Positions 1 to 58,897 of a stretch of 58,897 nucleotides of DNA are shown here, piece by piece; the stretch's first letter is position 1, and every line of letters begins with the position of its first letter. The notes beneath the pieces are model-generated. The model was not told the origin of the DNA. It saw nothing but the letters and a program-made list of their open reading frames with translations, and made no database searches. A program made the translations under genes and the position numbers. The stretch lies in contig CALBIL010000017.1 of NCBI GenBank assembly GCA_937892945.1, forward strand, positions 1 through 58,897, written 5' to 3'. Source of the stretch: an uncultured euryarchaeote (GTDB lineage: Archaea; Thermoplasmatota; Poseidoniia; Poseidoniales; Poseidoniaceae).

Positions 1-549
1 CACTGCATGTCCCTTTTTGACGATTTGTTGTCCCATAGTTTTTATGAATTCATTAGCCCAATTAATACTAAAATTATAGGAGGTTCTCAAAAATCTTCTA
101 TGAGCGATAAAATCCTCAATTGCAGGATATGGAGAACCTGTCGTCCCCCCCGCTTGTAGTTCAAACAGAACGATCCTACGATCTATCTGTCCGTTATGGG
201 GGATGTTCTGTGATGCAACATAATCAACGTTTCCAAATGCTCCCATCTTAACTTCAGGAGTGAAAGTTACTGTTACTCCACTATTAAAATATCTTTGAGA
301 TAATATCGAAAAGAAATTATCAACCTCAAATCGTTTTGGACAAATGATGACCCTCCTCGTGCCTTCAAAAAACCCCCCGGTCACGTTAACCGTACAAATC
401 CCAGTTCTGATTTCAGGTGTCGATTTTCTCGGCTTACCACACAAACTTTCCGTAAATCTGCATTCTTGGTGCCCCTGGCCAACTCTCGCATTTTGAGATT
501 GACAAGTCGGAATTTTCCAGCCAAACCATTCAACTGGGACTTTAGACAC
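1..549 (-). CDS. NotI-like type II restriction endonuclease (3' part beyond the window edge)
   Basis: Translating the minus strand from a GTG at 549 gives 183 open codons running off the window edge, so the C terminus is missing. Cysteines at about residues 16, 30, 37, 52 and 70 and the GICTVN...IICPKRF segment resemble the cysteine-bound iron site region of NotI (GVCVVN...LVCPNR). Further on, VLFELQAGG resembles the E-x-Q active-site strand of NotI, and the helix around NFSINWANEFIKTMGQQ resembles the part that follows it. NotI-family enzymes are PD-(D/E)xK nucleases cutting rare GC-rich sites. The GTG lies 7 bases after the methyltransferase stop, with a GGAG inside the end of that gene, suggesting coupled translation. 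An in-frame stop upstream and no ATG make GTG the only sensible start. The family call rests on remembered motif similarity, not on a search. Confidence 0.8.
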   Translation of the reverse strand, partial: MSKVPVEWFGWKIPTCQSQNARVGQGHQECRFTESLCGKPRKSTPEIRTGICTVNVTGGFFEGTRRVIICPKRFEVDNFFSILSQRYFNSGVTVTFTPEVKMGAFGNVDYVASQNIPHNGQIDRRIVLFELQAGGTTGSPYPAIEDFIAHRRFLRTSYNFSINWANEFIKTMGQQIVKKGHAV

Positions 550-556
550 ACGTGCG

Positions 557-1690
557 CTATGGGTTCTCCGCTGATATTACTTTCTCCATTCTTGAGTTTG
601 CGATATCTATGTACTTTTGACTTACATCAAAACCAATTCCTTTTCTTTTGAGTTCAACGGCAGCGACGATGGTGCTACCAGTTCCCATAAAGGGATCGAG
701 GATAATCCCTTCCTCTGGGCAAGTTGCTTTAATGGGTAGTTGGAGTAATTCAGTAGGAAAGACCGCGTAATGAGCATCCTTTCTCCATTCGTCTTCAGGT
801 GTGATATTCCATAATGTTCCAGGAATTAATTCTTCATCCTCAAGCAATGCAAAAGCAGCAATAAATTTATTTTCAAAATCGCTATGGTCTGAAACTGACC
901 AAATATCAGAGGGCACTTTTCCTTTAGATGTACTACTCATGAAATAATAGCCATTTTTATCCATCTCTCTTGCTCTGCCGCTCACCGTTTTTTTGTCACT
1001 GTGTAGAACTCTGTGCTCTCCTTTGATATACATTCTGAAATCATCTATCGTGCCCTCTTTCATTCTACCTAGCATCTGGTTGAGAGCTTCTGTAGCATTC
1101 TCTTTTTGTTTATCGGTAAGAACATTTGAATTCTTGATTTTTTTGTAATAGGATTGACCTGAAACCCCTGTCGATGAAATAATTCTGCCGTTTTTCATAG
1201 TTGGTTTCTTATGCCTTTCAATTCTAATTGCGTCAAGATCATAAAAGTATTTCTTTTTCTTTACGAAATGAAAGATATATTCATGATTATCTCTGAGTTT
1301 ATCTTTCGCACTTTGCGTTCCTTTCATTCTGTGCCAAATAACATCATTTCTCAAAATCCAACCATCATCCATCATTGCAAGGGCTACGCGCCAGGGCATT
1401 CCCATAAGATTCTTGTTGACATATTTATCACCCAAATTTAGCCATAGTGAACCTGTTTTCTTTAGTTTTGTCTTAAGTATTGAAAAAATATTAACCATGT
1501 TAGAGACGTATTCTTCTGGTTTTTTTTCCATTCCGAGCAGAAATTCCACATTAGTATCTTCAACATCATATTCTCTTTGCTTCCAATATGGCGGAGACGT
1601 GATTATTGTATCAATGCTCTCGTCATCGAGTTCTAGGCCTAGTTTCATACAGTCTCCAAGTCGGAATTCGAAAGAAGAAGATGGTCCCAT
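557..1690 (-). CDS. DNA methyltransferase of the restriction-modification pair (beta-type, probably N4-cytosine)
   Basis: This S-adenosylmethionine-dependent DNA methyltransferase should protect the sites cut by the adjacent NotI-like nuclease. Catalytic motif IV (TSPPYW, residues 31-36) lies near the N terminus. The AdoMet-binding motif I (DPFMGTGST, about residue 332) is near the C terminus, which is the beta-class order. An SPPY/W motif is more typical of N4-cytosine than N6-adenine enzymes, but the base cannot be fixed from sequence. The middle (about 150-260) would be the target recognition part. I start at the ATG at 1690 because MGPSSSFEFRLGD is a normal lead-in; an in-frame ATG at 1756 would run into the palindrome array. 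It is the first gene of the pair, with the nuclease 7 bases downstream. Confidence 0.93.
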   Translation of the reverse strand: MGPSSSFEFRLGDCMKLGLELDDESIDTIITSPPYWKQREYDVEDTNVEFLLGMEKKPEEYVSNMVNIFSILKTKLKKTGSLWLNLGDKYVNKNLMGMPWRVALAMMDDGWILRNDVIWHRMKGTQSAKDKLRDNHEYIFHFVKKKKYFYDLDAIRIERHKKPTMKNGRIISSTGVSGQSYYKKIKNSNVLTDKQKENATEALNQMLGRMKEGTIDDFRMYIKGEHRVLHSDKKTVSGRAREMDKNGYYFMSSTSKGKVPSDIWSVSDHSDFENKFIAAFALLEDEELIPGTLWNITPEDEWRKDAHYAVFPTELLQLPIKATCPEEGIILDPFMGTGSTIVAAVELKRKGIGFDVSQKYIDIANSRMEKVISAENP

Positions 1691-1741
1691 AAGTTCCAAT
1701 CGATGGCGACCGTAAATAAAGCATATGTCATCGTAATGCGC

Positions 1742-1829
1742 CCATCCAACACCCATGTAACAGGCATCTCATGGATGGGTACCCATGCGACACACATCTC
1801 ACACATGGGTGTCGCAAGGGTTTGGATGG
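1742..1829. promoter_or_regulatory. Nested palindrome array upstream of the methyltransferase gene
   Basis: The region carries a perfect 12-base palindrome ATGGGTACCCAT (1775-1786). It also has a hairpin-forming pair GCGACAC (1787-1793) / GTGTCGC (1809-1815), an outer pair CACCCATG (1750-1757) / CATGGGTG (1804-1811) and a still wider pair CCATCCAA (1742-1749) / TTGGATGG (1822-1829). The CCCAT/ATGGG box therefore occurs four times in alternating orientation. The array begins about 50 bases upstream of the methyltransferase start and lies between it and the end of the acyltransferase gene. An operator controlling the restriction-modification genes is the likeliest role; a bidirectional terminator or cruciform structure is an alternative. 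No controller gene is visible next to it. Confidence 0.6.
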
Positions 1830-1970
1830 ATGTTGGGTCAAGAGTTAAACCTAACAAGGCATTAGAATCTAATATGGCCGAAGTAGAGTACCCTTCTTGC
1901 ACTGAAACAGTAGACCTTGCCAGTCATTCAAAAGGTAAATGTCAATTCCATTCGTACCGTCATATCTTAT

Positions 1971-3425
1971 TCAGAACCGGAAATAAATAAATTCTACTGT
2001 CTCTGCTGGCCTTAACAAAAATGTCGCAGTAATTAATAGACTGCAAATTAGCCCCCAAGCCACACTATTTTGTTTAGATAACCAAATCTTGAACCCTCCC
2101 AGTTTACCACTAAATCCATGCGCAATTATGAAGAATAACACTAATCCCATAGTCATTAATTTTACATCGGGTAAGGACTCATAAAATTCGTGAATATCCC
2201 AATGTGCATCATAGCCAACGAAGGTTTTCAGTGAACGCAGCATCATTGATGTATCCTCTACACGGAAAACCAACCATGTCATGAATATGAAATATTGAGT
2301 TACAAGCCACCCAATAAAAACCGAAGTTCTAGGGGCAATGGTAAATATTTTCTTTATTTGTGATAATTTGATTAATCTACGGTGGCAAAGTAACAAAATT
2401 CCATGCATGAATCCCCATAATACAAAGTTCCATGATGCACCGTGCCACAAACCACCTAACAGCATTGTGCCCATAAGTGAAATAACCAATACTCGAGAAC
2501 CCCCCCGGCTCCCCCCTAAGGGGATATACAGGTAATCTCTCAACCATGAAGACAACGAGATATGCCATCTGCGCCAGAAGTCTTGCGGTGAGCGAGCCGC
2601 ATAGGGAGTTTTGAAATTCTCCGGCAATTCAATACCAATCAAATAAGCAGAGCCTAATGCAATATCTGTATAAGCAGAAAAATCACAATAGATTTGTATC
2701 CCGAAGCACAGTGAACCCCACCATACTAATCCTATATTATTCAGGGCGGCCCCTTCGACAAAAATTGTATCAGCGTGTAAAGCCACATTATCGGCAATAA
2801 TCAATTTCTTTGCCAAACCATAAATTATCAAAGTCAAGCCTAATCTAAACTGATAAGGAGTTGAAGAAAGCGGCTTAGTAATTTGTTCAAGGAAATGCTG
2901 TGACCTCACGATTGGTCCAGCAACCAATTGTGGGAAGAATGCAGCGTAACATGCAAAATCGATAAACCGTTCATAAGGTGCATGTTTCTTACGATATATA
3001 TCAATCGTATACGACATTGTTTGGAACGTGTAAAATGAAATTCCCACTGGAAGTAATAATCCAAATGTATCCAATTCGGGGGCACCATCAAAGCGAAGAC
3101 TCGCAAGATTCCATGTTTCGATAAGAAAATCGAGATATTTGAAAGTGGCCAACAATCCAAGATTGACGGTGAGGCTTCCAATCAACCAACGTTTACGATA
3201 TTTATCATTGGAAGATGAATGTATTTTTTTGCCTGTGGTCCAATCGACGAGAGTTGATGTTAAAAGTAGTAAAACATGCCATCCTGATGCCAACCAAAAG
3301 AATACATAACTCATTGTTAGCATCAAAAGAACTTGAGTATTTCTTCTTCCTCTAGCAAAGAACAAAACTGAAATTACAACTACAGGGATAAAAATAGTAT
3401 AATATTCAGTCGTTATGAAATCCAA
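1971..3425 (-). CDS. MBOAT family membrane O-acyltransferase (AlgI/DltB-like)
   Basis: This 484-residue polytopic membrane protein of the MBOAT family is closest in layout to AlgI, which moves acyl groups across the membrane onto exopolysaccharides. Visible marks are LPVGISFYTFQTMSY, FFPQLVAGPI, the RRWHISLSSWLRDYLYIPLGG block with one histidine (about 286) and the GGLWHGASW block with the second, catalytic-type histidine (about 327). The start is a TTG directly after the in-frame TGA of the upstream SGNH-like gene, so both genes share a frame and nothing further upstream is possible. The N terminus (MDFITTEYYTIFIPVVV) resembles normal AlgI starts. It pairs with the SGNH-like gene as AlgI does with AlgJ/AlgX. 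The acceptor polymer is unknown. Confidence 0.93.
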   Translation of the reverse strand: MDFITTEYYTIFIPVVVISVLFFARGRRNTQVLLMLTMSYVFFWLASGWHVLLLLTSTLVDWTTGKKIHSSSNDKYRKRWLIGSLTVNLGLLATFKYLDFLIETWNLASLRFDGAPELDTFGLLLPVGISFYTFQTMSYTIDIYRKKHAPYERFIDFACYAAFFPQLVAGPIVRSQHFLEQITKPLSSTPYQFRLGLTLIIYGLAKKLIIADNVALHADTIFVEGAALNNIGLVWWGSLCFGIQIYCDFSAYTDIALGSAYLIGIELPENFKTPYAARSPQDFWRRWHISLSSWLRDYLYIPLGGSRGGSRVLVISLMGTMLLGGLWHGASWNFVLWGFMHGILLLCHRRLIKLSQIKKIFTIAPRTSVFIGWLVTQYFIFMTWLVFRVEDTSMMLRSLKTFVGYDAHWDIHEFYESLPDVKLMTMGLVLFFIIAHGFSGKLGGFKIWLSKQNSVAWGLICSLLITATFLLRPAETVEFIYFRF

Positions 3426-4562
3426 TCAATCACGTCCTGAAAGTACTTCATCGATTACAGGAGCTAACCGATTACAGAATTCAATACGCCCTTCATCATC
3501 CAAATGATTTCGGTCATAGAAGTGGTCATCTTCCCATCCAGTTTCCCATGTCTGATCAAAAATAGTCACCCCTGGCCACTCCGCATATCGAGCAAGAGTT
3601 TCATTCAGCCCATCCCATTGTCCATCTTCGAGGTATGTCAATGCACTAGGGTGATGCGGTGGGCTCACAATGATGACACGAATGCCATTTTCCAACAGCG
3701 TTGAAATTTCATAATTGAGTGAAGTGTGAGACTGTGAATCACGATACGCAGGTTTGTAATTGCCTGTTTTCGACATTAAAGTCGCATTGTAATTTTCTCT
3801 TTCTTCGGAGGTTTTTCCGTCAAATCCATATCTATCTGGGGGGAAAATAGGAGTTTGCAAATAACCATTCCACAGTTCCGAATCCGTTTCAGGAACCCAT
3901 CCATACTTTTGCGTATCAGTTCTGATTTCACCAAGTGTTTTTTCATCGAATATTAATCGATTCAATCGTTCCTCTATTGCAGAAGGTACATATTCTTGTT
4001 TGAATTTCATTCGCTCAATCTCATTCAATGCAATCCATTCGCGATGATTTGGGTCGATGAGTTCCACCCATTCACCCAAGTCCGTGGAATCTTGATTCAT
4101 GGTGTCTAATTTGAATCTTAATTCAATATACTCTTCTGCTGATTTAGAGATATTCCCTAAGGAGTTTGGAGCAATTTCAATAAGAACAACTTCTGGGTTT
4201 GAGTTGATTATTCTTGGGATGTGCAACATATTTGTATAAGATCCGGAAGATGGCTGAGCAATATTGTATACCAATGCCTCATTTTCTAAATTACCACTGA
4301 CGCAACCTCCATCAAGTGCTTTGAACATCTGAGATGAACCAGTACCGATTACAGAAATCATATTGTCTTCGGAGATCGTGCTCAATGCATCTTGAGTAAT
4401 GGTATATCTTGACCCTCCACCAAGCAATGAACTATCTCGCATCAAGGAATCAGTGAGCCCTGACGCCATGGAACTTGAAAGAAGGAAAAACAAAACTGCG
4501 GCAATTGATACAGAGGTGAATAAATCACCTCCAGTAAAACGCAGGCCCTCTTTTACATTCAT
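3426..4562 (-). CDS. SGNH-hydrolase-like partner of the MBOAT acyltransferase (AlgJ/AlgX-type role)
   Basis: This 378-residue protein has one N-terminal membrane anchor (about 17-36, then an outside domain). GTGSSQ near residue 72 has the position of SGNH block I with its nucleophilic serine. DRNHLDDEG near residue 349 matches the block V Asp-x-x-His, completing a Ser/Asp/His triad. EIAPNSLGN and IIVSPPHHPS fit the intermediate strands. It sits immediately upstream of the AlgI-like gene with no gap, the usual pairing in polysaccharide O-acetylation systems. There the MBOAT protein exports the acyl group and the SGNH protein places it. The family was inferred from motifs and context; overall sequence is divergent. 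An ATG start with no overlapping alternatives is used. Confidence 0.75.
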   Translation of the reverse strand: MNVKEGLRFTGGDLFTSVSIAAVLFFLLSSSMASGLTDSLMRDSSLLGGGSRYTITQDALSTISEDNMISVIGTGSSQMFKALDGGCVSGNLENEALVYNIAQPSSGSYTNMLHIPRIINSNPEVVLIEIAPNSLGNISKSAEEYIELRFKLDTMNQDSTDLGEWVELIDPNHREWIALNEIERMKFKQEYVPSAIEERLNRLIFDEKTLGEIRTDTQKYGWVPETDSELWNGYLQTPIFPPDRYGFDGKTSEERENYNATLMSKTGNYKPAYRDSQSHTSLNYEISTLLENGIRVIIVSPPHHPSALTYLEDGQWDGLNETLARYAEWPGVTIFDQTWETGWEDDHFYDRNHLDDEGRIEFCNRLAPVIDEVLSGRD

Positions 4563-4879
4563 TTTTCCACTTCCTTATTATTTGTAATTCATTCGTTCTC
4601 ATCAACATCGTCAATGGAACCCCTGAGCTGGTTATCGTGCGAGTTGGAAATTCTCGTGGCTTCAAAAGGGTCTGTTGGCTTGTTATCATCTTAACAACTG
4701 TGAGTTGGTCGGCCCTTGGCCTGCGTGAAATTAAACCATTCCCCAGCATAACCGTTTACGGATAGGTTCAGGGCGTCAATCCGAACACCCATTGCAAAGT
4801 TAAGTGGCAATCAAAGGGTTAGTAGAGGGGCTTTTCAGTCGCTACCCCTTGCTCAGACAAATTGGTGGCTGTTCTAAGT
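4563..4879. other. 317-base intergenic region, no firm gene
   Basis: The region holds the promoter of the SGNH/MBOAT operon on the minus strand and the 3' flank of the SCO1-like gene. AGGGG (about 4835) and CCCCT (about 4853) can form a loose stem just beyond the SCO1-like stop and could act in its termination. On the plus strand a GTG at 4637 opens 42 codons ending at 4765, with a hydrophobic stretch CWLVIILTTVSWSALGL that could span a membrane. There is no supporting ribosome-binding site, and I do not call it a gene. No tRNA-like fold was seen. Confidence 0.4.
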
Positions 4880-5542
4880 TTAAACGTCTTCAAGAAGTGT
4901 TCGAATGTCTGCTAAGACCAAGTCAATCATCCAATCGTTATCGCCCCACCATACGCGTTGCACTCCGTTTGAATCAACGAGGACTGTGCCTGTTGAATGG
5001 TTCACGCTGTAAGCATCTGGGTGATGTCTTGCCGAAGTGTTGGTTTCATTTTCTGGTGTTTCTTCAATAGCCAAACCTACCGCGAAGTTCTCCCAAACTG
5101 ATTTCATGGTCATGAACGATGCTGAATTTTCATCAGTCGAATTCGTCGTAACATGGGGCCATGAAGCGTTTCTGTAATATTTCCATTCAGAAATGGTCGC
5201 TGCATCGTCTCTCCACGGGTCGACTGTGATCGTCAAAAATTGAGTTTCATTATGTTCATCTTCACTCAATTGACTGTGAACCCATCGGAGGTTTTCGGTG
5301 ACAATCGGACAAATATCAATGCAGTTGGTGAATAAAAAAGCAATGACAACGACCTTACCTTCTGTTTGGGTATTATAATTCCAATCTTGGCCCGTGCTAT
5401 CTGTTAAAGTGAAATCTTCTACTGTGATTGGTGGTGTAATGTCTTCACCATGGAAAAAGAGCGTGTTCTCCTCCATTCCCGTGCACCCTGCAGACAAGAG
5501 GGTCAGGGAAAGAAGAGCGGCCATAGCAACTTTTGCGCGCAT
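4880..5542 (-). CDS. SCO1/SenC-family copper-binding lipoprotein
   Basis: This is a 220-residue thioredoxin-fold protein of the SCO1/SenC family, which delivers copper to the CuA site of cytochrome c oxidase or acts as a thiol reductant. The N terminus is a lipoprotein signal with lipobox LSAGC (cysteine about 20). The copper-binding CxxxCP motif is present as CIDICP, in the usual place after the first beta strand (VVVIAFLFTN). The distal histidine is present in SVNHST. ITVDPWRDD is the usual strand after the first helix. It is the second gene of an operon, 9 bases behind the LVIVD-repeat gene. The pairing suggests both act outside the membrane, near the respiratory chain. The oxidase itself is not in the window. 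Confidence 0.93.
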   Translation of the reverse strand: MRAKVAMAALLSLTLLSAGCTGMEENTLFFHGEDITPPITVEDFTLTDSTGQDWNYNTQTEGKVVVIAFLFTNCIDICPIVTENLRWVHSQLSEDEHNETQFLTITVDPWRDDAATISEWKYYRNASWPHVTTNSTDENSASFMTMKSVWENFAVGLAIEETPENETNTSARHHPDAYSVNHSTGTVLVDSNGVQRVWWGDNDWMIDLVLADIRTLLEDV

Positions 5543-5551
5543 TGTAAAACC

Positions 5552-7339
5552 TCAAATCAGTTGTCCAAGATAGGCGATATCGGTTTCGAGTTGAACGATG
5601 TACAATCCTGTCGAAATACAAGAAGCATAGGTTATCCCGTTATGGTGTTCAACCGCCCAAAGGAACGGCACCCATCCGAAATCGTAGAAGCTTGAGTCAA
5701 GTGGAGTTCCATCTTCTCCGTGAGGTAAATACCACCCTACTGTTGCCTCGAAATGGGTGGCGATTCGGTCATCTGGATTGGTCGGCGCAACCAGGGTTTC
5801 AATGTCGATGACCCACAAACCTGCGTGATAATGAGAAATGTACAATCGTCCATCCCAGCCCCCTCCATGGCTTTGATCTGTTGTTTCGTTTGTTTCAAAA
5901 TAGGCGCTGTCAAGGTTATGTGGTGAAAACAACAACCATTCATCACCATCCGGATAGGCTTCACAATCTGCTCCATAACAGTGTTCACTCGCCCACGGAA
6001 TCTCCCAATCGCGAATCAGTTTGGGTTGGAATTTTAATTGCCCATCGACCATAGTGTAATCGGTTGTGTCGATAAGATAGATGATGCCTGTGCCAACGCT
6101 TGTGGATAAGACTTCTACGGCTGCTGTGACCAGATGAACGGGTTCATCTGAATAACCAACGTGTGACAAATCAACCATTGTTGGGAAGGGTTCTGCATAA
6201 TGGATGTAGGAAACACGTCCGCCATTGACGTTACCATTGGTTCCACTGTCTGGGTTGCCGTCTTCGTCCAAGTCAAGGAATTCCATCCATTGACCTACTT
6301 CTTCGGCTCGCCATCGGCATTGAAGGGGATTGCCGAAACCAGTTTTACACAGTGTTGCGTGAAATGTATATTCTTCTGGAGAGTTCACTGGGTGGGGTAC
6401 ATTCGTTACATCTGCGATTCTCAAGCCAGCTTCCCAATAACTTCCGTAAATGAACGTGTGACCATAGCGTGGGTCGTTCGGGTCTTCACCAGGCCAAAGT
6501 TGTACGGTCATATCGTGAATGTAAATCCAGCCACCGTTCGTTGCCTCCCATGCAACTTCATATTCACCGACTTTGATGATCGTGTGACCAAGCCCGGATG
6601 CTGGAACGCCAGGTAAATTTCGTGCCGCAGAGCCATCAAGGTTGAGGTGTGCGATGGTCACTCCACCGCATGCTTCACCGATTGCATCGTTGCATTGCTC
6701 ATAGTCAGGATTGGCAATAAATACGTACCATTCTCCATCAATCATTTGCGTGTAGATGTTGTGTGGACCGCTTGGGTGGTCAACATCGTACCAAGAGTCA
6801 ATCCAAGTTGGATTGGTCTTATCGGTAACGTCGATAAGGTTGACTGAAACTTGAACGGGGTCGTTCCATTCGCCAACATTTGGATCTGCGTTACCCGGGT
6901 CGATGAGTTGGTTTTGTTGGAGGATATACTCTCGGCCGTTGTATTCAAGATATTTGACATCGAGAACTTGGGTGTTTGGATCGTTGTAAACTCCAGTTAC
7001 TGTGGTGTTGCTTGGGTCGGTAACATCGACGATGTGCATGTCGTTCCATCCTGCAAGATAGGCGTAGGTGTCACCATCAGGTGTTGTGGCAACTTGTATC
7101 TCAGCATTTCCTGTTGTGGTGAGTGAGTTGTAATCGAGGAGTTCCATATTATCTGTTCCAGCGACGTGCTGTGATGCGTTTGAGTGGTCATGACCTTCGC
7201 CTTGGAACAACGGGTCTTCGGAATTTTGCATTGTTTTTATTTCTTCATCTGAAGACGATGAAAGACCAAAGGTAAGCATAGATGCTGAACCGAGAATTGC
7301 GACAATAAAAATGCCGAGCCCGACTTCTTTCGCTCCCAT
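5552..7339 (-). CDS. Secreted LVIVD-repeat protein (predicted beta-propeller)
   Basis: This 595-residue protein starts with a hydrophobic segment (about 7-26), followed by a His/Asp-rich linker (EGHDHSNASQHVAG). The rest is made of recurring blades with the LVIVD-type pattern, for example MHIVDVTDPSN, VNLIDVTDKTN, LRIADVTNV, IYLIDTTDY and LWVIDIETL. These proteins are predicted beta-propellers on the cell surface, and their biochemical role is mostly unknown. Two cysteine pairs (CNDAIGEAC and CYGADC) could form disulfides. It heads an operon with the SCO1-like lipoprotein and is divergent from the anchored protein at 7398, so all three are probably extracytoplasmic. Function beyond a binding scaffold cannot be read from the sequence. 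Confidence 0.88.
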   Translation of the reverse strand: MGAKEVGLGIFIVAILGSASMLTFGLSSSSDEEIKTMQNSEDPLFQGEGHDHSNASQHVAGTDNMELLDYNSLTTTGNAEIQVATTPDGDTYAYLAGWNDMHIVDVTDPSNTTVTGVYNDPNTQVLDVKYLEYNGREYILQQNQLIDPGNADPNVGEWNDPVQVSVNLIDVTDKTNPTWIDSWYDVDHPSGPHNIYTQMIDGEWYVFIANPDYEQCNDAIGEACGGVTIAHLNLDGSAARNLPGVPASGLGHTIIKVGEYEVAWEATNGGWIYIHDMTVQLWPGEDPNDPRYGHTFIYGSYWEAGLRIADVTNVPHPVNSPEEYTFHATLCKTGFGNPLQCRWRAEEVGQWMEFLDLDEDGNPDSGTNGNVNGGRVSYIHYAEPFPTMVDLSHVGYSDEPVHLVTAAVEVLSTSVGTGIIYLIDTTDYTMVDGQLKFQPKLIRDWEIPWASEHCYGADCEAYPDGDEWLLFSPHNLDSAYFETNETTDQSHGGGWDGRLYISHYHAGLWVIDIETLVAPTNPDDRIATHFEATVGWYLPHGEDGTPLDSSFYDFGWVPFLWAVEHHNGITYASCISTGLYIVQLETDIAYLGQLI

Positions 7340-7397
7340 AGTTCACGACGGCACACTCTTCCGTTTTGTCTTTATGTAAGGTTGTGAAGGAAGAAGT

Positions 7398-8084
7398 ATG
7401 GGGCAGACTGTGTGGTTCAAAGCGCTCGGGCTTTTTTTCGTCCTGTTTCTCCTCACTCCCTCTGTATCTGCCCACGAGCAAGAAACGCTCAATGTAATTC
7501 TCGTTCAAGATGAAGTGCGCCCTGGAAATGTGACTGATACGGCGTTTGTGGAAGGAAATGGAATCGTGTTCCGTATGCGAGATTCAACCGAAAACACATC
7601 CATGCAGGTTCGAATTGACCTCAACCAAGATGGGGTATTCGAAAGCAATGGAGATAATTTTTCTGTATGGCTAACGCGTTCATGTGCCCTTGATGAAAAC
7701 GGCACATTGGTCGATGAATCATGTGCTGTATCGCATGAATTCGTTTTTGGAAATTCCTCCGCTGGAACATATGCCTATCAGGTTGAGAGAGTTGTGAACA
7801 ACACAACGGCCGATGTGTGGAACTATTCACTTATTGTCCACCCCGACGTTCATGAAGAGCTTGGCCAGCCAAGTATTGGTGATTGTTTCGGCGCTGGGTG
7901 CGAAGAAGAAAGTGACGATGATGTAGAGGAAGAAGAGCACTCTCTAAGAACAACAGAAAACGCCCTATATGTGGTTATGGTATTTGCCTCACTGGGGGCC
8001 TTCATGCTTATCCTTAGCATTCGTAACGAACGGATAAACAAGAACGATCTGGAATCTATCGAAATTGTCCAAGAGTCGGAATAA
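7398..8084 (+). CDS. Predicted secreted, C-terminally anchored protein of unknown function
   Basis: This 228-residue protein has a clear signal peptide (cleavage expected after SVSA, about residue 25) and an outside domain of about 150 residues with several N-x-S/T sequons. A Cys-rich and then very acidic stretch (DCFGAGCEEE onward) follows. The C-terminal membrane helix lies at about 191-210, followed by a short charged tail. DLNQDGVFESNGDN resembles a calcium-binding loop. I recognise no family. It is divergent from the LVIVD/SCO1 operon with only 58 bases between starts, so the two units probably share a promoter region. That makes a common extracytoplasmic role plausible. Confidence 0.75.
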   Translation: MGQTVWFKALGLFFVLFLLTPSVSAHEQETLNVILVQDEVRPGNVTDTAFVEGNGIVFRMRDSTENTSMQVRIDLNQDGVFESNGDNFSVWLTRSCALDENGTLVDESCAVSHEFVFGNSSAGTYAYQVERVVNNTTADVWNYSLIVHPDVHEELGQPSIGDCFGAGCEEESDDDVEEEEHSLRTTENALYVVMVFASLGAFMLILSIRNERINKNDLESIEIVQESE

Positions 8085-8085
8085 G

Positions 8086-8241
8086 TTAGCCCTCGATGAC
8101 TGGGCAACGATGGTTCGCTTCATCAATGATTACAGTGTTGGCCCATAGGTACTTTGTTCGGATTGGTCTTTTGGTGGTTTTTTCTCCTAATTCTCGGGTG
8201 ATAAAGAGAATGTCAAAGGAGTAATCTTCATTTCCAGTCAT
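8086..8241 (-). CDS. Possible small protein (51 aa), unknown
   Basis: An open frame on the minus strand from ATG 8241 to TAA 8086 encodes 51 residues (begins MTGNEDYSFDILFITREL, ends RCPVIEG). Its stop lies one base from the stop of the convergent gene at 8084, the tail-to-tail packing seen for real genes elsewhere in this window. Composition is protein-like (balanced charged and hydrophobic residues, no low complexity). No strong ribosome-binding site is visible upstream, and no family is recognised. It could be chance, so this is offered as a candidate only. Confidence 0.4.
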   Translation of the reverse strand: MTGNEDYSFDILFITRELGEKTTKRPIRTKYLWANTVIIDEANHRCPVIEG

Positions 8242-8458
8242 GTTATCACTTGGCTATTGTCATATGACCTATATCAAACAATTGCCTTTTATTCATGGTT
8301 TTCTGTGTTTTTTTTCCAGTATATGGAAGAATAATTCTTAAAAAAGGATTAATGTATGATTTAGTAGAGTTCTTGGGTCGAAATCGTGTAGGTGGGGGTT
8401 GAATGTATGATTCACATTCAAGCGTAGGTTTGAGAAGGGTGTGCTGGGAGGGGCGGAT
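8242..8458. promoter_or_regulatory. AT-rich control region upstream of the M28 peptidase gene, with a direct repeat
   Basis: An 11-base direct repeat AATGTATGATT occurs at 8351-8361 and 8402-8412, 51 bases apart (start to start), close to five helical turns. The second copy lies about 47 bases before the peptidase ATG. GGGAGGGG (8446-8453) is a strong Shine-Dalgarno sequence for the ATG at 8459. The repeat may be a regulator binding site; nothing else is recognisable in this stretch. Confidence 0.4.
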
Positions 8459-10183
8459 ATGGGCGGTGTAAAGGGGATGCAAGCATTCATGCTTGTTCTA
8501 CTGATGGCATTGGCTCCTTTATCAGGTTGTTTCGGAGAAAATGAGACGGCTCAAATCACTGAAAACGATGTTGAAATCACTCCAAAAACATGGACTGCTG
8601 GTGTCTTTCAAGGAGTGACTATTACCGCAGAAAAGTCTCTTTCTGTCTTTGTTCCTTACCTCATTAAAGATGCTGAATCTGGTTTCGTCGTGAATTCGAC
8701 CATCGTGGATCTCGAAGCGGGGCAATCGGTTCAACTCTCTGTTCTGGCTCCGCCTCGCGCTGATACTGCTGTGCTGCTCGTCGGTTCTTTTGGCCGAGAT
8801 AATTGGCCTATACGAGATGCGAATGAGTCGTGGGCGACGTGGTATGATGACAACGGGCATCTTGCTGCCAACGGTGGCGCTATTGAACGGCTTGCAGGTG
8901 AAAACGTTCGTTTGAATGCAAGCCTAGATTCGGGCGGACCTGCTGTTGCTTATCCACTCATGGTTGTCAGAGACATGGCTCCAGCGTATTCGAGTGACGA
9001 AGGTGGCCGGCATTCAACAGGATTGGTTCATGGTCGAGCCACCTACAATTATCTCCACCACCTTACTGACCAGACTCCAGACCCGTTGGATTTGTCCGAT
9101 GGTGCGGTTGGTTACTTGAATCGTTGGGCTGGGCAAGGGAATCTAGCCTTTGAAGCGGGAGCAGTTTATCTTATGGATAAACTCGAATCTTTTGGACTCG
9201 AGGTTGTTACTCAACGCTATGCATTCACTGATGTTTTTGGAAATCAGAATCCGGAGTCTTACAACATCTGTGGATTCCGATATGGAAATGAAGTCCCGGA
9301 TGAGTGGATGGTGTTTGGAGCTCACTTTGATGTCGCCCCACCCGCCAATGCATTACTCATCGACCCTCACGTAACTGGAGTTCGTACCTATGGAACGGGT
9401 GTTGGTGCTTATGACAATACTGCAGGAACAAGTATGGTTCTCACGGTTGCAGAAGCAATGTCGAGTTTCGATACACGGAGAACAATGGTCTTCTGTTTCT
9501 GGTCTGGCGAAGAAGGTGGAAAGCGTGGTAGCGATTATTGGACTGATTACTATGTCAAAGAAGACAACCCTGATGTTACCGTTACCAATTACATCAATCT
9601 CGATATGGCTGGAGTGAATTGGCCTGGTGGCGGCGGAGCGCCACATGGAGACCCTGCCACTACAGTAACCCCCACTGGTTATCCAAAAGATGAGGAAGTG
9701 TGGCCGTTGCGCGTCTACCTCGGCCCTTCACTCGACCATGATATCATCAATCAACCCGAAATGGTTGGTCTTACATTGTGGATCGGTGCTGATGCAATTG
9801 GAGTCGAACAACAACAAAGTATCCTCATCGGTGAAGGATTTGCTGACGATACATGGAAGGTTGACGATTGGCTCGAACGAGGTAAACCGGAAATTATCGT
9901 TTATGAAGACGTCACTGCACGTTCAGACCATGCGAGCTTCCAAGATAACCTCGGCACCGTCACAATCGGTTTCGGCGGCCTTGTGGATGGATACTGGTGT
10001 TACCATCAGACCTGCGATACACTCGAGGAAATGGAAATTTGGATGGATACGACAGGTAAAGACTACGGTGAAGAGCATTCAGGGGTGTCGAACCTCGTTG
10101 ACAGTCTTGATATCATTACATGGTGGGCGTCGTATTCTTTCTTCCACTTGGATGAGAAGCCTGTTCTCAACGCTTATCTGTGA
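8459..10183 (+). CDS. M28-family zinc aminopeptidase, lipoprotein
   Basis: This 574-residue secreted lipoprotein (lipobox LSGCF near residue 20) is predicted to release N-terminal amino acids from peptides outside the cell. The M28 metal ligands are all visible in order: His in GAHFD (about 288), bridging Asp in AYDNTAG (about 319), the catalytic Glu pair in SGEEGG (about 350), Asp in NLDMAG (about 381) and His in SDHASF (about 490). An N-terminal domain of about 200 residues precedes the catalytic part. I use ATG 8459, which has a GGGAGGGG ribosome-binding site; an in-frame GTG at 8441 and ATG at 8477 are alternatives. The gene fits the peptide-scavenging lifestyle suggested by the other peptidases here. 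Confidence 0.93.
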   Translation: MGGVKGMQAFMLVLLMALAPLSGCFGENETAQITENDVEITPKTWTAGVFQGVTITAEKSLSVFVPYLIKDAESGFVVNSTIVDLEAGQSVQLSVLAPPRADTAVLLVGSFGRDNWPIRDANESWATWYDDNGHLAANGGAIERLAGENVRLNASLDSGGPAVAYPLMVVRDMAPAYSSDEGGRHSTGLVHGRATYNYLHHLTDQTPDPLDLSDGAVGYLNRWAGQGNLAFEAGAVYLMDKLESFGLEVVTQRYAFTDVFGNQNPESYNICGFRYGNEVPDEWMVFGAHFDVAPPANALLIDPHVTGVRTYGTGVGAYDNTAGTSMVLTVAEAMSSFDTRRTMVFCFWSGEEGGKRGSDYWTDYYVKEDNPDVTVTNYINLDMAGVNWPGGGGAPHGDPATTVTPTGYPKDEEVWPLRVYLGPSLDHDIINQPEMVGLTLWIGADAIGVEQQQSILIGEGFADDTWKVDDWLERGKPEIIVYEDVTARSDHASFQDNLGTVTIGFGGLVDGYWCYHQTCDTLEEMEIWMDTTGKDYGEEHSGVSNLVDSLDIITWWASYSFFHLDEKPVLNAYL

Positions 10184-10204
10184 TTCTTTTCACTGCGGGG
10201 TTCT

Positions 10205-11140
10205 TCAAAAGAGACCGGCGATTGATTCAAGAACTGTTGTTGGCGACCATAGTCTCAAAAACATCGTGATGGCAAGAAGGGCAAACACAGAAATGGTGAG
10301 GTAGAACGCATTTTCATTCCAGTCTTTGACTTTGTTTCCATCGAGTGGGCCAAAGGGAAGCATGTTGAAGAGACCGAGGATTAAATTGGCTCCAATCCAA
10401 TAGATTCCAGCATCGATCAGCATTTGTTGCCAAATGAGTTGGCCGCCGACAAGATACCCGGTTCCTTGTTGTAAATCTGCATCAAAGGCACCTGTCAAAC
10501 CGAGTATGATTCCCCAGAGTGGGATTCCAATCAGAAATAATCCAAAATTAACGAGTGGGCCTGCGATAGCGATATGCCCATTTTGACGGCGGGTAACGAG
10601 CCCTGCTACCATCACTGCCCCGGGCGCCATAAATAAGAATCCGAGAAAAAACGAAAGAAAAATCCCAAACCGCAGGCCGCCTGGGTCTGCTCGAAACTCA
10701 GCCCAGCATCCGTTCTTTTTCGCTATGATTTTATGTCCTATTTCGTGTAAGAGAAAGGCAGGACCTACAGCCAAGAGAAGAACTGGCATTGAAAGGAAGA
10801 ATTGAATGAACCATGAAGTGAAGCCGTTTGATTGAATACCCCATACCCCACCGACTGCCATGAACCCTAATGCTACGGTAAAGGCGGCTGTTGCAAGTCG
10901 AAGGTGTTTCTTTTCTTCGGCGCTAAAATGCCAAATTTTTCCCTTGTGCATTTGTGCAGGTTGTTGCTGGGCAAACCCCATCATTTGAGCAAACAATGGA
11001 TTCACTCTCGCGTTTGCACCTGTTTCAAAATGAATGGTTCCATCTTCAGATTGTCGAGAATGGACTCGGTGGACGCGTGGTTTTTGATTTCGAAAGGGAT
11101 CATCGTCGAGTATGTCTGCTCGAGAATCTCTTCCTGCCAT
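10205..11140 (-). CDS. M50-family (site-2-protease-like) membrane metalloprotease
   Basis: This 311-residue polytopic membrane protein has the zinc motif HEIGH (first His about 132) inside a membrane helix and the second conserved motif as LPFGPLDGNKV (about 265), equivalent to the NPDG/LDG site. Such intramembrane proteases cut membrane-bound regulators or signal-peptide remnants. The first about 85 residues are soluble and charged. I start at ATG 11140 (MAGRDSRADILDDDPF); longer frames extend into the promoter region shared with the divergent zinc-ribbon gene. The 3' end is convergent with the M28 gene, 21 bases apart. The substrate is unknown. Confidence 0.9.
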   Translation of the reverse strand: MAGRDSRADILDDDPFRNQKPRVHRVHSRQSEDGTIHFETGANARVNPLFAQMMGFAQQQPAQMHKGKIWHFSAEEKKHLRLATAAFTVALGFMAVGGVWGIQSNGFTSWFIQFFLSMPVLLLAVGPAFLLHEIGHKIIAKKNGCWAEFRADPGGLRFGIFLSFFLGFLFMAPGAVMVAGLVTRRQNGHIAIAGPLVNFGLFLIGIPLWGIILGLTGAFDADLQQGTGYLVGGQLIWQQMLIDAGIYWIGANLILGLFNMLPFGPLDGNKVKDWNENAFYLTISVFALLAITMFLRLWSPTTVLESIAGLF

Positions 11141-11245
11141 GCCTAATGTTTTTCGGCGTTTGATTTGAAGCCTCGCATCCGAAGTTTGATGCGCCAGCCG
11201 CACTGCACCACAATGGGGCCAACTATGTCGATGCCGAGGCGTGCG

Positions 11246-11935
11246 ATGAAAGAAATGGGTTTTCAAGCCTGTTGTTTACGTTGTGATGCGGCAGATATTG
11301 CTGCGTCAGTACGATGTAAACGTTGTATTTCTCGTCACACATCGATTCGCGACCAAATCGCAGCGATATCGCATGACGACCCGTTTACACAGTTTGCAAA
11401 AGAGATGTTGATGATGGCGGCAGCCCCTCACCGATACGACCACGATGAGGTTCATGGCACAGTTCTCATTGAACAGCAACGGCTCGCAGCTGGACTTTCG
11501 GAACCTGTACCACAACCAACTGTTGAAGATATTGAAGCCGTATTCGAGCAGCAAAAAAGCCGTAAAAAAGCAAATGTGGTGCGAGATGTTGCAAATCAAA
11601 ATCAATGGGTAGATGCTGCTCCATCTGAAGATGAACGGAAAGAAATGATTGATATGTTTGAAGAAAAAGATCATTCAAACTACGGTGCAAGAACAATACC
11701 TTCACGGGAAATTCAAAAAGTTGACCGGAGTGAACGAAGTGGAGAGGATTTGGTGCTCACCGACCGCCTTCAAGCCGCTGCAAATGCAAGGAAGGTATCC
11801 GTTAAGGAAAAAGAACAAGCGGTAAAAGACAATTTTGAAGAAATCCAAAAACAAAGAAAGGAGTGGAAAAATGTTCTTTCCGAAGTTGATGATTTACTCG
11901 AAGAGTCCGAAAAATCAAATAACATTGAAGATTAG
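11246..11935 (+). CDS. Zinc-ribbon protein with long charged C-terminal region, unknown
   Basis: This 229-residue protein opens with a treble-clef or ribbon-like pattern CCLRC...CKRC (first 30 residues) that should bind one zinc. The rest is hydrophilic, with a predicted coiled coil at about 170-220 rich in Lys/Glu (KEKEQAVKDN, EIQKQRKEWKN). No catalytic motif is visible and I do not recognise the family. It is divergent from the M50 protease with about 105 bases between starts. Several upstream in-frame starts exist, back to a TTG at 11165; ATG 11246 places the ribbon close to the N terminus as usual. Confidence 0.65.
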   Translation: MKEMGFQACCLRCDAADIAASVRCKRCISRHTSIRDQIAAISHDDPFTQFAKEMLMMAAAPHRYDHDEVHGTVLIEQQRLAAGLSEPVPQPTVEDIEAVFEQQKSRKKANVVRDVANQNQWVDAAPSEDERKEMIDMFEEKDHSNYGARTIPSREIQKVDRSERSGEDLVLTDRLQAAANARKVSVKEKEQAVKDNFEEIQKQRKEWKNVLSEVDDLLEESEKSNNIED

Positions 11936-12010
11936 ATAAACATTTTATGAAAGGTATTTATTTTTAAAATTTATATGTGAGTGGTTGACAGTTTCTCCCA
12001 CCTTCATGTT

Positions 12011-12775
12011 TCAGATTCTTTCTGTCACTGGAACTGGGTTGATTTTTGGAATGTGTAATTCATAAGTGATTCGTTGGGTGCCTTTTCCTTTTGATTTCTT
12101 ACCAGTAATCTCAATGTGCCCGATTTCACCAAGTTGCTGAACATGAGTCCCTGCACACGGGCATAAATCCAAATTATCTCCTATTTTTACAACTCGAAGT
12201 TCTTTGACGGATGATGGAAGAAGATCCATGTTTGTGCGTTCAGGTGGCATTTCGGCATTGACTTCTTCCCGCGTCATCGTTGAATCTGTCACTTTGTAGT
12301 CCTCATCGATGAGTGTGTTGACTTGCCGGGTTACTTCCGTAAGCATTTCTTCGGTGAATGAAATGGGATTGAAGTCAATTCGTGACCGGTCATCGTGGAT
12401 TTGGTTTCCAACGGTTCTGGCGCCATTAAACGCCTCATATACAACACCTGATACCAGATGTTGAGCGGTATGCATGCGCATATGTGCATGCCGTCTTTTC
12501 CAATCTATTGCCCCATTAACTTCATCTCCAACTTCGAGTTGGTGCTGAGGGTCAAGTGTGTGGAGAATATCTCCTCTTCCCCGAACTTCATGAACTGATA
12601 ATCGGCCATTTGGCCCTTCAAGTGTCCCGAGGTCCCAGTTCTGCCCGCCCCCAAGAGGATAAAACAAGGTTCGGTCGAGTGAAACTTGATCTCCATCTAC
12701 GGAAGATACTGTAGCGTTAAAGTCGGTGAAATATCCCGATTTGATGCTTTTGAGGTAGAGTCGTTCAGTTGCCAC
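12011..12775 (-). CDS. alaX: Alanyl-tRNA editing hydrolase AlaX
   Basis: This 254-residue free-standing editing protein of the AlaX family hydrolyses Ser or Gly wrongly attached to tRNA-Ala. The zinc site is visible: HMRMHTAQHL supplies HxxxH (about residues 100-104), and CPCAGTHV supplies the Cys and His of the CxxxH motif (about 208-212). PLGGGQNWDLG near residue 42 is the conserved glycine-rich part. Its length and N-terminal beta-barrel fit AlaX-M, which lacks the catalytic and C-Ala domains of AlaRS. It lies 33 bases behind the desaturase gene on the same strand and may be cotranscribed, but no functional tie is evident. Confidence 0.93.
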   Translation of the reverse strand: MATERLYLKSIKSGYFTDFNATVSSVDGDQVSLDRTLFYPLGGGQNWDLGTLEGPNGRLSVHEVRGRGDILHTLDPQHQLEVGDEVNGAIDWKRRHAHMRMHTAQHLVSGVVYEAFNGARTVGNQIHDDRSRIDFNPISFTEEMLTEVTRQVNTLIDEDYKVTDSTMTREEVNAEMPPERTNMDLLPSSVKELRVVKIGDNLDLCPCAGTHVQQLGEIGHIEITGKKSKGKGTQRITYELHIPKINPVPVTERI

Positions 12776-12808
12776 ATCGGAGCGTAATGGTTCCCTTTGA
12801 AGAGGTTT

Positions 12809-13885
12809 TCACGCAGTTGTGTTTTCGGCTTGAAGTGGGTCGCTGAGCTCTCCATCTTCATTTAAGACAAGTGAAGGGATTTTCCATGCATAGTGAAGGT
12901 GAACTGTTGACTCCCAGAGGGCTTGTAAGAACCCCATCTCCTGGTATTCCCAGCCGCGTTCTTCAGCATATTCTTTGACAAGAGGTGCTGCCTTAGGGAG
13001 ATTAAAATGTGAAAGAGCCGGGAGCATGTGGTGTTCAATTTGATAATCCAGTCCAACGAAAAAGAATGAACCAATTGGTCCGAATTTAATTCGTCGTGCT
13101 GTTTCAATTTGAAGTCGCCAGTTTTGGTCGTACTCTGTAATGATTGGTCGTCCTGCATGGCCTACAATAAAAATGGCTGTAAGGAAAGTTCCCACCAGCC
13201 CCCAGAGGAGTCCATAAAAACCAAGTGTGACTTGCCAAGAAAGGCCAGCGAAAATTGGTAGGGCGATCCAAAGCGCAAAATGAACAAAAATTAAACTTAG
13301 ATCGAGGAGCCAGACCTTGGTTATTCTCTTGTTTTTCTTTGATTTAAATGGTTTCATAGCAATGTATTTCAATCCGTCAAGGCGCATAAGGTGCCCAACA
13401 ATAAGTGAAATTGGCCAGAAAGTCCATCCTTGGAGGTTTCTTTGGAAAAAGCGGCGAACTGGGCCGCTGGTTTGGTATTCTTCTTGACTTAAAGTGAAAG
13501 GCCATATCTGAATATCGGGATCTTTGTTGACAACATTTGGGTGCGCATGGTGTTTCATGTTGTGTTTTTCTCGCCAGTATTCCATCGAAAAACCAGCAAA
13601 AAGCGGGAAGACGATTGCTGCCAAGGAAGTATTGCCGAGTTTAGAACGGCAAGCGGATGAGTGGACTCCTTCGTGGCCCGTCATTGCAAGTGTTGTGGCA
13701 AAAAGGGCTGTGATCGGAATGAGAAGGAGGCCGAATTTGAGTGGGAGGTAGAGATGGACAGTGCACAGGCCGAAAACAATTGTAAAAAGAACGATTACCT
13801 TTGTCCAGGATTTACTCGTGGGTTTGTCGAGAAGGTTTGCTTCTTTGAGTTTTATTCTTAAATCAGCCAGTGGATGTTCTGCCAT
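12809..13885 (-). CDS. Membrane fatty acid desaturase with front-end-type histidine boxes
   Basis: This 358-residue integral membrane di-iron desaturase has all three histidine boxes: HEGVH (about 70), HNMKHHAH (about 107) and QIEHH (about 279). A third box beginning with Gln instead of His is typical of front-end (delta-5/delta-6 type) acyl desaturases. Those usually carry a cytochrome b5 domain, which is absent here. Four membrane helices in two pairs surround the boxes. ATG 13885 has a strong AGGAGGA ribosome-binding site. Upstream on the same strand are a small flavoprotein and a 2[4Fe-4S] ferredoxin that could supply electrons. A desaturase acting on fatty acyl chains is unusual beside genes for isoprenoid ether lipids; the substrate is not known. 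Confidence 0.92.
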   Translation of the reverse strand: MAEHPLADLRIKLKEANLLDKPTSKSWTKVIVLFTIVFGLCTVHLYLPLKFGLLLIPITALFATTLAMTGHEGVHSSACRSKLGNTSLAAIVFPLFAGFSMEYWREKHNMKHHAHPNVVNKDPDIQIWPFTLSQEEYQTSGPVRRFFQRNLQGWTFWPISLIVGHLMRLDGLKYIAMKPFKSKKNKRITKVWLLDLSLIFVHFALWIALPIFAGLSWQVTLGFYGLLWGLVGTFLTAIFIVGHAGRPIITEYDQNWRLQIETARRIKFGPIGSFFFVGLDYQIEHHMLPALSHFNLPKAAPLVKEYAEERGWEYQEMGFLQALWESTVHLHYAWKIPSLVLNEDGELSDPLQAENTTA

Positions 13886-13971
13886 ATTCTTTCCTCCTGA
13901 AGACGTTCTCTTCATCCATTGGGCGACTGTTGGGGGTTTTAAGGTGGTGTGTTCTGCAACACTACATTTCT

Positions 13972-14691
13972 TTATTTGAAGAGGTTTGAAATGCGCCGGC
14001 CTTCGATAATCTGAGCATCTATACAGCGTTTTTCGATTGAAGTGGGAAGGGAGCAGTCAATGGTTTCTATCCATCCTTTTTCAGGCTTCCAATTTTCGGA
14101 AGTTTGCCAAACCTCAGTTAATCCTTCGAATCGCGGAAGGAGTGTAATTCCATTTGGAACATTTTGACAATCGTTCTTGAGGGCCGTACCACCATACATT
14201 GGTCCAAAGGTTCCAAAGTTGGGTGTATGTATCTTTTTCGAATCGGATAATGCGTGGTGTTTTGCCCCGGGAGCTTGATAGGTCCATTGAATATCATTGA
14301 TGAGGGAATGGCAATCGATCCCATCTGAACGGTTTGATCCAGCGCCCTGGAACTTAATTGAAAAACCATCAATTGTTTCAACACAATGAGTAATTCTCGT
14401 ACGGGTAAATATCTCAACTCCGTTTTTGGCAGCATGAACTGCAAGATGTTTCAAGCCCCACTCAGAACGGAGTGTGAATCCGTCGTCGAATGCGTGAAGT
14501 TGTAAAAAATTAATTTGTTCAGATGAAAGATAGTGATTGAGGAGTTCCTGGTCTCGGATGTGGCCGGGGGAAATTGATGGTAAGCCGATTTCAGCATTCA
14601 GTTCAATGATTGTTACATTATGGGTTTGTGACAATTCAATTGCGGTGATGAGATTTGAGAATGTGCCCCCAAGTAAGACAACTGATTTCAT
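13972..14691 (-). CDS. Small FAD-binding oxidoreductase, distantly GGR-like
   Basis: This 239-residue protein starts with a Rossmann beta-alpha-beta unit (VVLLGGTFSNL...VTIIELNAEIG) ending in the acidic residue that binds the FAD ribose. The following EIGLPSISPGH resembles the EIGxPVQCxG segment of geranylgeranyl reductase family flavoproteins. It is far shorter than a full GGR (about 400), so a substrate domain is reduced or missing. Its ATG lies one base after the ferredoxin stop, indicating coupled translation and probably direct electron exchange with that ferredoxin. Archaeal GGRs are known to use a ferredoxin. Whether it serves the desaturase 86 bases downstream or lipid hydrogenation is open. 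Confidence 0.7.
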   Translation of the reverse strand: MKSVVLLGGTFSNLITAIELSQTHNVTIIELNAEIGLPSISPGHIRDQELLNHYLSSEQINFLQLHAFDDGFTLRSEWGLKHLAVHAAKNGVEIFTRTRITHCVETIDGFSIKFQGAGSNRSDGIDCHSLINDIQWTYQAPGAKHHALSDSKKIHTPNFGTFGPMYGGTALKNDCQNVPNGITLLPRFEGLTEVWQTSENWKPEKGWIETIDCSLPTSIEKRCIDAQIIEGRRISNLFK

Positions 14692-14692
14692 T

Positions 14693-14899
14693 TCAAACAC
14701 CCTTTTTTGGAATAATTTCAAGAGCAAAGACTGGACATGATGGGATACAAAGTTCACAATGTGTACAGTTTTCTTCATCAACAACAGCTAAACGATCAAT
14801 GAGTGTAAGTACGTTAACTGGACAAAGAGCTATACATGCAGCACAGCCAAAACAACGATCATCATCAACAAGAAAATGATGACCATCTTGTCGTGCCAT
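14693..14899 (-). CDS. 2[4Fe-4S] ferredoxin
   Basis: This 68-residue ferredoxin has two complete cluster motifs, CFGCAACIALCP (about 16-27) and CTHCELCIPSCP (about 45-56), so two [4Fe-4S] clusters are expected. It is a low-potential electron carrier in the cytoplasm. It is the first gene of a minus-strand operon: ferredoxin, flavoprotein (1-base gap), desaturase, AlaX. The ATG at 14899 is the only start in the frame before the motifs. Its likely partner is the flavoprotein; an indirect role as electron donor for the desaturase is inference. Confidence 0.93.
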   Translation of the reverse strand: MARQDGHHFLVDDDRCFGCAACIALCPVNVLTLIDRLAVVDEENCTHCELCIPSCPVFALEIIPKKGV

Positions 14900-15340
14900 G
14901 TAATGTGGATGGAGACGGGGTTCATGTCTCCTTCGTATGAGTGCGGTGTGAATATTAGTTTCTACTGGACATCGAGTTCAGCGAAAAGAGATTTCAAGAT
15001 ATTGGATCGTGTTTGAAGTGAACGTAAATTTCATACAATTCTATTCCAAATGAAACAAGATAGAGTTTGGATGATACGAAAAGAAGCAAGGGTATGAGAC
15101 CCCCTTATTTCCGATGGAAGAGCATATAATTTTCATCGAGAGTATGCTGAAGAAAGGGATGGAAGGAAACGACAGTATGCCCTGAAGTATATGGTCGCGA
15201 CAAGCACTTAACTTAACAACACAATACACGATGGAATGTATCAGTTTGGTGAAGATTGTAATTCCAGTGGAAAGAGAGGGGTGTAGGTCAGGAAAAGAAT
15301 CAACTTGAATACATATTGCCACCAGCAAAGAACGATTCAG
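14900..15340. other. 441-base intergenic region between divergent operons
   Basis: It contains the promoters of the ferredoxin operon (minus) and the beta-CASP RNase (plus), and in the middle a frame that looks like a broken small gene (see 15050-15211). A further short frame, ATG near 15231 to TGA near 15308 (25 codons), follows. No tRNA or obvious RNA fold was found. The plus strand is purine-rich throughout, as coding strands are in this window, which hints at a decayed gene. Confidence 0.4.
15050..15211 (+). pseudogene. Possible small gene interrupted by an in-frame TGA
   Basis: From ATG 15050 the frame reads 15 codons (MKQDRVWMIRKEARV), then a TGA at 15095-15097, then 37 further codons in the same frame (DPLISDGRAYNFHREYAEER and on) to a TAA at 15209-15211. 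Composition on both sides of the TGA is protein-like and charged. Either this is a small gene with a nonsense change (a TGG Trp codon would fit), or chance. No ribosome-binding site is visible and no family is recognised. Confidence 0.22.
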
Positions 15341-16675
15341 ATGGTATTCTACTCACCGGGCCGTACAACATCTTACCCAGAAGACCATCCAAAGAAAGGC
15401 ATTCGCTACCATTGCCTTGGTGGAGGAGATGAAGTTGGCAATGTAGGAATTGTTCTTGAGGATGCTAAAAAAACTCGACTGTTACTCGACTATGGCCTAG
15501 CTCCAACAACACCACCACGATACCCATCTGAAGCTCCAGATGTTCGCGATGCAGTCATCACCCATTCCCACGTCGATCATCTGGGAATGGCACCTTGGCT
15601 TTGCGCGAACCATCGAACCCGCCTGCATGGAACAGCACTTACTGCAGAGATATCGGAATTAATGTGGCATGATTGTCATAAAGTAAGTTCAATTGAAAAA
15701 TACCCACTTGCTTGGGATAAAAGAGATATTGATACAGCCCTGGATTCTTGGAACATTCACAAATTCAATGACCCATGGATGCATGAAGACTGGAAGCTCG
15801 AACTTCAACGAGCGGGACATATCCCCGGTGCGGCTATGCTTAATATCGAAACCCCACAGCGAAAAATCCTTCTTTCAGGTGATTTTGATACCCGAGATTC
15901 CCCTCTAACAAAGGGAGCCAAACCTGTAAAAACGGACACGCTTTTTGTTGAAGGTACATACGGTGGTAGAGAACACCCCCCCCTCATCGAAGAAGAACAA
16001 AAATTCGTCAACCACGTTCAGCGTGTTATTGACCGGGGTGGAAAAGTTTTGATTCCAGCATTTGCTAACGGAAGAACACAAGATGTCGTCATGCGTCTCC
16101 ACAAATATCTTCCACATCTTGACGTTCATGTTGATGGGATGGGTAAAAGAATTGCAGGCATGCAAATGAACCACCCCGAAACCCTTCGAGATCCAGATGC
16201 TTTCAAGACTGCATGGGCATGGAGCCATCGAGTATCAAGTAAATCAGATCGGAAAAAAGCCCTCGAAGCAGATGTTATTGTTTCAACTTCAGGAATGTTA
16301 CAAGGCGGCCCTTCGATTTGGTATCTTAATCGCCTTCGACACGACCCAACCAACGCCATTCTTTTCACCGGCTATCAGGCATCGAATACGGGAGGAAGAA
16401 AACTCCAAGATGAAGGAAAAATAAACATTTTTGGTAATGAAACAGAGATACCTTTGGAATGGAAGTCTTATTCATTTTCAACGCACGCAGGACATAAAGA
16501 AATTGTAGACTTTGCAGCAGCGTGCGAAGCAGAAGAAGTCATTGTGTACCATACCGACCCGACCAATGCACGCCCTCCTTTAGTAGAAGCATTAGAGAAA
16601 AATGGCCACATCGTCCACAATCCAGTAAATGGGATTTCCGAGTATCTCGGTGAAGAATACAGCCGAAGTAATTGA
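15341..16675 (+). CDS. Beta-CASP metallo-beta-lactamase ribonuclease (archaeal RNase J / CPSF2-like)
   Basis: This 444-residue RNA-processing nuclease has the metallo-beta-lactamase motif HSHVDHLG (about 74-81), the motif 3 Asp in SGDFDTRD and a beta-CASP insert with PAFANGRTQD. The late motifs STSGMLQGG and STHAGHKE supply the conserved Ser/Gly and the last His. There are no N-terminal KH domains, so it belongs with the shorter archaeal CPSF-like or RNase J-like enzymes rather than aCPSF1. Such enzymes trim or degrade RNA 5'-3' or cut it endonucleolytically. I start at ATG 15341 (MVFYSPGRT). A zinc-ribbon gene follows on the same strand, 31 bases away. Confidence 0.92.
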   Translation: MVFYSPGRTTSYPEDHPKKGIRYHCLGGGDEVGNVGIVLEDAKKTRLLLDYGLAPTTPPRYPSEAPDVRDAVITHSHVDHLGMAPWLCANHRTRLHGTALTAEISELMWHDCHKVSSIEKYPLAWDKRDIDTALDSWNIHKFNDPWMHEDWKLELQRAGHIPGAAMLNIETPQRKILLSGDFDTRDSPLTKGAKPVKTDTLFVEGTYGGREHPPLIEEEQKFVNHVQRVIDRGGKVLIPAFANGRTQDVVMRLHKYLPHLDVHVDGMGKRIAGMQMNHPETLRDPDAFKTAWAWSHRVSSKSDRKKALEADVIVSTSGMLQGGPSIWYLNRLRHDPTNAILFTGYQASNTGGRKLQDEGKINIFGNETEIPLEWKSYSFSTHAGHKEIVDFAAACEAEEVIVYHTDPTNARPPLVEALEKNGHIVHNPVNGISEYLGEEYSRSN

Positions 16676-16706
16676 ATACAACCACGCCAAGCGGTAGTCG
16701 ATACCC

Positions 16707-17000
16707 ATGGCAGCAAAGGCACCTAAAGGCTCCCAACCAAAAAAGAAAAAGCGCAAGATGCGTTTATCTTTAAAACAAAAGAAGATGTCTCCGAAGTCTG
16801 ACAAGTATACTGATTCACTCGGTTGGTCCCAAGACGTGGGACGCACTCTTGGTGATGCACCAACACCAGTAGCATCTGAGACACTCAAAGTACAATGTGA
16901 ACAATGTGGTTCCATGCTTAAAATCCCTAAACCGAAAAAATCACGTTACACTGTGACTTGTGCTTACGCAGAATGCGGCGCAGTCATGAATTTTGAATAA
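16707..17000 (+). CDS. Small zinc-ribbon protein with basic N terminus
   Basis: This 97-residue protein has a very basic first third (KKKKRKMR, KQKKMSPK). The C-terminal zinc ribbon has CEQCG (about 69-73) and CAYAEC (about 88-93), a Cys-x2-Cys and Cys-x4-Cys pair suited to one zinc. The combination suggests nucleic acid or ribosome binding. It lies between a beta-CASP RNase and a TauE-type permease, with gaps of 31 and 19 bases, so it may be cotranscribed with the RNase and could assist it. I recognise no named family. Confidence 0.75.
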   Translation: MAAKAPKGSQPKKKKRKMRLSLKQKKMSPKSDKYTDSLGWSQDVGRTLGDAPTPVASETLKVQCEQCGSMLKIPKPKKSRYTVTCAYAECGAVMNFE

Positions 17001-17019
17001 ACAGTCCTGAGGCAAAAGC

Positions 17020-17787
17020 ATGGATCAGGGTTTTACCCTTTTTGCAATATGCTGTGGGCTTTTTTTGATTTCAATCCTTTATTCAAGTGTTGGCCACGGT
17101 GGCGCTTCAGGTTATATCGCTCTTCTTTCGTTAACCACATACGGTGAAATGCAAAGTGCGTGGCTCAAACAACATGTTTGGGTTCTCAATCTTGTTGTAG
17201 CAGGACTGGCGTTCATCCACTACTCAAAAGCAGGCCACCATTCAAGCTCGAAATCTCTCCCCTTTCTTCTCGCCAGTATCCCTTTTGCCTTTATTGGAGG
17301 CTACCTAAAGGTCGATGGTGCCATCTACGATACTCTTCTTTCAATCACGTTGCTTTATGCCGCACTCCGACTCCTATCGCTAAAAAAACAACTTGAACTT
17401 TCTCAAATCACAGATCCTGATAAACCACAGGCTTACGCGTTTGGAGCCGGAATAGGGCTTTTCAGTGGAATCATAGGGGTGGGGGGGGGCATCTTTCTCT
17501 CCCCTCTCCTCCTTCTCAAGCAATGGGCCACCCCTAAAGCAGCAGCAGCCACAGCAGCACTGTTCATTTGGGTCAATTCAGCCTCAGGCCTTCTCGGTGC
17601 AACAGCATCCAACCAACTTGTTTTAGAGTCCCGAACGCTCCTTCCATTCATTACAGCAGTTCTTCTTGGAGGCCTGATTGGCTCCCGCTATGGGTCAAAT
17701 CATGCTCGACAATCAACGGTTCGCAATCTCCTCGTCGCAGTCCTCCTCCTTGCCTCAGTTAAACGAATATCAGAATTGATTTTCTAA
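17020..17787 (+). CDS. TauE/SafE-family membrane permease
   Basis: This 255-residue, largely hydrophobic protein has about eight membrane helices in two repeats. The glycine-rich motif GIIGVGGGIFLSPLLLL begins the second repeat, and SSVGHGGASGY is the corresponding motif in the first; both are typical of the TauE/SafE family. Members export or import sulfite, sulfoacetate or other small organosulfur anions. The substrate cannot be told from the sequence. The downstream neighbour is moeA, 45 bases away. Molybdopterin is used by sulfite-oxidising enzymes, but a link is only a guess. Confidence 0.9.
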   Translation: MDQGFTLFAICCGLFLISILYSSVGHGGASGYIALLSLTTYGEMQSAWLKQHVWVLNLVVAGLAFIHYSKAGHHSSSKSLPFLLASIPFAFIGGYLKVDGAIYDTLLSITLLYAALRLLSLKKQLELSQITDPDKPQAYAFGAGIGLFSGIIGVGGGIFLSPLLLLKQWATPKAAAATAALFIWVNSASGLLGATASNQLVLESRTLLPFITAVLLGGLIGSRYGSNHARQSTVRNLLVAVLLLASVKRISELIF

Positions 17788-17832
17788 ATACGCTACCGCG
17801 AACCTCAAACCAATCGAACCGATGGTGCAACC

Positions 17833-19044
17833 ATGCCCGAGACCCCTTACTTCGTTTCATACCATGAAGCGATAAAGATTCTCGAAAACCAACCCCTTCC
17901 CCTCCCTACAGAGTTTGTACCATTGGATGAGGGGCACAATCGGGTATTATCGGAAGATTTGGAGTCGAAAGTCGACGATCCGCGCTTTGATAATTCAGCA
18001 ATGGACGGTTTTGCCTTTCGATACCAAGACTCACTCACCCCCCCAACCCGTCTTTCTATTATCCACACCCTTCAAGCAGGAACAAAGCAAACTCCGAAAC
18101 CTGTTGCGAAAGGACAAGCGGTTCGAATAATGACCGGCGCCCCAATGCCTGAGGGTGCCGACGCGATTCTTCCAATTGAACGGTGCGAAGTTAATGACGA
18201 AAACACAACCCTCACCATCGATGAAGAAGGAAAGAAACATTTCATTCGAAAACAAGGTGAAAATTTGTCGGAGGGTCAAATAGCCCTGAGTAAAGGCGCA
18301 CTTCTTACCCCTTCATCCATCGGACTTTGTGCGACAATGGGCCATCCAAAAATACCGGTTTTTCAAAAAGCGACAATCGGTATTCTTTCGACGGGCGACG
18401 AACTTCAACTTCCTGGTACACAATTAAACGAAAATGAAATTTACGAATCCAACTCATTCGGATTAGCTGGACTCGTTAAGTGGTCTGGCCATACACCCAA
18501 AAGATACAATTCGGTTGTGGATTCAATAGACAAACTTCGGATTAAACTCGACATGGCTGCAGAAGAATGTGACCTGATCTTGACATCAGGCGGCGTTTCA
18601 ATGGGCGATTGGGATTTGGTTCGAAAAATAATGGAAGAAGAAGGCGAAATCAAATTTTGGCGAGTTAAGATTCGCCCTGGCTCTCCTCCTTTGTTCGGTT
18701 ATTGGAAAGGCGTCCCAATATTTGGATTGCCAGGCAATCCGGCAAGCAGCCACGTTGTCTTTCGCATGCTCGTTGCACCCTATCTACGCGCATCAACCGG
18801 GGGAGGTGGAATTGAAGAACGACGCATCCGAGTCCAGCTTGCTGAATCGTTCAAGTCCGATGAGAAATTTCTCGTATTGCGTAGAATCAAGGTGGATGCC
18901 TCAGGCGACCAATTATTGGCATATTCAACAGGATACCAAGGCTCAGGCAACCTCAACAGTTTGGTTCTCGCTGACGCACTCACACTTCTTGAACCAGGGC
19001 ATAGTGGAGAGAAAGGTACGTGGTGCGACGCGATTCTTTTGTAG
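17833..19044 (+). CDS. moeA: Molybdopterin molybdenumtransferase MoeA
   Basis: MoeA inserts molybdenum (or tungsten) into adenylylated molybdopterin, the last step of cofactor synthesis. The 403-residue protein has the N-terminal MoeA domain (FDNSAMDGFAFR at about 55-66; IMTGAPMPEGAD at about 99-110). The molybdopterin-binding domain follows (GILSTGDEL, TSGGVSMGDWD, RPGSPPLFG, GLPGNPASS), then a C-terminal beta domain. All signature motifs are intact and length is normal. It stops one base before an alternative start of the pseudouridine synthase gene. No molybdoenzyme is encoded in this window. Confidence 0.96.
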   Translation: MPETPYFVSYHEAIKILENQPLPLPTEFVPLDEGHNRVLSEDLESKVDDPRFDNSAMDGFAFRYQDSLTPPTRLSIIHTLQAGTKQTPKPVAKGQAVRIMTGAPMPEGADAILPIERCEVNDENTTLTIDEEGKKHFIRKQGENLSEGQIALSKGALLTPSSIGLCATMGHPKIPVFQKATIGILSTGDELQLPGTQLNENEIYESNSFGLAGLVKWSGHTPKRYNSVVDSIDKLRIKLDMAAEECDLILTSGGVSMGDWDLVRKIMEEEGEIKFWRVKIRPGSPPLFGYWKGVPIFGLPGNPASSHVVFRMLVAPYLRASTGGGGIEERRIRVQLAESFKSDEKFLVLRRIKVDASGDQLLAYSTGYQGSGNLNSLVLADALTLLEPGHSGEKGTWCDAILL

Positions 19045-19053
19045 GTGATTCAT

Positions 19054-19923
19054 ATGAAATTTAAAGCAGAAAAAACAGGAACTTTACTTGACATCTTTGC
19101 TGAGTTTATGGACAACACCTCGCGCACTAAATTGCGACAAATGCTGACCGAAGGTCGAATACAAGTCGACGGAACGATTCAACATAAAGCGAAATTCGAA
19201 ATCGAAAAAGGCATGACGATTGAACTGTTAAGTCGTGTCAAAGCGCATGAAATCACACCCCCACCAGCCGTAAAGCTGAAGAAAATAGATCTCGATATAC
19301 TGTGGGAGGATGAAGCAATTCTTGTTGTTGAAAAGCCAGCAGGCCAACTTTCCGTTGCCACAGATAAAATGGAAATTGATACCCTGCACAGCCGATGTGT
19401 TGACTATATGCGACAAAAAGATGAAAAAAACTGGTGCTACATCGTCCACCGTCTCGACCGAGACACATCCGGCGTGATGGTTTTTGCACTCCATCAACGG
19501 CACAAAGAATACCTCCAAGCACAATTTGCCGAACGCGCCGTCCATCGCACATATCACGCATTAATTGAAGGCAGGCCCAAGGAAATGCAGGGAACAGCAA
19601 AAGAATGGCTCGTCGAAGATAAAAACCTCTTTGTTAAGCGGGTTAAATCTACATTTCATGGCTCCAGAGAAGCCATTACCCACTGGCAAGTTGTCGATAC
19701 AGACAACCACACCTCCCTCATCCAAATCACCATTGAAACCGGACGCCGCCACCAAATACGTATGGCTATGAGGTCTCTCGGCTGCCCTGTTGTTGGTGAT
19801 GAATTACACGGAGCAGAATCCAATGCCTTCAACCGAGTTTGCCTTCACGCTTCGGCCCTCGAATTCCTTCATCCAGAAACCGATGAACCTGTACGTTTTG
19901 ATTCAAAAATTCCTTTTCAATAA
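19054..19923 (+). CDS. RluA-family pseudouridine synthase
   Basis: This 289-residue enzyme has an N-terminal S4 RNA-binding domain (about 10-60, RTKLRQMLTEGRIQVDG) and an RluA catalytic domain. The signature HRLDRDTSGVM contains the catalytic Asp (about 134), and ETGRRHQIRMAM is the second conserved motif. It would convert uridines in rRNA or tRNA to pseudouridine. RluA-type enzymes are common in bacteria and eukaryotes but not general in archaea, so transfer is likely. ATG 19054 is preceded by AGGTG at a good distance; it follows moeA by nine bases. Confidence 0.93.
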   Translation: MKFKAEKTGTLLDIFAEFMDNTSRTKLRQMLTEGRIQVDGTIQHKAKFEIEKGMTIELLSRVKAHEITPPPAVKLKKIDLDILWEDEAILVVEKPAGQLSVATDKMEIDTLHSRCVDYMRQKDEKNWCYIVHRLDRDTSGVMVFALHQRHKEYLQAQFAERAVHRTYHALIEGRPKEMQGTAKEWLVEDKNLFVKRVKSTFHGSREAITHWQVVDTDNHTSLIQITIETGRRHQIRMAMRSLGCPVVGDELHGAESNAFNRVCLHASALEFLHPETDEPVRFDSKIPFQ

Positions 19924-19989
19924 GAATATACATCACGAAACTAATTCCGAGACTTCTTGAACCATCGACGAGCGCAAGAGATTGATAGC

Positions 19990-22932
19990 ATGGTGAATGA
20001 GGGGCTCGATCATGGATGGATAGAGGTCCGAGGCGCTCGCACGCACAACCTCCAAGACATTACTGTACAACTTCCTCGGGGAAAGTTCGTTGTAATATCG
20101 GGTGTATCGGGTTCTGGAAAATCCAGTCTTGCTTTTGATACACTCTATGCCGAAGGGCAACGCCGTTATGTTGAGAGCCTTTCTTCATACGCTCGCCAAT
20201 TCATCGGCCAAATGAAGAAAGCCGATTGCGATGGCATCGAAGGCCTTTCGCCAGCAATTTCTATCGACCAAAAACAAGGCTCACACAACCCGAGGTCGAC
20301 GGTTGCAACCGTCACAGAGATTCAAGATTATTTCCGACTTTTATGGGCGCGAATAGGTAAACCACACTGTCCGACTTGCGGAAGGGAAGTTGCCCGCCGA
20401 ACCGTTCAAGAGATCGTTGATGACATCGTGTGGAATACAGAAGGGCATGCGATTATTCTCTGGGCTCCAGCAGTCCGGGCCCGAAAAGGGACACATCTTG
20501 ATCTCTTCCGGCAACTCGTCGAACAGGGCTATTTGCATGGTAAAGTCAACGGACATGAAGTTGAATTTGAAAACCCGCCTGAATTGGACAAAAACTTCCG
20601 TCACGATATTGATGTGAGAATCGATCGTTTGCGCTGTACGAAAGAACGACGCCAACGCCTTACCGAATCGGTGGAGGGGGCACTTCGTCTAGGAGGGGGT
20701 ACTGTAGCTATCGAAAGCATGGAAGCTCCAGCAGAAGGTGAAAAACTCTCAGAGGGAACCCGGTCACATTTCACTAAAGTTGGTGAAACAGTTGCGTGGT
20801 CCGAAGATTTTGCCTGCCCCGACCACGGCGCGTTTATGCCAGAACTTTCACCTCGTGTGTTTTCATTCAATTCTCCCTTGGGCGCATGCAGTGTCTGTCA
20901 AGGATTGGGTGTTGAGCGCCAATTTAATATTGAACTCATCATCGATGGAACACTCACAGTTTCCAATGGCTGCGTACGGCCATGGCGCCAATCGATGTCA
21001 CCATCTTGGTATCGTCGATTGCTTGAACAGGTGTCTGAGCATTATGGCATTTCAAGAAATACACCTTTTGAATTACTCGACGAAGATGACAAAGACATCC
21101 TCCTCAACGGTTCAGGTTCAACTATTATCAACTTTCATTTCGAATCCGATAACGGGTCAGTATACAAGATGAACCGGCCATGGGAAGGCATCATTGCCCG
21201 CTTACAGAAGACCTACACTGAAACGACTTCCGAGCGAACCCGCAGCAGACTTGTCAGTTGCATGACCGACCTTGATTGCTCCGAATGTGGTGGTGAGAAA
21301 CTCAATGCTGCAGCCCGTTATGTTTCAGTCGGGGGTATACGTTTGCCCGAAGTTAGCCGATGCTCAGTGCACGACTCTCTTGCTTTGATTCGTGCCTGGC
21401 AACCGAATGGCGAGGGCGCTCCCGAAAATTTTGCAGATGTTCTCGAAGTTCTTGACGAACGCAGTCTTTTCATTGGCAAGGACATTCTCAAGGAAATCGA
21501 AAACCGCCTCGGTTTCCTCGACAGCGTGGGCCTTGATTATCTGACACTCAATCGTAAAGCAAACACTCTTTCAGGTGGTGAAAGTCAGCGTATTCGTCTT
21601 GCCACACAAATCGGTAGTAGACTTACGGGAGTCATGTATGTACTCGACGAGCCATCAATCGGCCTCCACCAACGCGATAACGCTCGCCTCCTTGCAACAC
21701 TTCGCGAACTCAGCGACCTTGGAAATACGCTCATCGTCGTCGAACACGATGAAGACACCCTTCGTCAAGCAGACTGGCTTTGCGACCTGGGCCCCGGCGC
21801 CGGATTGGAAGGTGGAATGGTTGTTGCAAACGGACCACCCGAGGTTGCAATGAATGCAAAGGACTCTGTTACAGGCGCATTTTTGAGCGGAAGACGTTCA
21901 ATCGCAACTCCCGATGAGCGCAGGAAACCCGGTAAAAAATGGATTTCAATTAAAGGGGCACAACACAACAATCTTCAATCGATTCATGCAAAATTCCCAA
22001 TCGGTTGCATGACTGCAATTACCGGAGTCTCTGGTTCAGGCAAATCATCACTGGTTTCGGGAATTCTAGCGCCTGCTCTCCAACGCCACCTCCATAATGC
22101 CGACACGATTGCTGCTGGAAAGCATACAAGCATGAAGGGTCTTGAACATGTCGATAAAGCCATCATTATCGACCAATCACCGATCGGCCGAACTCCCCGT
22201 TCAAATCCTGCAACTTACACCAAAGTGTTCGACGAAATTCGTATTTTGTTTTCAAAAACAACACTTGCAAAAGAACGCGGCTATACCCCTGGGCACTTCA
22301 GTTTCAACGTGAAAGGTGGGCGTTGTGAATCATGCAAAGGTGCAGGTTCAATAAAATTAGAAATGAATTTCTTACCCGATGTTTGGATTACATGCGATGT
22401 CTGCCAAGGTCTTCGATACACCCGGGAATGTTTGGAAGTGGCTTGGAAAGGCAAGAACATCAACGACATCCTCCAAATGCCAATCGGAGAAGCCGTTGTC
22501 TTTTTCGAAAATCACCGTAAGATCTTCAGAACACTCGATACACTTCGAGCCGTCGGCCTCTCGTATGTGCGACTCGGCCAACCTGCAACGACTCTCTCCG
22601 GTGGAGAAGCACAAAGAGTCAAACTCGCAAGCGAATTACGCCGTCCACCAAACAAACACACCGTTTACATTCTCGACGAGCCAACCACGGGCCTTTCCTT
22701 TTCAGATGTTGAATTACTGATCAATGTTCTTTTGGAATTGAGGGCGAAAGGCCACAGCGTAATTGTCATCGAACACCACCTCGATGTAATCAAATCGGCG
22801 GATTGGGTCATTGACCTTGGGCCCGAGGGTGGAGAACGGGGCGGAATGATACTTGCACAAGGCACTCCAGAGGATGTTGCGGCAAATCAAGAGAGTTTTA
22901 CAGGGCAATATTTGGCGAAACTACTCAGTTGA
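19990..22932 (+). CDS. uvrA: UvrABC excinuclease subunit A
   Basis: UvrA is the damage sensor of bacterial-type nucleotide excision repair. The roughly 980-residue protein has two ABC ATPase modules, each with a Walker A (GVSGSGKSSL, at both), a signature (LSGGESQRIRLA; LSGGEAQRVKLA) and a Walker B (YVLDEPSIGLHQ; YILDEPTTGL). Zinc modules are visible as CPTCG, CSECGG and CESCKGAG...CDVCQG. All are intact and length is normal. Presence in an archaeon implies old transfer from bacteria; uvrB and uvrC are not in the window. ATG 19990 is chosen over an upstream TTG. Confidence 0.97.
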   Translation: MVNEGLDHGWIEVRGARTHNLQDITVQLPRGKFVVISGVSGSGKSSLAFDTLYAEGQRRYVESLSSYARQFIGQMKKADCDGIEGLSPAISIDQKQGSHNPRSTVATVTEIQDYFRLLWARIGKPHCPTCGREVARRTVQEIVDDIVWNTEGHAIILWAPAVRARKGTHLDLFRQLVEQGYLHGKVNGHEVEFENPPELDKNFRHDIDVRIDRLRCTKERRQRLTESVEGALRLGGGTVAIESMEAPAEGEKLSEGTRSHFTKVGETVAWSEDFACPDHGAFMPELSPRVFSFNSPLGACSVCQGLGVERQFNIELIIDGTLTVSNGCVRPWRQSMSPSWYRRLLEQVSEHYGISRNTPFELLDEDDKDILLNGSGSTIINFHFESDNGSVYKMNRPWEGIIARLQKTYTETTSERTRSRLVSCMTDLDCSECGGEKLNAAARYVSVGGIRLPEVSRCSVHDSLALIRAWQPNGEGAPENFADVLEVLDERSLFIGKDILKEIENRLGFLDSVGLDYLTLNRKANTLSGGESQRIRLATQIGSRLTGVMYVLDEPSIGLHQRDNARLLATLRELSDLGNTLIVVEHDEDTLRQADWLCDLGPGAGLEGGMVVANGPPEVAMNAKDSVTGAFLSGRRSIATPDERRKPGKKWISIKGAQHNNLQSIHAKFPIGCMTAITGVSGSGKSSLVSGILAPALQRHLHNADTIAAGKHTSMKGLEHVDKAIIIDQSPIGRTPRSNPATYTKVFDEIRILFSKTTLAKERGYTPGHFSFNVKGGRCESCKGAGSIKLEMNFLPDVWITCDVCQGLRYTRECLEVAWKGKNINDILQMPIGEAVVFFENHRKIFRTLDTLRAVGLSYVRLGQPATTLSGGEAQRVKLASELRRPPNKHTVYILDEPTTGLSFSDVELLINVLLELRAKGHSVIVIEHHLDVIKSADWVIDLGPEGGERGGMILAQGTPEDVAANQESFTGQYLAKLLS

Positions 22933-23003
22933 ACCTTCCGTATTGTTCAAAGAGCGTAGTCAACGGCGTTCTATACGCCCCCATAGGGGGCGGGTGTACT
23001 TCC

Positions 23004-26000
23004 ATGGCTGTAACACGAGTAGAGGTGACGCCCAAACAAGGCGAAGGAATGCGAGATGTACGCGGCGATGTCGTCCGACGCCAACTGATGGCAGACCACA
23101 ATATCAAGGTCGATGAGGTACGTTCAATCAACGGGTTTTTGATTAAATCCAATCTTGAAAAGTCCGAAATCACAGAGCGCGTGGATGATCTTTTTTCAGA
23201 CCCAATTATTGAGGACGTTCTTACCAACACACTGTTTCTTTCTTCTTCAGAACATTTTCCAACTTCCCCGGATGCCGCAATCACAATTGGATTCAAACCT
23301 GGCGTAACCGATAACCCCGGTAGTGCAGCCTATGATGGATTCAAAACTCTTTTTCCACACCATGACCACCAAAGCGACGCTTCGATTTCAACCTATCACA
23401 CCTACGCCTTTTTCGGTTTACCTGACGATGTGACCGTCGAATGGCTCGCATCAACTCTTCACAACAAACTCATCCAACGTGCCGTAACTGCAGACGCGAA
23501 AGGGTGTTTAAACGCCCAATGGCCGTCGATAGACTATCCCGAAAAACCACCACAAATCCGTACCCCCCCTCAAAGAATGGACCTCGAAATTTCAGATGAA
23601 GAGCTTCTCTCGCTTTCCGAATCAGGTCTTTTGGCCCTGAACCTCGAAGAAATGAAAACAATTCAAGCCCATTACCGTGATGAGGCCATCCACCAATCTC
23701 GTGCAGCAGTAGGCATTGTCGCCGATGCCCCAACCGATGTCGAACTCGAATGTCTTGCTCAAACCTGGAGCGAGCACTGCAAACACAAAATTTTTGCATC
23801 GAAGATACACCATATCGACCCGGAAACCGGAGAAGATTCAGTGATCGATTCAATTTTCAAGACTCATATTATGAAGCCGACACACGATATGCAAAAGGAA
23901 GTTGACTGGCTTCTTTCAGTGTTCCATGATAATTCTGGCGTCATCGCTTGGGATGATGATTGGAGCGTATGCATGAAAGCAGAAACACACAACTCACCTT
24001 CAGCTCTTGACCCTTACGGCGGTGCAATGACTGGTATTGTAGGGGTCAATCGCGATATCCTCGGGACGGGGCTTGGTGCCCGGCCAATTGCAAATACTGA
24101 CGTGTTTTGTTTCGGCCCTCCAAATTGGGAAGGAGAGTTGCCAGACAATCTCTTCCACCCATCACGTGTTTTCCGAGGCGTTCATGCAGGCGTACGAGTC
24201 GGTGGGAATGAATCTGGTATTCCAACAGTAAACGGGGCAATCGTCTTTGATGACCGCTATATTGGAAAACCTCTCGTCTATTGTGGGACGGTTGGAATTA
24301 TGCCAAGAACACTCCCTGATGGTCGAGAATCACACATCAAAACCCCAACCGCCGGCGACATTGTTTACATGGTCGGGGGCAGAGTTGGTTACGATGGAAT
24401 TCATGGTGCAACATTCTCCTCACTCGAACTCACAGAAGAATCTCCTTCAAGTGCAGTGCAGATTGGAGACCCAATCACACAAAAGAAAATGCTTGACATG
24501 GTCCTTGAAGCAAGAGATGCGGGGTTGATCTCATGCATCACCGATAATGGAGCAGGCGGACTTTCCTCTTCGATTGGAGAGATGGCAACCTATACCGATG
24601 GGTGTGAAATTGATCTTGCAAAGGTTCCTTTGAAGCAGCCAGGATTATCCGCCTGGGAAATACTCGTATCAGAGAGCCAAGAGCGTATGACAATTGCAGT
24701 CCGACCTGAAGACTGCGCAGCTTTTGATGCGATGGCGCAACTCCATGAAGTTGAAGCAACCCCCGTTGCAACCTTCACCAATACGGGAATGTTCCACGTC
24801 AAATACGAAGATGAAACCGTGGCCTATCTTTCAATCGATTTCCTTCACGATGGAGTCCCTCAACTCCAACTTGAATCGGAATGGCATACGCCAACTCCTG
24901 AACTTTTTACCCCTGAAACAATTTCTTTACCTGAAAAAGCCGGCCATTCCAATCTTCTCTTGCGAATGCTTGCACAACCAAATATTGCTTCTAAAGAATC
25001 ATGGGTTCGACAATACGACCATGAAGTCATTGCCCAAACCGTAGTCAAACCATTCGTCGGCGTGGAAAGAGACGGCCCCGGTGACGCAGGCGTCATTGCG
25101 CCAATCCATGGAGACCCCCACGGGTTGGTAATTTCTTGCGGCATCGCACCGAGATATTCCGACCTCGATGCTGGAGCAATGGCGGCCGCCTCAATCGATG
25201 AAGCGGTTCGTAACGCAGTATGTGCTGGAATCAATGTTGACAAAATGGCAGGCTTGGACAACTTTTGCTGGCCAGATTCAATTGAATCAGTAAAGACGCC
25301 TGATGGCAAATACAAACTCGCTCAATTGGTTCGGGCAAATCGCGAACTTGAACGCGTTTGCAGAGCATATCGACTTCCCTGTGTCTCTGGAAAAGATTCG
25401 ATGAAGAATGATTACGGAACGGGCGAGAAGAAGATTTCAATCCCGCCAACGCTCCTTTATTCAGTCTTTGGCGACCAACCCGATGTACGCTTCACCGCCA
25501 CGAGTGATTTCAAAAAACCAGGCGAAATAGTGTATCTTGTTGGTGTATCAAAAGAAGAATTAGGTGCATCAGAACTCTCCTTTATGCTTCGAGACAGTGG
25601 AGAGACAAACGGCATCGGCGGCCAGGTTCCATTGTTGCCAAATCCAGAAATCAACATCACTACCTACCGGGCGCTTTCGACAGCGATTCAGTCAGGACTC
25701 ATTCGAACCGCTCACGATTGTTCAGAAGGCGGTGTTGCAGTTGCAGCAGCAGAAATGTGTATCGGAGGAAGAGTTGGTGCCGACATCGATATTGATGGCA
25801 CAGGCGATGCAAGTGTTTGGTCTCGTCTTTGGGGCGAATCACTCGGTCGATTTTTAGTTGGAGTACAGCCAGAAAACGAAGCTGACTTCATCAAATGGAT
25901 GACAGGCCATCCGATCACAATACTCGGCACAGTTACCGAATCAGAAAATCTTACCATTTCAGATGGTTATGACGTTCTTATTGATGTTGAAACCAATTCA

Positions 26001-26051
26001 ATGGTCGAGGCGTGGCAAAAGACCCTCGACATGACAGGAGGTGTTGCTTGA
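23004..26051 (+). CDS. purL: Phosphoribosylformylglycinamidine synthase, PurS-PurL fused form
   Basis: It catalyses the ATP-dependent conversion of FGAR to FGAM in purine synthesis, using ammonia from PurQ. The 1015-residue chain begins with a PurS-like domain (about 1-80, VTRVEVTPKQG) and then a long PurL with the signature CLAQTWSEHCKHKIF and the metal/ATP loops KAETHNSPSAL and SGKDSMKNDY. The C-terminal motif HDCSEGGVAVA is also present. It is longer than small archaeal PurL (about 720) and lacks the glutaminase of the roughly 1300-residue form, which here is separate. Its TGA overlaps the purQ ATG (TGATG), indicating fixed stoichiometry. I start at ATG 23004; the frame extends further upstream only through a TTG. 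Confidence 0.94.
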   Translation: MAVTRVEVTPKQGEGMRDVRGDVVRRQLMADHNIKVDEVRSINGFLIKSNLEKSEITERVDDLFSDPIIEDVLTNTLFLSSSEHFPTSPDAAITIGFKPGVTDNPGSAAYDGFKTLFPHHDHQSDASISTYHTYAFFGLPDDVTVEWLASTLHNKLIQRAVTADAKGCLNAQWPSIDYPEKPPQIRTPPQRMDLEISDEELLSLSESGLLALNLEEMKTIQAHYRDEAIHQSRAAVGIVADAPTDVELECLAQTWSEHCKHKIFASKIHHIDPETGEDSVIDSIFKTHIMKPTHDMQKEVDWLLSVFHDNSGVIAWDDDWSVCMKAETHNSPSALDPYGGAMTGIVGVNRDILGTGLGARPIANTDVFCFGPPNWEGELPDNLFHPSRVFRGVHAGVRVGGNESGIPTVNGAIVFDDRYIGKPLVYCGTVGIMPRTLPDGRESHIKTPTAGDIVYMVGGRVGYDGIHGATFSSLELTEESPSSAVQIGDPITQKKMLDMVLEARDAGLISCITDNGAGGLSSSIGEMATYTDGCEIDLAKVPLKQPGLSAWEILVSESQERMTIAVRPEDCAAFDAMAQLHEVEATPVATFTNTGMFHVKYEDETVAYLSIDFLHDGVPQLQLESEWHTPTPELFTPETISLPEKAGHSNLLLRMLAQPNIASKESWVRQYDHEVIAQTVVKPFVGVERDGPGDAGVIAPIHGDPHGLVISCGIAPRYSDLDAGAMAAASIDEAVRNAVCAGINVDKMAGLDNFCWPDSIESVKTPDGKYKLAQLVRANRELERVCRAYRLPCVSGKDSMKNDYGTGEKKISIPPTLLYSVFGDQPDVRFTATSDFKKPGEIVYLVGVSKEELGASELSFMLRDSGETNGIGGQVPLLPNPEINITTYRALSTAIQSGLIRTAHDCSEGGVAVAAAEMCIGGRVGADIDIDGTGDASVWSRLWGESLGRFLVGVQPENEADFIKWMTGHPITILGTVTESENLTISDGYDVLIDVETNSMVEAWQKTLDMTGGVA

Positions 26052-26905
26052 TGGCTGCACCTAAAGTCGCAGTATTGTTCGGTTTCGGTATCAACTGCGA
26101 CCATGAAACCGCTGCCGTGTTCAATTTGGTTGGAGGAGATGCCGAGCGGGTCCATGTGAACCACTTCGTATCAGGCACCCGCAGTCTCGAAGACTTCGAA
26201 ATCCTCGCAGTCCCGGGAGGGTTTTCTTTTGGAGACCACTTGGGCAGTGGCCGATTGATGGGGAACAGAATGCGTTTTGCACTTCGAGAACAATTACACG
26301 CGTTTGTCGCAGCAGGAAAACCAATCATCGGAATCTGTAACGGCTTCCAAGTCCTTGTCAAAACAGGTCTTCTTCCAGGCCCCGATGCACAAAACCCTCT
26401 TCCTGATTTTGTTCAAAGAGCAAGCCTAACACTCAATGATTCAGGAAGATACGAAGATCGATGGGTTACTCTTGAATTCGATGCAGAAAGCCCGTGTATT
26501 TGGACCAAAGGGATTGAGCGAATTGATTGTCCTGTACGCCATGGTGAAGGTAAATTCGTTATGCCCTCAACCACAGACTTTGACGCCCTTGCTGCAAATA
26601 ACCAACTCGTCGTACGTTATGTTGACCCATCTACACCTGTTGGCAAAGGCATGACCGACCAACCACTCCCGTTCCCACTTTCACCCAATGGGAGCATGAG
26701 GAATATCGCAGGAATTTGCGATGCAACAGGTTTGGTATTCGGACTCATGCCTCACCCTGAAGCAGTCTATGCCAAATGGCTTCACCCTGACCATACGCGT
26801 AACACCGCACCCGGCCCGCTTACCAGCGAGGCACTTGGAGAATGGGAAGGAGAGGGACTCCAACTATTCCGTAATGCAGTGGAATATGTCTTGGGGAACC
26901 GTTGA
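26051..26905 (+). CDS. purQ: Phosphoribosylformylglycinamidine synthase glutaminase subunit PurQ
   Basis: This 284-residue class I glutamine amidotransferase supplies ammonia to PurL. The nucleophile cysteine is in GICNGFQVL, and the His/Glu pair is in MPHPEAV near the C terminus. The oxyanion region VPGGFSFGDHLGSG is also standard. It is somewhat longer than small bacterial PurQ (about 225) and closer to the glutaminase domain of the large fused enzymes, matching the larger partner. AGGAGGTG just before the ATG is a strong ribosome-binding site, and the ATG overlaps the purL stop. Confidence 0.96.
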   Translation: MAAPKVAVLFGFGINCDHETAAVFNLVGGDAERVHVNHFVSGTRSLEDFEILAVPGGFSFGDHLGSGRLMGNRMRFALREQLHAFVAAGKPIIGICNGFQVLVKTGLLPGPDAQNPLPDFVQRASLTLNDSGRYEDRWVTLEFDAESPCIWTKGIERIDCPVRHGEGKFVMPSTTDFDALAANNQLVVRYVDPSTPVGKGMTDQPLPFPLSPNGSMRNIAGICDATGLVFGLMPHPEAVYAKWLHPDHTRNTAPGPLTSEALGEWEGEGLQLFRNAVEYVLGNR

Positions 26906-26909
26906 TACG

Positions 26910-27947
26910 ATGTCACAAACAAAACGCATCACCCATATTGACAGCCTTCGGGGGGCGGCAGTACTCTTGATGGTAATGGTCCATGCAGCAGCTACATGGA
27001 ACCCATTCCAGGTTACACAAATGTCAATTCTAGCCTACGTTGTATCGGGGCTTGGAGGTTTAGCAGCCCCACTCTTTGTGACTTTATTTGGATGGGGTGT
27101 TGCGCGTAGTCAATTATCCGTGAAAGCAAGAATATTTCAAGCCCTTTTTCTTTTTATAGCACAAATTTTGGTGAACGCGACCTCACCTCATCTGTTCAAT
27201 CTATTCACCCCAGGCATACTTTCTCTCATGGGACTTTTGACACTCATTCTGCCGCTCTTAACCCTTCGAATGAAGCCATCCAATATTCAACCACTTGCCA
27301 TAACAACGGCTTTGGTCTTTGGAATACAGGTTTTCTTCCCCGAAGTCCAAGGTGATGGCGGATGGTCAGACCGGGTGAGTGACGTCTCAGCCTATCTGAT
27401 TGCTTCAAACTTATTTTTAACCGGTACATATCCGCTTTTCCCTTGGATTGTATTCGCGCTCCTTGGTGCGACAATATCCCTGGCAAACTCTGAGTCAAGC
27501 CAAACCCTTCAACAGAATAGATTCACCAAATCTGCACTTGTCCTCGGATTGGTATTCTGCCTCTCCACTTTCGTTTATTCAAACATCGAAAATACCCTCT
27601 GGGCACATCCGACCGAGGATGCTTACTTGACGTTCTTTCCTGCAAATCCAGCGTTCATTGTTGCAGCAACGACAGGTGTGTTGCTGATCTGGACATTCAT
27701 ACAACGGTATGAGTTGCCTTTTCTCAGCAGCACAGGTCAAATTTCGCTGACCATTTACCTTGTCCACTTCATTCCCCTGTCATTGATGAATGATTTTGAA
27801 ACCATTCACCAATGGGGGTTAGAGACATCTGCAGTAGCCGTCTTCCTCTACACGTTGGCATGGATACCAGCCTCAGCCCTTTGGCTGAAACATTGGCCGC
27901 ATATCAACTTCGAGACAGTGCTCAAGAGGATTCGAAAATCACTCTGA
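26910..27947 (+). CDS. Polytopic membrane protein, heparan N-acetyltransferase/acyltransferase-like (DUF1624 type)
   Basis: This 345-residue protein has about ten membrane helices. It opens with HIDSLRGAAVLLMVMVHA, the start typical of membrane acyltransferases, in which Asp/Arg and a helix His are conserved. Later FPWIVFALLGATISL and STGQISLTIYLVHFIPL fit the same fold. Such proteins move acyl groups onto surface glycans or lipids. It begins 4 bases after purQ but is unlikely to share its role. The 3' end overlaps the convergent proteorhodopsin gene by 9 bases. The exact family (acyltransferase 3 versus DUF1624) cannot be settled here. Confidence 0.8.
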   Translation: MSQTKRITHIDSLRGAAVLLMVMVHAAATWNPFQVTQMSILAYVVSGLGGLAAPLFVTLFGWGVARSQLSVKARIFQALFLFIAQILVNATSPHLFNLFTPGILSLMGLLTLILPLLTLRMKPSNIQPLAITTALVFGIQVFFPEVQGDGGWSDRVSDVSAYLIASNLFLTGTYPLFPWIVFALLGATISLANSESSQTLQQNRFTKSALVLGLVFCLSTFVYSNIENTLWAHPTEDAYLTFFPANPAFIVAATTGVLLIWTFIQRYELPFLSSTGQISLTIYLVHFIPLSLMNDFETIHQWGLETSAVAVFLYTLAWIPASALWLKHWPHINFETVLKRIRKSL

Positions 27948-28655
27948 AGCAGCAAGAGCTTCGGTTGCTTTCTTAGCACCCATCCATGCAACAACACCGA
28001 AACCGATCTTGTTGATGATGTCTGCAATATTGTAAGCAACTGCCATAGCTTCTTGGTTACCATCGAGCAAATTAACTTCAGGACTGAAGAGGTAGCCGAG
28101 AGGGTAGATGATCCATCCGACGACGATGAACCAGCGAAGTGCGTTTGCGCTCCACATGAGTTCAGGTGCGATTTTACTGTTGTCGACACCAAGGCCAGAG
28201 GTCCATGGGGTTCCAGTTGCTACGATAATCATAGCCCAACCTGCTCCACCAAGTACCAATGCAGCCATGCCGTTCATTAAACCAGCTTCGCCAGCATATC
28301 CGAATCCAATCATGATGAGAGCACCAGTGAAACAGATTCCAGTGAATCCAAGACCAGCGACCTTTGTGTCAGTGATTGCACCCTTGCCGATGAGGGAAGG
28401 GAATTTGAGAGCCATCAATGGAACTGTAATAATCCAGTCCATGTAACGGTATTCAATTGAAACTTCCCCGTAATCGGCGTAGACTCCACGCATGTAGTAG
28501 TAATGGAATGCGGCAATACCGACAATCAGTGCTGAGATTGTCATTGTTGTACGGTACTGAGGTGCAACGTTTCCTCGCTCACTCATGAAGAACACGAATG
28601 CTGCCCCCATCGAGATGTACCCGATGAAGAACAAGAAGAACGTCAGTGTTTGCAT
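27939..28655 (-). CDS. Proteorhodopsin-type light-driven pump (DTK motif); 5' end damaged
   Basis: This seven-helix retinal protein of 238 residues is counted from the first usable ATG. Helix C reads RYMDWIITVPLMALKF: Arg and Asp match Arg94 and counterion Asp97 of proteorhodopsin, Thr matches 101, Met lies at tuning position 105 and Lys at donor position 108. The retinal lysine is in NKIGFG, and the helix B His is in AFHYYYMRG. Upstream, in frame, the DNA still encodes a signal peptide (TTSLLLVATFALAFAGTVSA) and the expected N-terminal loop. The only upstream in-frame ATG (28805) is cut off by a TAA at 28782-28784, and no other start lies between. Translation from 28655 would keep helix A but lose the signal peptide. 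A proton pump is the likely function. Confidence 0.93.
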   Translation of the reverse strand: MQTLTFFLFFIGYISMGAAFVFFMSERGNVAPQYRTTMTISALIVGIAAFHYYYMRGVYADYGEVSIEYRYMDWIITVPLMALKFPSLIGKGAITDTKVAGLGFTGICFTGALIMIGFGYAGEAGLMNGMAALVLGGAGWAMIIVATGTPWTSGLGVDNSKIAPELMWSANALRWFIVVGWIIYPLGYLFSPEVNLLDGNQEAMAVAYNIADIINKIGFGVVAWMGAKKATEALAASE

Positions 28656-28805
28656 ACCGTCATCTACACCATCAGAGAGGAATTCAGGCAGTCCATTTTT
28701 TCCAACTGGAAGTGGAACAGCAGCGCTGACCGTTCCTGCGAAAGCAAGGGCGAATGTGGCAACTAACAGCAGGCTCGTGGTTTATGAAAATCGTTGATTT
28801 AACAT
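28656..28805 (-). pseudogene. Proteorhodopsin signal-peptide coding segment separated from its start by TAA
   Basis: Reading from ATG 28805 gives MLNQRFS, then TAA, then an uninterrupted signal peptide and leader of 42 codons that join the rhodopsin frame at 28655. The sequence around the stop (TCATAAACCACG) sits where ATGAAAACCACG would give a normal MKTTS start, so a small change or an assembly error is a simple explanation. This segment is part of the rhodopsin gene, listed apart so the lesion is visible. Confidence 0.7.
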
Positions 28806-28825
28806 ATCACTCAAAAACTATTTTT

Positions 28826-28844
28826 GGCCCGGGCCTTATAATAG
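28826..28844 (-). promoter_or_regulatory. Candidate proteorhodopsin promoter: TATA-like box beside a palindrome
   Basis: On the minus strand CTATTATAAGG (28834-28844) resembles an archaeal TATA box, about 50 bases before the expected start codon region. It abuts the perfect 10-base palindrome GGCCCGGGCC (28826-28835), which could be a regulator site or may shape initiation. Position and composition support a promoter; no start site is known. Confidence 0.45.
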
Positions 28845-28892
28845 GCTGTAAATTACCATAGAAGCCATATTTTGCTGACGAATGCGTAGCAA

Positions 28893-30665
28893 TCACTCGC
28901 TTTGACCCGTTTGAACGGCCCACATGCGAGTGTAAATCCCGCCCTTTTCAACTAAATCTTCATGCGCGCCATCTTCGACAATCTTTCCTTGGTCGAGCAC
29001 CAGTATTCGGTCGGCATTCCGGACGGTAGAAAGGCGATGAGCAATAATAACTGCAGTACGATCTTGTGAGAGTTTGTTGATTGAGCGTTGGAGCGCAGCT
29101 TCGGTTTCGTTATCGACAGCCGAGGTTGCCTCATCGAGAATGAGGAGAGGCGCATCCTTGAGCACTGCCCTCGCTATGGCCAAACGTTGCCTTTGACCGC
29201 CAGAAAGACGGTGACCCCCCTCACCAACTAAAGTGTTCCATTGTTCGGGTAATTCCTCAACAAACTCTGACACCTCAGCCAGCCGAGCTGCTTCATACAC
29301 TGCGTCGTCCAGTGCTTCAGGATTCCCGTAGCGGATATTTTCTTTGATTGTCGTCGGGAATAAAGTGATGTGCTGATCGACCAAAGCCATAGATGAGCGC
29401 AATCGTTCTAAACGCCATTGATCAAGTGGCTTTCCTGCCCATTCAACAGTTCCCCGAGTGGGTTCTGCAAATCGTAACAGCAAGCGAATCAATGTGGTTT
29501 TACCTGCGCCGGTTGAACCAACGACACCAACAGTTTCCCCAGAACGCAATTCAAGGTTCAGGTTCGAAAATACAGGGTCTCGGCCAGGATAAGAAAAGTC
29601 AACATCCGAAAACACAATTGATGAAGCTTCAATCTCTTCGAGCGAAGGAACATACTCGCCTTGTTTGATTTCGGTTGGAGAGGTCAGAACATCGAGAACG
29701 CGTGTTGATGATGCCATTGCTCTTTGATACAAATCAAACGTTTCACCAAGACGGGTCAGTGGCCAAAGTAATCTTTGTGTCATGAACACAAGTACGGAAT
29801 ACGCCCCAACCGCCAGAGTACCCTCTAACGTCATCCATCCTCCGAGAAGAAGTGTTGCAGTAAAGCCACATAAGATGGCCATCCGAATAAGTGGGGTGAA
29901 TGCAGCAGACAAACGAATTGCTTCTCGATTTGCATCTCGGTATTGGTTACTCAACGCCTCAACTCGCTTCATTTCGCGTTCTTCAGCGGTGAAGGATTGA
30001 ATTGTTGACATACCAGACAAATCGTTCTCAAGTAGAGCATTCATTGCGCCTGCGGATTTCCGAACCTCAGCATACCTCGGCTCGAGACTTTTTTGATATC
30101 GAAACGACCCCCAAATGATGATTGGTATTGGCAGAACTGCGAATAAAGCCACCTTCCAAGAAATAAACAAAAAGACGCTACCAACTACAATGACTGTAGT
30201 ACTGACTTGGAGAAAATCATTTGCACCCTTATCCAGAAACCGTTCGAGTTGATTGACATCATCGTTGAGAATTGCTAAAATATCACCTTTTTGACGCTCA
30301 TCAAACCATCCCATTCCTTGTTTTTGAACGTGATCGAAAGTATCGAGTCGCAATTCATGCTGAACAGTTTGTGCTAGGTTTCTCCAGAGAATCCCATAGA
30401 AGTATTCGAACAAGGATTCGAGCCCCCAAATCGCAAATGTAAGAATAGAGAGCAAGATCAATTGATGCCAAGGGTCAATCAAACCGAACGAAGCGAGTAA
30501 CGAATCTTCCTTCAAAACAACAACATCGACCGCTAATCCAATCAGTAAAGGCGGGGCTAAATCCCATACCTTGTTGATAATGGAACACGCAGAAGCAAGA
30601 CGTATCGTACTCCTGTGAGAGCGCATGTAGACAAGAAGACGCTTGAATGGACCCACATCCGACAT
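28893..30665 (-). CDS. ABC exporter (fused permease and ATPase, MsbA/MDR type)
   Basis: This 590-residue half-transporter works as a dimer. Residues about 1-310 form six membrane helices, and residues about 345-585 the ATPase. The ATPase has Walker A GSTGAGKTT, signature LSGGQRQRLAIARA, Walker B LLILDEATSAVD and the switch His in IIAHRLSTV. ELRSGETVGVVG and VDQHITLF (Q loop) are in place. Export of lipids, peptides or drugs is typical; the substrate cannot be inferred. The gene is divergent from the GGGP synthase, with about 107 bases between starts, and upstream of proteorhodopsin on the same strand. Confidence 0.93.
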   Translation of the reverse strand: MSDVGPFKRLLVYMRSHRSTIRLASACSIINKVWDLAPPLLIGLAVDVVVLKEDSLLASFGLIDPWHQLILLSILTFAIWGLESLFEYFYGILWRNLAQTVQHELRLDTFDHVQKQGMGWFDERQKGDILAILNDDVNQLERFLDKGANDFLQVSTTVIVVGSVFLFISWKVALFAVLPIPIIIWGSFRYQKSLEPRYAEVRKSAGAMNALLENDLSGMSTIQSFTAEEREMKRVEALSNQYRDANREAIRLSAAFTPLIRMAILCGFTATLLLGGWMTLEGTLAVGAYSVLVFMTQRLLWPLTRLGETFDLYQRAMASSTRVLDVLTSPTEIKQGEYVPSLEEIEASSIVFSDVDFSYPGRDPVFSNLNLELRSGETVGVVGSTGAGKTTLIRLLLRFAEPTRGTVEWAGKPLDQWRLERLRSSMALVDQHITLFPTTIKENIRYGNPEALDDAVYEAARLAEVSEFVEELPEQWNTLVGEGGHRLSGGQRQRLAIARAVLKDAPLLILDEATSAVDNETEAALQRSINKLSQDRTAVIIAHRLSTVRNADRILVLDQGKIVEDGAHEDLVEKGGIYTRMWAVQTGQSE

Positions 30666-30772
30666 ACCCGGTCGTCATCGAAGAGGTATGAGAACTCTAT
30701 GTCTGACCCCTTCACGCGGTTTTTGTGCGTAACGCCTATGCCGTGGCCATCAAACGCACAGTTGGGGATGAC

Positions 30773-31579
30773 ATGAGAAGGGCCGACGCTACAACACTGG
30801 AATACGTGACTTCAAACAGCCAAAACACACGGCACATCACCCTTATCGACCCAGCAAAACAAGATCCAAACACGGCTGCCAATCGAGCCATGGTTGCCGT
30901 TGAATGTGGAAGCAGCATGATATTTGTAGGCGGCTCGACAGACACTCCAGACGAGGTCGTCCATGCTACATGTCAAGCCATCCAAGAAGCCTTTGAATTA
31001 CGAACCTTTGCTGCAAGCCAAGACCCTGAATCCGATGAATCCCAATGGCAAATACCAGTTGTTCTCTTCCCCGGCGGTGCCCACGCTCTTTCTCCTGCTG
31101 CAGATGCAATCACTTTCATGATGCTGATGAATTCAAACATTCGCCGATTTTTGGTCGGAGAACAAATTCGCGGCGCACCTTATCTCGAGAAATTTGGCGT
31201 TGAGGCATTACCCACAGGGTATCTTGTATGCGCCCCAGGCGGGCGAGTAGGAGAAGTTGGAGAGGCGGAGCTGATTCAACCAGAGGACTCTGATTTAGTT
31301 CATGCTTATGCTCTAACGGCTCGAATGTTCGGATTCAAAATACTCTATCTCGAAGCAGGGAGTGGAGCGGATTCTCAAGTACATCCACGGTTAATCGAAA
31401 GTGCCCGTACAGTTGAAAACCTCACGCTTGTCGTTGGTGGCGGAATACGAACCCCAGAGCAAGCAGCCCTTGCAGCACAAGCGGGTGCGGATTGGATTGT
31501 AACTGGAACGCTAACAGAAGATGCGGCTGATTTAGAAGAACTCCGCCAACGTATTAGCGGAATAGTCTCAGTATTGTAA
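30773..31579 (+). CDS. Geranylgeranylglyceryl phosphate synthase
   Basis: This enzyme joins sn-glycerol-1-phosphate to geranylgeranyl diphosphate, the first committed step of archaeal ether lipid synthesis. The 268-residue TIM-barrel shows HITLIDPAKQDP near the N terminus, VGGSTD, VVLFPGG, LYLEAGSGA and the phosphate-binding VVGGGIRTPEQA and GADWIVTGT at the C terminus, all standard for the PcrB/GGGPS family. ATG 30773 follows GGGGA at a suitable distance; a GTG at 30725 would add 16 residues. The gene is direct evidence that the organism is archaeal. Confidence 0.95.
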   Translation: MRRADATTLEYVTSNSQNTRHITLIDPAKQDPNTAANRAMVAVECGSSMIFVGGSTDTPDEVVHATCQAIQEAFELRTFAASQDPESDESQWQIPVVLFPGGAHALSPAADAITFMMLMNSNIRRFLVGEQIRGAPYLEKFGVEALPTGYLVCAPGGRVGEVGEAELIQPEDSDLVHAYALTARMFGFKILYLEAGSGADSQVHPRLIESARTVENLTLVVGGGIRTPEQAALAAQAGADWIVTGTLTEDAADLEELRQRISGIVSVL

Positions 31580-31587
31580 ATGACGAA

Positions 31588-32853
31588 TCAATCTTCATCG
31601 TCAAAGACAACAGGGTCGCCGGATCCACCCGGGGATGGAGGTCGGGTGCCATCAACTTCGATACCTTGTTCAATTTCACTTTCGCTGACATCAAGGTGAA
31701 CACGGCCACCTTCTGCCAACGTCGTCATGTCGCCAGTTTCAGGTGTTGATAATGTTCGCTTCACATCAGGAGCGTTACTGTATGCATCTCGCTTTGCTTC
31801 TCGAGCATCGTGTGTTCGAACCAATGAAAGTGAATCGGCAAAGACCCGCCCAACCACTTCACGAGTGCGCTCACCACGGCGAACAGAGTCCAGTTCGTGC
31901 ACCATTGTTTCACGTTGTCCTTCAAGTTCACGTAGTTCAGCCGTTCTGTCTTGTAAAGCCGCTTCCATGTCAGTAAGTGTAAGGGTGATTTGTTGAATAC
32001 GTTCGTCGCGTTCAAACACATCATTGTGAAGTCGGCGTTCTCGTCGGCGAAGAGAGTCATATTCTCTGTTTCGTTCAAGCAGTCGTCGCTTAAGTTCATC
32101 AATTTGTTCGACCAAGTAGTCGTGTTCTGCTGAAACGGACCGAGGCCCTTGCATAACTCGCTCAAGTTGCTCTTCTAATTCACCGAGGCGTCCATCTCGG
32201 GCATCGAGGAGACCTCGCAATCGATCGGCGATATCTCGGAGTCTTTGTCGCTCTTCTTCAAGCGCTTTGTTGGCCGCCTGTTCAGCGTCATTTTGTGCAA
32301 TTGCAGTGTTGAGTTGTGCTTTCAAACTTCGTACTTCTTCAGCAGTAACGGAGGTAAGTCCAGCATCAGCAGCCCGTTCAAGGGCTTCGACCATCTGTCC
32401 AATTCTGCCTTCCATTTCACCGATGACATCATCTTGCTGTGCGGTCAAAGTCCGCAACTGGCCAACTTCGGTAGCCATTGATTCACGTTCTTCGTGTGAA
32501 AGAGAGGATTGCTGTGAAGATAACTCTTCACGGAGATCGCCGAGTAGGCGTTCCAGGTGAATCACTTTTGATTCACTGTCTTGTAAAGCAGCATCAGATT
32601 CAGCGAGCCGTGCAACTTCAGGCGCAACCATATCTTCTCGTTCAGCGAGATCAAGTTCGAGAACACGGAGTCGTTGTTTTACTGAAACCATTTCTTCATT
32701 GCGAGCAGCGAGCTCATTCCAAGCGATGAGCACTTCTTCAACCAGTTGTTCGACAGGGTATCCTTTGAGCATGCCTTCCAAAGCCGCTCGTTCATCGCCT
32801 ATTGCGTCACCAATTCGATTGATACCACTAGTTCCGGAAGAGTCGAGGGTCAT
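31588..32853 (-). CDS. Long coiled-coil protein, probable partner of the adjacent actin homolog
   Basis: This 421-residue protein is almost all Glu/Arg/Leu-rich coiled coil between about residues 45 and 350 (for example LRVLELDLAEREDM, LKAQLNTAIAQ, ELKRRLLERNREYDSL). A short N-terminal segment (MTLDSSGTSGI) and a disordered acidic tail (PPSPGGSGDP, VVFDDED) flank it. There is no membrane helix or enzyme motif. It lies 94 bases downstream of the actin-like gene on the same strand. Coiled-coil scaffolds are common partners of actin-like filaments, so a cytoskeletal or cell-shape role is a reasonable inference, not a demonstrated one. An SMC-like ATPase is excluded because there is no Walker A. 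Confidence 0.75.
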   Translation of the reverse strand: MTLDSSGTSGINRIGDAIGDERAALEGMLKGYPVEQLVEEVLIAWNELAARNEEMVSVKQRLRVLELDLAEREDMVAPEVARLAESDAALQDSESKVIHLERLLGDLREELSSQQSSLSHEERESMATEVGQLRTLTAQQDDVIGEMEGRIGQMVEALERAADAGLTSVTAEEVRSLKAQLNTAIAQNDAEQAANKALEEERQRLRDIADRLRGLLDARDGRLGELEEQLERVMQGPRSVSAEHDYLVEQIDELKRRLLERNREYDSLRRRERRLHNDVFERDERIQQITLTLTDMEAALQDRTAELRELEGQRETMVHELDSVRRGERTREVVGRVFADSLSLVRTHDAREAKRDAYSNAPDVKRTLSTPETGDMTTLAEGGRVHLDVSESEIEQGIEVDGTRPPSPGGSGDPVVFDDED

Positions 32854-32947
32854 ACAAGCGGCTATCGCCGCCCAACCACACTTGAACTTTCGCCATTGAA
32901 ACAAGCCTTAGACGGCTGGTTTTCTACCCTTTGAAAGAGCCCGGCAA

Positions 32948-33952
32948 TCAGTTGATTGCAGTGAACATGTCATCTGGCATTTCGCCAGCGAGTTGGAGTG
33001 CGCCCGTAGCAACTGCGTTGATTGGGTCTTCGACACACCATACATTGACATCGCCGATATCGGAGATTTCATCAGCCATTCGAGCAGCGACGCCTTCAAT
33101 CAAGGAGCCACCACCAGAGAGGATGATGTTGTTTCGGAGAATAGGTTGGTATTCAGGGTCTGCGCCAGCAACAATTCGCTTGATTGCGTTTCCGATCTTT
33201 GGAATAATCATTTCACACGCTTGGTTGACAAGGTCGCCAATATCGACGACTTGTTTCTTCCCTTCAACAGATAACTCGACCATTGCTTGACGGTCTTCGC
33301 TACCAACATAGGATACTTCTTCCTTCCACTTGCGAACCATGTCCTTTGTAACTTGAGCGCCGGTGTATTTCTTTCGGATGAGTTCCATAAGTTCGTTGTC
33401 GAGCCAGTCTCCAGCTTCTTGGATGGTGACTTGGTCTTCGTCAGTTGGGAATGTTCCGTAAATTCGTGCGATATCGGTTGTTCCTGCACCAATATCAACA
33501 ACAATAGAACTTGCAATTTCGCCAATTCCAAAGGCGGTGGCGAAAGGTTCTGTAACGACCATGATGGCGTTAACTTGTCCACGTAGCGTAGCAACAAGGT
33601 TGGACTTGTCAGTAAATGAAACGTGGCTTGGGGAGCAGATAACTCCGAAGACTTCATCGAATTCTTCAGGGTCTACTGTTTCCAAAAGGTGAGAAACAAA
33701 CGCCTTAGCAGCAGCCAAATTACCTTCATCGTCTTGTGCAACACCAGCAGCCATAGGCCGGTAGAGGTTACATGCGAGTTTGTTCTTGAGGGCATCGCTT
33801 CCAAACAGGACATCTCGTCCGAGGAAATTTCGTGCAACCGGGTCTTTAGGACGCCCGACGACAGTTTCGATTGTGTGGCTGATGCCAGCACTTGATGCAA
33901 TAGTAGATTGATAGGTACCTAGGTCGATTCCAACATATAGACGGTCACTCAT
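32948..33952 (-). CDS. Actin-like ATPase of the MreB/MamK type
   Basis: This 334-residue protein has the full actin-fold nucleotide site: phosphate 1 loop YVGIDLGTYQS (about 5-15), phosphate 2 loop VVDIGAGTTDIA (about 145-156), the adenosine motif ILSGGGSLIEG (about 285) and the connecting segments (VVTEPFATAFGIG). Length and motifs resemble bacterial MreB and MamK more than eukaryotic actin or crenactin. Filament formation is expected. ATG 33952 is preceded by GGAAGGTGA. The long coiled-coil gene follows on the same strand. A role in cell shape or polarity is inferred from the family. Confidence 0.92.
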   Translation of the reverse strand: MSDRLYVGIDLGTYQSTIASSAGISHTIETVVGRPKDPVARNFLGRDVLFGSDALKNKLACNLYRPMAAGVAQDDEGNLAAAKAFVSHLLETVDPEEFDEVFGVICSPSHVSFTDKSNLVATLRGQVNAIMVVTEPFATAFGIGEIASSIVVDIGAGTTDIARIYGTFPTDEDQVTIQEAGDWLDNELMELIRKKYTGAQVTKDMVRKWKEEVSYVGSEDRQAMVELSVEGKKQVVDIGDLVNQACEMIIPKIGNAIKRIVAGADPEYQPILRNNIILSGGGSLIEGVAARMADEISDIGDVNVWCVEDPINAVATGALQLAGEMPDDMFTAIN

Positions 33953-34065
33953 ATTCTTCACCTTCCGCATTGCGGATGTATCGGCGAGGATGCCACCACC
34001 CTTCAAGGTTCACCTTTACATTCCTTGCTTCTTTGAACAAAATTAAACACTAATATGACTCGCAG

Positions 34066-37000
34066 TCACTCGCTTTCGTGCAAGTGCTCCGCAGCACGGT
34101 AACCGACAGCATTTCCAAAAGCCGGTGGAACCTTTTCTTCATCATTTTTTCGTCGAACATTCCAACTCAACTGATACATCAAAACAAAGCCAGCAATGAT
34201 GCCCATTACGCCCCATGCAAACGCCCCCGCAATGCGGAGGTTCTGAGAAGCTACACCTTCCTCTGACGGAGAACCTTCTTTCGAATTTTCAAGCAAGGGA
34301 TTGTTCCAATTACTCGTAAAAGTACCATCATCGCGAAGAAGTACAATGTCATTCTTTCCTTCAGGTGAAAGGTTTCGACTTTGAGCATGAACTTCAATCT
34401 GTAAATCCTCACCCCGAATATCCCATACGGGCAGATTGTTCGGAATGTACCATGTACAGGAAAAGGTTCCATTGACGACATTTTGTTTCATGCAAGAAGC
34501 AATCGGGTATGAGCCGCCAGAACTTGAAGAATTCAACACACGGATTTCAGCACCTGTATCAAACGCATCCCCTTCACTATCTACAACACTCCACTGAACA
34601 AGAAGGGTATCGTACCATTCTCCACCATTTTCTGGCGACAAAACAAAATCGATCGAAGGGAGTGAATCGACTGGCCTACAACCGAATGCATCGACCGGCC
34701 AAAATGTTGAAACGACAACAGTAAAACACATGTCTACATTATCGAATATTCCATCACCGTCAGAATCATCGATGCACCCATTTGAATCGGCGTCAAATGC
34801 AGTTGAGTTTTCATTTGGACAATCATCGACGTTGTCCGGGACAGTATCTTCATCAGAATCATCAATACACCCATCACCATTCAAATCCCAGCCGCTGGCG
34901 TTTTCATTCAGACACCCATCAATGCTGTTTGAAACTCCATCACCGTCTCCGTCTTCCCATGAAGTAGAATCGCGTAGAACACCTTGAACTGCTAAAGCGA
35001 ACCCAACACGATTCCCATCGATACCAACAGAATTATCTTGGTTGCCAGGAGACACATAGCGAGCACGTACTTCAACTTCGACCCATTCTATTCCGTCGAG
35101 GTCTTCCTCCGAAAGTGAAACGGCTAGAGTTGTTTCATTGGTCATTGGAAACGATGTATTATTTGAGAAATCTACCATCTGGGAAAGATAGAGCGTAGAA
35201 TCTCCATCGCTTTGATATTCATTTGCAACAGTAATGCGGCCATCAGAAAGCCGAACAATAAGTTGCAAGTCATCAACCAAATGGGGCTCAGGTGCTGCTG
35301 CCCATGCCAACCGAGCATCAAAAGAGCCATTCGAAAGACTGAATCGCTCTACAAAAACATCTCCATTTTTCAAAAACGGACCCACTGCCCCCGATCCGTT
35401 CCAAGGTGCGCCCACTAAGTTTTCCAAAGCTTCAGAATCCCCTTGCCTTTGTTGGAGCCATGCTTGTGGGTTTTGGTCGAGGAGACGGAAAGAATCGTGA
35501 ATCCAAAGATTATCTGTGGGCGAAACATCTCCTTGATGTAGTGCAGTTTCAAGTTCACCGATATCAATCAATTCTGAGAGATTCAGTTGCCCCCAACCAT
35601 CGTAATGATTTTGCACATCCATTCCGCCGTTTTCACCATTTCTTACATCTGATGGAAGTGGTGTAGTTGCCAGGGAGAGCAATGCTCGCAGGAGTGCACC
35701 TGAAGGGGAAAAACCGGCGGCAAGACTGAGGTTATTTGTAGCATTCTTCTCATCCCCAACCCATTCAGGACGCAGTTCACTCACCGTTCGAAGTGTCCGG
35801 TTTTCTTTTCCAGAAATCCACCCTTGCTCAACCATTTGCTGAATGATTGCTGCGGCGCTTGTAGCTGCAGGCGTCGCCATACTCGTACCCGAAGAAGAAC
35901 GTAAATCATCGTTGTAAGAATCACTCACTCCATCCGCTCGAGCGGATTGAACAGAAGAGCCGATAGCGAGAGCAAATATTCCGTTTGTCCCTCCTTCGGT
36001 AGGGCCGATTGAAGAAGCACCCCATCTGTCTTGTGATTCCGCCTTCACCGAGGCGCCAACAGCAACGACATTTCTCCCATTTGCTGGCTCCAACAGTTGC
36101 CCTCCATTGTTGCCTGGTGCAATAAATGCAAGGGACCAAGGCATCTCTAAAGCCCAAGCATCAAAATCTCCAGTGCGTGCAGTATACGCAGTTGTGGCAT
36201 CACCCCATGAATTTGAATGAAGAGTGGCGCCATTCAACCCCGCTTCGACAAGCAGAGCATCAACATCCGGGGGAACCCACCCCTCATCAGAAACAATATC
36301 TTGGAAGATAAGTTGTGAAGCGTAGGAAAGTGAAGAGCCGTTTTGAGGTAATGCATTTGAACGCATATCATAGACGTTGTAACAAGACAGTGTTCCCGCT
36401 ACATGCGTCCCATGACGGTAATCAGCATGGCCAGAAGTGTCACCAGAATCGATTGAATGATTGAGTAGCAATACCTTGCGGTGATCGAAACCGGGAACGC
36501 CGACCCCGTCAGATAAATTCACGCCGACGGCGCCAAGTTCTCCAGCAGCAGTAGCGTTTCGGAAACAGGCATGGTCGGCATCGAGTCCCGAATCAGCAAC
36601 AGCAACAACAACCCCTCCACCATTAAGCCCTAATTCCCAGGCAGGATTTCCAGTTGTAAATCCGTGCTGAAGTAATGAGCCAACCTGCTCGTTACGCGCT
36701 GAAGTTTGCAATACCGGCTCGACCCAGAGCAATCCATCGATCGAGGAAAGAACCGAAAAACCAGCATGCCACTCCACAACCTCAACGTGAGGGATCACTG
36801 ATGAATACTGCTCGGGTTGCGATTCAATAGCGACGCCAAAATGGGCGAATTGAGTGACTAATTGATGCACAGCTTCAGGAGGAAGGCTCGGTTCGAATAC
36901 AAACCGAAACGACTCATATTCAGTAAATCGCCCGACGTCGCCTTTGAATTGAACAGTTGGAGCCTCACCATCATCCACCCCTTGCACAATGCCTGCGCCC

Positions 37001-37215
37001 GAAACCTTCCAAACCAAGACTTCAGATGGACTCAACATCCTCAAAGGAGTGTAACCGACGTCGGCAAGAGATGTCCACATGTCTTGCGTCCAGACACCTT
37101 CTTCAAGAATCAATACGCGTTCTCCCCCAGAATTCTGCTCTGGAATCAACGACGGTCCAAGGCCTTGGGCTAAGGGCAACAACAACAACATCGTGACAAA
37201 CAAAGCGGGTCGCAT
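34066..37215 (-). CDS. Large secreted subtilisin-family (S8) protease with calcium-binding repeats and C-terminal anchor
   Basis: This 1049-residue protein has a signal peptide (ALFVTMLLLLPLAQG) and a pro-region to about residue 190. A subtilase domain follows with Asp in VADSGLD (about 208), His in RHGTHVAGT (about 270), oxyanion Asn in APGNNGG and Ser in SGTSMATPA (about 445). After a beta-rich region come thrombospondin type 3-like Asp-rich repeats (DGDGVSNSIDGC, DGDGIFDNVDMC and similar), which bind calcium. A C-terminal membrane helix (WGVMGIIAGFVLMYQL) then precedes a basic tail. It is probably a surface-tethered protease for extracellular protein. ATG 37215 directly precedes the signal peptide. 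Confidence 0.94.
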   Translation of the reverse strand: MRPALFVTMLLLLPLAQGLGPSLIPEQNSGGERVLILEEGVWTQDMWTSLADVGYTPLRMLSPSEVLVWKVSGAGIVQGVDDGEAPTVQFKGDVGRFTEYESFRFVFEPSLPPEAVHQLVTQFAHFGVAIESQPEQYSSVIPHVEVVEWHAGFSVLSSIDGLLWVEPVLQTSARNEQVGSLLQHGFTTGNPAWELGLNGGGVVVAVADSGLDADHACFRNATAAGELGAVGVNLSDGVGVPGFDHRKVLLLNHSIDSGDTSGHADYRHGTHVAGTLSCYNVYDMRSNALPQNGSSLSYASQLIFQDIVSDEGWVPPDVDALLVEAGLNGATLHSNSWGDATTAYTARTGDFDAWALEMPWSLAFIAPGNNGGQLLEPANGRNVVAVGASVKAESQDRWGASSIGPTEGGTNGIFALAIGSSVQSARADGVSDSYNDDLRSSSGTSMATPAATSAAAIIQQMVEQGWISGKENRTLRTVSELRPEWVGDEKNATNNLSLAAGFSPSGALLRALLSLATTPLPSDVRNGENGGMDVQNHYDGWGQLNLSELIDIGELETALHQGDVSPTDNLWIHDSFRLLDQNPQAWLQQRQGDSEALENLVGAPWNGSGAVGPFLKNGDVFVERFSLSNGSFDARLAWAAAPEPHLVDDLQLIVRLSDGRITVANEYQSDGDSTLYLSQMVDFSNNTSFPMTNETTLAVSLSEEDLDGIEWVEVEVRARYVSPGNQDNSVGIDGNRVGFALAVQGVLRDSTSWEDGDGDGVSNSIDGCLNENASGWDLNGDGCIDDSDEDTVPDNVDDCPNENSTAFDADSNGCIDDSDGDGIFDNVDMCFTVVVSTFWPVDAFGCRPVDSLPSIDFVLSPENGGEWYDTLLVQWSVVDSEGDAFDTGAEIRVLNSSSSGGSYPIASCMKQNVVNGTFSCTWYIPNNLPVWDIRGEDLQIEVHAQSRNLSPEGKNDIVLLRDDGTFTSNWNNPLLENSKEGSPSEEGVASQNLRIAGAFAWGVMGIIAGFVLMYQLSWNVRRKNDEEKVPPAFGNAVGYRAAEHLHESE

Positions 37216-37315
37216 GAATCGTGTTGAATCCTCAAACTTTGTCAATCTCGTGGTCAATTCTTACAGATAATGCGCGACGGCGCGTTTAAGTCGGGTTTGC
37301 GAGTCGCCCACTTCG

Positions 37316-37588
37316 ATGAAGGCCTATCGCGTAACAGGAGTCGCACCATTTGGTAGCATGCGTCAACAATTTTCTTTAGACTTGCCCGCTGCAGATGTTA
37401 ACGATGCAGAACACCGAACCTACTCCATCATGGGCTCTCGGCACAAGGCAAACCGCCGTTCCATCGACATTATTTCAGTCGAAGAAATCGACCCTCGTAT
37501 TTCCACAGAACCTCGTGTTACTGACCATTTCCGTGAAGAAATCGCAGCTGCTGGCGGACCAATCTCTTCTTCAGACGAAGAAGAGTGA
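37316..37588 (+). CDS. Large-subunit ribosomal protein LX (eL20/L18Ae family)
   Basis: This 90-residue ribosomal protein of the archaeal 50S subunit has the standard MKAYRVTG start and the GSRHKANRRSIDIISVEEI core of the LX/L18Ae family. The C terminus has an added acidic tail (SSSDEEE). It starts the conserved archaeal block LX - prefoldin alpha - ftsY, linking ribosome, nascent-chain folding and membrane targeting. The next gene starts 20 bases downstream on the same strand. The upstream 100 bases separate it from the divergent subtilase gene and should hold the promoter. Confidence 0.92.
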   Translation: MKAYRVTGVAPFGSMRQQFSLDLPAADVNDAEHRTYSIMGSRHKANRRSIDIISVEEIDPRISTEPRVTDHFREEIAAAGGPISSSDEEE

Positions 37589-37608
37589 TTCCCTCGCGGC
37601 CTTCTTGA

Positions 37609-38211
37609 ATGACAACCACCTCGGACTACGTGAGCCGCATGGTTGAACGAAGCGAGTTACAAAAAATGGCGCGTACTATCGACGCCCATCGCAAACAACT
37701 CGAAGACCTCCATGCTCGAATTGAACAAGTAACGGCCATTATTGACGAACACCAGGTCACTTCAGGAATTCTTCACCACCTCCAAGAGTCGAGTAAAACC
37801 GGCAAAACCGGCGCTCGTCTTTCAATCGGTTCGGGCGTGACCTTGAATTATATCCATGAAAGCAAAGAAGAAGGAACAGCTCTTGTCGATATAGGCAGTG
37901 GCGTTTTTGGCGAAAAGCCATGGTCAGAAGCATACACAATGACTGTTGAACGAAAAGAAGGCATAACCCTTCTTCATAAAGATCTCTCAAAACAAGCAAC
38001 AGGTTTAGAAGAAAAAATCACACTTTTGGCCCAAGAGTTCAATGCAGCAGCCGAGCAACTCCAACCCTCTCAACCAGTAACAACTCCTGTTTTTGAACCG
38101 ACCACATCGCCAAAATTGCCGACACCACCCTCTTCTTCTGAAGAGAAAGAAAACCGCCGACCACAGCGACGCGGTAGCCGGTTTGGAAATGAGTTAACAT
38201 TAGATGACTGA
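37609..38211 (+). CDS. pfdA: Prefoldin alpha subunit
   Basis: Prefoldin is the hexameric chaperone that passes unfolded chains to the thermosome. This 200-residue subunit has an N-terminal helix (about 15-60, LEDLHARIEQVTAIIDEHQ), a central beta hairpin pair (SIGSGVTLNYIHE, DIGSGVFGEKPWSEA) and a C-terminal helix (about 125-155). A Pro/Ser/Arg-rich tail of about 45 residues extends beyond the usual length (about 150). The order LX - pfdA - ftsY supports the call. The ATG at 37609 lies 20 bases after the LX stop; the stop is 8 bases before ftsY. Confidence 0.9.
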   Translation: MTTTSDYVSRMVERSELQKMARTIDAHRKQLEDLHARIEQVTAIIDEHQVTSGILHHLQESSKTGKTGARLSIGSGVTLNYIHESKEEGTALVDIGSGVFGEKPWSEAYTMTVERKEGITLLHKDLSKQATGLEEKITLLAQEFNAAAEQLQPSQPVTTPVFEPTTSPKLPTPPSSSEEKENRRPQRRGSRFGNELTLDD

Positions 38212-38219
38212 GGGATTGA

Positions 38220-39653
38220 ATGGGATTGTTTGATCGCTTCCGAAAACGGGTAACTGAAGTTGCCTCTGAAGTTGATACGGATGAACTTTCAGCCGACGCC
38301 GCATCCCAAGAAGCGCAAGAGGCATTGTCCGCAGCCGAAAAATCACACCCCGAACCCACACCACTCGTTCAAGAACCCCAAATCACTGAACCCACCGATG
38401 ACAACACCGATGAGGAGTGGGAAGACCTTGAAGCACTGGATGAGGCAGAACTCCCAGACACCTCTCATGACGAGTGGGATGACTTTGATGAAGAAGAGGA
38501 CATCACACTTCCAGCCGAATTATCTCGGAAAGAAAAGAAACGTCTTGATACAACTCGTCGCGCTGATGAAAAGCGAACGATCAAGAAAAACAAAGAAATG
38601 AAGAAACGGGGGGCAGTCGAAATCGCTCGACCGAAAGGCTCACATGTCGACCTTTCGATGATGAGAACGACAACTGGCCGCCAATTAGTCAGCGTCAAAT
38701 CGGCCCCAAAAGGGTCGATTAAAGAGGCTGAAATTGAAACCGAGGCAGGTACAAAAGTCAAAGTTGAACTCGGTGGAGGTGTTGTTTCTGAAGGTGGAAG
38801 AGTAATCAAAGCCGGCGGCGCTCTTGACAACCTTCTTGAAGAACTAGAATGGGTCCTTCTTGAATCAGATATTTCAAGCGATGCGGTGACAGCCGTAATC
38901 AAAGCACTACGCGTCAGCCTGCTCGGTTCCCGACTTCGTAAAGGCGCAGACCTCTCGAAAGTCCTCGAAGCCGCCCTCAAACGAGCCCTTCGCAATATTC
39001 TCTCCGCTGGATATTGGGACTTTGACGCAACGGTCAAATCATTCGTCGATGCTGGCGATACACCCGTTGTGATCATGCTTGTAGGTGTGAACGGAACAGG
39101 AAAAACAACAACAGCTGCGAAAATCGCACAACGTCTTCTCGACCAAAACCTCACTGTCGTCGCAGCAGCAGGTGACACGTTCCGTGCAGGTGCCATCCAA
39201 CAACTCGAATCGCATTGTGATAACCTCGGAATTCGATGCATATCCAGTCAACGGGGCGGGGATACAGCCGCAATTGCCCGTGATGCAATAGAGTCCGCCA
39301 AAGCCAAAAATATCGATGTTGTTCTTGTCGATACAGCAGGCCGAATGCAAAATAAAGTCAATCTCATGAATGAACTCAACAAGGTACGACGTGTTGCAAA
39401 TCCCCACCTCACCTTATTCGTAGGTGATTCACTCGCCGGAAATGATGCCGTTGAACAAGCACGAATGTTCCAAGAGATCATGAAGTTCGATGGAGCGGTT
39501 CTGACGAAAATCGATACCGATGCAAAAGGTGGCGCCGGCCTTTCTATTGCCTTTTCAACCGGCAGACCGATTGTTTTCGCTGGCGTTGGCCAAGGCTATC
39601 ATGACTTGAAGCAATTCGACCCTGACTGGCTTCTTGAGCAAATGTTCGATTGA
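38220..39653 (+). CDS. ftsY: Signal recognition particle receptor FtsY
   Basis: FtsY is the membrane-associated GTPase that receives SRP-ribosome complexes. The 477-residue protein has an acidic, low-complexity N-terminal region (about 1-115) as in many FtsY. An N domain follows, and then the G domain with GVNGTGKTTTAAKIA (G1), DTFRAGAIQQLE, VLVDTAGRMQ (G3) and VLTKIDTDAKGG (G4/G5). All GTPase motifs are intact. The gene follows pfdA by 8 bases in the conserved archaeal block. A DUF1844 gene follows 43 bases downstream. Confidence 0.97.
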   Translation: MGLFDRFRKRVTEVASEVDTDELSADAASQEAQEALSAAEKSHPEPTPLVQEPQITEPTDDNTDEEWEDLEALDEAELPDTSHDEWDDFDEEEDITLPAELSRKEKKRLDTTRRADEKRTIKKNKEMKKRGAVEIARPKGSHVDLSMMRTTTGRQLVSVKSAPKGSIKEAEIETEAGTKVKVELGGGVVSEGGRVIKAGGALDNLLEELEWVLLESDISSDAVTAVIKALRVSLLGSRLRKGADLSKVLEAALKRALRNILSAGYWDFDATVKSFVDAGDTPVVIMLVGVNGTGKTTTAAKIAQRLLDQNLTVVAAAGDTFRAGAIQQLESHCDNLGIRCISSQRGGDTAAIARDAIESAKAKNIDVVLVDTAGRMQNKVNLMNELNKVRRVANPHLTLFVGDSLAGNDAVEQARMFQEIMKFDGAVLTKIDTDAKGGAGLSIAFSTGRPIVFAGVGQGYHDLKQFDPDWLLEQMFD

Positions 39654-39696
39654 AGCGAAGCGATGAGGACTTAGACCCCAAACCCCTCCGAACATC

Positions 39697-40074
39697 ATGG
39701 CGGGTACCTTCAAAGACGAAGAGACGGAAGAGTTCTTCCAATTGATTCACATGTTTCAACGGTCGGCCATGCTGCATTTGGGACTTTTACCAGACCAAGA
39801 GGGGAACATGATGTTCAATCTCGGGGAAGCGAAAGCTGGAATTGATTTATTGAGAATGTTGCAAGGCAAAACCAAAGGAAATCTAAGCGACCAAGAAGAA
39901 CGAATGCTGAAAGGCATTGTGAGTGAGTTGCAGTTTCAATTTCTCAAAGCACCAGCACGCCGCCGTGAAGCAGAGAGTGATGCCGCACAATCCGAAACAA
40001 TACGCGAAGCATTCACGAATCCTCAAAACGGACCCGTCGAGGACCTCAGTAGTATCGAAGACAGCGAAGAATGA
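39697..40074 (+). CDS. DUF1844-family small protein
   Basis: This 125-residue helical protein has FFQLIHMFQRSAMLHLGLL near residue 14, then NLGEAKAGIDLLRMLQGKTKGNL and EERMLKGIVSELQFQFL. This is the pattern of the DUF1844 family, widespread in bacteria and of unknown function. No catalytic residues are apparent; the C terminus is acidic and probably disordered. It follows ftsY on the same strand and precedes the pseudo-receiver gene by 54 bases. The association with ftsY may mean a role near the membrane, but that is only context. Confidence 0.8.
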   Translation: MAGTFKDEETEEFFQLIHMFQRSAMLHLGLLPDQEGNMMFNLGEAKAGIDLLRMLQGKTKGNLSDQEERMLKGIVSELQFQFLKAPARRREAESDAAQSETIREAFTNPQNGPVEDLSSIEDSEE

Positions 40075-40128
40075 CCTTTTTTGTGCGATTATTTGATGTG
40101 TAATGGCGATATCAGAGAGTTGATTCAC

Positions 40129-40803
40129 ATGGCTTACGTCACACCGACTGCCGAAGAAACCGCACCAACGGTACTCATTGTGGATAACAATGCAATGTCG
40201 TTGCTGCGACTACGAGAAATATTCAAAATCCGTGAATTCAACATCGAAGTCTGTGAAGATGGCGATCAAGCGGTTGACGAATATATTCGAATCGACCCCG
40301 AATTAGTTGTTCTTGCCTTGGACATCCCTTCCCTTGACGGGCATCTTGCCGCTTTAGAGATGCGAGAACACGGTGGAGAAAGCCGTATTGTCTTTGTCGC
40401 ATCTCGTAGACACGCACAATTGGCGGAAGACGCAACCTATTCCGCTGGTGCTGTTGCATGGCTTGAAAAGCCCATTTCTTCCACGCTGGTAGCAGAACGC
40501 TGGGAACAAATCCTTGGCCCCATCCCTGATGCACCCGGACTTGAAGACCTCGACCAACTCTATCCAGAAGACCGAATTAAACCACAGGCAGACGAAGGCC
40601 TCATGCCTCTTCCACCTTTGCCTGGAATGCCAGCCTTACCATTACTGGGGCTGCCAATAAACCCACTTCCGGATTTGGAAACAGTACTTCTTGCTGAAAA
40701 ACCCATCAAACCGAAACGGAGAATATTCAAACTGTTGATTCTCTTGACTTTAGCAGGAGTAGGGGCTTTGGTATACGCGAGTCAAAGTGGACTTTTGGAT
40801 TAA
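40129..40803 (+). CDS. Degenerate response-regulator receiver domain with C-terminal membrane anchor
   Basis: The first 125 residues fold as a CheY-like receiver (TVLIVDNNAMSLLRLREIF, ELVVLALDIPSLDGHLAALEMR, VAWLEKPIS). Aligning on the conserved ...PxxDG loop puts Ala where the phosphorylated Asp normally sits (VLAL rather than VLLD), and the acidic pair is DN rather than DD. The conserved Lys remains. It is therefore probably a pseudo-receiver that cannot be phosphorylated in the usual way. A Pro-rich linker (LPPLPGMPALPLLGLP) leads to a membrane helix at about 197-216. ATG 40129 is the best start. No histidine kinase is nearby. Confidence 0.8.
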   Translation: MAYVTPTAEETAPTVLIVDNNAMSLLRLREIFKIREFNIEVCEDGDQAVDEYIRIDPELVVLALDIPSLDGHLAALEMREHGGESRIVFVASRRHAQLAEDATYSAGAVAWLEKPISSTLVAERWEQILGPIPDAPGLEDLDQLYPEDRIKPQADEGLMPLPPLPGMPALPLLGLPINPLPDLETVLLAEKPIKPKRRIFKLLILLTLAGVGALVYASQSGLLD

Positions 40804-41090
40804 TCCAGAGATCTTACATCTTGCCAAATCGACTCTTGGTGTACATGTGCTTGTTGTTCAAGTTGAGTCTGCATGGGCGCAATTACCACGTGGGCGTTTG
40901 GAACAACGCTTGTACCCAGGGGTAAACCCGTCATTTGAGTCACAATAAACCCGTCATCTTCAAGTAATGATGCATCATTTTGTGCGAGTCTGAAATCGAG
41001 CGAAGCAGCCTTTTTACCGGCACTCCAAAGCATCCATAGTGGCACTCCAAACAATCCCACAGCCAAAAACCACAGGAATGTCTCAATCAT
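40800..41090 (-). CDS. Small membrane-anchored protein, unknown
   Basis: This 96-residue protein has one N-terminal membrane helix (ETFLWFLAVGLFGVPLWMLW, about 3-22), followed by a soluble part with no recognised motif. It overlaps the 3' end of the convergent pseudo-receiver gene by four bases and lies 9 bases downstream of pyrF on the same strand, so it is probably cotranscribed with pyrF. No function can be assigned. Confidence 0.6.
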   Translation of the reverse strand: MIETFLWFLAVGLFGVPLWMLWSAGKKAASLDFRLAQNDASLLEDDGFIVTQMTGLPLGTSVVPNAHVVIAPMQTQLEQQAHVHQESIWQDVRSLD

Positions 41091-41099
41091 TGTCCATAC

Positions 41100-41903
41100 C
41101 TACTTTTGTTCCCGTTCAAGCAGAGCATTCCACGACGCTTCGGCGTACGCTTTTGCTTGTTGTGCTGGGTTTGATGACTTGTGAATTCCAGAACCTACAA
41201 TGATACAATCTGAGCCTGCGAGTACCGCTTCGCGTGGATCGCCGTACCGCTGACCCATTTCCCCATCACCAACCGCAAGATTAACTCCCGGTGTCCAAAT
41301 AAGCTTTCCATCACCAACTGCTTGGCGCAATACTGTCAAATCACCCGGCCGAGAACCGTTGCCAATAAACCCGAAAACCCCAGGATGAGATTTACCTAAC
41401 GCGACGACTTTTGCCGTATAGTCTGGGTCGAGTAAATTGCCTCTACTCGACATTTGAGCTAAGAGAAGCACGCCGCCTTCTCTCTCAACATCATTCCACC
41501 CTGCTTGTAAACCATCGACGATGTCGGGCCCAGAAATCAGGTGTGCTGTAACTAAATCCGCCCAAGAACGAATGTCGTAAATCCCCGACATTTGTTTACG
41601 ACTGATGCCGCCGATGTCTGCAAACTTCCGGTCTTCAAAAATCAATAAATCCGCTGAAGAAGCCTTGTTACAAAACGCAGACCACGCTTCTGGAGTCCAA
41701 TCATCGACTAAGTCCACATGAGTTTTGAGTGCTGCAAGGTAGGGCCCCACTTCATCGATTAACTGATTCAGTTCGGCCATTGTAGAGCGGTCAGCAGCCA
41801 GACAAACCAAGCTTTGTTTTCGGCAAGCCACCTCCATATAGGTGCGTGCCATTGGAAGTGAGTTTTCACTCCAACGACGACCCCATGACTTGTTCGCCTG
41901 CAT
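41100..41903 (-). CDS. pyrF: Orotidine 5'-phosphate decarboxylase, eukaryote-like
   Basis: This enzyme makes UMP from OMP, the last step of pyrimidine synthesis. The 267-residue protein has KTHVDLVDDW (substrate-binding Lys and Asp) and the catalytic cluster IFEDRKFADIGG (D-x-K-x-x-x-D), with QMSSRGNL and TPGVNLAVGDGEMGQRY further on. The EDRKFADIG form and the N-terminal RKQSLVCLAADRS resemble the eukaryotic/UMPS-type enzyme more than the short archaeal or bacterial ones. ATG 41903 gives the normal N-terminal extension. The small membrane protein follows 9 bases downstream; the SDR gene lies 24 bases upstream. Confidence 0.95.
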   Translation of the reverse strand: MQANKSWGRRWSENSLPMARTYMEVACRKQSLVCLAADRSTMAELNQLIDEVGPYLAALKTHVDLVDDWTPEAWSAFCNKASSADLLIFEDRKFADIGGISRKQMSGIYDIRSWADLVTAHLISGPDIVDGLQAGWNDVEREGGVLLLAQMSSRGNLLDPDYTAKVVALGKSHPGVFGFIGNGSRPGDLTVLRQAVGDGKLIWTPGVNLAVGDGEMGQRYGDPREAVLAGSDCIIVGSGIHKSSNPAQQAKAYAEASWNALLEREQK

Positions 41904-41927
41904 GGTTGTCCCAAAGCGTCACGCCAC

Positions 41928-42941
41928 TCATACCTTACGGCTTAAGTCGAACAAAGACTCGACAGAATCTGTGAGAGTTTTCTCTGTAGAACGAAGTACA
42001 ATTCCCAACTCTTCTTCCATTGCTTCAATGTCATAACCCACATGTCTGCCGAGTGATGAGCGAACTTGATGAACGGTGAGTTTTGGATGGAAGGCAGCCA
42101 TTACAATAGCCAAAGGCGATGGAAGGCGGAATGTAGCCCATTTCTTCTCAGGCACCCATTGGCGTAAACTGCGCCCAATATCGCGCATCCACATTCCTTC
42201 TTTGTGCAAGATATACCGGCCACCGTCTTTACCACCCTCAATGGCCGCAACATGCGCTTCTGCTACGTCTCGTACATCAACAAAATTCAGATGGGTGTGG
42301 AGTACAAACGGTAGCCGCCCAGTAAAATGTTTGAGATACGCCATCGACCCTTGCGTATGGCGTTTTTGAAACACTGGACCAAACACAATCGATGGATGTA
42401 TTGTCACGAGCCGTAAAGGGGGGCCGTCGCACCGTTGGGCAACAAAATTCCGAATTACTTTTTCCGCTTCGGCCTTTGCCAAACCATAGGGGTTCGACTC
42501 CAGCGAGGCATCGTCGCACCAATCTGAAGGAGTGAATATTTGCCCGTTTTTACTCTGTGTTCTTCGTATTGCAGCCACAGATGAAGTGTGAACAATGGAT
42601 TGGACACATCCAGCTTTTTGTATTGCATTGCAGAGGTTTTCGGTCCCAAGAACAGAAGGATCAACAACATCGCGTTGAGCATCCCTCACCCCGACCATCA
42701 ATGCAGCAGCACAATGAATCACAATCTCGCATCCTTTTACCGCAGCATCGACATCTTCAGTATTGAACAAATCCATTTGTAGAATTTCAAGCGTTGCATC
42801 TTTGTGTTTTGGAAATGATTCAAGAAATTTTGCATGTTCAGGATTTCGAGCAGTTGCTCGCACATTGTAGCCTTTTTCTAACAAGAGGTGAACCACATGT
42901 GACCCGATAAAGCCTGCAGCACCAGTTACGAGAACGCCCAT
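41928..42941 (-). CDS. NAD(P)-dependent epimerase/reductase of the extended SDR family
   Basis: This 337-residue protein has the nucleotide-binding motif TGAAGFIGSH at residues about 6-15, the catalytic YGLAK (Tyr/Lys) and upstream Ser in HTSSVAAI. The NxxD-type and HCAAALM elements also fit extended short-chain dehydrogenases. It most resembles dihydroflavonol 4-reductase-like or 3-beta-HSD-like proteins, which reduce ketones or epimerise sugars; the substrate is unknown. ATG 42941 is directly before the Rossmann fold. It is divergent from the CocE-like lipoprotein gene and precedes pyrF on the minus strand. Confidence 0.9.
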   Translation of the reverse strand: MGVLVTGAAGFIGSHVVHLLLEKGYNVRATARNPEHAKFLESFPKHKDATLEILQMDLFNTEDVDAAVKGCEIVIHCAAALMVGVRDAQRDVVDPSVLGTENLCNAIQKAGCVQSIVHTSSVAAIRRTQSKNGQIFTPSDWCDDASLESNPYGLAKAEAEKVIRNFVAQRCDGPPLRLVTIHPSIVFGPVFQKRHTQGSMAYLKHFTGRLPFVLHTHLNFVDVRDVAEAHVAAIEGGKDGGRYILHKEGMWMRDIGRSLRQWVPEKKWATFRLPSPLAIVMAAFHPKLTVHQVRSSLGRHVGYDIEAMEEELGIVLRSTEKTLTDSVESLFDLSRKV

Positions 42942-43022
42942 GTCGAAGCGAAGAGTTACGCCTTCTTGATGTATCGTTCCCAGAACATCACATTGATGCC
43001 ACCCCGCTTCATGCATCAACCA

Positions 43023-44804
43023 ATGCGTATCGCCGTCTTCCTTTCGATGTTGATTTTCCTCGGCCCACTTTCGGGTTGCTTTGGGGCAGAATCTTCTCAA
43101 TCAGAAGAAGATGAATCGATGCAATACCCTACGGAATGGGAGCGCCATACGCTTGATTGGAATTGGACAGATAGTTACTCCTATGTGTTACAACCTGGCC
43201 CATATACGGCTCTCGAAGTCCAAGAAGCTACGTTTGAGGTTGACACATCAGAGGTATGGGAAACAGGGCCCGCTACAGCCAATGTACACTTGTCATATTG
43301 GTTACCTTCGAACACAGAAATAGGCGAAACAGTCCCTGTCATCGCAGTCGTTAGTCCTTATTTTTCGTTTGGCCAACCCGGGGACGAATCCGGAGCAACC
43401 AACGTCGTTGGCGGCGGCCGCGGCGAATTTATTTACGATAATTACATTCCACACGGCTATGCATTTGCTCAAGTATCTGTATTCGGAACTGAAGAATCTT
43501 CAGGATGTTTCGATTATCGCGGAGAAGGAGAAGGCTGGGGCATTCATCAAGCGGTTGAATGGCTCGGTACACAAAACTGGTCCAATGGAAAAGTAGGACT
43601 GTATGGAAAATCATACGAGGGCGCAACACAGTGGGAGGCAGCCGTCCATGGCAGCGAACACCTTGCAACCATCGTTCCAATTTCAGGCACAACTGGACTC
43701 CACCCACTTCTCTACAAGAATGGAAGTGCAGAGGCTCGTAGCCAAGTGATGCACATGAATTATTTTGGCAGTACTGTTGATTATAACGGCGAAGATCTGG
43801 ACAACATTTGCCCTGATATAATCGAAGGCCTCTTTGCAGGCCCAGTGACGTACGGCATGGGTGAATTGGACCCTTATATGGCGAACTATTACGAAGAAAG
43901 AGAACATATTTCAAAGGCACTTACCAACTATAACGGCAGTGTTTACTGGGTTCAAGGAATGCAGGATTGGAACGTTGACCCGCACCAAGTTTTCCCGTGG
44001 TACCAGATGTTTATCGATGCAGGTTTTGATGTTCGAGGCATGCTTGGCCAATGGGAGCACAACTATCCAGACCAATGGTCAAAGCATAATGCGCAAGAAA
44101 GCGGATACGGCGGCGAAGCGATTGAAAACATGACGCGGTGGGATTGGGGCCAAGATTTGTTTGAATGGTTCGAGTATTACTTGAAAGGAATCGGAGAGAA
44201 GCCAGAACTCCATGCTCAAATTCAACGCAACGACGGGCAATGGCGAATCGAAGATACTTGGCCGCCGCTTGACCGAATCTCAACCGAAGTACCACTCGAT
44301 ACCTGCGTTCAAACCGGAACTCGAGTGCAAGGAGTTTCTGGCTCTGGCGGAAGCGTGAGTGGCGTAGTGATTGAATGCGACGCACTCAGCAGTGACGTCG
44401 ACATCCACATTTCTGGACTCACAACACTTCACCTCGAAGTACAAGCTGCTATGGATGGAGGACAAATCTTTGTCGAGATTCAAGATGCAGAAACCAACCT
44501 CCGTATCGGCCATGCAACCATGGACATTCGCTACCATCAAGGTGGTAGTGACCCGACCACTGTGTTACCCGGTCAAAGCCTCACGATGCTCATGGAATTC
44601 CAAGCCATTGATGCTCTCTTGCCTGCAGGACATGGAATTCGCCTTGTACTGACAGAAACAGGAGAAGACTACCTTGCTCCTGCTTGTGGAGTCTTGTGCC
44701 CAATTACAGTGAACGGAGGCATCCTTTCCGTGCCACACATCGATCGTGATGGAAGCAATGTTTTGATTACTCCACAAGGCGAAGATGCTGCCAATAATCA
44801 GTAA
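43023..44804 (+). CDS. CocE/X-Pro dipeptidyl-peptidase-type hydrolase, lipoprotein
   Basis: This 593-residue secreted lipoprotein (lipobox LSGCF, cysteine about 19) has an alpha/beta hydrolase of the CocE/NonD family with the nucleophile in GKSYEG (G-x-S-x-G, about 202) and the His in GQWEHN. A C-terminal jelly-roll domain (about 440-590, VVIECDALSSD) is typical of X-Pro dipeptidyl-peptidases and related esterases. It probably cleaves proline-containing dipeptides or esters outside the cell. ATG 43023 precedes the signal peptide; in-frame ATGs at 43011, 42996 and 42966 are alternatives. The end overlaps the convergent HTH-CBS gene by 7 bases. Confidence 0.9.
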   Translation: MRIAVFLSMLIFLGPLSGCFGAESSQSEEDESMQYPTEWERHTLDWNWTDSYSYVLQPGPYTALEVQEATFEVDTSEVWETGPATANVHLSYWLPSNTEIGETVPVIAVVSPYFSFGQPGDESGATNVVGGGRGEFIYDNYIPHGYAFAQVSVFGTEESSGCFDYRGEGEGWGIHQAVEWLGTQNWSNGKVGLYGKSYEGATQWEAAVHGSEHLATIVPISGTTGLHPLLYKNGSAEARSQVMHMNYFGSTVDYNGEDLDNICPDIIEGLFAGPVTYGMGELDPYMANYYEEREHISKALTNYNGSVYWVQGMQDWNVDPHQVFPWYQMFIDAGFDVRGMLGQWEHNYPDQWSKHNAQESGYGGEAIENMTRWDWGQDLFEWFEYYLKGIGEKPELHAQIQRNDGQWRIEDTWPPLDRISTEVPLDTCVQTGTRVQGVSGSGGSVSGVVIECDALSSDVDIHISGLTTLHLEVQAAMDGGQIFVEIQDAETNLRIGHATMDIRYHQGGSDPTTVLPGQSLTMLMEFQAIDALLPAGHGIRLVLTETGEDYLAPACGVLCPITVNGGILSVPHIDRDGSNVLITPQGEDAANNQ

Positions 44805-45361
44805 ATAATACTGGTATCGCGTAATGCCCGGACCATATCGATTCGGCCAACAAGGCCGACCAAGACACCCCGACGATTCACCAGTAACACTTCTTCTTCC
44901 CCGAGAAGCCGTCGTGCTTCACCAATTGAAATATCTACGTCAACCATTGAGAAATTAACGCGCATGACCTCATCGACGCAAGCACTTCGGCCAACATCCC
45001 CTTTCAAGAGACTTGATTCTGACACGAGGCCAACCACAGACCCCGTTTCACTGAGCACTGGCAGTTGACTAATACCACCGAGAACCATTTTGTCAATGGC
45101 AGACTGAACAGTATCGGTTCGTTCCAAAGTCGTAACTTCAGAGATCATAATGTCGCCCACGGTATGGGCTTGGTCAGGTTGTTCTTCTCGCTTAAGGGCT
45201 CCAACCATCTTTCGGAGCGTCGAAGCACGTGGGTCAACTGACCCCGTCTCCACTTTCGCTATGACCGATTGCGTTAGCCCTGAGCGCTCAGCTAACAAAG
45301 ACTGTGTGAGCCCTAATGATTTGCGCCACTGCCGCAAATAGCCGCCGGTTGGAATTTCCAT
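44798..45361 (-). CDS. XRE-type HTH transcription regulator with paired CBS domains
   Basis: This 187-residue regulator has an N-terminal helix-turn-helix (about 7-60, LGLTQSLLAERSGLTQSVIAK) and two CBS domains (about 68-125, VGDIMISEVTTLERTD; about 128-183, SACVDEVMRVNFSMVD). CBS pairs bind adenosyl nucleotides, so the protein likely senses energy state or AdoMet and represses or activates accordingly. It is divergent from glnA across a 265-base AT-rich region with a 12-base inverted repeat, which makes glnA and itself its likeliest targets. This architecture is common in euryarchaea. Confidence 0.92.
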   Translation of the reverse strand: MEIPTGGYLRQWRKSLGLTQSLLAERSGLTQSVIAKVETGSVDPRASTLRKMVGALKREEQPDQAHTVGDIMISEVTTLERTDTVQSAIDKMVLGGISQLPVLSETGSVVGLVSESSLLKGDVGRSACVDEVMRVNFSMVDVDISIGEARRLLGEEEVLLVNRRGVLVGLVGRIDMVRALRDTSIIY

Positions 45362-45456
45362 TGTTTGCCCGTGGAGCCCACTACCAATGAGTTCACCGGT
45401 CGGCGATTTATTTCACGCCGGATTTGTCAAATTGGCCGCTCTGTTCAAATGTTCAA

Positions 45457-45514
45457 TTATTTTGATAAGAGGGAAACAAATGAATAAAAAGAAATGCGAT
45501 TATTATCAAAATAA
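45457..45514. promoter_or_regulatory. 12-base inverted repeat between the HTH-CBS regulator and glnA
   Basis: TTATTTTGATAA (45457-45468) and TTATCAAAATAA (45503-45514) are perfect inverted copies whose centres are 46 bases apart. They lie in the AT-rich gap between two divergent genes, 96 bases from the regulator start and 113 bases before the glnA start. This layout suits a dimeric regulator binding two sites, or one looping complex. A TATA-like run (AAGTTTTAAAAATG, about 45534) lies between the repeat and glnA. Operator function is inference. Confidence 0.6.
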
Positions 45515-45626
45515 ATAGTCATATATTCACTAAAAAGTTTTAAAAATGCGCATATGACAAATTAAAATGACTAAAGCCTGAGCGTATGGTTGATATACCG
45601 TCTCCTTAAGCCCTGAACCGATACCT

Positions 45627-46640
45627 ATGATGGATAAAGCAAAATTGGAATACATTTGGCTCGATGGATATAACCCGACACAAAATATGCGGAGCAAAAC
45701 CTTGGTCCGCCCAGATTTTACTGGAACGCTTGAAGAATGCCCTGTTTGGTGCTTCGATGGATCTTCAACCCGCCAAGCAATGGGCGATAATTCGGATTGT
45801 ATTCTCAAACCCGTTGCAATTTTCCCTGATCCTCAACGCTTCAACGGTTTTTTGGTTATGTGTGAAGTCATGAATGCAGATGGAACCCCTCACCCGAGCA
45901 ATGGTCGAGCAACAATCGAAGACGACGATGAAGACTTCTGGTTTGGATTTGAGCAAGAATATTTCATCATGGATACTGAAACACAACTCCCACTTGGGTT
46001 CCCTGTTGGCGGATTCCCAGGGCCTCAAGGAATGTACTACTGTTCTGTTGGTGGGAGAAACACCCATGGCCGTTCACTGGTTGAAGAGCATGCAGATTTG
46101 TGTTTGGATGCTGGAATCAATTTCGAAGGAATCAACCAAGAAGTTGCTTGTGGGCAATGGGAATTCCAAGTCTTTGCCAAGGGTGCAAAGAGAGCTGGTG
46201 ACGAACTCTGGGTTGCTCGTTATTTGATTGACCGTTTAACCGAAAGTTACGGCTGCTACATCGAATACCATCCAAAACCAGTCAAAGGCGATTGGAACGG
46301 TTCTGGAATGCATGCAAACTTCTCCGATGGAAAAATGCGTGACGAAGGCGGTGAAGCATTGTTTACTAAGATCTGTGAAGAATTCGGAAAGAACATTAAG
46401 ACTCACATGGATGTGTATGGAGAATTCAACGACCAGCGTCTTACTGGGTTGCACGAAACTCAATCAATTGATCAATTCTCGTACGGTGTTTCAGACCGTG
46501 GCGCTTCAATTCGAATTCCAATTACAACAGTCGATGATGGATGGATTGGACGTCTTGAAGATCGACGACCTGCATCAAACGGAGACCCCTACAAGATTGG
46601 AGCAGTGATTATTTCAACGACCAAGGCTTCTTACAACTGA
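45627..46640 (+). CDS. glnA: Glutamine synthetase, type II (eukaryote-like)
   Basis: Glutamine synthetase makes glutamine from glutamate, ammonia and ATP. At 337 residues it is far shorter than the type I enzyme (about 450) usual in archaea. Its motifs are those of type II: CFDGSSTRQA (about 47), FGFEQEYF (about 110), GGFPGPQGMYYC, EVACGQWEFQ, HANFSDGKMR, RLTGLHE and RRPASNGDPY near the end. All metal and substrate residues of the family appear present. The upstream gap is shared with a divergent HTH-CBS regulator and contains a perfect inverted repeat, implying regulated expression. A second ATG follows the first directly. The end overlaps the convergent SemiSWEET gene by 10 bases. Confidence 0.95.
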   Translation: MMDKAKLEYIWLDGYNPTQNMRSKTLVRPDFTGTLEECPVWCFDGSSTRQAMGDNSDCILKPVAIFPDPQRFNGFLVMCEVMNADGTPHPSNGRATIEDDDEDFWFGFEQEYFIMDTETQLPLGFPVGGFPGPQGMYYCSVGGRNTHGRSLVEEHADLCLDAGINFEGINQEVACGQWEFQVFAKGAKRAGDELWVARYLIDRLTESYGCYIEYHPKPVKGDWNGSGMHANFSDGKMRDEGGEALFTKICEEFGKNIKTHMDVYGEFNDQRLTGLHETQSIDQFSYGVSDRGASIRIPITTVDDGWIGRLEDRRPASNGDPYKIGAVIISTTKASYN

Positions 46641-46924
46641 TTTTCTTCAGATTGCGCCTCGTTTTTACGAACTTTAAGAACGCCCACGATGACTGCCCCA
46701 ATGACCGTCAAGGTCATGATATTAGCAGCAATCATCGCAAAAGAGTCGACAAGAATTCCATAGACGAGCCAAAGGCCAAGTGCAAAAGAAACAACGGCAA
46801 ACGTCGTCAATGAGATTCCATCATGCCGCTTGTGAACCCAAACCTGAATAATTTGTGGAATCCAAGCAAAAATCCCGATGATGCCAGCGAGCAAACCAAT
46901 TGCCTCAATCCAAACAGCAGCCAT
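46631..46924 (-). CDS. SemiSWEET-type (PQ-loop/MtN3) small transporter
   Basis: This 97-residue protein has three membrane helices forming one triple-helix bundle. FAWIPQIIQVW contains the PQ motif in helix 1, SLTTFAVVSFALGLWLVYGI covers helix 2 and ANIMTLTVIGAVIV helix 3. SemiSWEETs work as dimers and let sugars cross the membrane; PQ-loop relatives can carry other solutes. Start at ATG 46924. It follows the NERD gene by 42 bases on the same strand and overlaps the convergent glnA end by 10 bases. Confidence 0.88.
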   Translation of the reverse strand: MAAVWIEAIGLLAGIIGIFAWIPQIIQVWVHKRHDGISLTTFAVVSFALGLWLVYGILVDSFAMIAANIMTLTVIGAVIVGVLKVRKNEAQSEENQL

Positions 46925-46966
46925 AGTCGTAGCCGTCCGACCAACCCACATCAAACTTCGCGAGCC

Positions 46967-47878
46967 TCAAACATTCTTTGCCCAATCAGCTGGAGGCTCT
47001 GATACACTGATGTGTGTGATATTCGCCCACTCAACCTTTCTTGGCATTTTTTCACCAACAACATGCATGTCGAGGGTAAGGCCGAATGGAATTTTGACGA
47101 TGATGTTTTTTCCGCCAGTTTTCAATGTTACTTCGCTCGGATTATTGTTAAACAAAGAAAATACCGACCGTTGATGTTCTGCAGTAGCCTGAACCGGACT
47201 TTTCCTATCGGCAAACCATGAACGTAAATGATCGCCAAGACCAAGGCCAAATACATCGCCTTTCAGCATTAAACCACCGTAGAGGTGAACTTCATCCCAG
47301 GTGTTGAATCCTTCCAAAGTCTCCACCAAATCGGGGTTCATCTCCCCGGGACTCGTCGTTTCGAGGATCTTAATAAAACCGGCCTCATCAACCATTTCCG
47401 CTGCTAGGTCGCGAGGGATCGCAGGCCATTCAAGCCGCTGATGGGTCATGGCCACAATAACTTGCATTTCCAATGCCTTGTCCTTTGCAAGAGAAAGTCG
47501 CTTTTCATGCAATTCATTCAATATTTTCGCCTTACGCGCAATACGGTCTGCCACGCCATCGTGATTATGTTGCGTGCCATTGTTTCGGTTTTGAACGAAA
47601 TGATGTTCATCAGTGATGACAAAGGAACCGGCCCAGTGCTTTTGTTCAACGACGAGCATTGTATTGCCTCCAATGACGACCATGTCAATTTCTCTTCGTC
47701 CACCGTCTGGGTCGGGAATACGAACCGATTCAAAAATCTTCCAACCGTTTTCTCGTCCAGCCGCCCTTGAGAGTTTACACAAACGCATTTCAGCAAGGTC
47801 GCCAGCGCGGTGAATATCATCCGGAGGGTGCTTCAAGCGTCGGGAACGCCACCATCTCCAACGAAGCTTCATGGACAT
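46967..47878 (-). CDS. NERD-domain protein
   Basis: This 303-residue protein has an N-terminal NERD (nuclease-related) domain: Glu-rich entry AGDLAEMRLC (about 24), REIDMVVIGGNTMLVVEQKHW (about 61-81) with the D...E-x-K triad of a PD-(D/E)xK-like fold. NERD proteins are predicted nucleases or nucleic acid-binding proteins of unknown role. The C-terminal 120 residues show no known domain. It is the third gene of the minus-strand set GGR - HAD phosphatase - NERD, with 9-base gaps between members. Confidence 0.85.
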   Translation of the reverse strand: MSMKLRWRWWRSRRLKHPPDDIHRAGDLAEMRLCKLSRAAGRENGWKIFESVRIPDPDGGRREIDMVVIGGNTMLVVEQKHWAGSFVITDEHHFVQNRNNGTQHNHDGVADRIARKAKILNELHEKRLSLAKDKALEMQVIVAMTHQRLEWPAIPRDLAAEMVDEAGFIKILETTSPGEMNPDLVETLEGFNTWDEVHLYGGLMLKGDVFGLGLGDHLRSWFADRKSPVQATAEHQRSVFSLFNNNPSEVTLKTGGKNIIVKIPFGLTLDMHVVGEKMPRKVEWANITHISVSEPPADWAKNV

Positions 47879-47887
47879 AGAAATACA

Positions 47888-48676
47888 TCACCGTAACAAT
47901 TCATCAACGCTTTGAACGATGACTGTTGGTTGTTGTTCCGCCCCAACTTCCAATTCAGAAACATTCGCCATTGTTGCTTCACCTGAGAGCACCAATACGC
48001 CAACACACCCAGCCCTTGTCGCCATTGCCAGATCGGTATACAACCGGTCTCCAACCATTGCACAGCGGGCAGGATCGAGTCCTAACGCCTCGATTTTATG
48101 AAGAATCATACCAGCATTTGGTTTGCCTGTAATGTGAACAGGGTCTACTCCTGTTGTGGTTTTGAGTAAGGCGAGATAGGCGCCAACATCAGGCAACCCT
48201 CCATCGGGCGATGGGCATACCATATCGGGGTGACTCGCGACCATTGGCACTCCAGCATGAAGAAAGATACTTGCTTTGGAGAGTTTTTCATAATCGATTT
48301 CAGTGTCATAGCCAAGAACAACGTATTCAGGGTGTTTACTTCGAGTTTCAATACCTTTTTCTTCAAGCATTTCTCGCATACCCCCGGTTCCAATAAGCCA
48401 AGTTTTCGAAATTGAGTTGGATTTGAGCCATGCTAACAAATCGTGAGTAGAAAGTAAGACATCATCTTCGACAGCGGGGATTCCAAACGCATGTAGTTTT
48501 TTTACATATTGCTTGACCGAACGACTCGAATTATTGGATAAGAAATAACGCTTGACGCCACGTTCATCGCATCGATCTAGAAATTCAAGAGCACCCTCAA
48601 TCAGGTTATTTCCAAGGTAAATGGTACCGTCTAAATCAAGAAATACCGCATCAATTTCATCGAGCTGTGCATCCAT
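47888..48676 (-). CDS. HAD-superfamily IIA (NagD-like) phosphatase
   Basis: This 262-residue phosphatase has the HAD motif 1 DLDGTIY with nucleophile Asp (about 14), motif 2 FLSNNSSR, the class IIA cap and the late MVGDRLYTDLAMA motif. NagD-like enzymes dephosphorylate small molecules such as glycerol phosphate, p-nitrophenyl phosphate or nucleotides. It lies 9 bases after the GGR gene; with GGR acting on glycerophospholipids, a role on glycerol phosphate is possible but unproven. Start at ATG 48676. Confidence 0.92.
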   Translation of the reverse strand: MDAQLDEIDAVFLDLDGTIYLGNNLIEGALEFLDRCDERGVKRYFLSNNSSRSVKQYVKKLHAFGIPAVEDDVLLSTHDLLAWLKSNSISKTWLIGTGGMREMLEEKGIETRSKHPEYVVLGYDTEIDYEKLSKASIFLHAGVPMVASHPDMVCPSPDGGLPDVGAYLALLKTTTGVDPVHITGKPNAGMILHKIEALGLDPARCAMVGDRLYTDLAMATRAGCVGVLVLSGEATMANVSELEVGAEQQPTVIVQSVDELLR

Positions 48677-48685
48677 TTTCTCACC

Positions 48686-50065
48686 TCAAAACAACAGTGT
48701 TTTCATCATAAACCAAGGCGAATGTAAGTTCTCTTGGGCTTCTTTACTGGCAATCATTTCAGTCATCATTTCTTGCAAAACAGGCTTTTTCTCTGCTTTT
48801 CCAACAAACCAGTTGAGAAGCCAAGACTTCCGGCTGAGTTTTTGCATTCGATAGGAATTGATGAGTTCAGGACCCAACACCTTCCATACTTCATCTTGAT
48901 ATTCAAGGAAAGGTCTTTTTTCCATGATGTGCCGAGCAGCCATCTCTCCAGTTACCAATGCATTTCCAACACCTTCACCCGAAAACGGGTCAATTAAAGA
49001 AGCAGCATCGCCAACCAACCGAATACCATTCATGCTTGAACGACGCGGCTGATTGCTGCTTTTCTTACGAGGTGAGCCGAAAGGCAATTGCCAACCCTTT
49101 GCAGAACCAGGAACCATTTCGGCTTCAGCAAACCGATCTTTAAACATCGGATGATTTGCGATAACATCTGCTTGAAGCGCTTTCAGTTTCTTCTTTTGTT
49201 TATCCAAAAGCCCCATAACCATTCCAATGCCGACATTGACCACGTTCTCTGATACAGGGAAGAGCCAGAAATATCCAGGAATGACAGAATCAACAAAATG
49301 AATTTCAATATCGCCAATGTTTGCCTCGCATCCTTTGACATTTCTCCAATACTCTCGATATCCGCCACAATAATGGTCGCGGTCCATCATGACTTCACTG
49401 TACGAGGACTCGACAACTGAACGTGCGACTGGACACCGATATCCGGCTGCACCAACCAATTCACGAGAGTAGAATGTACGCTCCTCACCGTTTCTTCCCC
49501 CAATACGAACAATGATTCCAGCAGCATGCCGAGCATCACCGCTCCCTTCACCGGGGTCTTGGCCTCCAACACCATCGTCGAACAGTACAGTGCGAACATC
49601 TCCGCCTTGGATAATTGAGCCACCTGCTTCTCTAACCAATGCCTGGCAACGGTTGAACAGCAATGAATCAAATTGGGCACGAGGTAATGCATATCCTGCT
49701 TCCATTTTTTCAACATCTTCTTCCGGCAAAGGGACGCGTACAGTATTGCCCTTTGGAGAAGAGAAAACAATTCCGGTGACCCTGAAATGGGGTGTCGCTT
49801 CTAAATCAGCCTTAACGCCAAGTTCACTGACGTGAGAAAGCGATTTCCCACCGACAGCATCGCCACAAATCTTGTCGCGCGGCCAGACTTCTTTTTCGAT
49901 CATCAAGACGCGTGCACCGGATTTAGCCAAGTAGCCAGCAGCAGCAGCGCCACCAGGGCCTCCGCCAACAATGATGGCATCAAATTCTGTACCATTTTCT
50001 GGCATTTCGCCTGTCTCAATAGGGTGTTCCCATGAGCGCACTACAGAGTCGGTGTCCGCCGTCAT
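48686..50065 (-). CDS. Geranylgeranyl reductase family flavoprotein (digeranylgeranylglycerophospholipid reductase)
   Basis: This FAD-dependent enzyme probably saturates the geranylgeranyl chains of archaeal membrane lipids. The 459-residue protein has the FAD motif IVGGGPGGAAAAGYLAKSG (about 30-48), the DKICGDAVGG segment, YALPRAQFDSLLF, GAAGYRCPVAR and the second FAD motif LVGDAASLIDPFSGEGVG (about 357-374), all typical of the GGR family. Together with GGGP synthase at 30773 it gives two steps of ether lipid synthesis in the window. It heads a minus-strand group with the HAD and NERD genes. The N terminus (first about 25 residues) is a short extension. Confidence 0.92.
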   Translation of the reverse strand: MTADTDSVVRSWEHPIETGEMPENGTEFDAIIVGGGPGGAAAAGYLAKSGARVLMIEKEVWPRDKICGDAVGGKSLSHVSELGVKADLEATPHFRVTGIVFSSPKGNTVRVPLPEEDVEKMEAGYALPRAQFDSLLFNRCQALVREAGGSIIQGGDVRTVLFDDGVGGQDPGEGSGDARHAAGIIVRIGGRNGEERTFYSRELVGAAGYRCPVARSVVESSYSEVMMDRDHYCGGYREYWRNVKGCEANIGDIEIHFVDSVIPGYFWLFPVSENVVNVGIGMVMGLLDKQKKKLKALQADVIANHPMFKDRFAEAEMVPGSAKGWQLPFGSPRKKSSNQPRRSSMNGIRLVGDAASLIDPFSGEGVGNALVTGEMAARHIMEKRPFLEYQDEVWKVLGPELINSYRMQKLSRKSWLLNWFVGKAEKKPVLQEMMTEMIASKEAQENLHSPWFMMKTLLF

Positions 50066-50169
50066 GTTCGCTACTCAACCGATTCACCCCTTGAGTCTTA
50101 GCGTTCAAGCGGTTGCAAATCACGCCTCTCGACCGTTATACTCATTCGGCGCCACTCCGGCCATGGAAT

Positions 50170-51144
50170 ATGGGCGAACCTCTCTTGCAACTGGGCAATG
50201 GTTTGGAAGCCGGGCCTGCAAGCCCTCTTCAACGCAAAAAAGCCTTGATTGCGTTACTTGTTGTTACTTCGGTATGGGGCGCGACCTTCATTTGGATGAA
50301 ACAGGCGCTCAATGCTCTTGAACCCGAAATTATCGACATTGGTCGATTCCAAGTCGTGGCGATTCTCGTCGCTGCTCGTTTTGCAGTAGCAGCAATTGCG
50401 ATGCTTCTTTTCTTTCCAAAAGCGAGAGCAGCGCTTAAGCATCCTGAACAATGGCGCGGCGGATTGATTCTTGGCAGCATCATGCTTGTTGGGTTTGTAA
50501 CGCAAATGATTGGTTTGGAAGATATTAGCCCTTCAGTATCCGCTTTTTTGACTTCTCTCTATGTTGTTTTTACCGCATTAATCACCGTGGTTTTCACGAA
50601 GTCCCGACCTTCTCGAGCATTGCTTTTGGGGGTTCTTCTTGCCACATTTGGCGCAGGCTTCATCCAAGGCCCTCCTCATTTGACATGGGGCCTAGGAGAG
50701 GTACTCACAGTCATTTGCGCCGTCTTCTTCGCTTTGCATATCATCTATACTCAAAAAATCACGCAACAACTCGAACCCATCGGTGTAACTCAGACCTCGT
50801 TTATCGTGGTAACCGTGGGTGCTTTTCTTCTCTTGTTATTGATTGGAGGTGGCCGTTCAATCTCACAATGGGATTTGGTCTTCAAAGACGGAGTTTTCCT
50901 TCAAGTTCTTTGCCTTGGAATTGGGGGGTCATTATTTTGTTTACTTTTACTCAATCTTTTCCAGCGTTATTTACACCCAATACAAGCAGCTATTATCTAT
51001 GCATTTGAGCCAGTTTGGGCGACTTTTTACGGTTTGAGTTTAGGCTTGGACCATTGGAGTGGATGGATCCTTGTCGGTGGTGGAGCTTTGTTCGTTGGGA
51101 ATATTGTTGTCGAAGTCTTCACCAGTGCAGATGAGGAAGAGTAA
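50170..51144 (+). CDS. EamA-family (DMT) transporter
   Basis: This 324-residue protein has ten predicted membrane helices in two EamA repeats: VTSVWGATFIWMKQAL begins repeat 1, and LTWGLGEVLTVICAVFFALHII begins repeat 2. DMT transporters move metabolites such as amino acids or export by-products; the substrate is unknown. ATG 50170 gives a sensible cytoplasmic N terminus. Its TAA directly abuts the ATG of the Cys/Met-lyase gene, so the two are cotranscribed, and transport of a sulfur amino acid is a reasonable guess. It is divergent from GGR. Confidence 0.9.
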   Translation: MGEPLLQLGNGLEAGPASPLQRKKALIALLVVTSVWGATFIWMKQALNALEPEIIDIGRFQVVAILVAARFAVAAIAMLLFFPKARAALKHPEQWRGGLILGSIMLVGFVTQMIGLEDISPSVSAFLTSLYVVFTALITVVFTKSRPSRALLLGVLLATFGAGFIQGPPHLTWGLGEVLTVICAVFFALHIIYTQKITQQLEPIGVTQTSFIVVTVGAFLLLLLIGGGRSISQWDLVFKDGVFLQVLCLGIGGSLFCLLLLNLFQRYLHPIQAAIIYAFEPVWATFYGLSLGLDHWSGWILVGGGALFVGNIVVEVFTSADEEE

Positions 51145-52365
51145 ATGACGGACACCGTTTCGAATGAAAAGAGGGATTCTATGACAGCAGATAAAAAACT
51201 TGATTTGAATGGATTTGGAAGTAAGGCAGTTCACAGTGGAACAAACCATGTGGGCGATGCAGTCAACACTCCAATTTTTCAATCCTCTACCTACAAGTTG
51301 ACCGATGAACGCTATGCTGGCTGGGCGGCTGGTGCACAGCACACCCTCCTCTATGCCCGCCTTTCTTCGGTAAATTCAGATGCAGTTGCGCAAAAATTAA
51401 CCGCACTTGAAGGGGGCGAAGATGCAGAAGTTTTTGCTTCAGGCATGGCGGCAATTTCTACGACTCTGATGTCTTTCCTCTCTGCAGGGGATCATATTGT
51501 TGCCTCGCCAGATGTTTACGGCGGAACCTACGGTTTGCTCACTGAAGAACTTCCACGTTTTGGAATTGAAACGACGATGACCGATATGCGTGACCCTGCT
51601 GCATATGAGGCCGCCATCCAACCGAACACAAAGATTCTCTATATCGAGACGCTCACAAATCCCGTCCTCAAAGTCTGTGACATCCCCGCAATGGTAGAAA
51701 TCGCTCAACGCCACAACCTTCTTTGCATTATCGACAATACTTTCGCCTCTCCATGGGCATGTCAGCCACTTTCTATGGGTGTTGACTTAGTCATTCATTC
51801 GACAACAAAATACCTCGGTGGGCATTCTGATATCATCGGAGGGGCTGTCGTTGGTTCAAAGGAATTAATCGCTCAAATATTCCCTCGGAAAGTCCACTTT
51901 GGAGCCAGTCCCGACCCGCATAATTGTTACTTGCTTGAACGTGGAATGCGAACGCTGCACGTGCGAATGCCAGTGCTGTGTAACAATGCAGCAGAATTGG
52001 CAAAGCGACTTGAAGCGCATTCGATGATTGAGAAGGTAAACCACACAACGCTCAAATCTCATGCTGATTATAAAGTTGCACAACGAGTCATGCCGAAGGG
52101 AACTGGAATGATTGGCTTTGTTGTCAAAGGCGGCGATGCTGCTGCTTTGAAATTCATGCGCGGTCTTGAAATGATCTACGAAGCAACAAGCCTCGGTGGC
52201 GTTGAATCATTAGTCGAATGCCCCTTTAATTCAAGCCACATGATGATTCCAGAAGACGTCCGTCATGCAGCAGGCCTCATCCCCGGCTACGTTCGAATTA
52301 GTATCGGTATTGAAGACGTAGAAGATTTGTGGACGGACCTCGAAAGAGGATTCGCCAACATTTGA
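51145..52365 (+). CDS. PLP-dependent Cys/Met metabolism enzyme (cystathionine gamma-synthase / methionine gamma-lyase family)
   Basis: This 406-residue PLP enzyme has the PLP lysine in HSTTKYLGGHSD (about 220), the Asp in CIIDNTFASP, the phosphate-binding FASGMAAIS and the Tyr in LLYARLSSVN. These are marks of the family of cystathionine gamma-synthase, cystathionine gamma-lyase and methionine gamma-lyase, which cannot be told apart by motif alone. It begins directly after the transporter stop (GAGGAAGAG is the ribosome-binding site). A second ATG at 51181, after AGAGGG, would shorten it by 12 residues. It ends two bases before the convergent 584-residue unknown. Confidence 0.93.
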   Translation: MTDTVSNEKRDSMTADKKLDLNGFGSKAVHSGTNHVGDAVNTPIFQSSTYKLTDERYAGWAAGAQHTLLYARLSSVNSDAVAQKLTALEGGEDAEVFASGMAAISTTLMSFLSAGDHIVASPDVYGGTYGLLTEELPRFGIETTMTDMRDPAAYEAAIQPNTKILYIETLTNPVLKVCDIPAMVEIAQRHNLLCIIDNTFASPWACQPLSMGVDLVIHSTTKYLGGHSDIIGGAVVGSKELIAQIFPRKVHFGASPDPHNCYLLERGMRTLHVRMPVLCNNAAELAKRLEAHSMIEKVNHTTLKSHADYKVAQRVMPKGTGMIGFVVKGGDAAALKFMRGLEMIYEATSLGGVESLVECPFNSSHMMIPEDVRHAAGLIPGYVRISIGIEDVEDLWTDLERGFANI

Positions 52366-52367
52366 GT

Positions 52368-54122
52368 TTAGTTTGCTTCACCGGTGACAGTTTTGAGAGC
52401 TGAAAATGCTTCCATCCAACTTTCGGTTTCACGCTCAACATCCTCATTCTCACAATTGTACAGTGCTTTTCCTGCTTCGAGTAATTGTTTGGTAGCTACT
52501 TGCCAAGCACCACCGCGGTCTCTGGCGTTGATTTCAAAATGCCATTCTTGTCCAGCAGAGCGGCCTGAAGCCAGTAGCCATGCCCAAGCAGCGGCAGCAG
52601 AAACGATTGAGTCGTGCCGTTGTGTCGCTGCCCGTTCCGCTTTTCCATCTCCTTCTAAGAGCCCTTGAAGAATCAAATCATGAACTGCTCCTGTTGCGCC
52701 AGGTAAAGCGTCACCACGGGTTGGGAACCGGGCTACCTTTTGCGCCAACGCCCGTGTGGAGTCCAAACTCTTGAGGAAATTTCCAAACGGTTGAGGTTTT
52801 TTCTGTTGCTTCTTCCAAATCTCTTCGGCTTCAGCACCGGTGATTCCAAGACCTTCGAGACCTTTTATACCCCACTTCTCCCAAAGAGCACCGAGGATGT
52901 TTCCACAACTGGTGCCTTCCATGACTTCCAAAGCCTCTGCTTTTCTTTCAGAAACATCTCCCTTCGGAGTGATGCGCAATCCTTCTCCATCAACAGACCC
53001 TTCTTCCATCGAGGCATACAACATATGCGCGGTAAGATGACGTTCATCTGATGAGCCAGGGTGAGATTGTAACACCTCTTCAATGGACTCAAAATCACTA
53101 CCAGTAATCCAAGATTCTCCAACAACGAGTCCAGAATCTATTGAATCCAAAACCGCTCTTCGAATTGCAAGTGCAATAACGCCTTCATTCATGGTCAAGC
53201 CTTGCCAAGCATCGATTATTTTGTCCATGCCTTCCGATGCAGCATCTGGGAGCGGGGTATCTTTATCCCACCCTTTTGGAGCCCAATTTGCATCAATTGT
53301 GAGAATCGAAGGAAGGAACGGCGGCAACATTGAAAGCGCGAGATGGTGAATGAACGAAGACTCTTTCTTTTCGGTCTTTGATAAATCCTCAAAACTGATG
53401 GCAAGGACAGGACCGTGCTTGAATGAGAATCGAATATAACCACTACCACTTGGTTTGAAATCAAGAACTGATTGAGCATCAATATCTCCAGTTACCCAAA
53501 TTGGAACCGACAAATCGCTGTGCTTGGTAAAAGAAAACCGAGAACGCTGCAAGACATCATCAAGCCATTCATCTGGAGGCGTTGGGTTTGGGCCAGTGCA
53601 CACAAAGCCACCTTTCCAAGTGAAGAAATACATTCCGCGTTTTGCATGGTCTTCCCATGGTAACATTCGCAAAGTGAGGTTTGAGTAATTCTGCAAGCCA
53701 GCAAGGTAACCTTGCTTTCCATCCCCGCGTCGGATAAAAGACGCAGATCCAAAAGACCCTGAACTGAATTTCCCAACCATGGTAATTTCTTCGTCATGAG
53801 CTGCATGAAGAGAGCCTGCAAACGCCTTAGCAACATCATCGCCCCGTTTCGACATCATGCGCTTACCCAGCCAAGTAACGTTGTCCTTTTTGCGAACAAT
53901 CGCTTCAAGCGCTCGCATGGTCTTTGTCACAGGATCGGTACGGCCCCAACTGAGTTTACCCTTCCACGTCATGACGGGGAGGTGCGCTCTTGGATTTTCC
54001 AACAATTTTGCAAGTTCACGCTTGAGTTTATTGGCCGTTGCTTCGTTGGCATGCTTGGTGCCTCGCATACGAATACGCTGCTTTTTTTGACCGGGAAATT
54101 CTACTTTTGAAGGACCTGCCAT
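52368..54122 (-). CDS. Large soluble protein of unknown function, divergent from an AAA ATPase
   Basis: This 584-residue protein has no signal peptide, membrane helix or cysteine cluster. The first 60 residues are basic (KKQRIRMRGTKH, ANKLKRELAKLL). The middle is mixed alpha/beta and rich in Gly/Phe/Trp (GKFSSGSFGSASF, KRGMYFFTWKGGFVC, GSGYIRFSFKHGP). The C-terminal third is mainly helical, with an Ala/Trp-rich helix (SAAAAWAWLLASG). I recognise no family. The gene shares a 148-base promoter region with the AAA ATPase at 54271, so the two may be coregulated and the unknown could be its substrate adaptor or client. ATG 54122 is the natural start. Confidence 0.75.
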   Translation of the reverse strand: MAGPSKVEFPGQKKQRIRMRGTKHANEATANKLKRELAKLLENPRAHLPVMTWKGKLSWGRTDPVTKTMRALEAIVRKKDNVTWLGKRMMSKRGDDVAKAFAGSLHAAHDEEITMVGKFSSGSFGSASFIRRGDGKQGYLAGLQNYSNLTLRMLPWEDHAKRGMYFFTWKGGFVCTGPNPTPPDEWLDDVLQRSRFSFTKHSDLSVPIWVTGDIDAQSVLDFKPSGSGYIRFSFKHGPVLAISFEDLSKTEKKESSFIHHLALSMLPPFLPSILTIDANWAPKGWDKDTPLPDAASEGMDKIIDAWQGLTMNEGVIALAIRRAVLDSIDSGLVVGESWITGSDFESIEEVLQSHPGSSDERHLTAHMLYASMEEGSVDGEGLRITPKGDVSERKAEALEVMEGTSCGNILGALWEKWGIKGLEGLGITGAEAEEIWKKQQKKPQPFGNFLKSLDSTRALAQKVARFPTRGDALPGATGAVHDLILQGLLEGDGKAERAATQRHDSIVSAAAAWAWLLASGRSAGQEWHFEINARDRGGAWQVATKQLLEAGKALYNCENEDVERETESWMEAFSALKTVTGEAN

Positions 54123-54270
54123 ACATTCCCCTCAACCCTGCCTAAAAGCCCCTCTCGTTTGAGACCTTCGCGCCTTCATATACTCTTGAATTCATAATAG
54201 AATGCGGCGGAGAAGAATACATTGTACCTTGGGTACTGAATCCTTTCTCTGCCAAAAATGAGAGATTATT

Positions 54271-55734
54271 ATGGCAGACGACTATCAATTGGAAGAAGAA
54301 TTTACGATGGAATCACATTACGAGCAAGAACTCGAGGCGGAAAAGCCCCAAGGAGATCAGCCTTCAATGGTGGTTGAAATTCAAACTCCATTTGGAGCAG
54401 TTTCTATCGATATGAAACAGTTTGATGATGCTAAATTTGCTGTTGCATTGACACGCAAAAAAGCATCATCGATGCCCCTCGGCGATCAAATGATGCACGG
54501 GTTCCTTGGCGGAAAGCACAAGCGGGATTCTCGGTATTGGTGCGGCAAACTTGGGATTTTGATGAAGATACATTTCGATGCATATCTCGCTGAAGAATTT
54601 GAAGTCACTGAAGAATTTATAGTCGACCATGGAAAAATCAGAGCAGCAGTTTATGAAACAGTAGAATTGTATGAGGGACAGCGCGAACGCTTCTTAGCCG
54701 CGGGGACTCGCTTTTACAAATCCAAAGTAAACCCAGAACACATGTTTGTCACCGTGTCAAGTGTCGACCACGATGGCGACCAACGCTTTTCAGTGTATAC
54801 TCCTGCAGAAACAACAGTCCTTGTCAACGGTAAAAACGCGGAAGAACTGATTACCCAAGTTGAATCTGATTTCTATCAAAACGGAGTACTCAAAGGAGCC
54901 TTCTTTGATTTGCGATTCAACTTCATCGCTCGTGACAAGGACATTGACGAATTGATTGCTTGGGACGAAGACGTCAAGGAAGCACTCTGGAAGGACATCA
55001 TCAGTTTTCAAAAGGCCATGCCGAAACTTCGCGAATGCGGCGTTCCTAATTCACGCGGCGTCATTCTCGCAGGACCGCCCGGTACTGGAAAAACCATGAT
55101 TGCCAAATGGCTTGCAGCTCATTCCGACATTACATGCGTTCTGATTTCTGCTGAAATGATTACAGGGCGCAATGACATCAAGTCTTGTTTTGAAATGGCT
55201 CGCAAACTCTCACCAACTTTGCTTATCATCGAAGATATCGATACCGCAGGAGCGCTTGACCGTCGCGCATCCGACCACCCACTCTTGGGCGAATTTTTGC
55301 AATCAATGGATGGAATTGTTCCAAATCACGGCGTCATCACGCTTGCTACAACGAACCACTCGAACAAAATCGATCCCGCCATTGCTGACCGCCCTGGGCG
55401 TTTCGACCGAATCATCGAAGTCGGACTCCCTGGCAAAGACCAGCGCTTCCACATCTTCCATCATTTGTTGAAGAAACTTGACATTGCCCGAAACGTCACA
55501 CTCGAAGTCAAGGAAAAACTTGCAAAGAGTACCGAAGGCCTCACAGGCGCCTGGATTCGAGCCATCGTTCAAGACAGCCTTATCTTAGCGTTTAGCCAAG
55601 ACAAAACTAAGATTGGAAAAGAACACCTCCTCGCTTCACTGAAAGATGTCATGGAACGCCGAGGTATGGCATACCGAGTCGCACCTTATGCTCCACCCCA
55701 AAGAGCTGCAAAAGCAGATGTCTATGTCCAGTGA
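54271..55734 (+). CDS. AAA+ ATPase with novel N-terminal domain
   Basis: This 487-residue protein has one classical AAA module at about residues 260-430: Walker A GPPGTGKTM, Walker B LLIIEDID, sensor 1 TLATTN and arginine fingers in DRPGRFDR. The lid follows to about 460. It is close in motif style to CDC48/PAN/BCS1-type unfoldases. The first about 230 residues form an acidic, mostly beta domain that I do not recognise, presumably for substrate binding. There is no membrane helix or protease domain. It is divergent from the 584-residue unknown gene, and the two may form a remodelling system. A C-terminal HbYX proteasome motif is not clearly present (ends DVYVQ). Confidence 0.9.
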   Translation: MADDYQLEEEFTMESHYEQELEAEKPQGDQPSMVVEIQTPFGAVSIDMKQFDDAKFAVALTRKKASSMPLGDQMMHGFLGGKHKRDSRYWCGKLGILMKIHFDAYLAEEFEVTEEFIVDHGKIRAAVYETVELYEGQRERFLAAGTRFYKSKVNPEHMFVTVSSVDHDGDQRFSVYTPAETTVLVNGKNAEELITQVESDFYQNGVLKGAFFDLRFNFIARDKDIDELIAWDEDVKEALWKDIISFQKAMPKLRECGVPNSRGVILAGPPGTGKTMIAKWLAAHSDITCVLISAEMITGRNDIKSCFEMARKLSPTLLIIEDIDTAGALDRRASDHPLLGEFLQSMDGIVPNHGVITLATTNHSNKIDPAIADRPGRFDRIIEVGLPGKDQRFHIFHHLLKKLDIARNVTLEVKEKLAKSTEGLTGAWIRAIVQDSLILAFSQDKTKIGKEHLLASLKDVMERRGMAYRVAPYAPPQRAAKADVYVQ

Positions 55735-55805
55735 ATCAAGCATTTTATCTTGCTACAAGTTGGATTTAGTATTCTAATGTCAGGAATTCTTCCCTACTGG
55801 TTTAG

Positions 55806-55889
55806 CGCCTGTAATATCAAGCTCCTGCTTGAGAATCCGTAGGATTAGTCTACGAGGTGGGCGGCCGAGCGTATAAAGGAAATACAGGT
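55806..55889. ncRNA. Candidate structured RNA downstream of the AAA ATPase
   Basis: Three stems can form together. TCAAGC (55817-55822) pairs with GCTTGA (55827-55832) around loop TCCT. CGTAG (55838-55842) pairs with CTACG (55850-55854) around a 7-base loop. CCTGTA (55808-55813) pairs with TACAGG (55883-55888), enclosing both. The stretch has no open frame and higher GC than the AT-rich DNA that follows. It does not fit a tRNA (no T-loop or CCA-adjacent pattern). It could be a small RNA on either strand, a leader or a terminator between the ATPase gene and the wHTH gene. Confidence 0.35.
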
Positions 55890-55931
55890 ATTGAAACTTA
55901 ACCAGTTCCGTAAATTCTTGTTGTACTCAAG

Positions 55932-56516
55932 TTAAGAGTCGTTGTCCTTTTTCTCTAATATCCATTCTTTTTGTTTGTTACCCTCTAAAGTGATGAAATA
56001 AACGCCTCTACTTTTTTTACCAATATATGTGTCAACATATAATTCATCATTAGATAGTTTCGAAAGAATCTGGTTTAACCTTTGTCTACTTATATCAATT
56101 TTTAATATTAAATCGCCAGGATTAAAAATCCCCATTGTTTGTTGTGTAAGATCAAGTATCGCAGTTCTAATTTCTTTTATCCGTTCATCTTCTGTTTTAC
56201 GAGGAACAGTATCTGAATGAGGAAAAACTGCTTTAGGCGCCTTCATCAATTCCACCATATTTTTTAAGAACATATTGGAAGTGTTGATTCTCCAAAACCA
56301 ATTTCTACCGTCTCTTCGAGAAATTATAAGTTTGTTATTCTTCAAATCATTAAGGTGTTTTTGAATTATACTTAGGTTGTATTCAATTCCGAACTTGTTT
56401 ACTAATTTGTTAACTTCTTTACTTTCTAATTCTTTTGCTCCAAGAAATATACTTACTATTTTACTACGTAAAGAATTTCCAAATAGAGAATTTAATTCAA
56501 TATTCTTCTTTGACAT
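55932..56516 (-). CDS. Protein with two winged-helix DNA-binding domains, AT-rich and accessory-looking
   Basis: This 194-residue protein has an ArsR-like winged helix at about 10-75 (SLRSKIVSIFLGAKELESKE, SIIQKHLNDLKNNKLIISRR). A second winged-helix region lies at about 118-185 (ILKIDISRQRLNQILSKLSND, then a GVYFITLEG wing). Such a double wHTH suits a transcription regulator or a replication initiator of a small replicon. Its codons are much richer in A/T and Asn/Lys/Ile than all neighbours, a sign of transfer. I start at ATG 56516; a second in-frame ATG at 56534 is possible. Upstream lies the repeat-rich noncoding region. Confidence 0.75.
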   Translation of the reverse strand: MSKKNIELNSLFGNSLRSKIVSIFLGAKELESKEVNKLVNKFGIEYNLSIIQKHLNDLKNNKLIISRRDGRNWFWRINTSNMFLKNMVELMKAPKAVFPHSDTVPRKTEDERIKEIRTAILDLTQQTMGIFNPGDLILKIDISRQRLNQILSKLSNDELYVDTYIGKKSRGVYFITLEGNKQKEWILEKKDNDS

Positions 56517-57033
56517 AACTTCGCTGTTGCGCATGTTTAATCGTAACAGTAATTACTACTAAAACCTATTTGTATAATTTTAAAAAAAATAAAACGCGTT
56601 TAGCGCTAAAATAAAAATCTGTTTAAGCAATTCTAATTTGCGCGCAACTGAAATAAAACATTATCTTTAATTCAAAAACAAGCATACTATTTACATTTTT
56701 TAATTTTCAAATATACCCTAAGACATGTGTTAGAACCCCCATCGCTACGCTATCTAAACGCTTCGCGACGCTACCGCGAGTGCTAACGCGAGCGCTATAA
56801 CGCCGCTACAAAGTTTTCGGATCTGGTCTGGAAATTTCCAACTCTTGGACAAGTTTGATTTTGATTATCTCTCGGCAGGGAGTCTCTGATTAGTTGACAC
56901 CCGCTGGCACAAATCTTGCCGATGGCCAGTTTCATATCAACCTTCTATAATTCCATCTTTCGACACTTTCATAACTGGATGCCCATTGGGTCGAAACCAC
57001 CGGGCCATTTTTTTGTAGCCCGGAGTGATTGAT
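56517..57033. other. 517-base noncoding region with AT-rich tract, palindromes and CGCTA repeats
   Basis: No gene is supported here. The first 200 bases are extremely AT-rich with A and T runs. They contain ACGCGT (56594-56599), joined to the 12-base palindrome TTTAGCGCTAAA (56599-56610), and a 16-base near-palindrome CTAAGACATGTGTTAG (56718-56733, one mismatched pair). Next come five CGCTA copies and one GCTA (56743-56808) with two CGCGAG boxes. The remainder is ordinary and ends in the ribosome-binding site for the gene at 57034. The pattern (easily melted tract beside iterated sites, next to a double wHTH gene) resembles a replication origin or element boundary but could be a complex promoter. 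Confidence 0.5.
56743..56808. repeat. CGCTA short-motif cluster
   Basis: CGCTA occurs at 56743, 56748, 56769, 56793 and 56804, with a degenerate TGCTA at 56781 and two CGCGAG boxes (56775-56780, 56787-56792), all within 66 bases. This is a sharp local rise in GC directly after a long AT-rich tract. The same AGCGCTA core appears in the palindrome at 56599-56610, which suggests one protein may recognise both. Confidence 0.6.
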
Positions 57034-57519
57034 ATGTTACACAGATTAAGAAGAATGAAGACAGCTTTTGGCCACCAATTGGCCAACCGAAATGATCGAA
57101 AGACCAAGACGTCGATATTACCAACGGTATTAACGGCGCAGGCTTCAGTGTTGCGATACTGTCATTACCACGCGTATGACACTTCACCACCGGATGGTTA
57201 TGCTACTGCCATTGCCCTTGCGCGGGTTACGGAGAGTGAGGCTTTGTGCCAACGTCTCGAGAAAGCCGGTTGGGCCATTCATTACTACGATGATGCAGTA
57301 ATGAACATCCATTTTGCTGTGCTGGAGGCAGTAGTTTCGAGACATTTTGCCCCGGGTATTCTCGTGAAACACGTCGGCTGCATCAGCGGTAGAGGGATCC
57401 GCACGCTTTCTGAGGCAGGGTTCTCCACTACTGCACATGCAATACCTGACAAGAATACCGAAAACAGGCACTTCCATCCGATATCGGATGTCTTGCCTTC
57501 TCGGGAGGTGGTTTTCTGA
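57034..57519 (+). CDS. Hypothetical protein, unknown
   Basis: An open frame of 161 codons from ATG 57034 is preceded by GGAGTG at a good distance. The sequence has a basic N terminus (MLHRLRRMKTAFGHQLANR) and a His/Tyr/Asp-rich middle (YCHYHAYDTSPPDGY, AIHYYDDAVMNIHF), followed by LEAVVSRHFAPGILV. No family is recognised and no membrane segment is seen. An overlapping frame on the other strand (57184-57720) is open too but has the look of an antisense shadow. The gene lies in the accessory-looking end of the window. Coding status is likely but not certain. Confidence 0.5.
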   Translation: MLHRLRRMKTAFGHQLANRNDRKTKTSILPTVLTAQASVLRYCHYHAYDTSPPDGYATAIALARVTESEALCQRLEKAGWAIHYYDDAVMNIHFAVLEAVVSRHFAPGILVKHVGCISGRGIRTLSEAGFSTTAHAIPDKNTENRHFHPISDVLPSREVVF

Positions 57520-57606
57520 GCTTTCGTCACCATTCACTGTGTTTATGCGGCCCGTCACCGTCAGATGAAGACAGAGATTGCCCGGTCCACAGACCATCTT
57601 CGCTGA

Positions 57607-57644
57607 CCTTTGGCGTGAGTCTGTTCGAGGTAAGAGACCAAAGG
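57607..57644 (+). promoter_or_regulatory. Inverted repeat next to the ribosome-binding site of the gene at 57656
   Basis: CCTTTGG (57607-57613) and CCAAAGG (57638-57644) are perfect inverted copies separated by 24 bases. The downstream arm runs into the GGGGG (57643-57647) that would serve as ribosome-binding site for ATG 57656. If transcribed, the stem could mask that site and so lower translation; it could equally be a protein-binding site. Confidence 0.4.
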
Positions 57645-57655
57645 GGGAATAATTG

Positions 57656-58480
57656 ATGAGTAATCCAGAACATGAGATTGATAACAACTGGTTGAGTGTA
57701 TCAAGTTCACCGTTTACCAACGAACTTTACGACAGCGATGACCCAGCATTCTTTCTTGATCAAGTTGCAGTCATATTGTTCTCTTCTATGGCAAAATTGG
57801 CAATGCTGCTGAAGGATTGGCCTGAGGTCCAGCAACATGCCGACCGGTGCTGGAAAAAAATACCTGCGATTGTCGCCAATTATCAAGGTGCCATTCTGAT
57901 TAAACAAAACCCAATTGCCTCGTTTTCTTTACTCCGAGACTCTCTATCGGGGATTTTGTCCTGCATGGAAGCCATTCATTCAGAACATGAGGATGAACCT
58001 TGGATTTCCTCCGCCGACCAAACGCTTACGTCTTTAATCGATGCTGCAAGCGAACATTTCCTTGCTACATCTCATGATATCAACCATTCAATGTTGAAAC
58101 TTGGAAGTGTTGTAGGGCTCACGCATCTTTGTTTCGAGCAGTCAAGTCTAACCTCGGCCGCATTTGAAAACACTACGCCAATGCATGCACACCGCCTCGC
58201 TGCCATGGATTTGAGCAAGGTGGGTAACATTGCACCTCACTCAGAACTTACACGATTCCCATTGCTAGTCGGCCTTTTACTGGTCTTCAAGAACAAATGG
58301 ATTGACCAACTGGAATCTCAAATTGGAAGCGATGCGATTGGCGTTCGTGCACGCTTATACGATGCTCTTGAAACTGAAATTTATCCGGGAATTGATGAAT
58401 TGATGTATGAGGAAGGCTATGTATTTCCAAAGTGGGCCAGCACCCTTTTGCTTGGTAACTATAACTGGTCCAGTGAGTGA
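57656..58480 (+). CDS. Hypothetical helical protein, unknown
   Basis: This 274-residue soluble protein is predicted to be mostly alpha-helical (VAVILFSSMAKLAMLLKDW, SLLRDSLSGILSCMEAIH, LTRFPLLVGLLLVFKNKW). It has an acidic N terminus and no clear catalytic motif. There are scattered His/Glu residues but no recognisable metal site. ATG 57656 follows GGGGGA. The downstream gene, a PqqB-like metallo-beta-lactamase, starts 38 bases after its stop on the same strand and may be cotranscribed. No family is recognised. Confidence 0.65.
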   Translation: MSNPEHEIDNNWLSVSSSPFTNELYDSDDPAFFLDQVAVILFSSMAKLAMLLKDWPEVQQHADRCWKKIPAIVANYQGAILIKQNPIASFSLLRDSLSGILSCMEAIHSEHEDEPWISSADQTLTSLIDAASEHFLATSHDINHSMLKLGSVVGLTHLCFEQSSLTSAAFENTTPMHAHRLAAMDLSKVGNIAPHSELTRFPLLVGLLLVFKNKWIDQLESQIGSDAIGVRARLYDALETEIYPGIDELMYEEGYVFPKWASTLLLGNYNWSSE

Positions 58481-58518
58481 ACTGATGGATTGATGATGCT
58501 TGTCGCTTTGGGATAAGC

Positions 58519-58897
58519 ATGGTCGAGGTCACAGTGCTCGGTATTGCACAGGACGGCGGCCACCCGCAACCAGGGTGCCTCCGTCCCTGTTGTGCCAATT
58601 TAACCGAACACCACTATCCGGTATCGTTGGGGATTCGCAGTGATGAAGGAACCAATATTCTCATCGAAGCAACACGGCATCTCGGAGATCAATTCACGCT
58701 CTGGGGACAAACCCATGTTGACCACCTCCTGCTCACACACGCCCACTTTGGTCACGTTGACGGGCTTGGTTTGTTCGGCCGTGAAACCCTTTCAGCACAA
58801 GGGATTCACTTGCATATCTCAGAAGAAATGTACCACCTCGTTGACCAAACACCACAATGGAACTTGATGGTTCAACAAGGGGTCTTTGAAATTCAAA
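58519..58897 (+). CDS. PqqB-like metallo-beta-lactamase fold protein (3' end beyond window)
   Basis: From ATG 58519 the frame is open for 126 codons to the window edge. It begins with LGIAQDGGHPQPGC...C, the cysteine-bearing start of PqqB-like metallo-beta-lactamases, and then has the metal motif HAHFGHVDG (about 80-88). PqqB proteins act in pyrroloquinoline quinone maturation, but many archaeal relatives occur without other pqq genes and have other, unknown hydrolase roles. No other pqq gene is in the window, so the family is clear but the function is not. The C terminus is missing. Confidence 0.85.
   Translation, partial: MVEVTVLGIAQDGGHPQPGCLRPCCANLTEHHYPVSLGIRSDEGTNILIEATRHLGDQFTLWGQTHVDHLLLTHAHFGHVDGLGLFGRETLSAQGIHLHISEEMYHLVDQTPQWNLMVQQGVFEIQ

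What the first reader, a model, noticed from the sequence alone, without database searches (positions are those of the whole stretch)
1..1690. NotI-like restriction-modification system in a marine planktonic archaeon
The edge gene shows the NotI pattern of cysteines, a GICTVN/ICPKR segment and an E-x-Q active-site strand, next to a beta-type TSPPYW methyltransferase. NotI-family nucleases are few, and their 8-base specificity and iron site make each new branch informative. The window itself contains GCGGCCGC at 25182-25189 and 43414-43421, so if the specificity is the same, these sites should be methylated.
Basis: partly seen in the sequence, partly recalled or inferred. Interest (0 to 1): 0.62.

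Follow-up and report, generated by a model that had tools for sequence, protein, structure and literature searches.

The report
Archaeal NotI-family restriction-modification pair, truncated

Summary
Window 1-549 (-) encodes 183 N-terminal residues of a nuclease cut off by the contig end. Window 557-1690 (-) encodes a complete beta-class TSPPYW methyltransferase. The fragment alone scores nothing in Pfam, NCBIfam or PADLOC, yet it belongs to the NotI family. About 50 relatives 36-47% identical to it occur across many phyla, and all 17 full-length ones scanned match PF12183. Four cysteines and the E...D...E-x-Q residues are shared. A profile built without the window finds NotI alone in the PDB (E 1.3e-6). 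A relative modelled at pLDDT 96 has NotI as its only significant fold match. Nuclease and methyltransferase trees split into the same two clades, so they are a co-inherited pair. It is absent from 145 sampled relatives, which indicates lateral gain. Not upheld: the family is not rare (299 relatives in one scan), and nothing supports GCGGCCGC specificity; the two window sites are close to chance, and 59 of 60 sampled genomes of the genus carry such sites. Verdict: a divergent new member of a known kind, of low to moderate interest.

The parts
1..549 (-). NotI-family restriction endonuclease, N-terminal 183 aa (GTG start at 549; gene runs off the contig; relatives are about 280-297 aa)
340..462 (-). 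Cys4 metal-site region: C30 (460-462), C37 (439-441), C52 (394-396), C70 (340-342)
   Evidence: invariant in 75/75 homologues; aligned to the Cys-rich N-terminus of NotI 3bvq
154..255 (-). PD-ExQ active-site core: E99 (253-255), D109 (223-225), E130 (160-162), Q132 (154-156)
   Evidence: invariant or 74/75 in homologues; E130/Q132 align with NotI E-I-Q at residues 182-184
557..1690 (-). beta-class amino-DNA methyltransferase, 377 aa from the ATG at 1690 (the ORF is open to 1756)
   Evidence: 44-54% identical to methyltransferases beside NotI-family nucleases
1583..1600 (-). methyltransferase catalytic motif IV TSPPYW
   Evidence: TSPPY[WFY] in 66 of 68 partner methyltransferases
674..697 (-). 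methyltransferase AdoMet-binding motif I, DPFMGTGS

Best explanation
A Type II restriction-modification pair, acquired laterally by an archaeon. The endonuclease belongs to the NotI family: a PD-(D/E)xK-type nuclease with an E-x-Q catalytic strand and a structural Cys4 metal site. It should cut a specific, probably palindromic DNA site in unmodified incoming DNA, as a dimer using Mg2+ like NotI. The neighbouring beta-class TSPPYW methyltransferase modifies the same site in host DNA, most likely as N4-methylcytosine, so that only foreign DNA is cut. Shown by computation: gene content, family membership, active-site and metal residues, co-inheritance of the two genes, patchy distribution. Inferred: cleavage, metal identity, m4C chemistry, palindromic site, defence role. 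Unknown: the recognition sequence.
For: tblastn to plasmid proteins annotated 'NotI family restriction endonuclease', E down to 2e-7; those tested match PF12183. 299 genome relatives, about 50 of them 36-47% identical to the fragment. All 17 full-length relatives scanned match PF12183, best 2e-11. Profile A3, which does not contain the window, hits only NotI (3bvq/3c25) in the PDB at E 1.3e-6, and the window aligns to A3 with hhalign E 1.9e-37. AlphaFold model of a full-length relative, pLDDT 96.4: NotI is the only fold match below 1e-3, E 1.7e-8, TM 0.71. Invariant Cys4 and E/D/Q. The partner methyltransferase is adjacent in most relatives of this clade at 45-54% identity to the window's, and both gene trees show the same deep split. 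TSPPYW is the N4-cytosine methylase signature (general knowledge, PROSITE PS00093), and N4-cytosine methylases are among the PDB hits.
Against: The fragment itself does not reach PF12183, and its own low-confidence model (pLDDT 59) finds no NotI. The C-terminal third was not found in the assembly, so intactness of the gene is unproven. The window's nuclease is the most divergent member of its clade (median identity 40% against 56% among the others). Specificity is untested.
Confidence: 0.9

Rival explanations
1. A decaying system: the nuclease is inactive or truncated in the organism and the methyltransferase acts as an orphan.
For: The nuclease is cut by the contig end and is the most divergent of its clade; the pair is absent from sampled congeners.
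Against: 183 codons open without a stop; all metal and catalytic residues kept; its methyltransferase is also a long branch, so the divergence is shared rather than nuclease decay.
Confidence: 0.08
2. True NotI isoschizomer: cuts and protects GCGGCCGC.
For: Same fold and active site as NotI; two sites in the window.
Against: Only 13% identity over the fold alignment. Site counts are ordinary: 7 in this genome (reversed-pattern control 12) against a median of 6 in congeners, none of the sampled ones having the pair. NotI-family members even pair with a different methyltransferase class (C5), so one shared specificity is unlikely.
Confidence: 0.07
3. Contig-edge chimera or contaminant: the R-M pair belongs to another organism.
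For: Lower GC (38.8% against 46.4% for the window); position at the contig end; closest relatives mostly bacterial.
Against: The adjoining MBOAT and SGNH-type genes have orthologues up to 76% identical, in the same order, in genomes of the same genus. Four other genomes of the phylum also carry NotI-family genes. Low GC and a bacterial origin are expected for a laterally gained pair.
Confidence: 0.06

Closest known systems
NotI (PF12183; PDB 3bvq, 3c25)
   Same: Same fold (TM 0.71 for a full-length relative of the window protein), Cys-rich N-terminus, E-x-Q active-site strand
   Different: About 13% identity; NotI is longer (383 aa chain against about 290); no evidence that the target is the same
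'NotI family restriction endonuclease' plus beta methyltransferase on Klebsiella, Serratia and Acinetobacter plasmids (NZ_CP045693, NZ_CP026384, NZ_CP055291)
   Same: Same two genes in the same order, nuclease about 29-33% and methyltransferase about 44% identical
   Different: They belong to a sister clade in both trees
R-M pairs of the window's own clade in Bacteroidota, Kapaibacteria, Ignavibacteria, Planctomycetes, Natronincola and Candidatus Burarchaeum (L008-L062, L039)
   Same: Nuclease 36-47% and methyltransferase 45-54% identical; same metal and active-site residues
   Different: The window's nuclease is the most divergent; many of these have the methyltransferase convergent rather than upstream
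Beta-class N4-cytosine methyltransferases such as M.PvuII (1boo)
   Same: SPPY catalytic motif (general knowledge) and detectable similarity
   Different: Distant; the target recognition region is not comparable

Membership tests
NotI restriction endonuclease family (PF12183) | Profile match of the protein itself | tested here: inconclusive
   No match for the 183-aa fragment or its genome. The gene is incomplete here; full-length relatives cut to the same length score only 18-29 bits, five of eight below the cutoff of 22, so the full-length protein could not be tested.
NotI restriction endonuclease family (PF12183) | Profile match of full-length close relatives | tested here: met
   17 of 17, best E 2e-11
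NotI restriction endonuclease family (PF12183) | Detectable homology to NotI itself | tested here: met
   Profile of relatives without the window hits 3bvq/3c25 only, E 1.3e-6; window to that profile, hhalign E 1.9e-37
NotI restriction endonuclease family (PF12183) | NotI fold | tested here: met
   Met for a full-length relative; the fragment's own model is too poor to judge
NotI restriction endonuclease family (PF12183) | Four cysteines for the structural metal | tested here: met
   C30, C37, C52, C70 in the window, invariant in 75/75; metal identity (iron in NotI) not testable
NotI restriction endonuclease family (PF12183) | PD-ExQ active site | tested here: met
   E99, D109, E130, Q132; E-x-Q aligned with NotI 182-184
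NotI restriction endonuclease family (PF12183) | Complete gene and cleavage at a defined site | not testable with these tools
   C-terminal third is off the contig and not found elsewhere in the assembly
Recognition of GCGGCCGC | Site avoidance or methylation | tested here: inconclusive
   Counts are ordinary for the genus; methylation not testable
Beta-class amino-methyltransferase of a Type II R-M system | TSPPYW motif before the FxGxG motif, Pfam N6_N4_Mtase | tested here: met
Beta-class amino-methyltransferase of a Type II R-M system | Cognate pairing with the nuclease | tested here: met
   Adjacent in most relatives of the clade; same two-clade split in both trees

The most novel reading that the evidence does not exclude
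The window's clade (more than 50 pairs across many bacterial phyla and at least two archaeal lineages) recognises a target other than GCGGCCGC, possibly also long, giving a new rare-cutting specificity in the NotI fold.
Probability: 0.3. Interest if true: 0.45.

Novelty: new member of a known kind. Interest (0 to 1): 0.22.

Why it matters
If active, it adds a divergent archaeal branch to the NotI family and shows that these pairs move between bacteria and archaea. The larger point is that the family is widespread in genomes, so it is a source of candidate rare-cutting enzymes whose targets are mostly not known from the material seen here. It does not change the understanding of restriction-modification.

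Tried and rejected
Direct Pfam, NCBIfam, PADLOC and PDB scans of the fragment found nothing, and a phage search found nothing. Folding the fragment gave a poor model and a meaningless fold search. No further piece of the nuclease turned up in the rest of the assembly by profile or DNA. Guessing specificity from palindrome avoidance in 419 kb of this genome against 400 kb of a congener gave no distinctive 6- or 8-mer. No paper using the phrase 'NotI family' was found in the library and the NotI structure paper is not held. The Acinetobacter NEB 394 paper gives no motif for the NotI-family plasmid system in the passages found. A marine methylome study reports CGCG, GGTAG and TCGCGA motifs for MGIIA archaea, with no mention of GCGGCCGC in the section read (PMC9516812); whether the present genome is MGIIA was not tested.

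Full report
What is there. The window is contig 17 of a 2.03-Mb, 100-contig assembly that carries ribosomal protein L21e, which rang only in the archaeal control genomes. At its left end, on the minus strand, lie a complete methyltransferase gene (557-1690, with a possible but less likely start at 1756) and, 7 bases downstream, the first 183 codons of a nuclease gene that leaves the contig.

Is the nuclease NotI-like? Taken alone, the fragment matches nothing in Pfam, NCBIfam or PADLOC and nothing credible in the PDB. tblastn against plasmids finds eight records, 27-33% identical, seven of them annotated as 'NotI family restriction endonuclease', and the plasmid proteins tested match PF12183. 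A genome scan with the resulting alignment finds 299 relatives, about 50 of them 36-47% identical to the fragment. Every full-length relative tested matches PF12183 (17 of 17). Relatives cut to the same length score only 18-29 bits, five of eight falling under the cutoff, so the window's silence is explained by truncation plus its own divergence. A profile of relatives that excludes the window finds NotI, and nothing else, among solved structures (E 1.3e-6), aligning the Cys-rich N-terminus and, weakly, NotI's E-x-Q strand at residues 182-184. The window aligns to this profile with E 1.9e-37. A full-length relative modelled with 75 sequences (pLDDT 96.4) has the four NotI chains as its only significant PDB matches.

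Residues. C30, C37, C52, C70, E99, D109 and Q132 are invariant in 75 of 75 homologues and E130 in 74. That a glutamine replaces the usual lysine in NotI, and that NotI holds iron in a Cys4 motif, is stated in PMC4081073. Iron in the present protein is inference.

The partner. The methyltransferase is beta class: TSPPYW at aa 53, DPFMGTGS at aa 354, N6_N4_Mtase E 7.5e-48. By general knowledge the TSPPY motif points to N4-methylcytosine. It is about 44% identical to the plasmid partner methyltransferases and 45-54% to those of its own clade. Nuclease and methyltransferase trees both separate the window's clade from the plasmid clade, so the two genes travel together. Exact placement of the window inside its clade is unsure because its branch is long.

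Distribution and origin. The nuclease is absent from the 145 sampled relatives (one marginal match, E 0.003 over 40 residues, is not credible) and the methyltransferase has only short, weak matches there. Four other genomes of the phylum carry NotI-family proteins, two of them in the plasmid-type clade and two very divergent. The neighbouring MBOAT and SGNH-type genes are orthologous to those of congeners, up to 76% identical and in the same order, which argues against a misassembled foreign contig. In two congeners (G025 and G034, about 76% identical over MBOAT) other genes occupy the position beside MBOAT. Local GC is 38.8% against 46.4% for the window. The simplest reading is lateral gain next to a variable surface-polysaccharide-type gene cluster; the direction and donor are not resolved.

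Specificity. Nothing here supports GCGGCCGC. Two copies in the window are close to chance (8 of 100 shuffles). The genome has 7, the median of the other 59 sampled genomes of the genus is 6, and 59 of 60 have at least one. k-mer avoidance shows no distinctive candidate. In another branch the NotI-family nuclease sits beside a C5-type cytosine methyltransferase, so the family has been combined with different modification chemistries. A marine methylome study reports CGCG, GGTAG and TCGCGA in MGIIA archaea (PMC9516812), none of which can be tied to this gene.

Verdict. The family assignment is right, but rarity and shared specificity are not upheld. It is a divergent member of a known kind.

Noticed in passing
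window 1735-1845: Two tandem 30-bp units (1751-1780, 1781-1810), each bounded by ACCCATG...ATGGGT, inside a larger inverted-repeat array between the methyltransferase start and the MBOAT gene. The strand folds better than all 200 shuffles (z -3.8) and the unit occurs nowhere else in the assembly. It could be an operator of the pair or the end of a mobile element.
   Followed up: partly
L005 1758-3852 (Sphingobium plasmid pSY2, NC_016000): A NotI-family nuclease sits beside a C5-type DNA cytosine methyltransferase instead of a beta-class one, suggesting that the family has swapped partner methylases.
   Followed up: no
L036 3986-4849 (Anaerolineales): The catalytic glutamate of E-x-Q is lysine (KLQ) in this one of 75 homologues; possibly an inactive nuclease.
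   Followed up: no
L095-L098: Four other genomes of the window's phylum carry NotI-family proteins: two in the plasmid-type clade, two very divergent ones without this methyltransferase nearby in the DNA held.
   Followed up: partly
L088-L093: Six IMG/VR contigs encode NotI-family nucleases, several with a partner methyltransferase, so the pairs may travel on viruses or in misassigned host DNA.
   Followed up: no
window and L133-L150 (419 kb of the window's genome): GATC is strongly under-represented (758 against 2016 expected), more than in the congener G056, and AGCT, CTAG and CGCG are also low in both.
   Followed up: no
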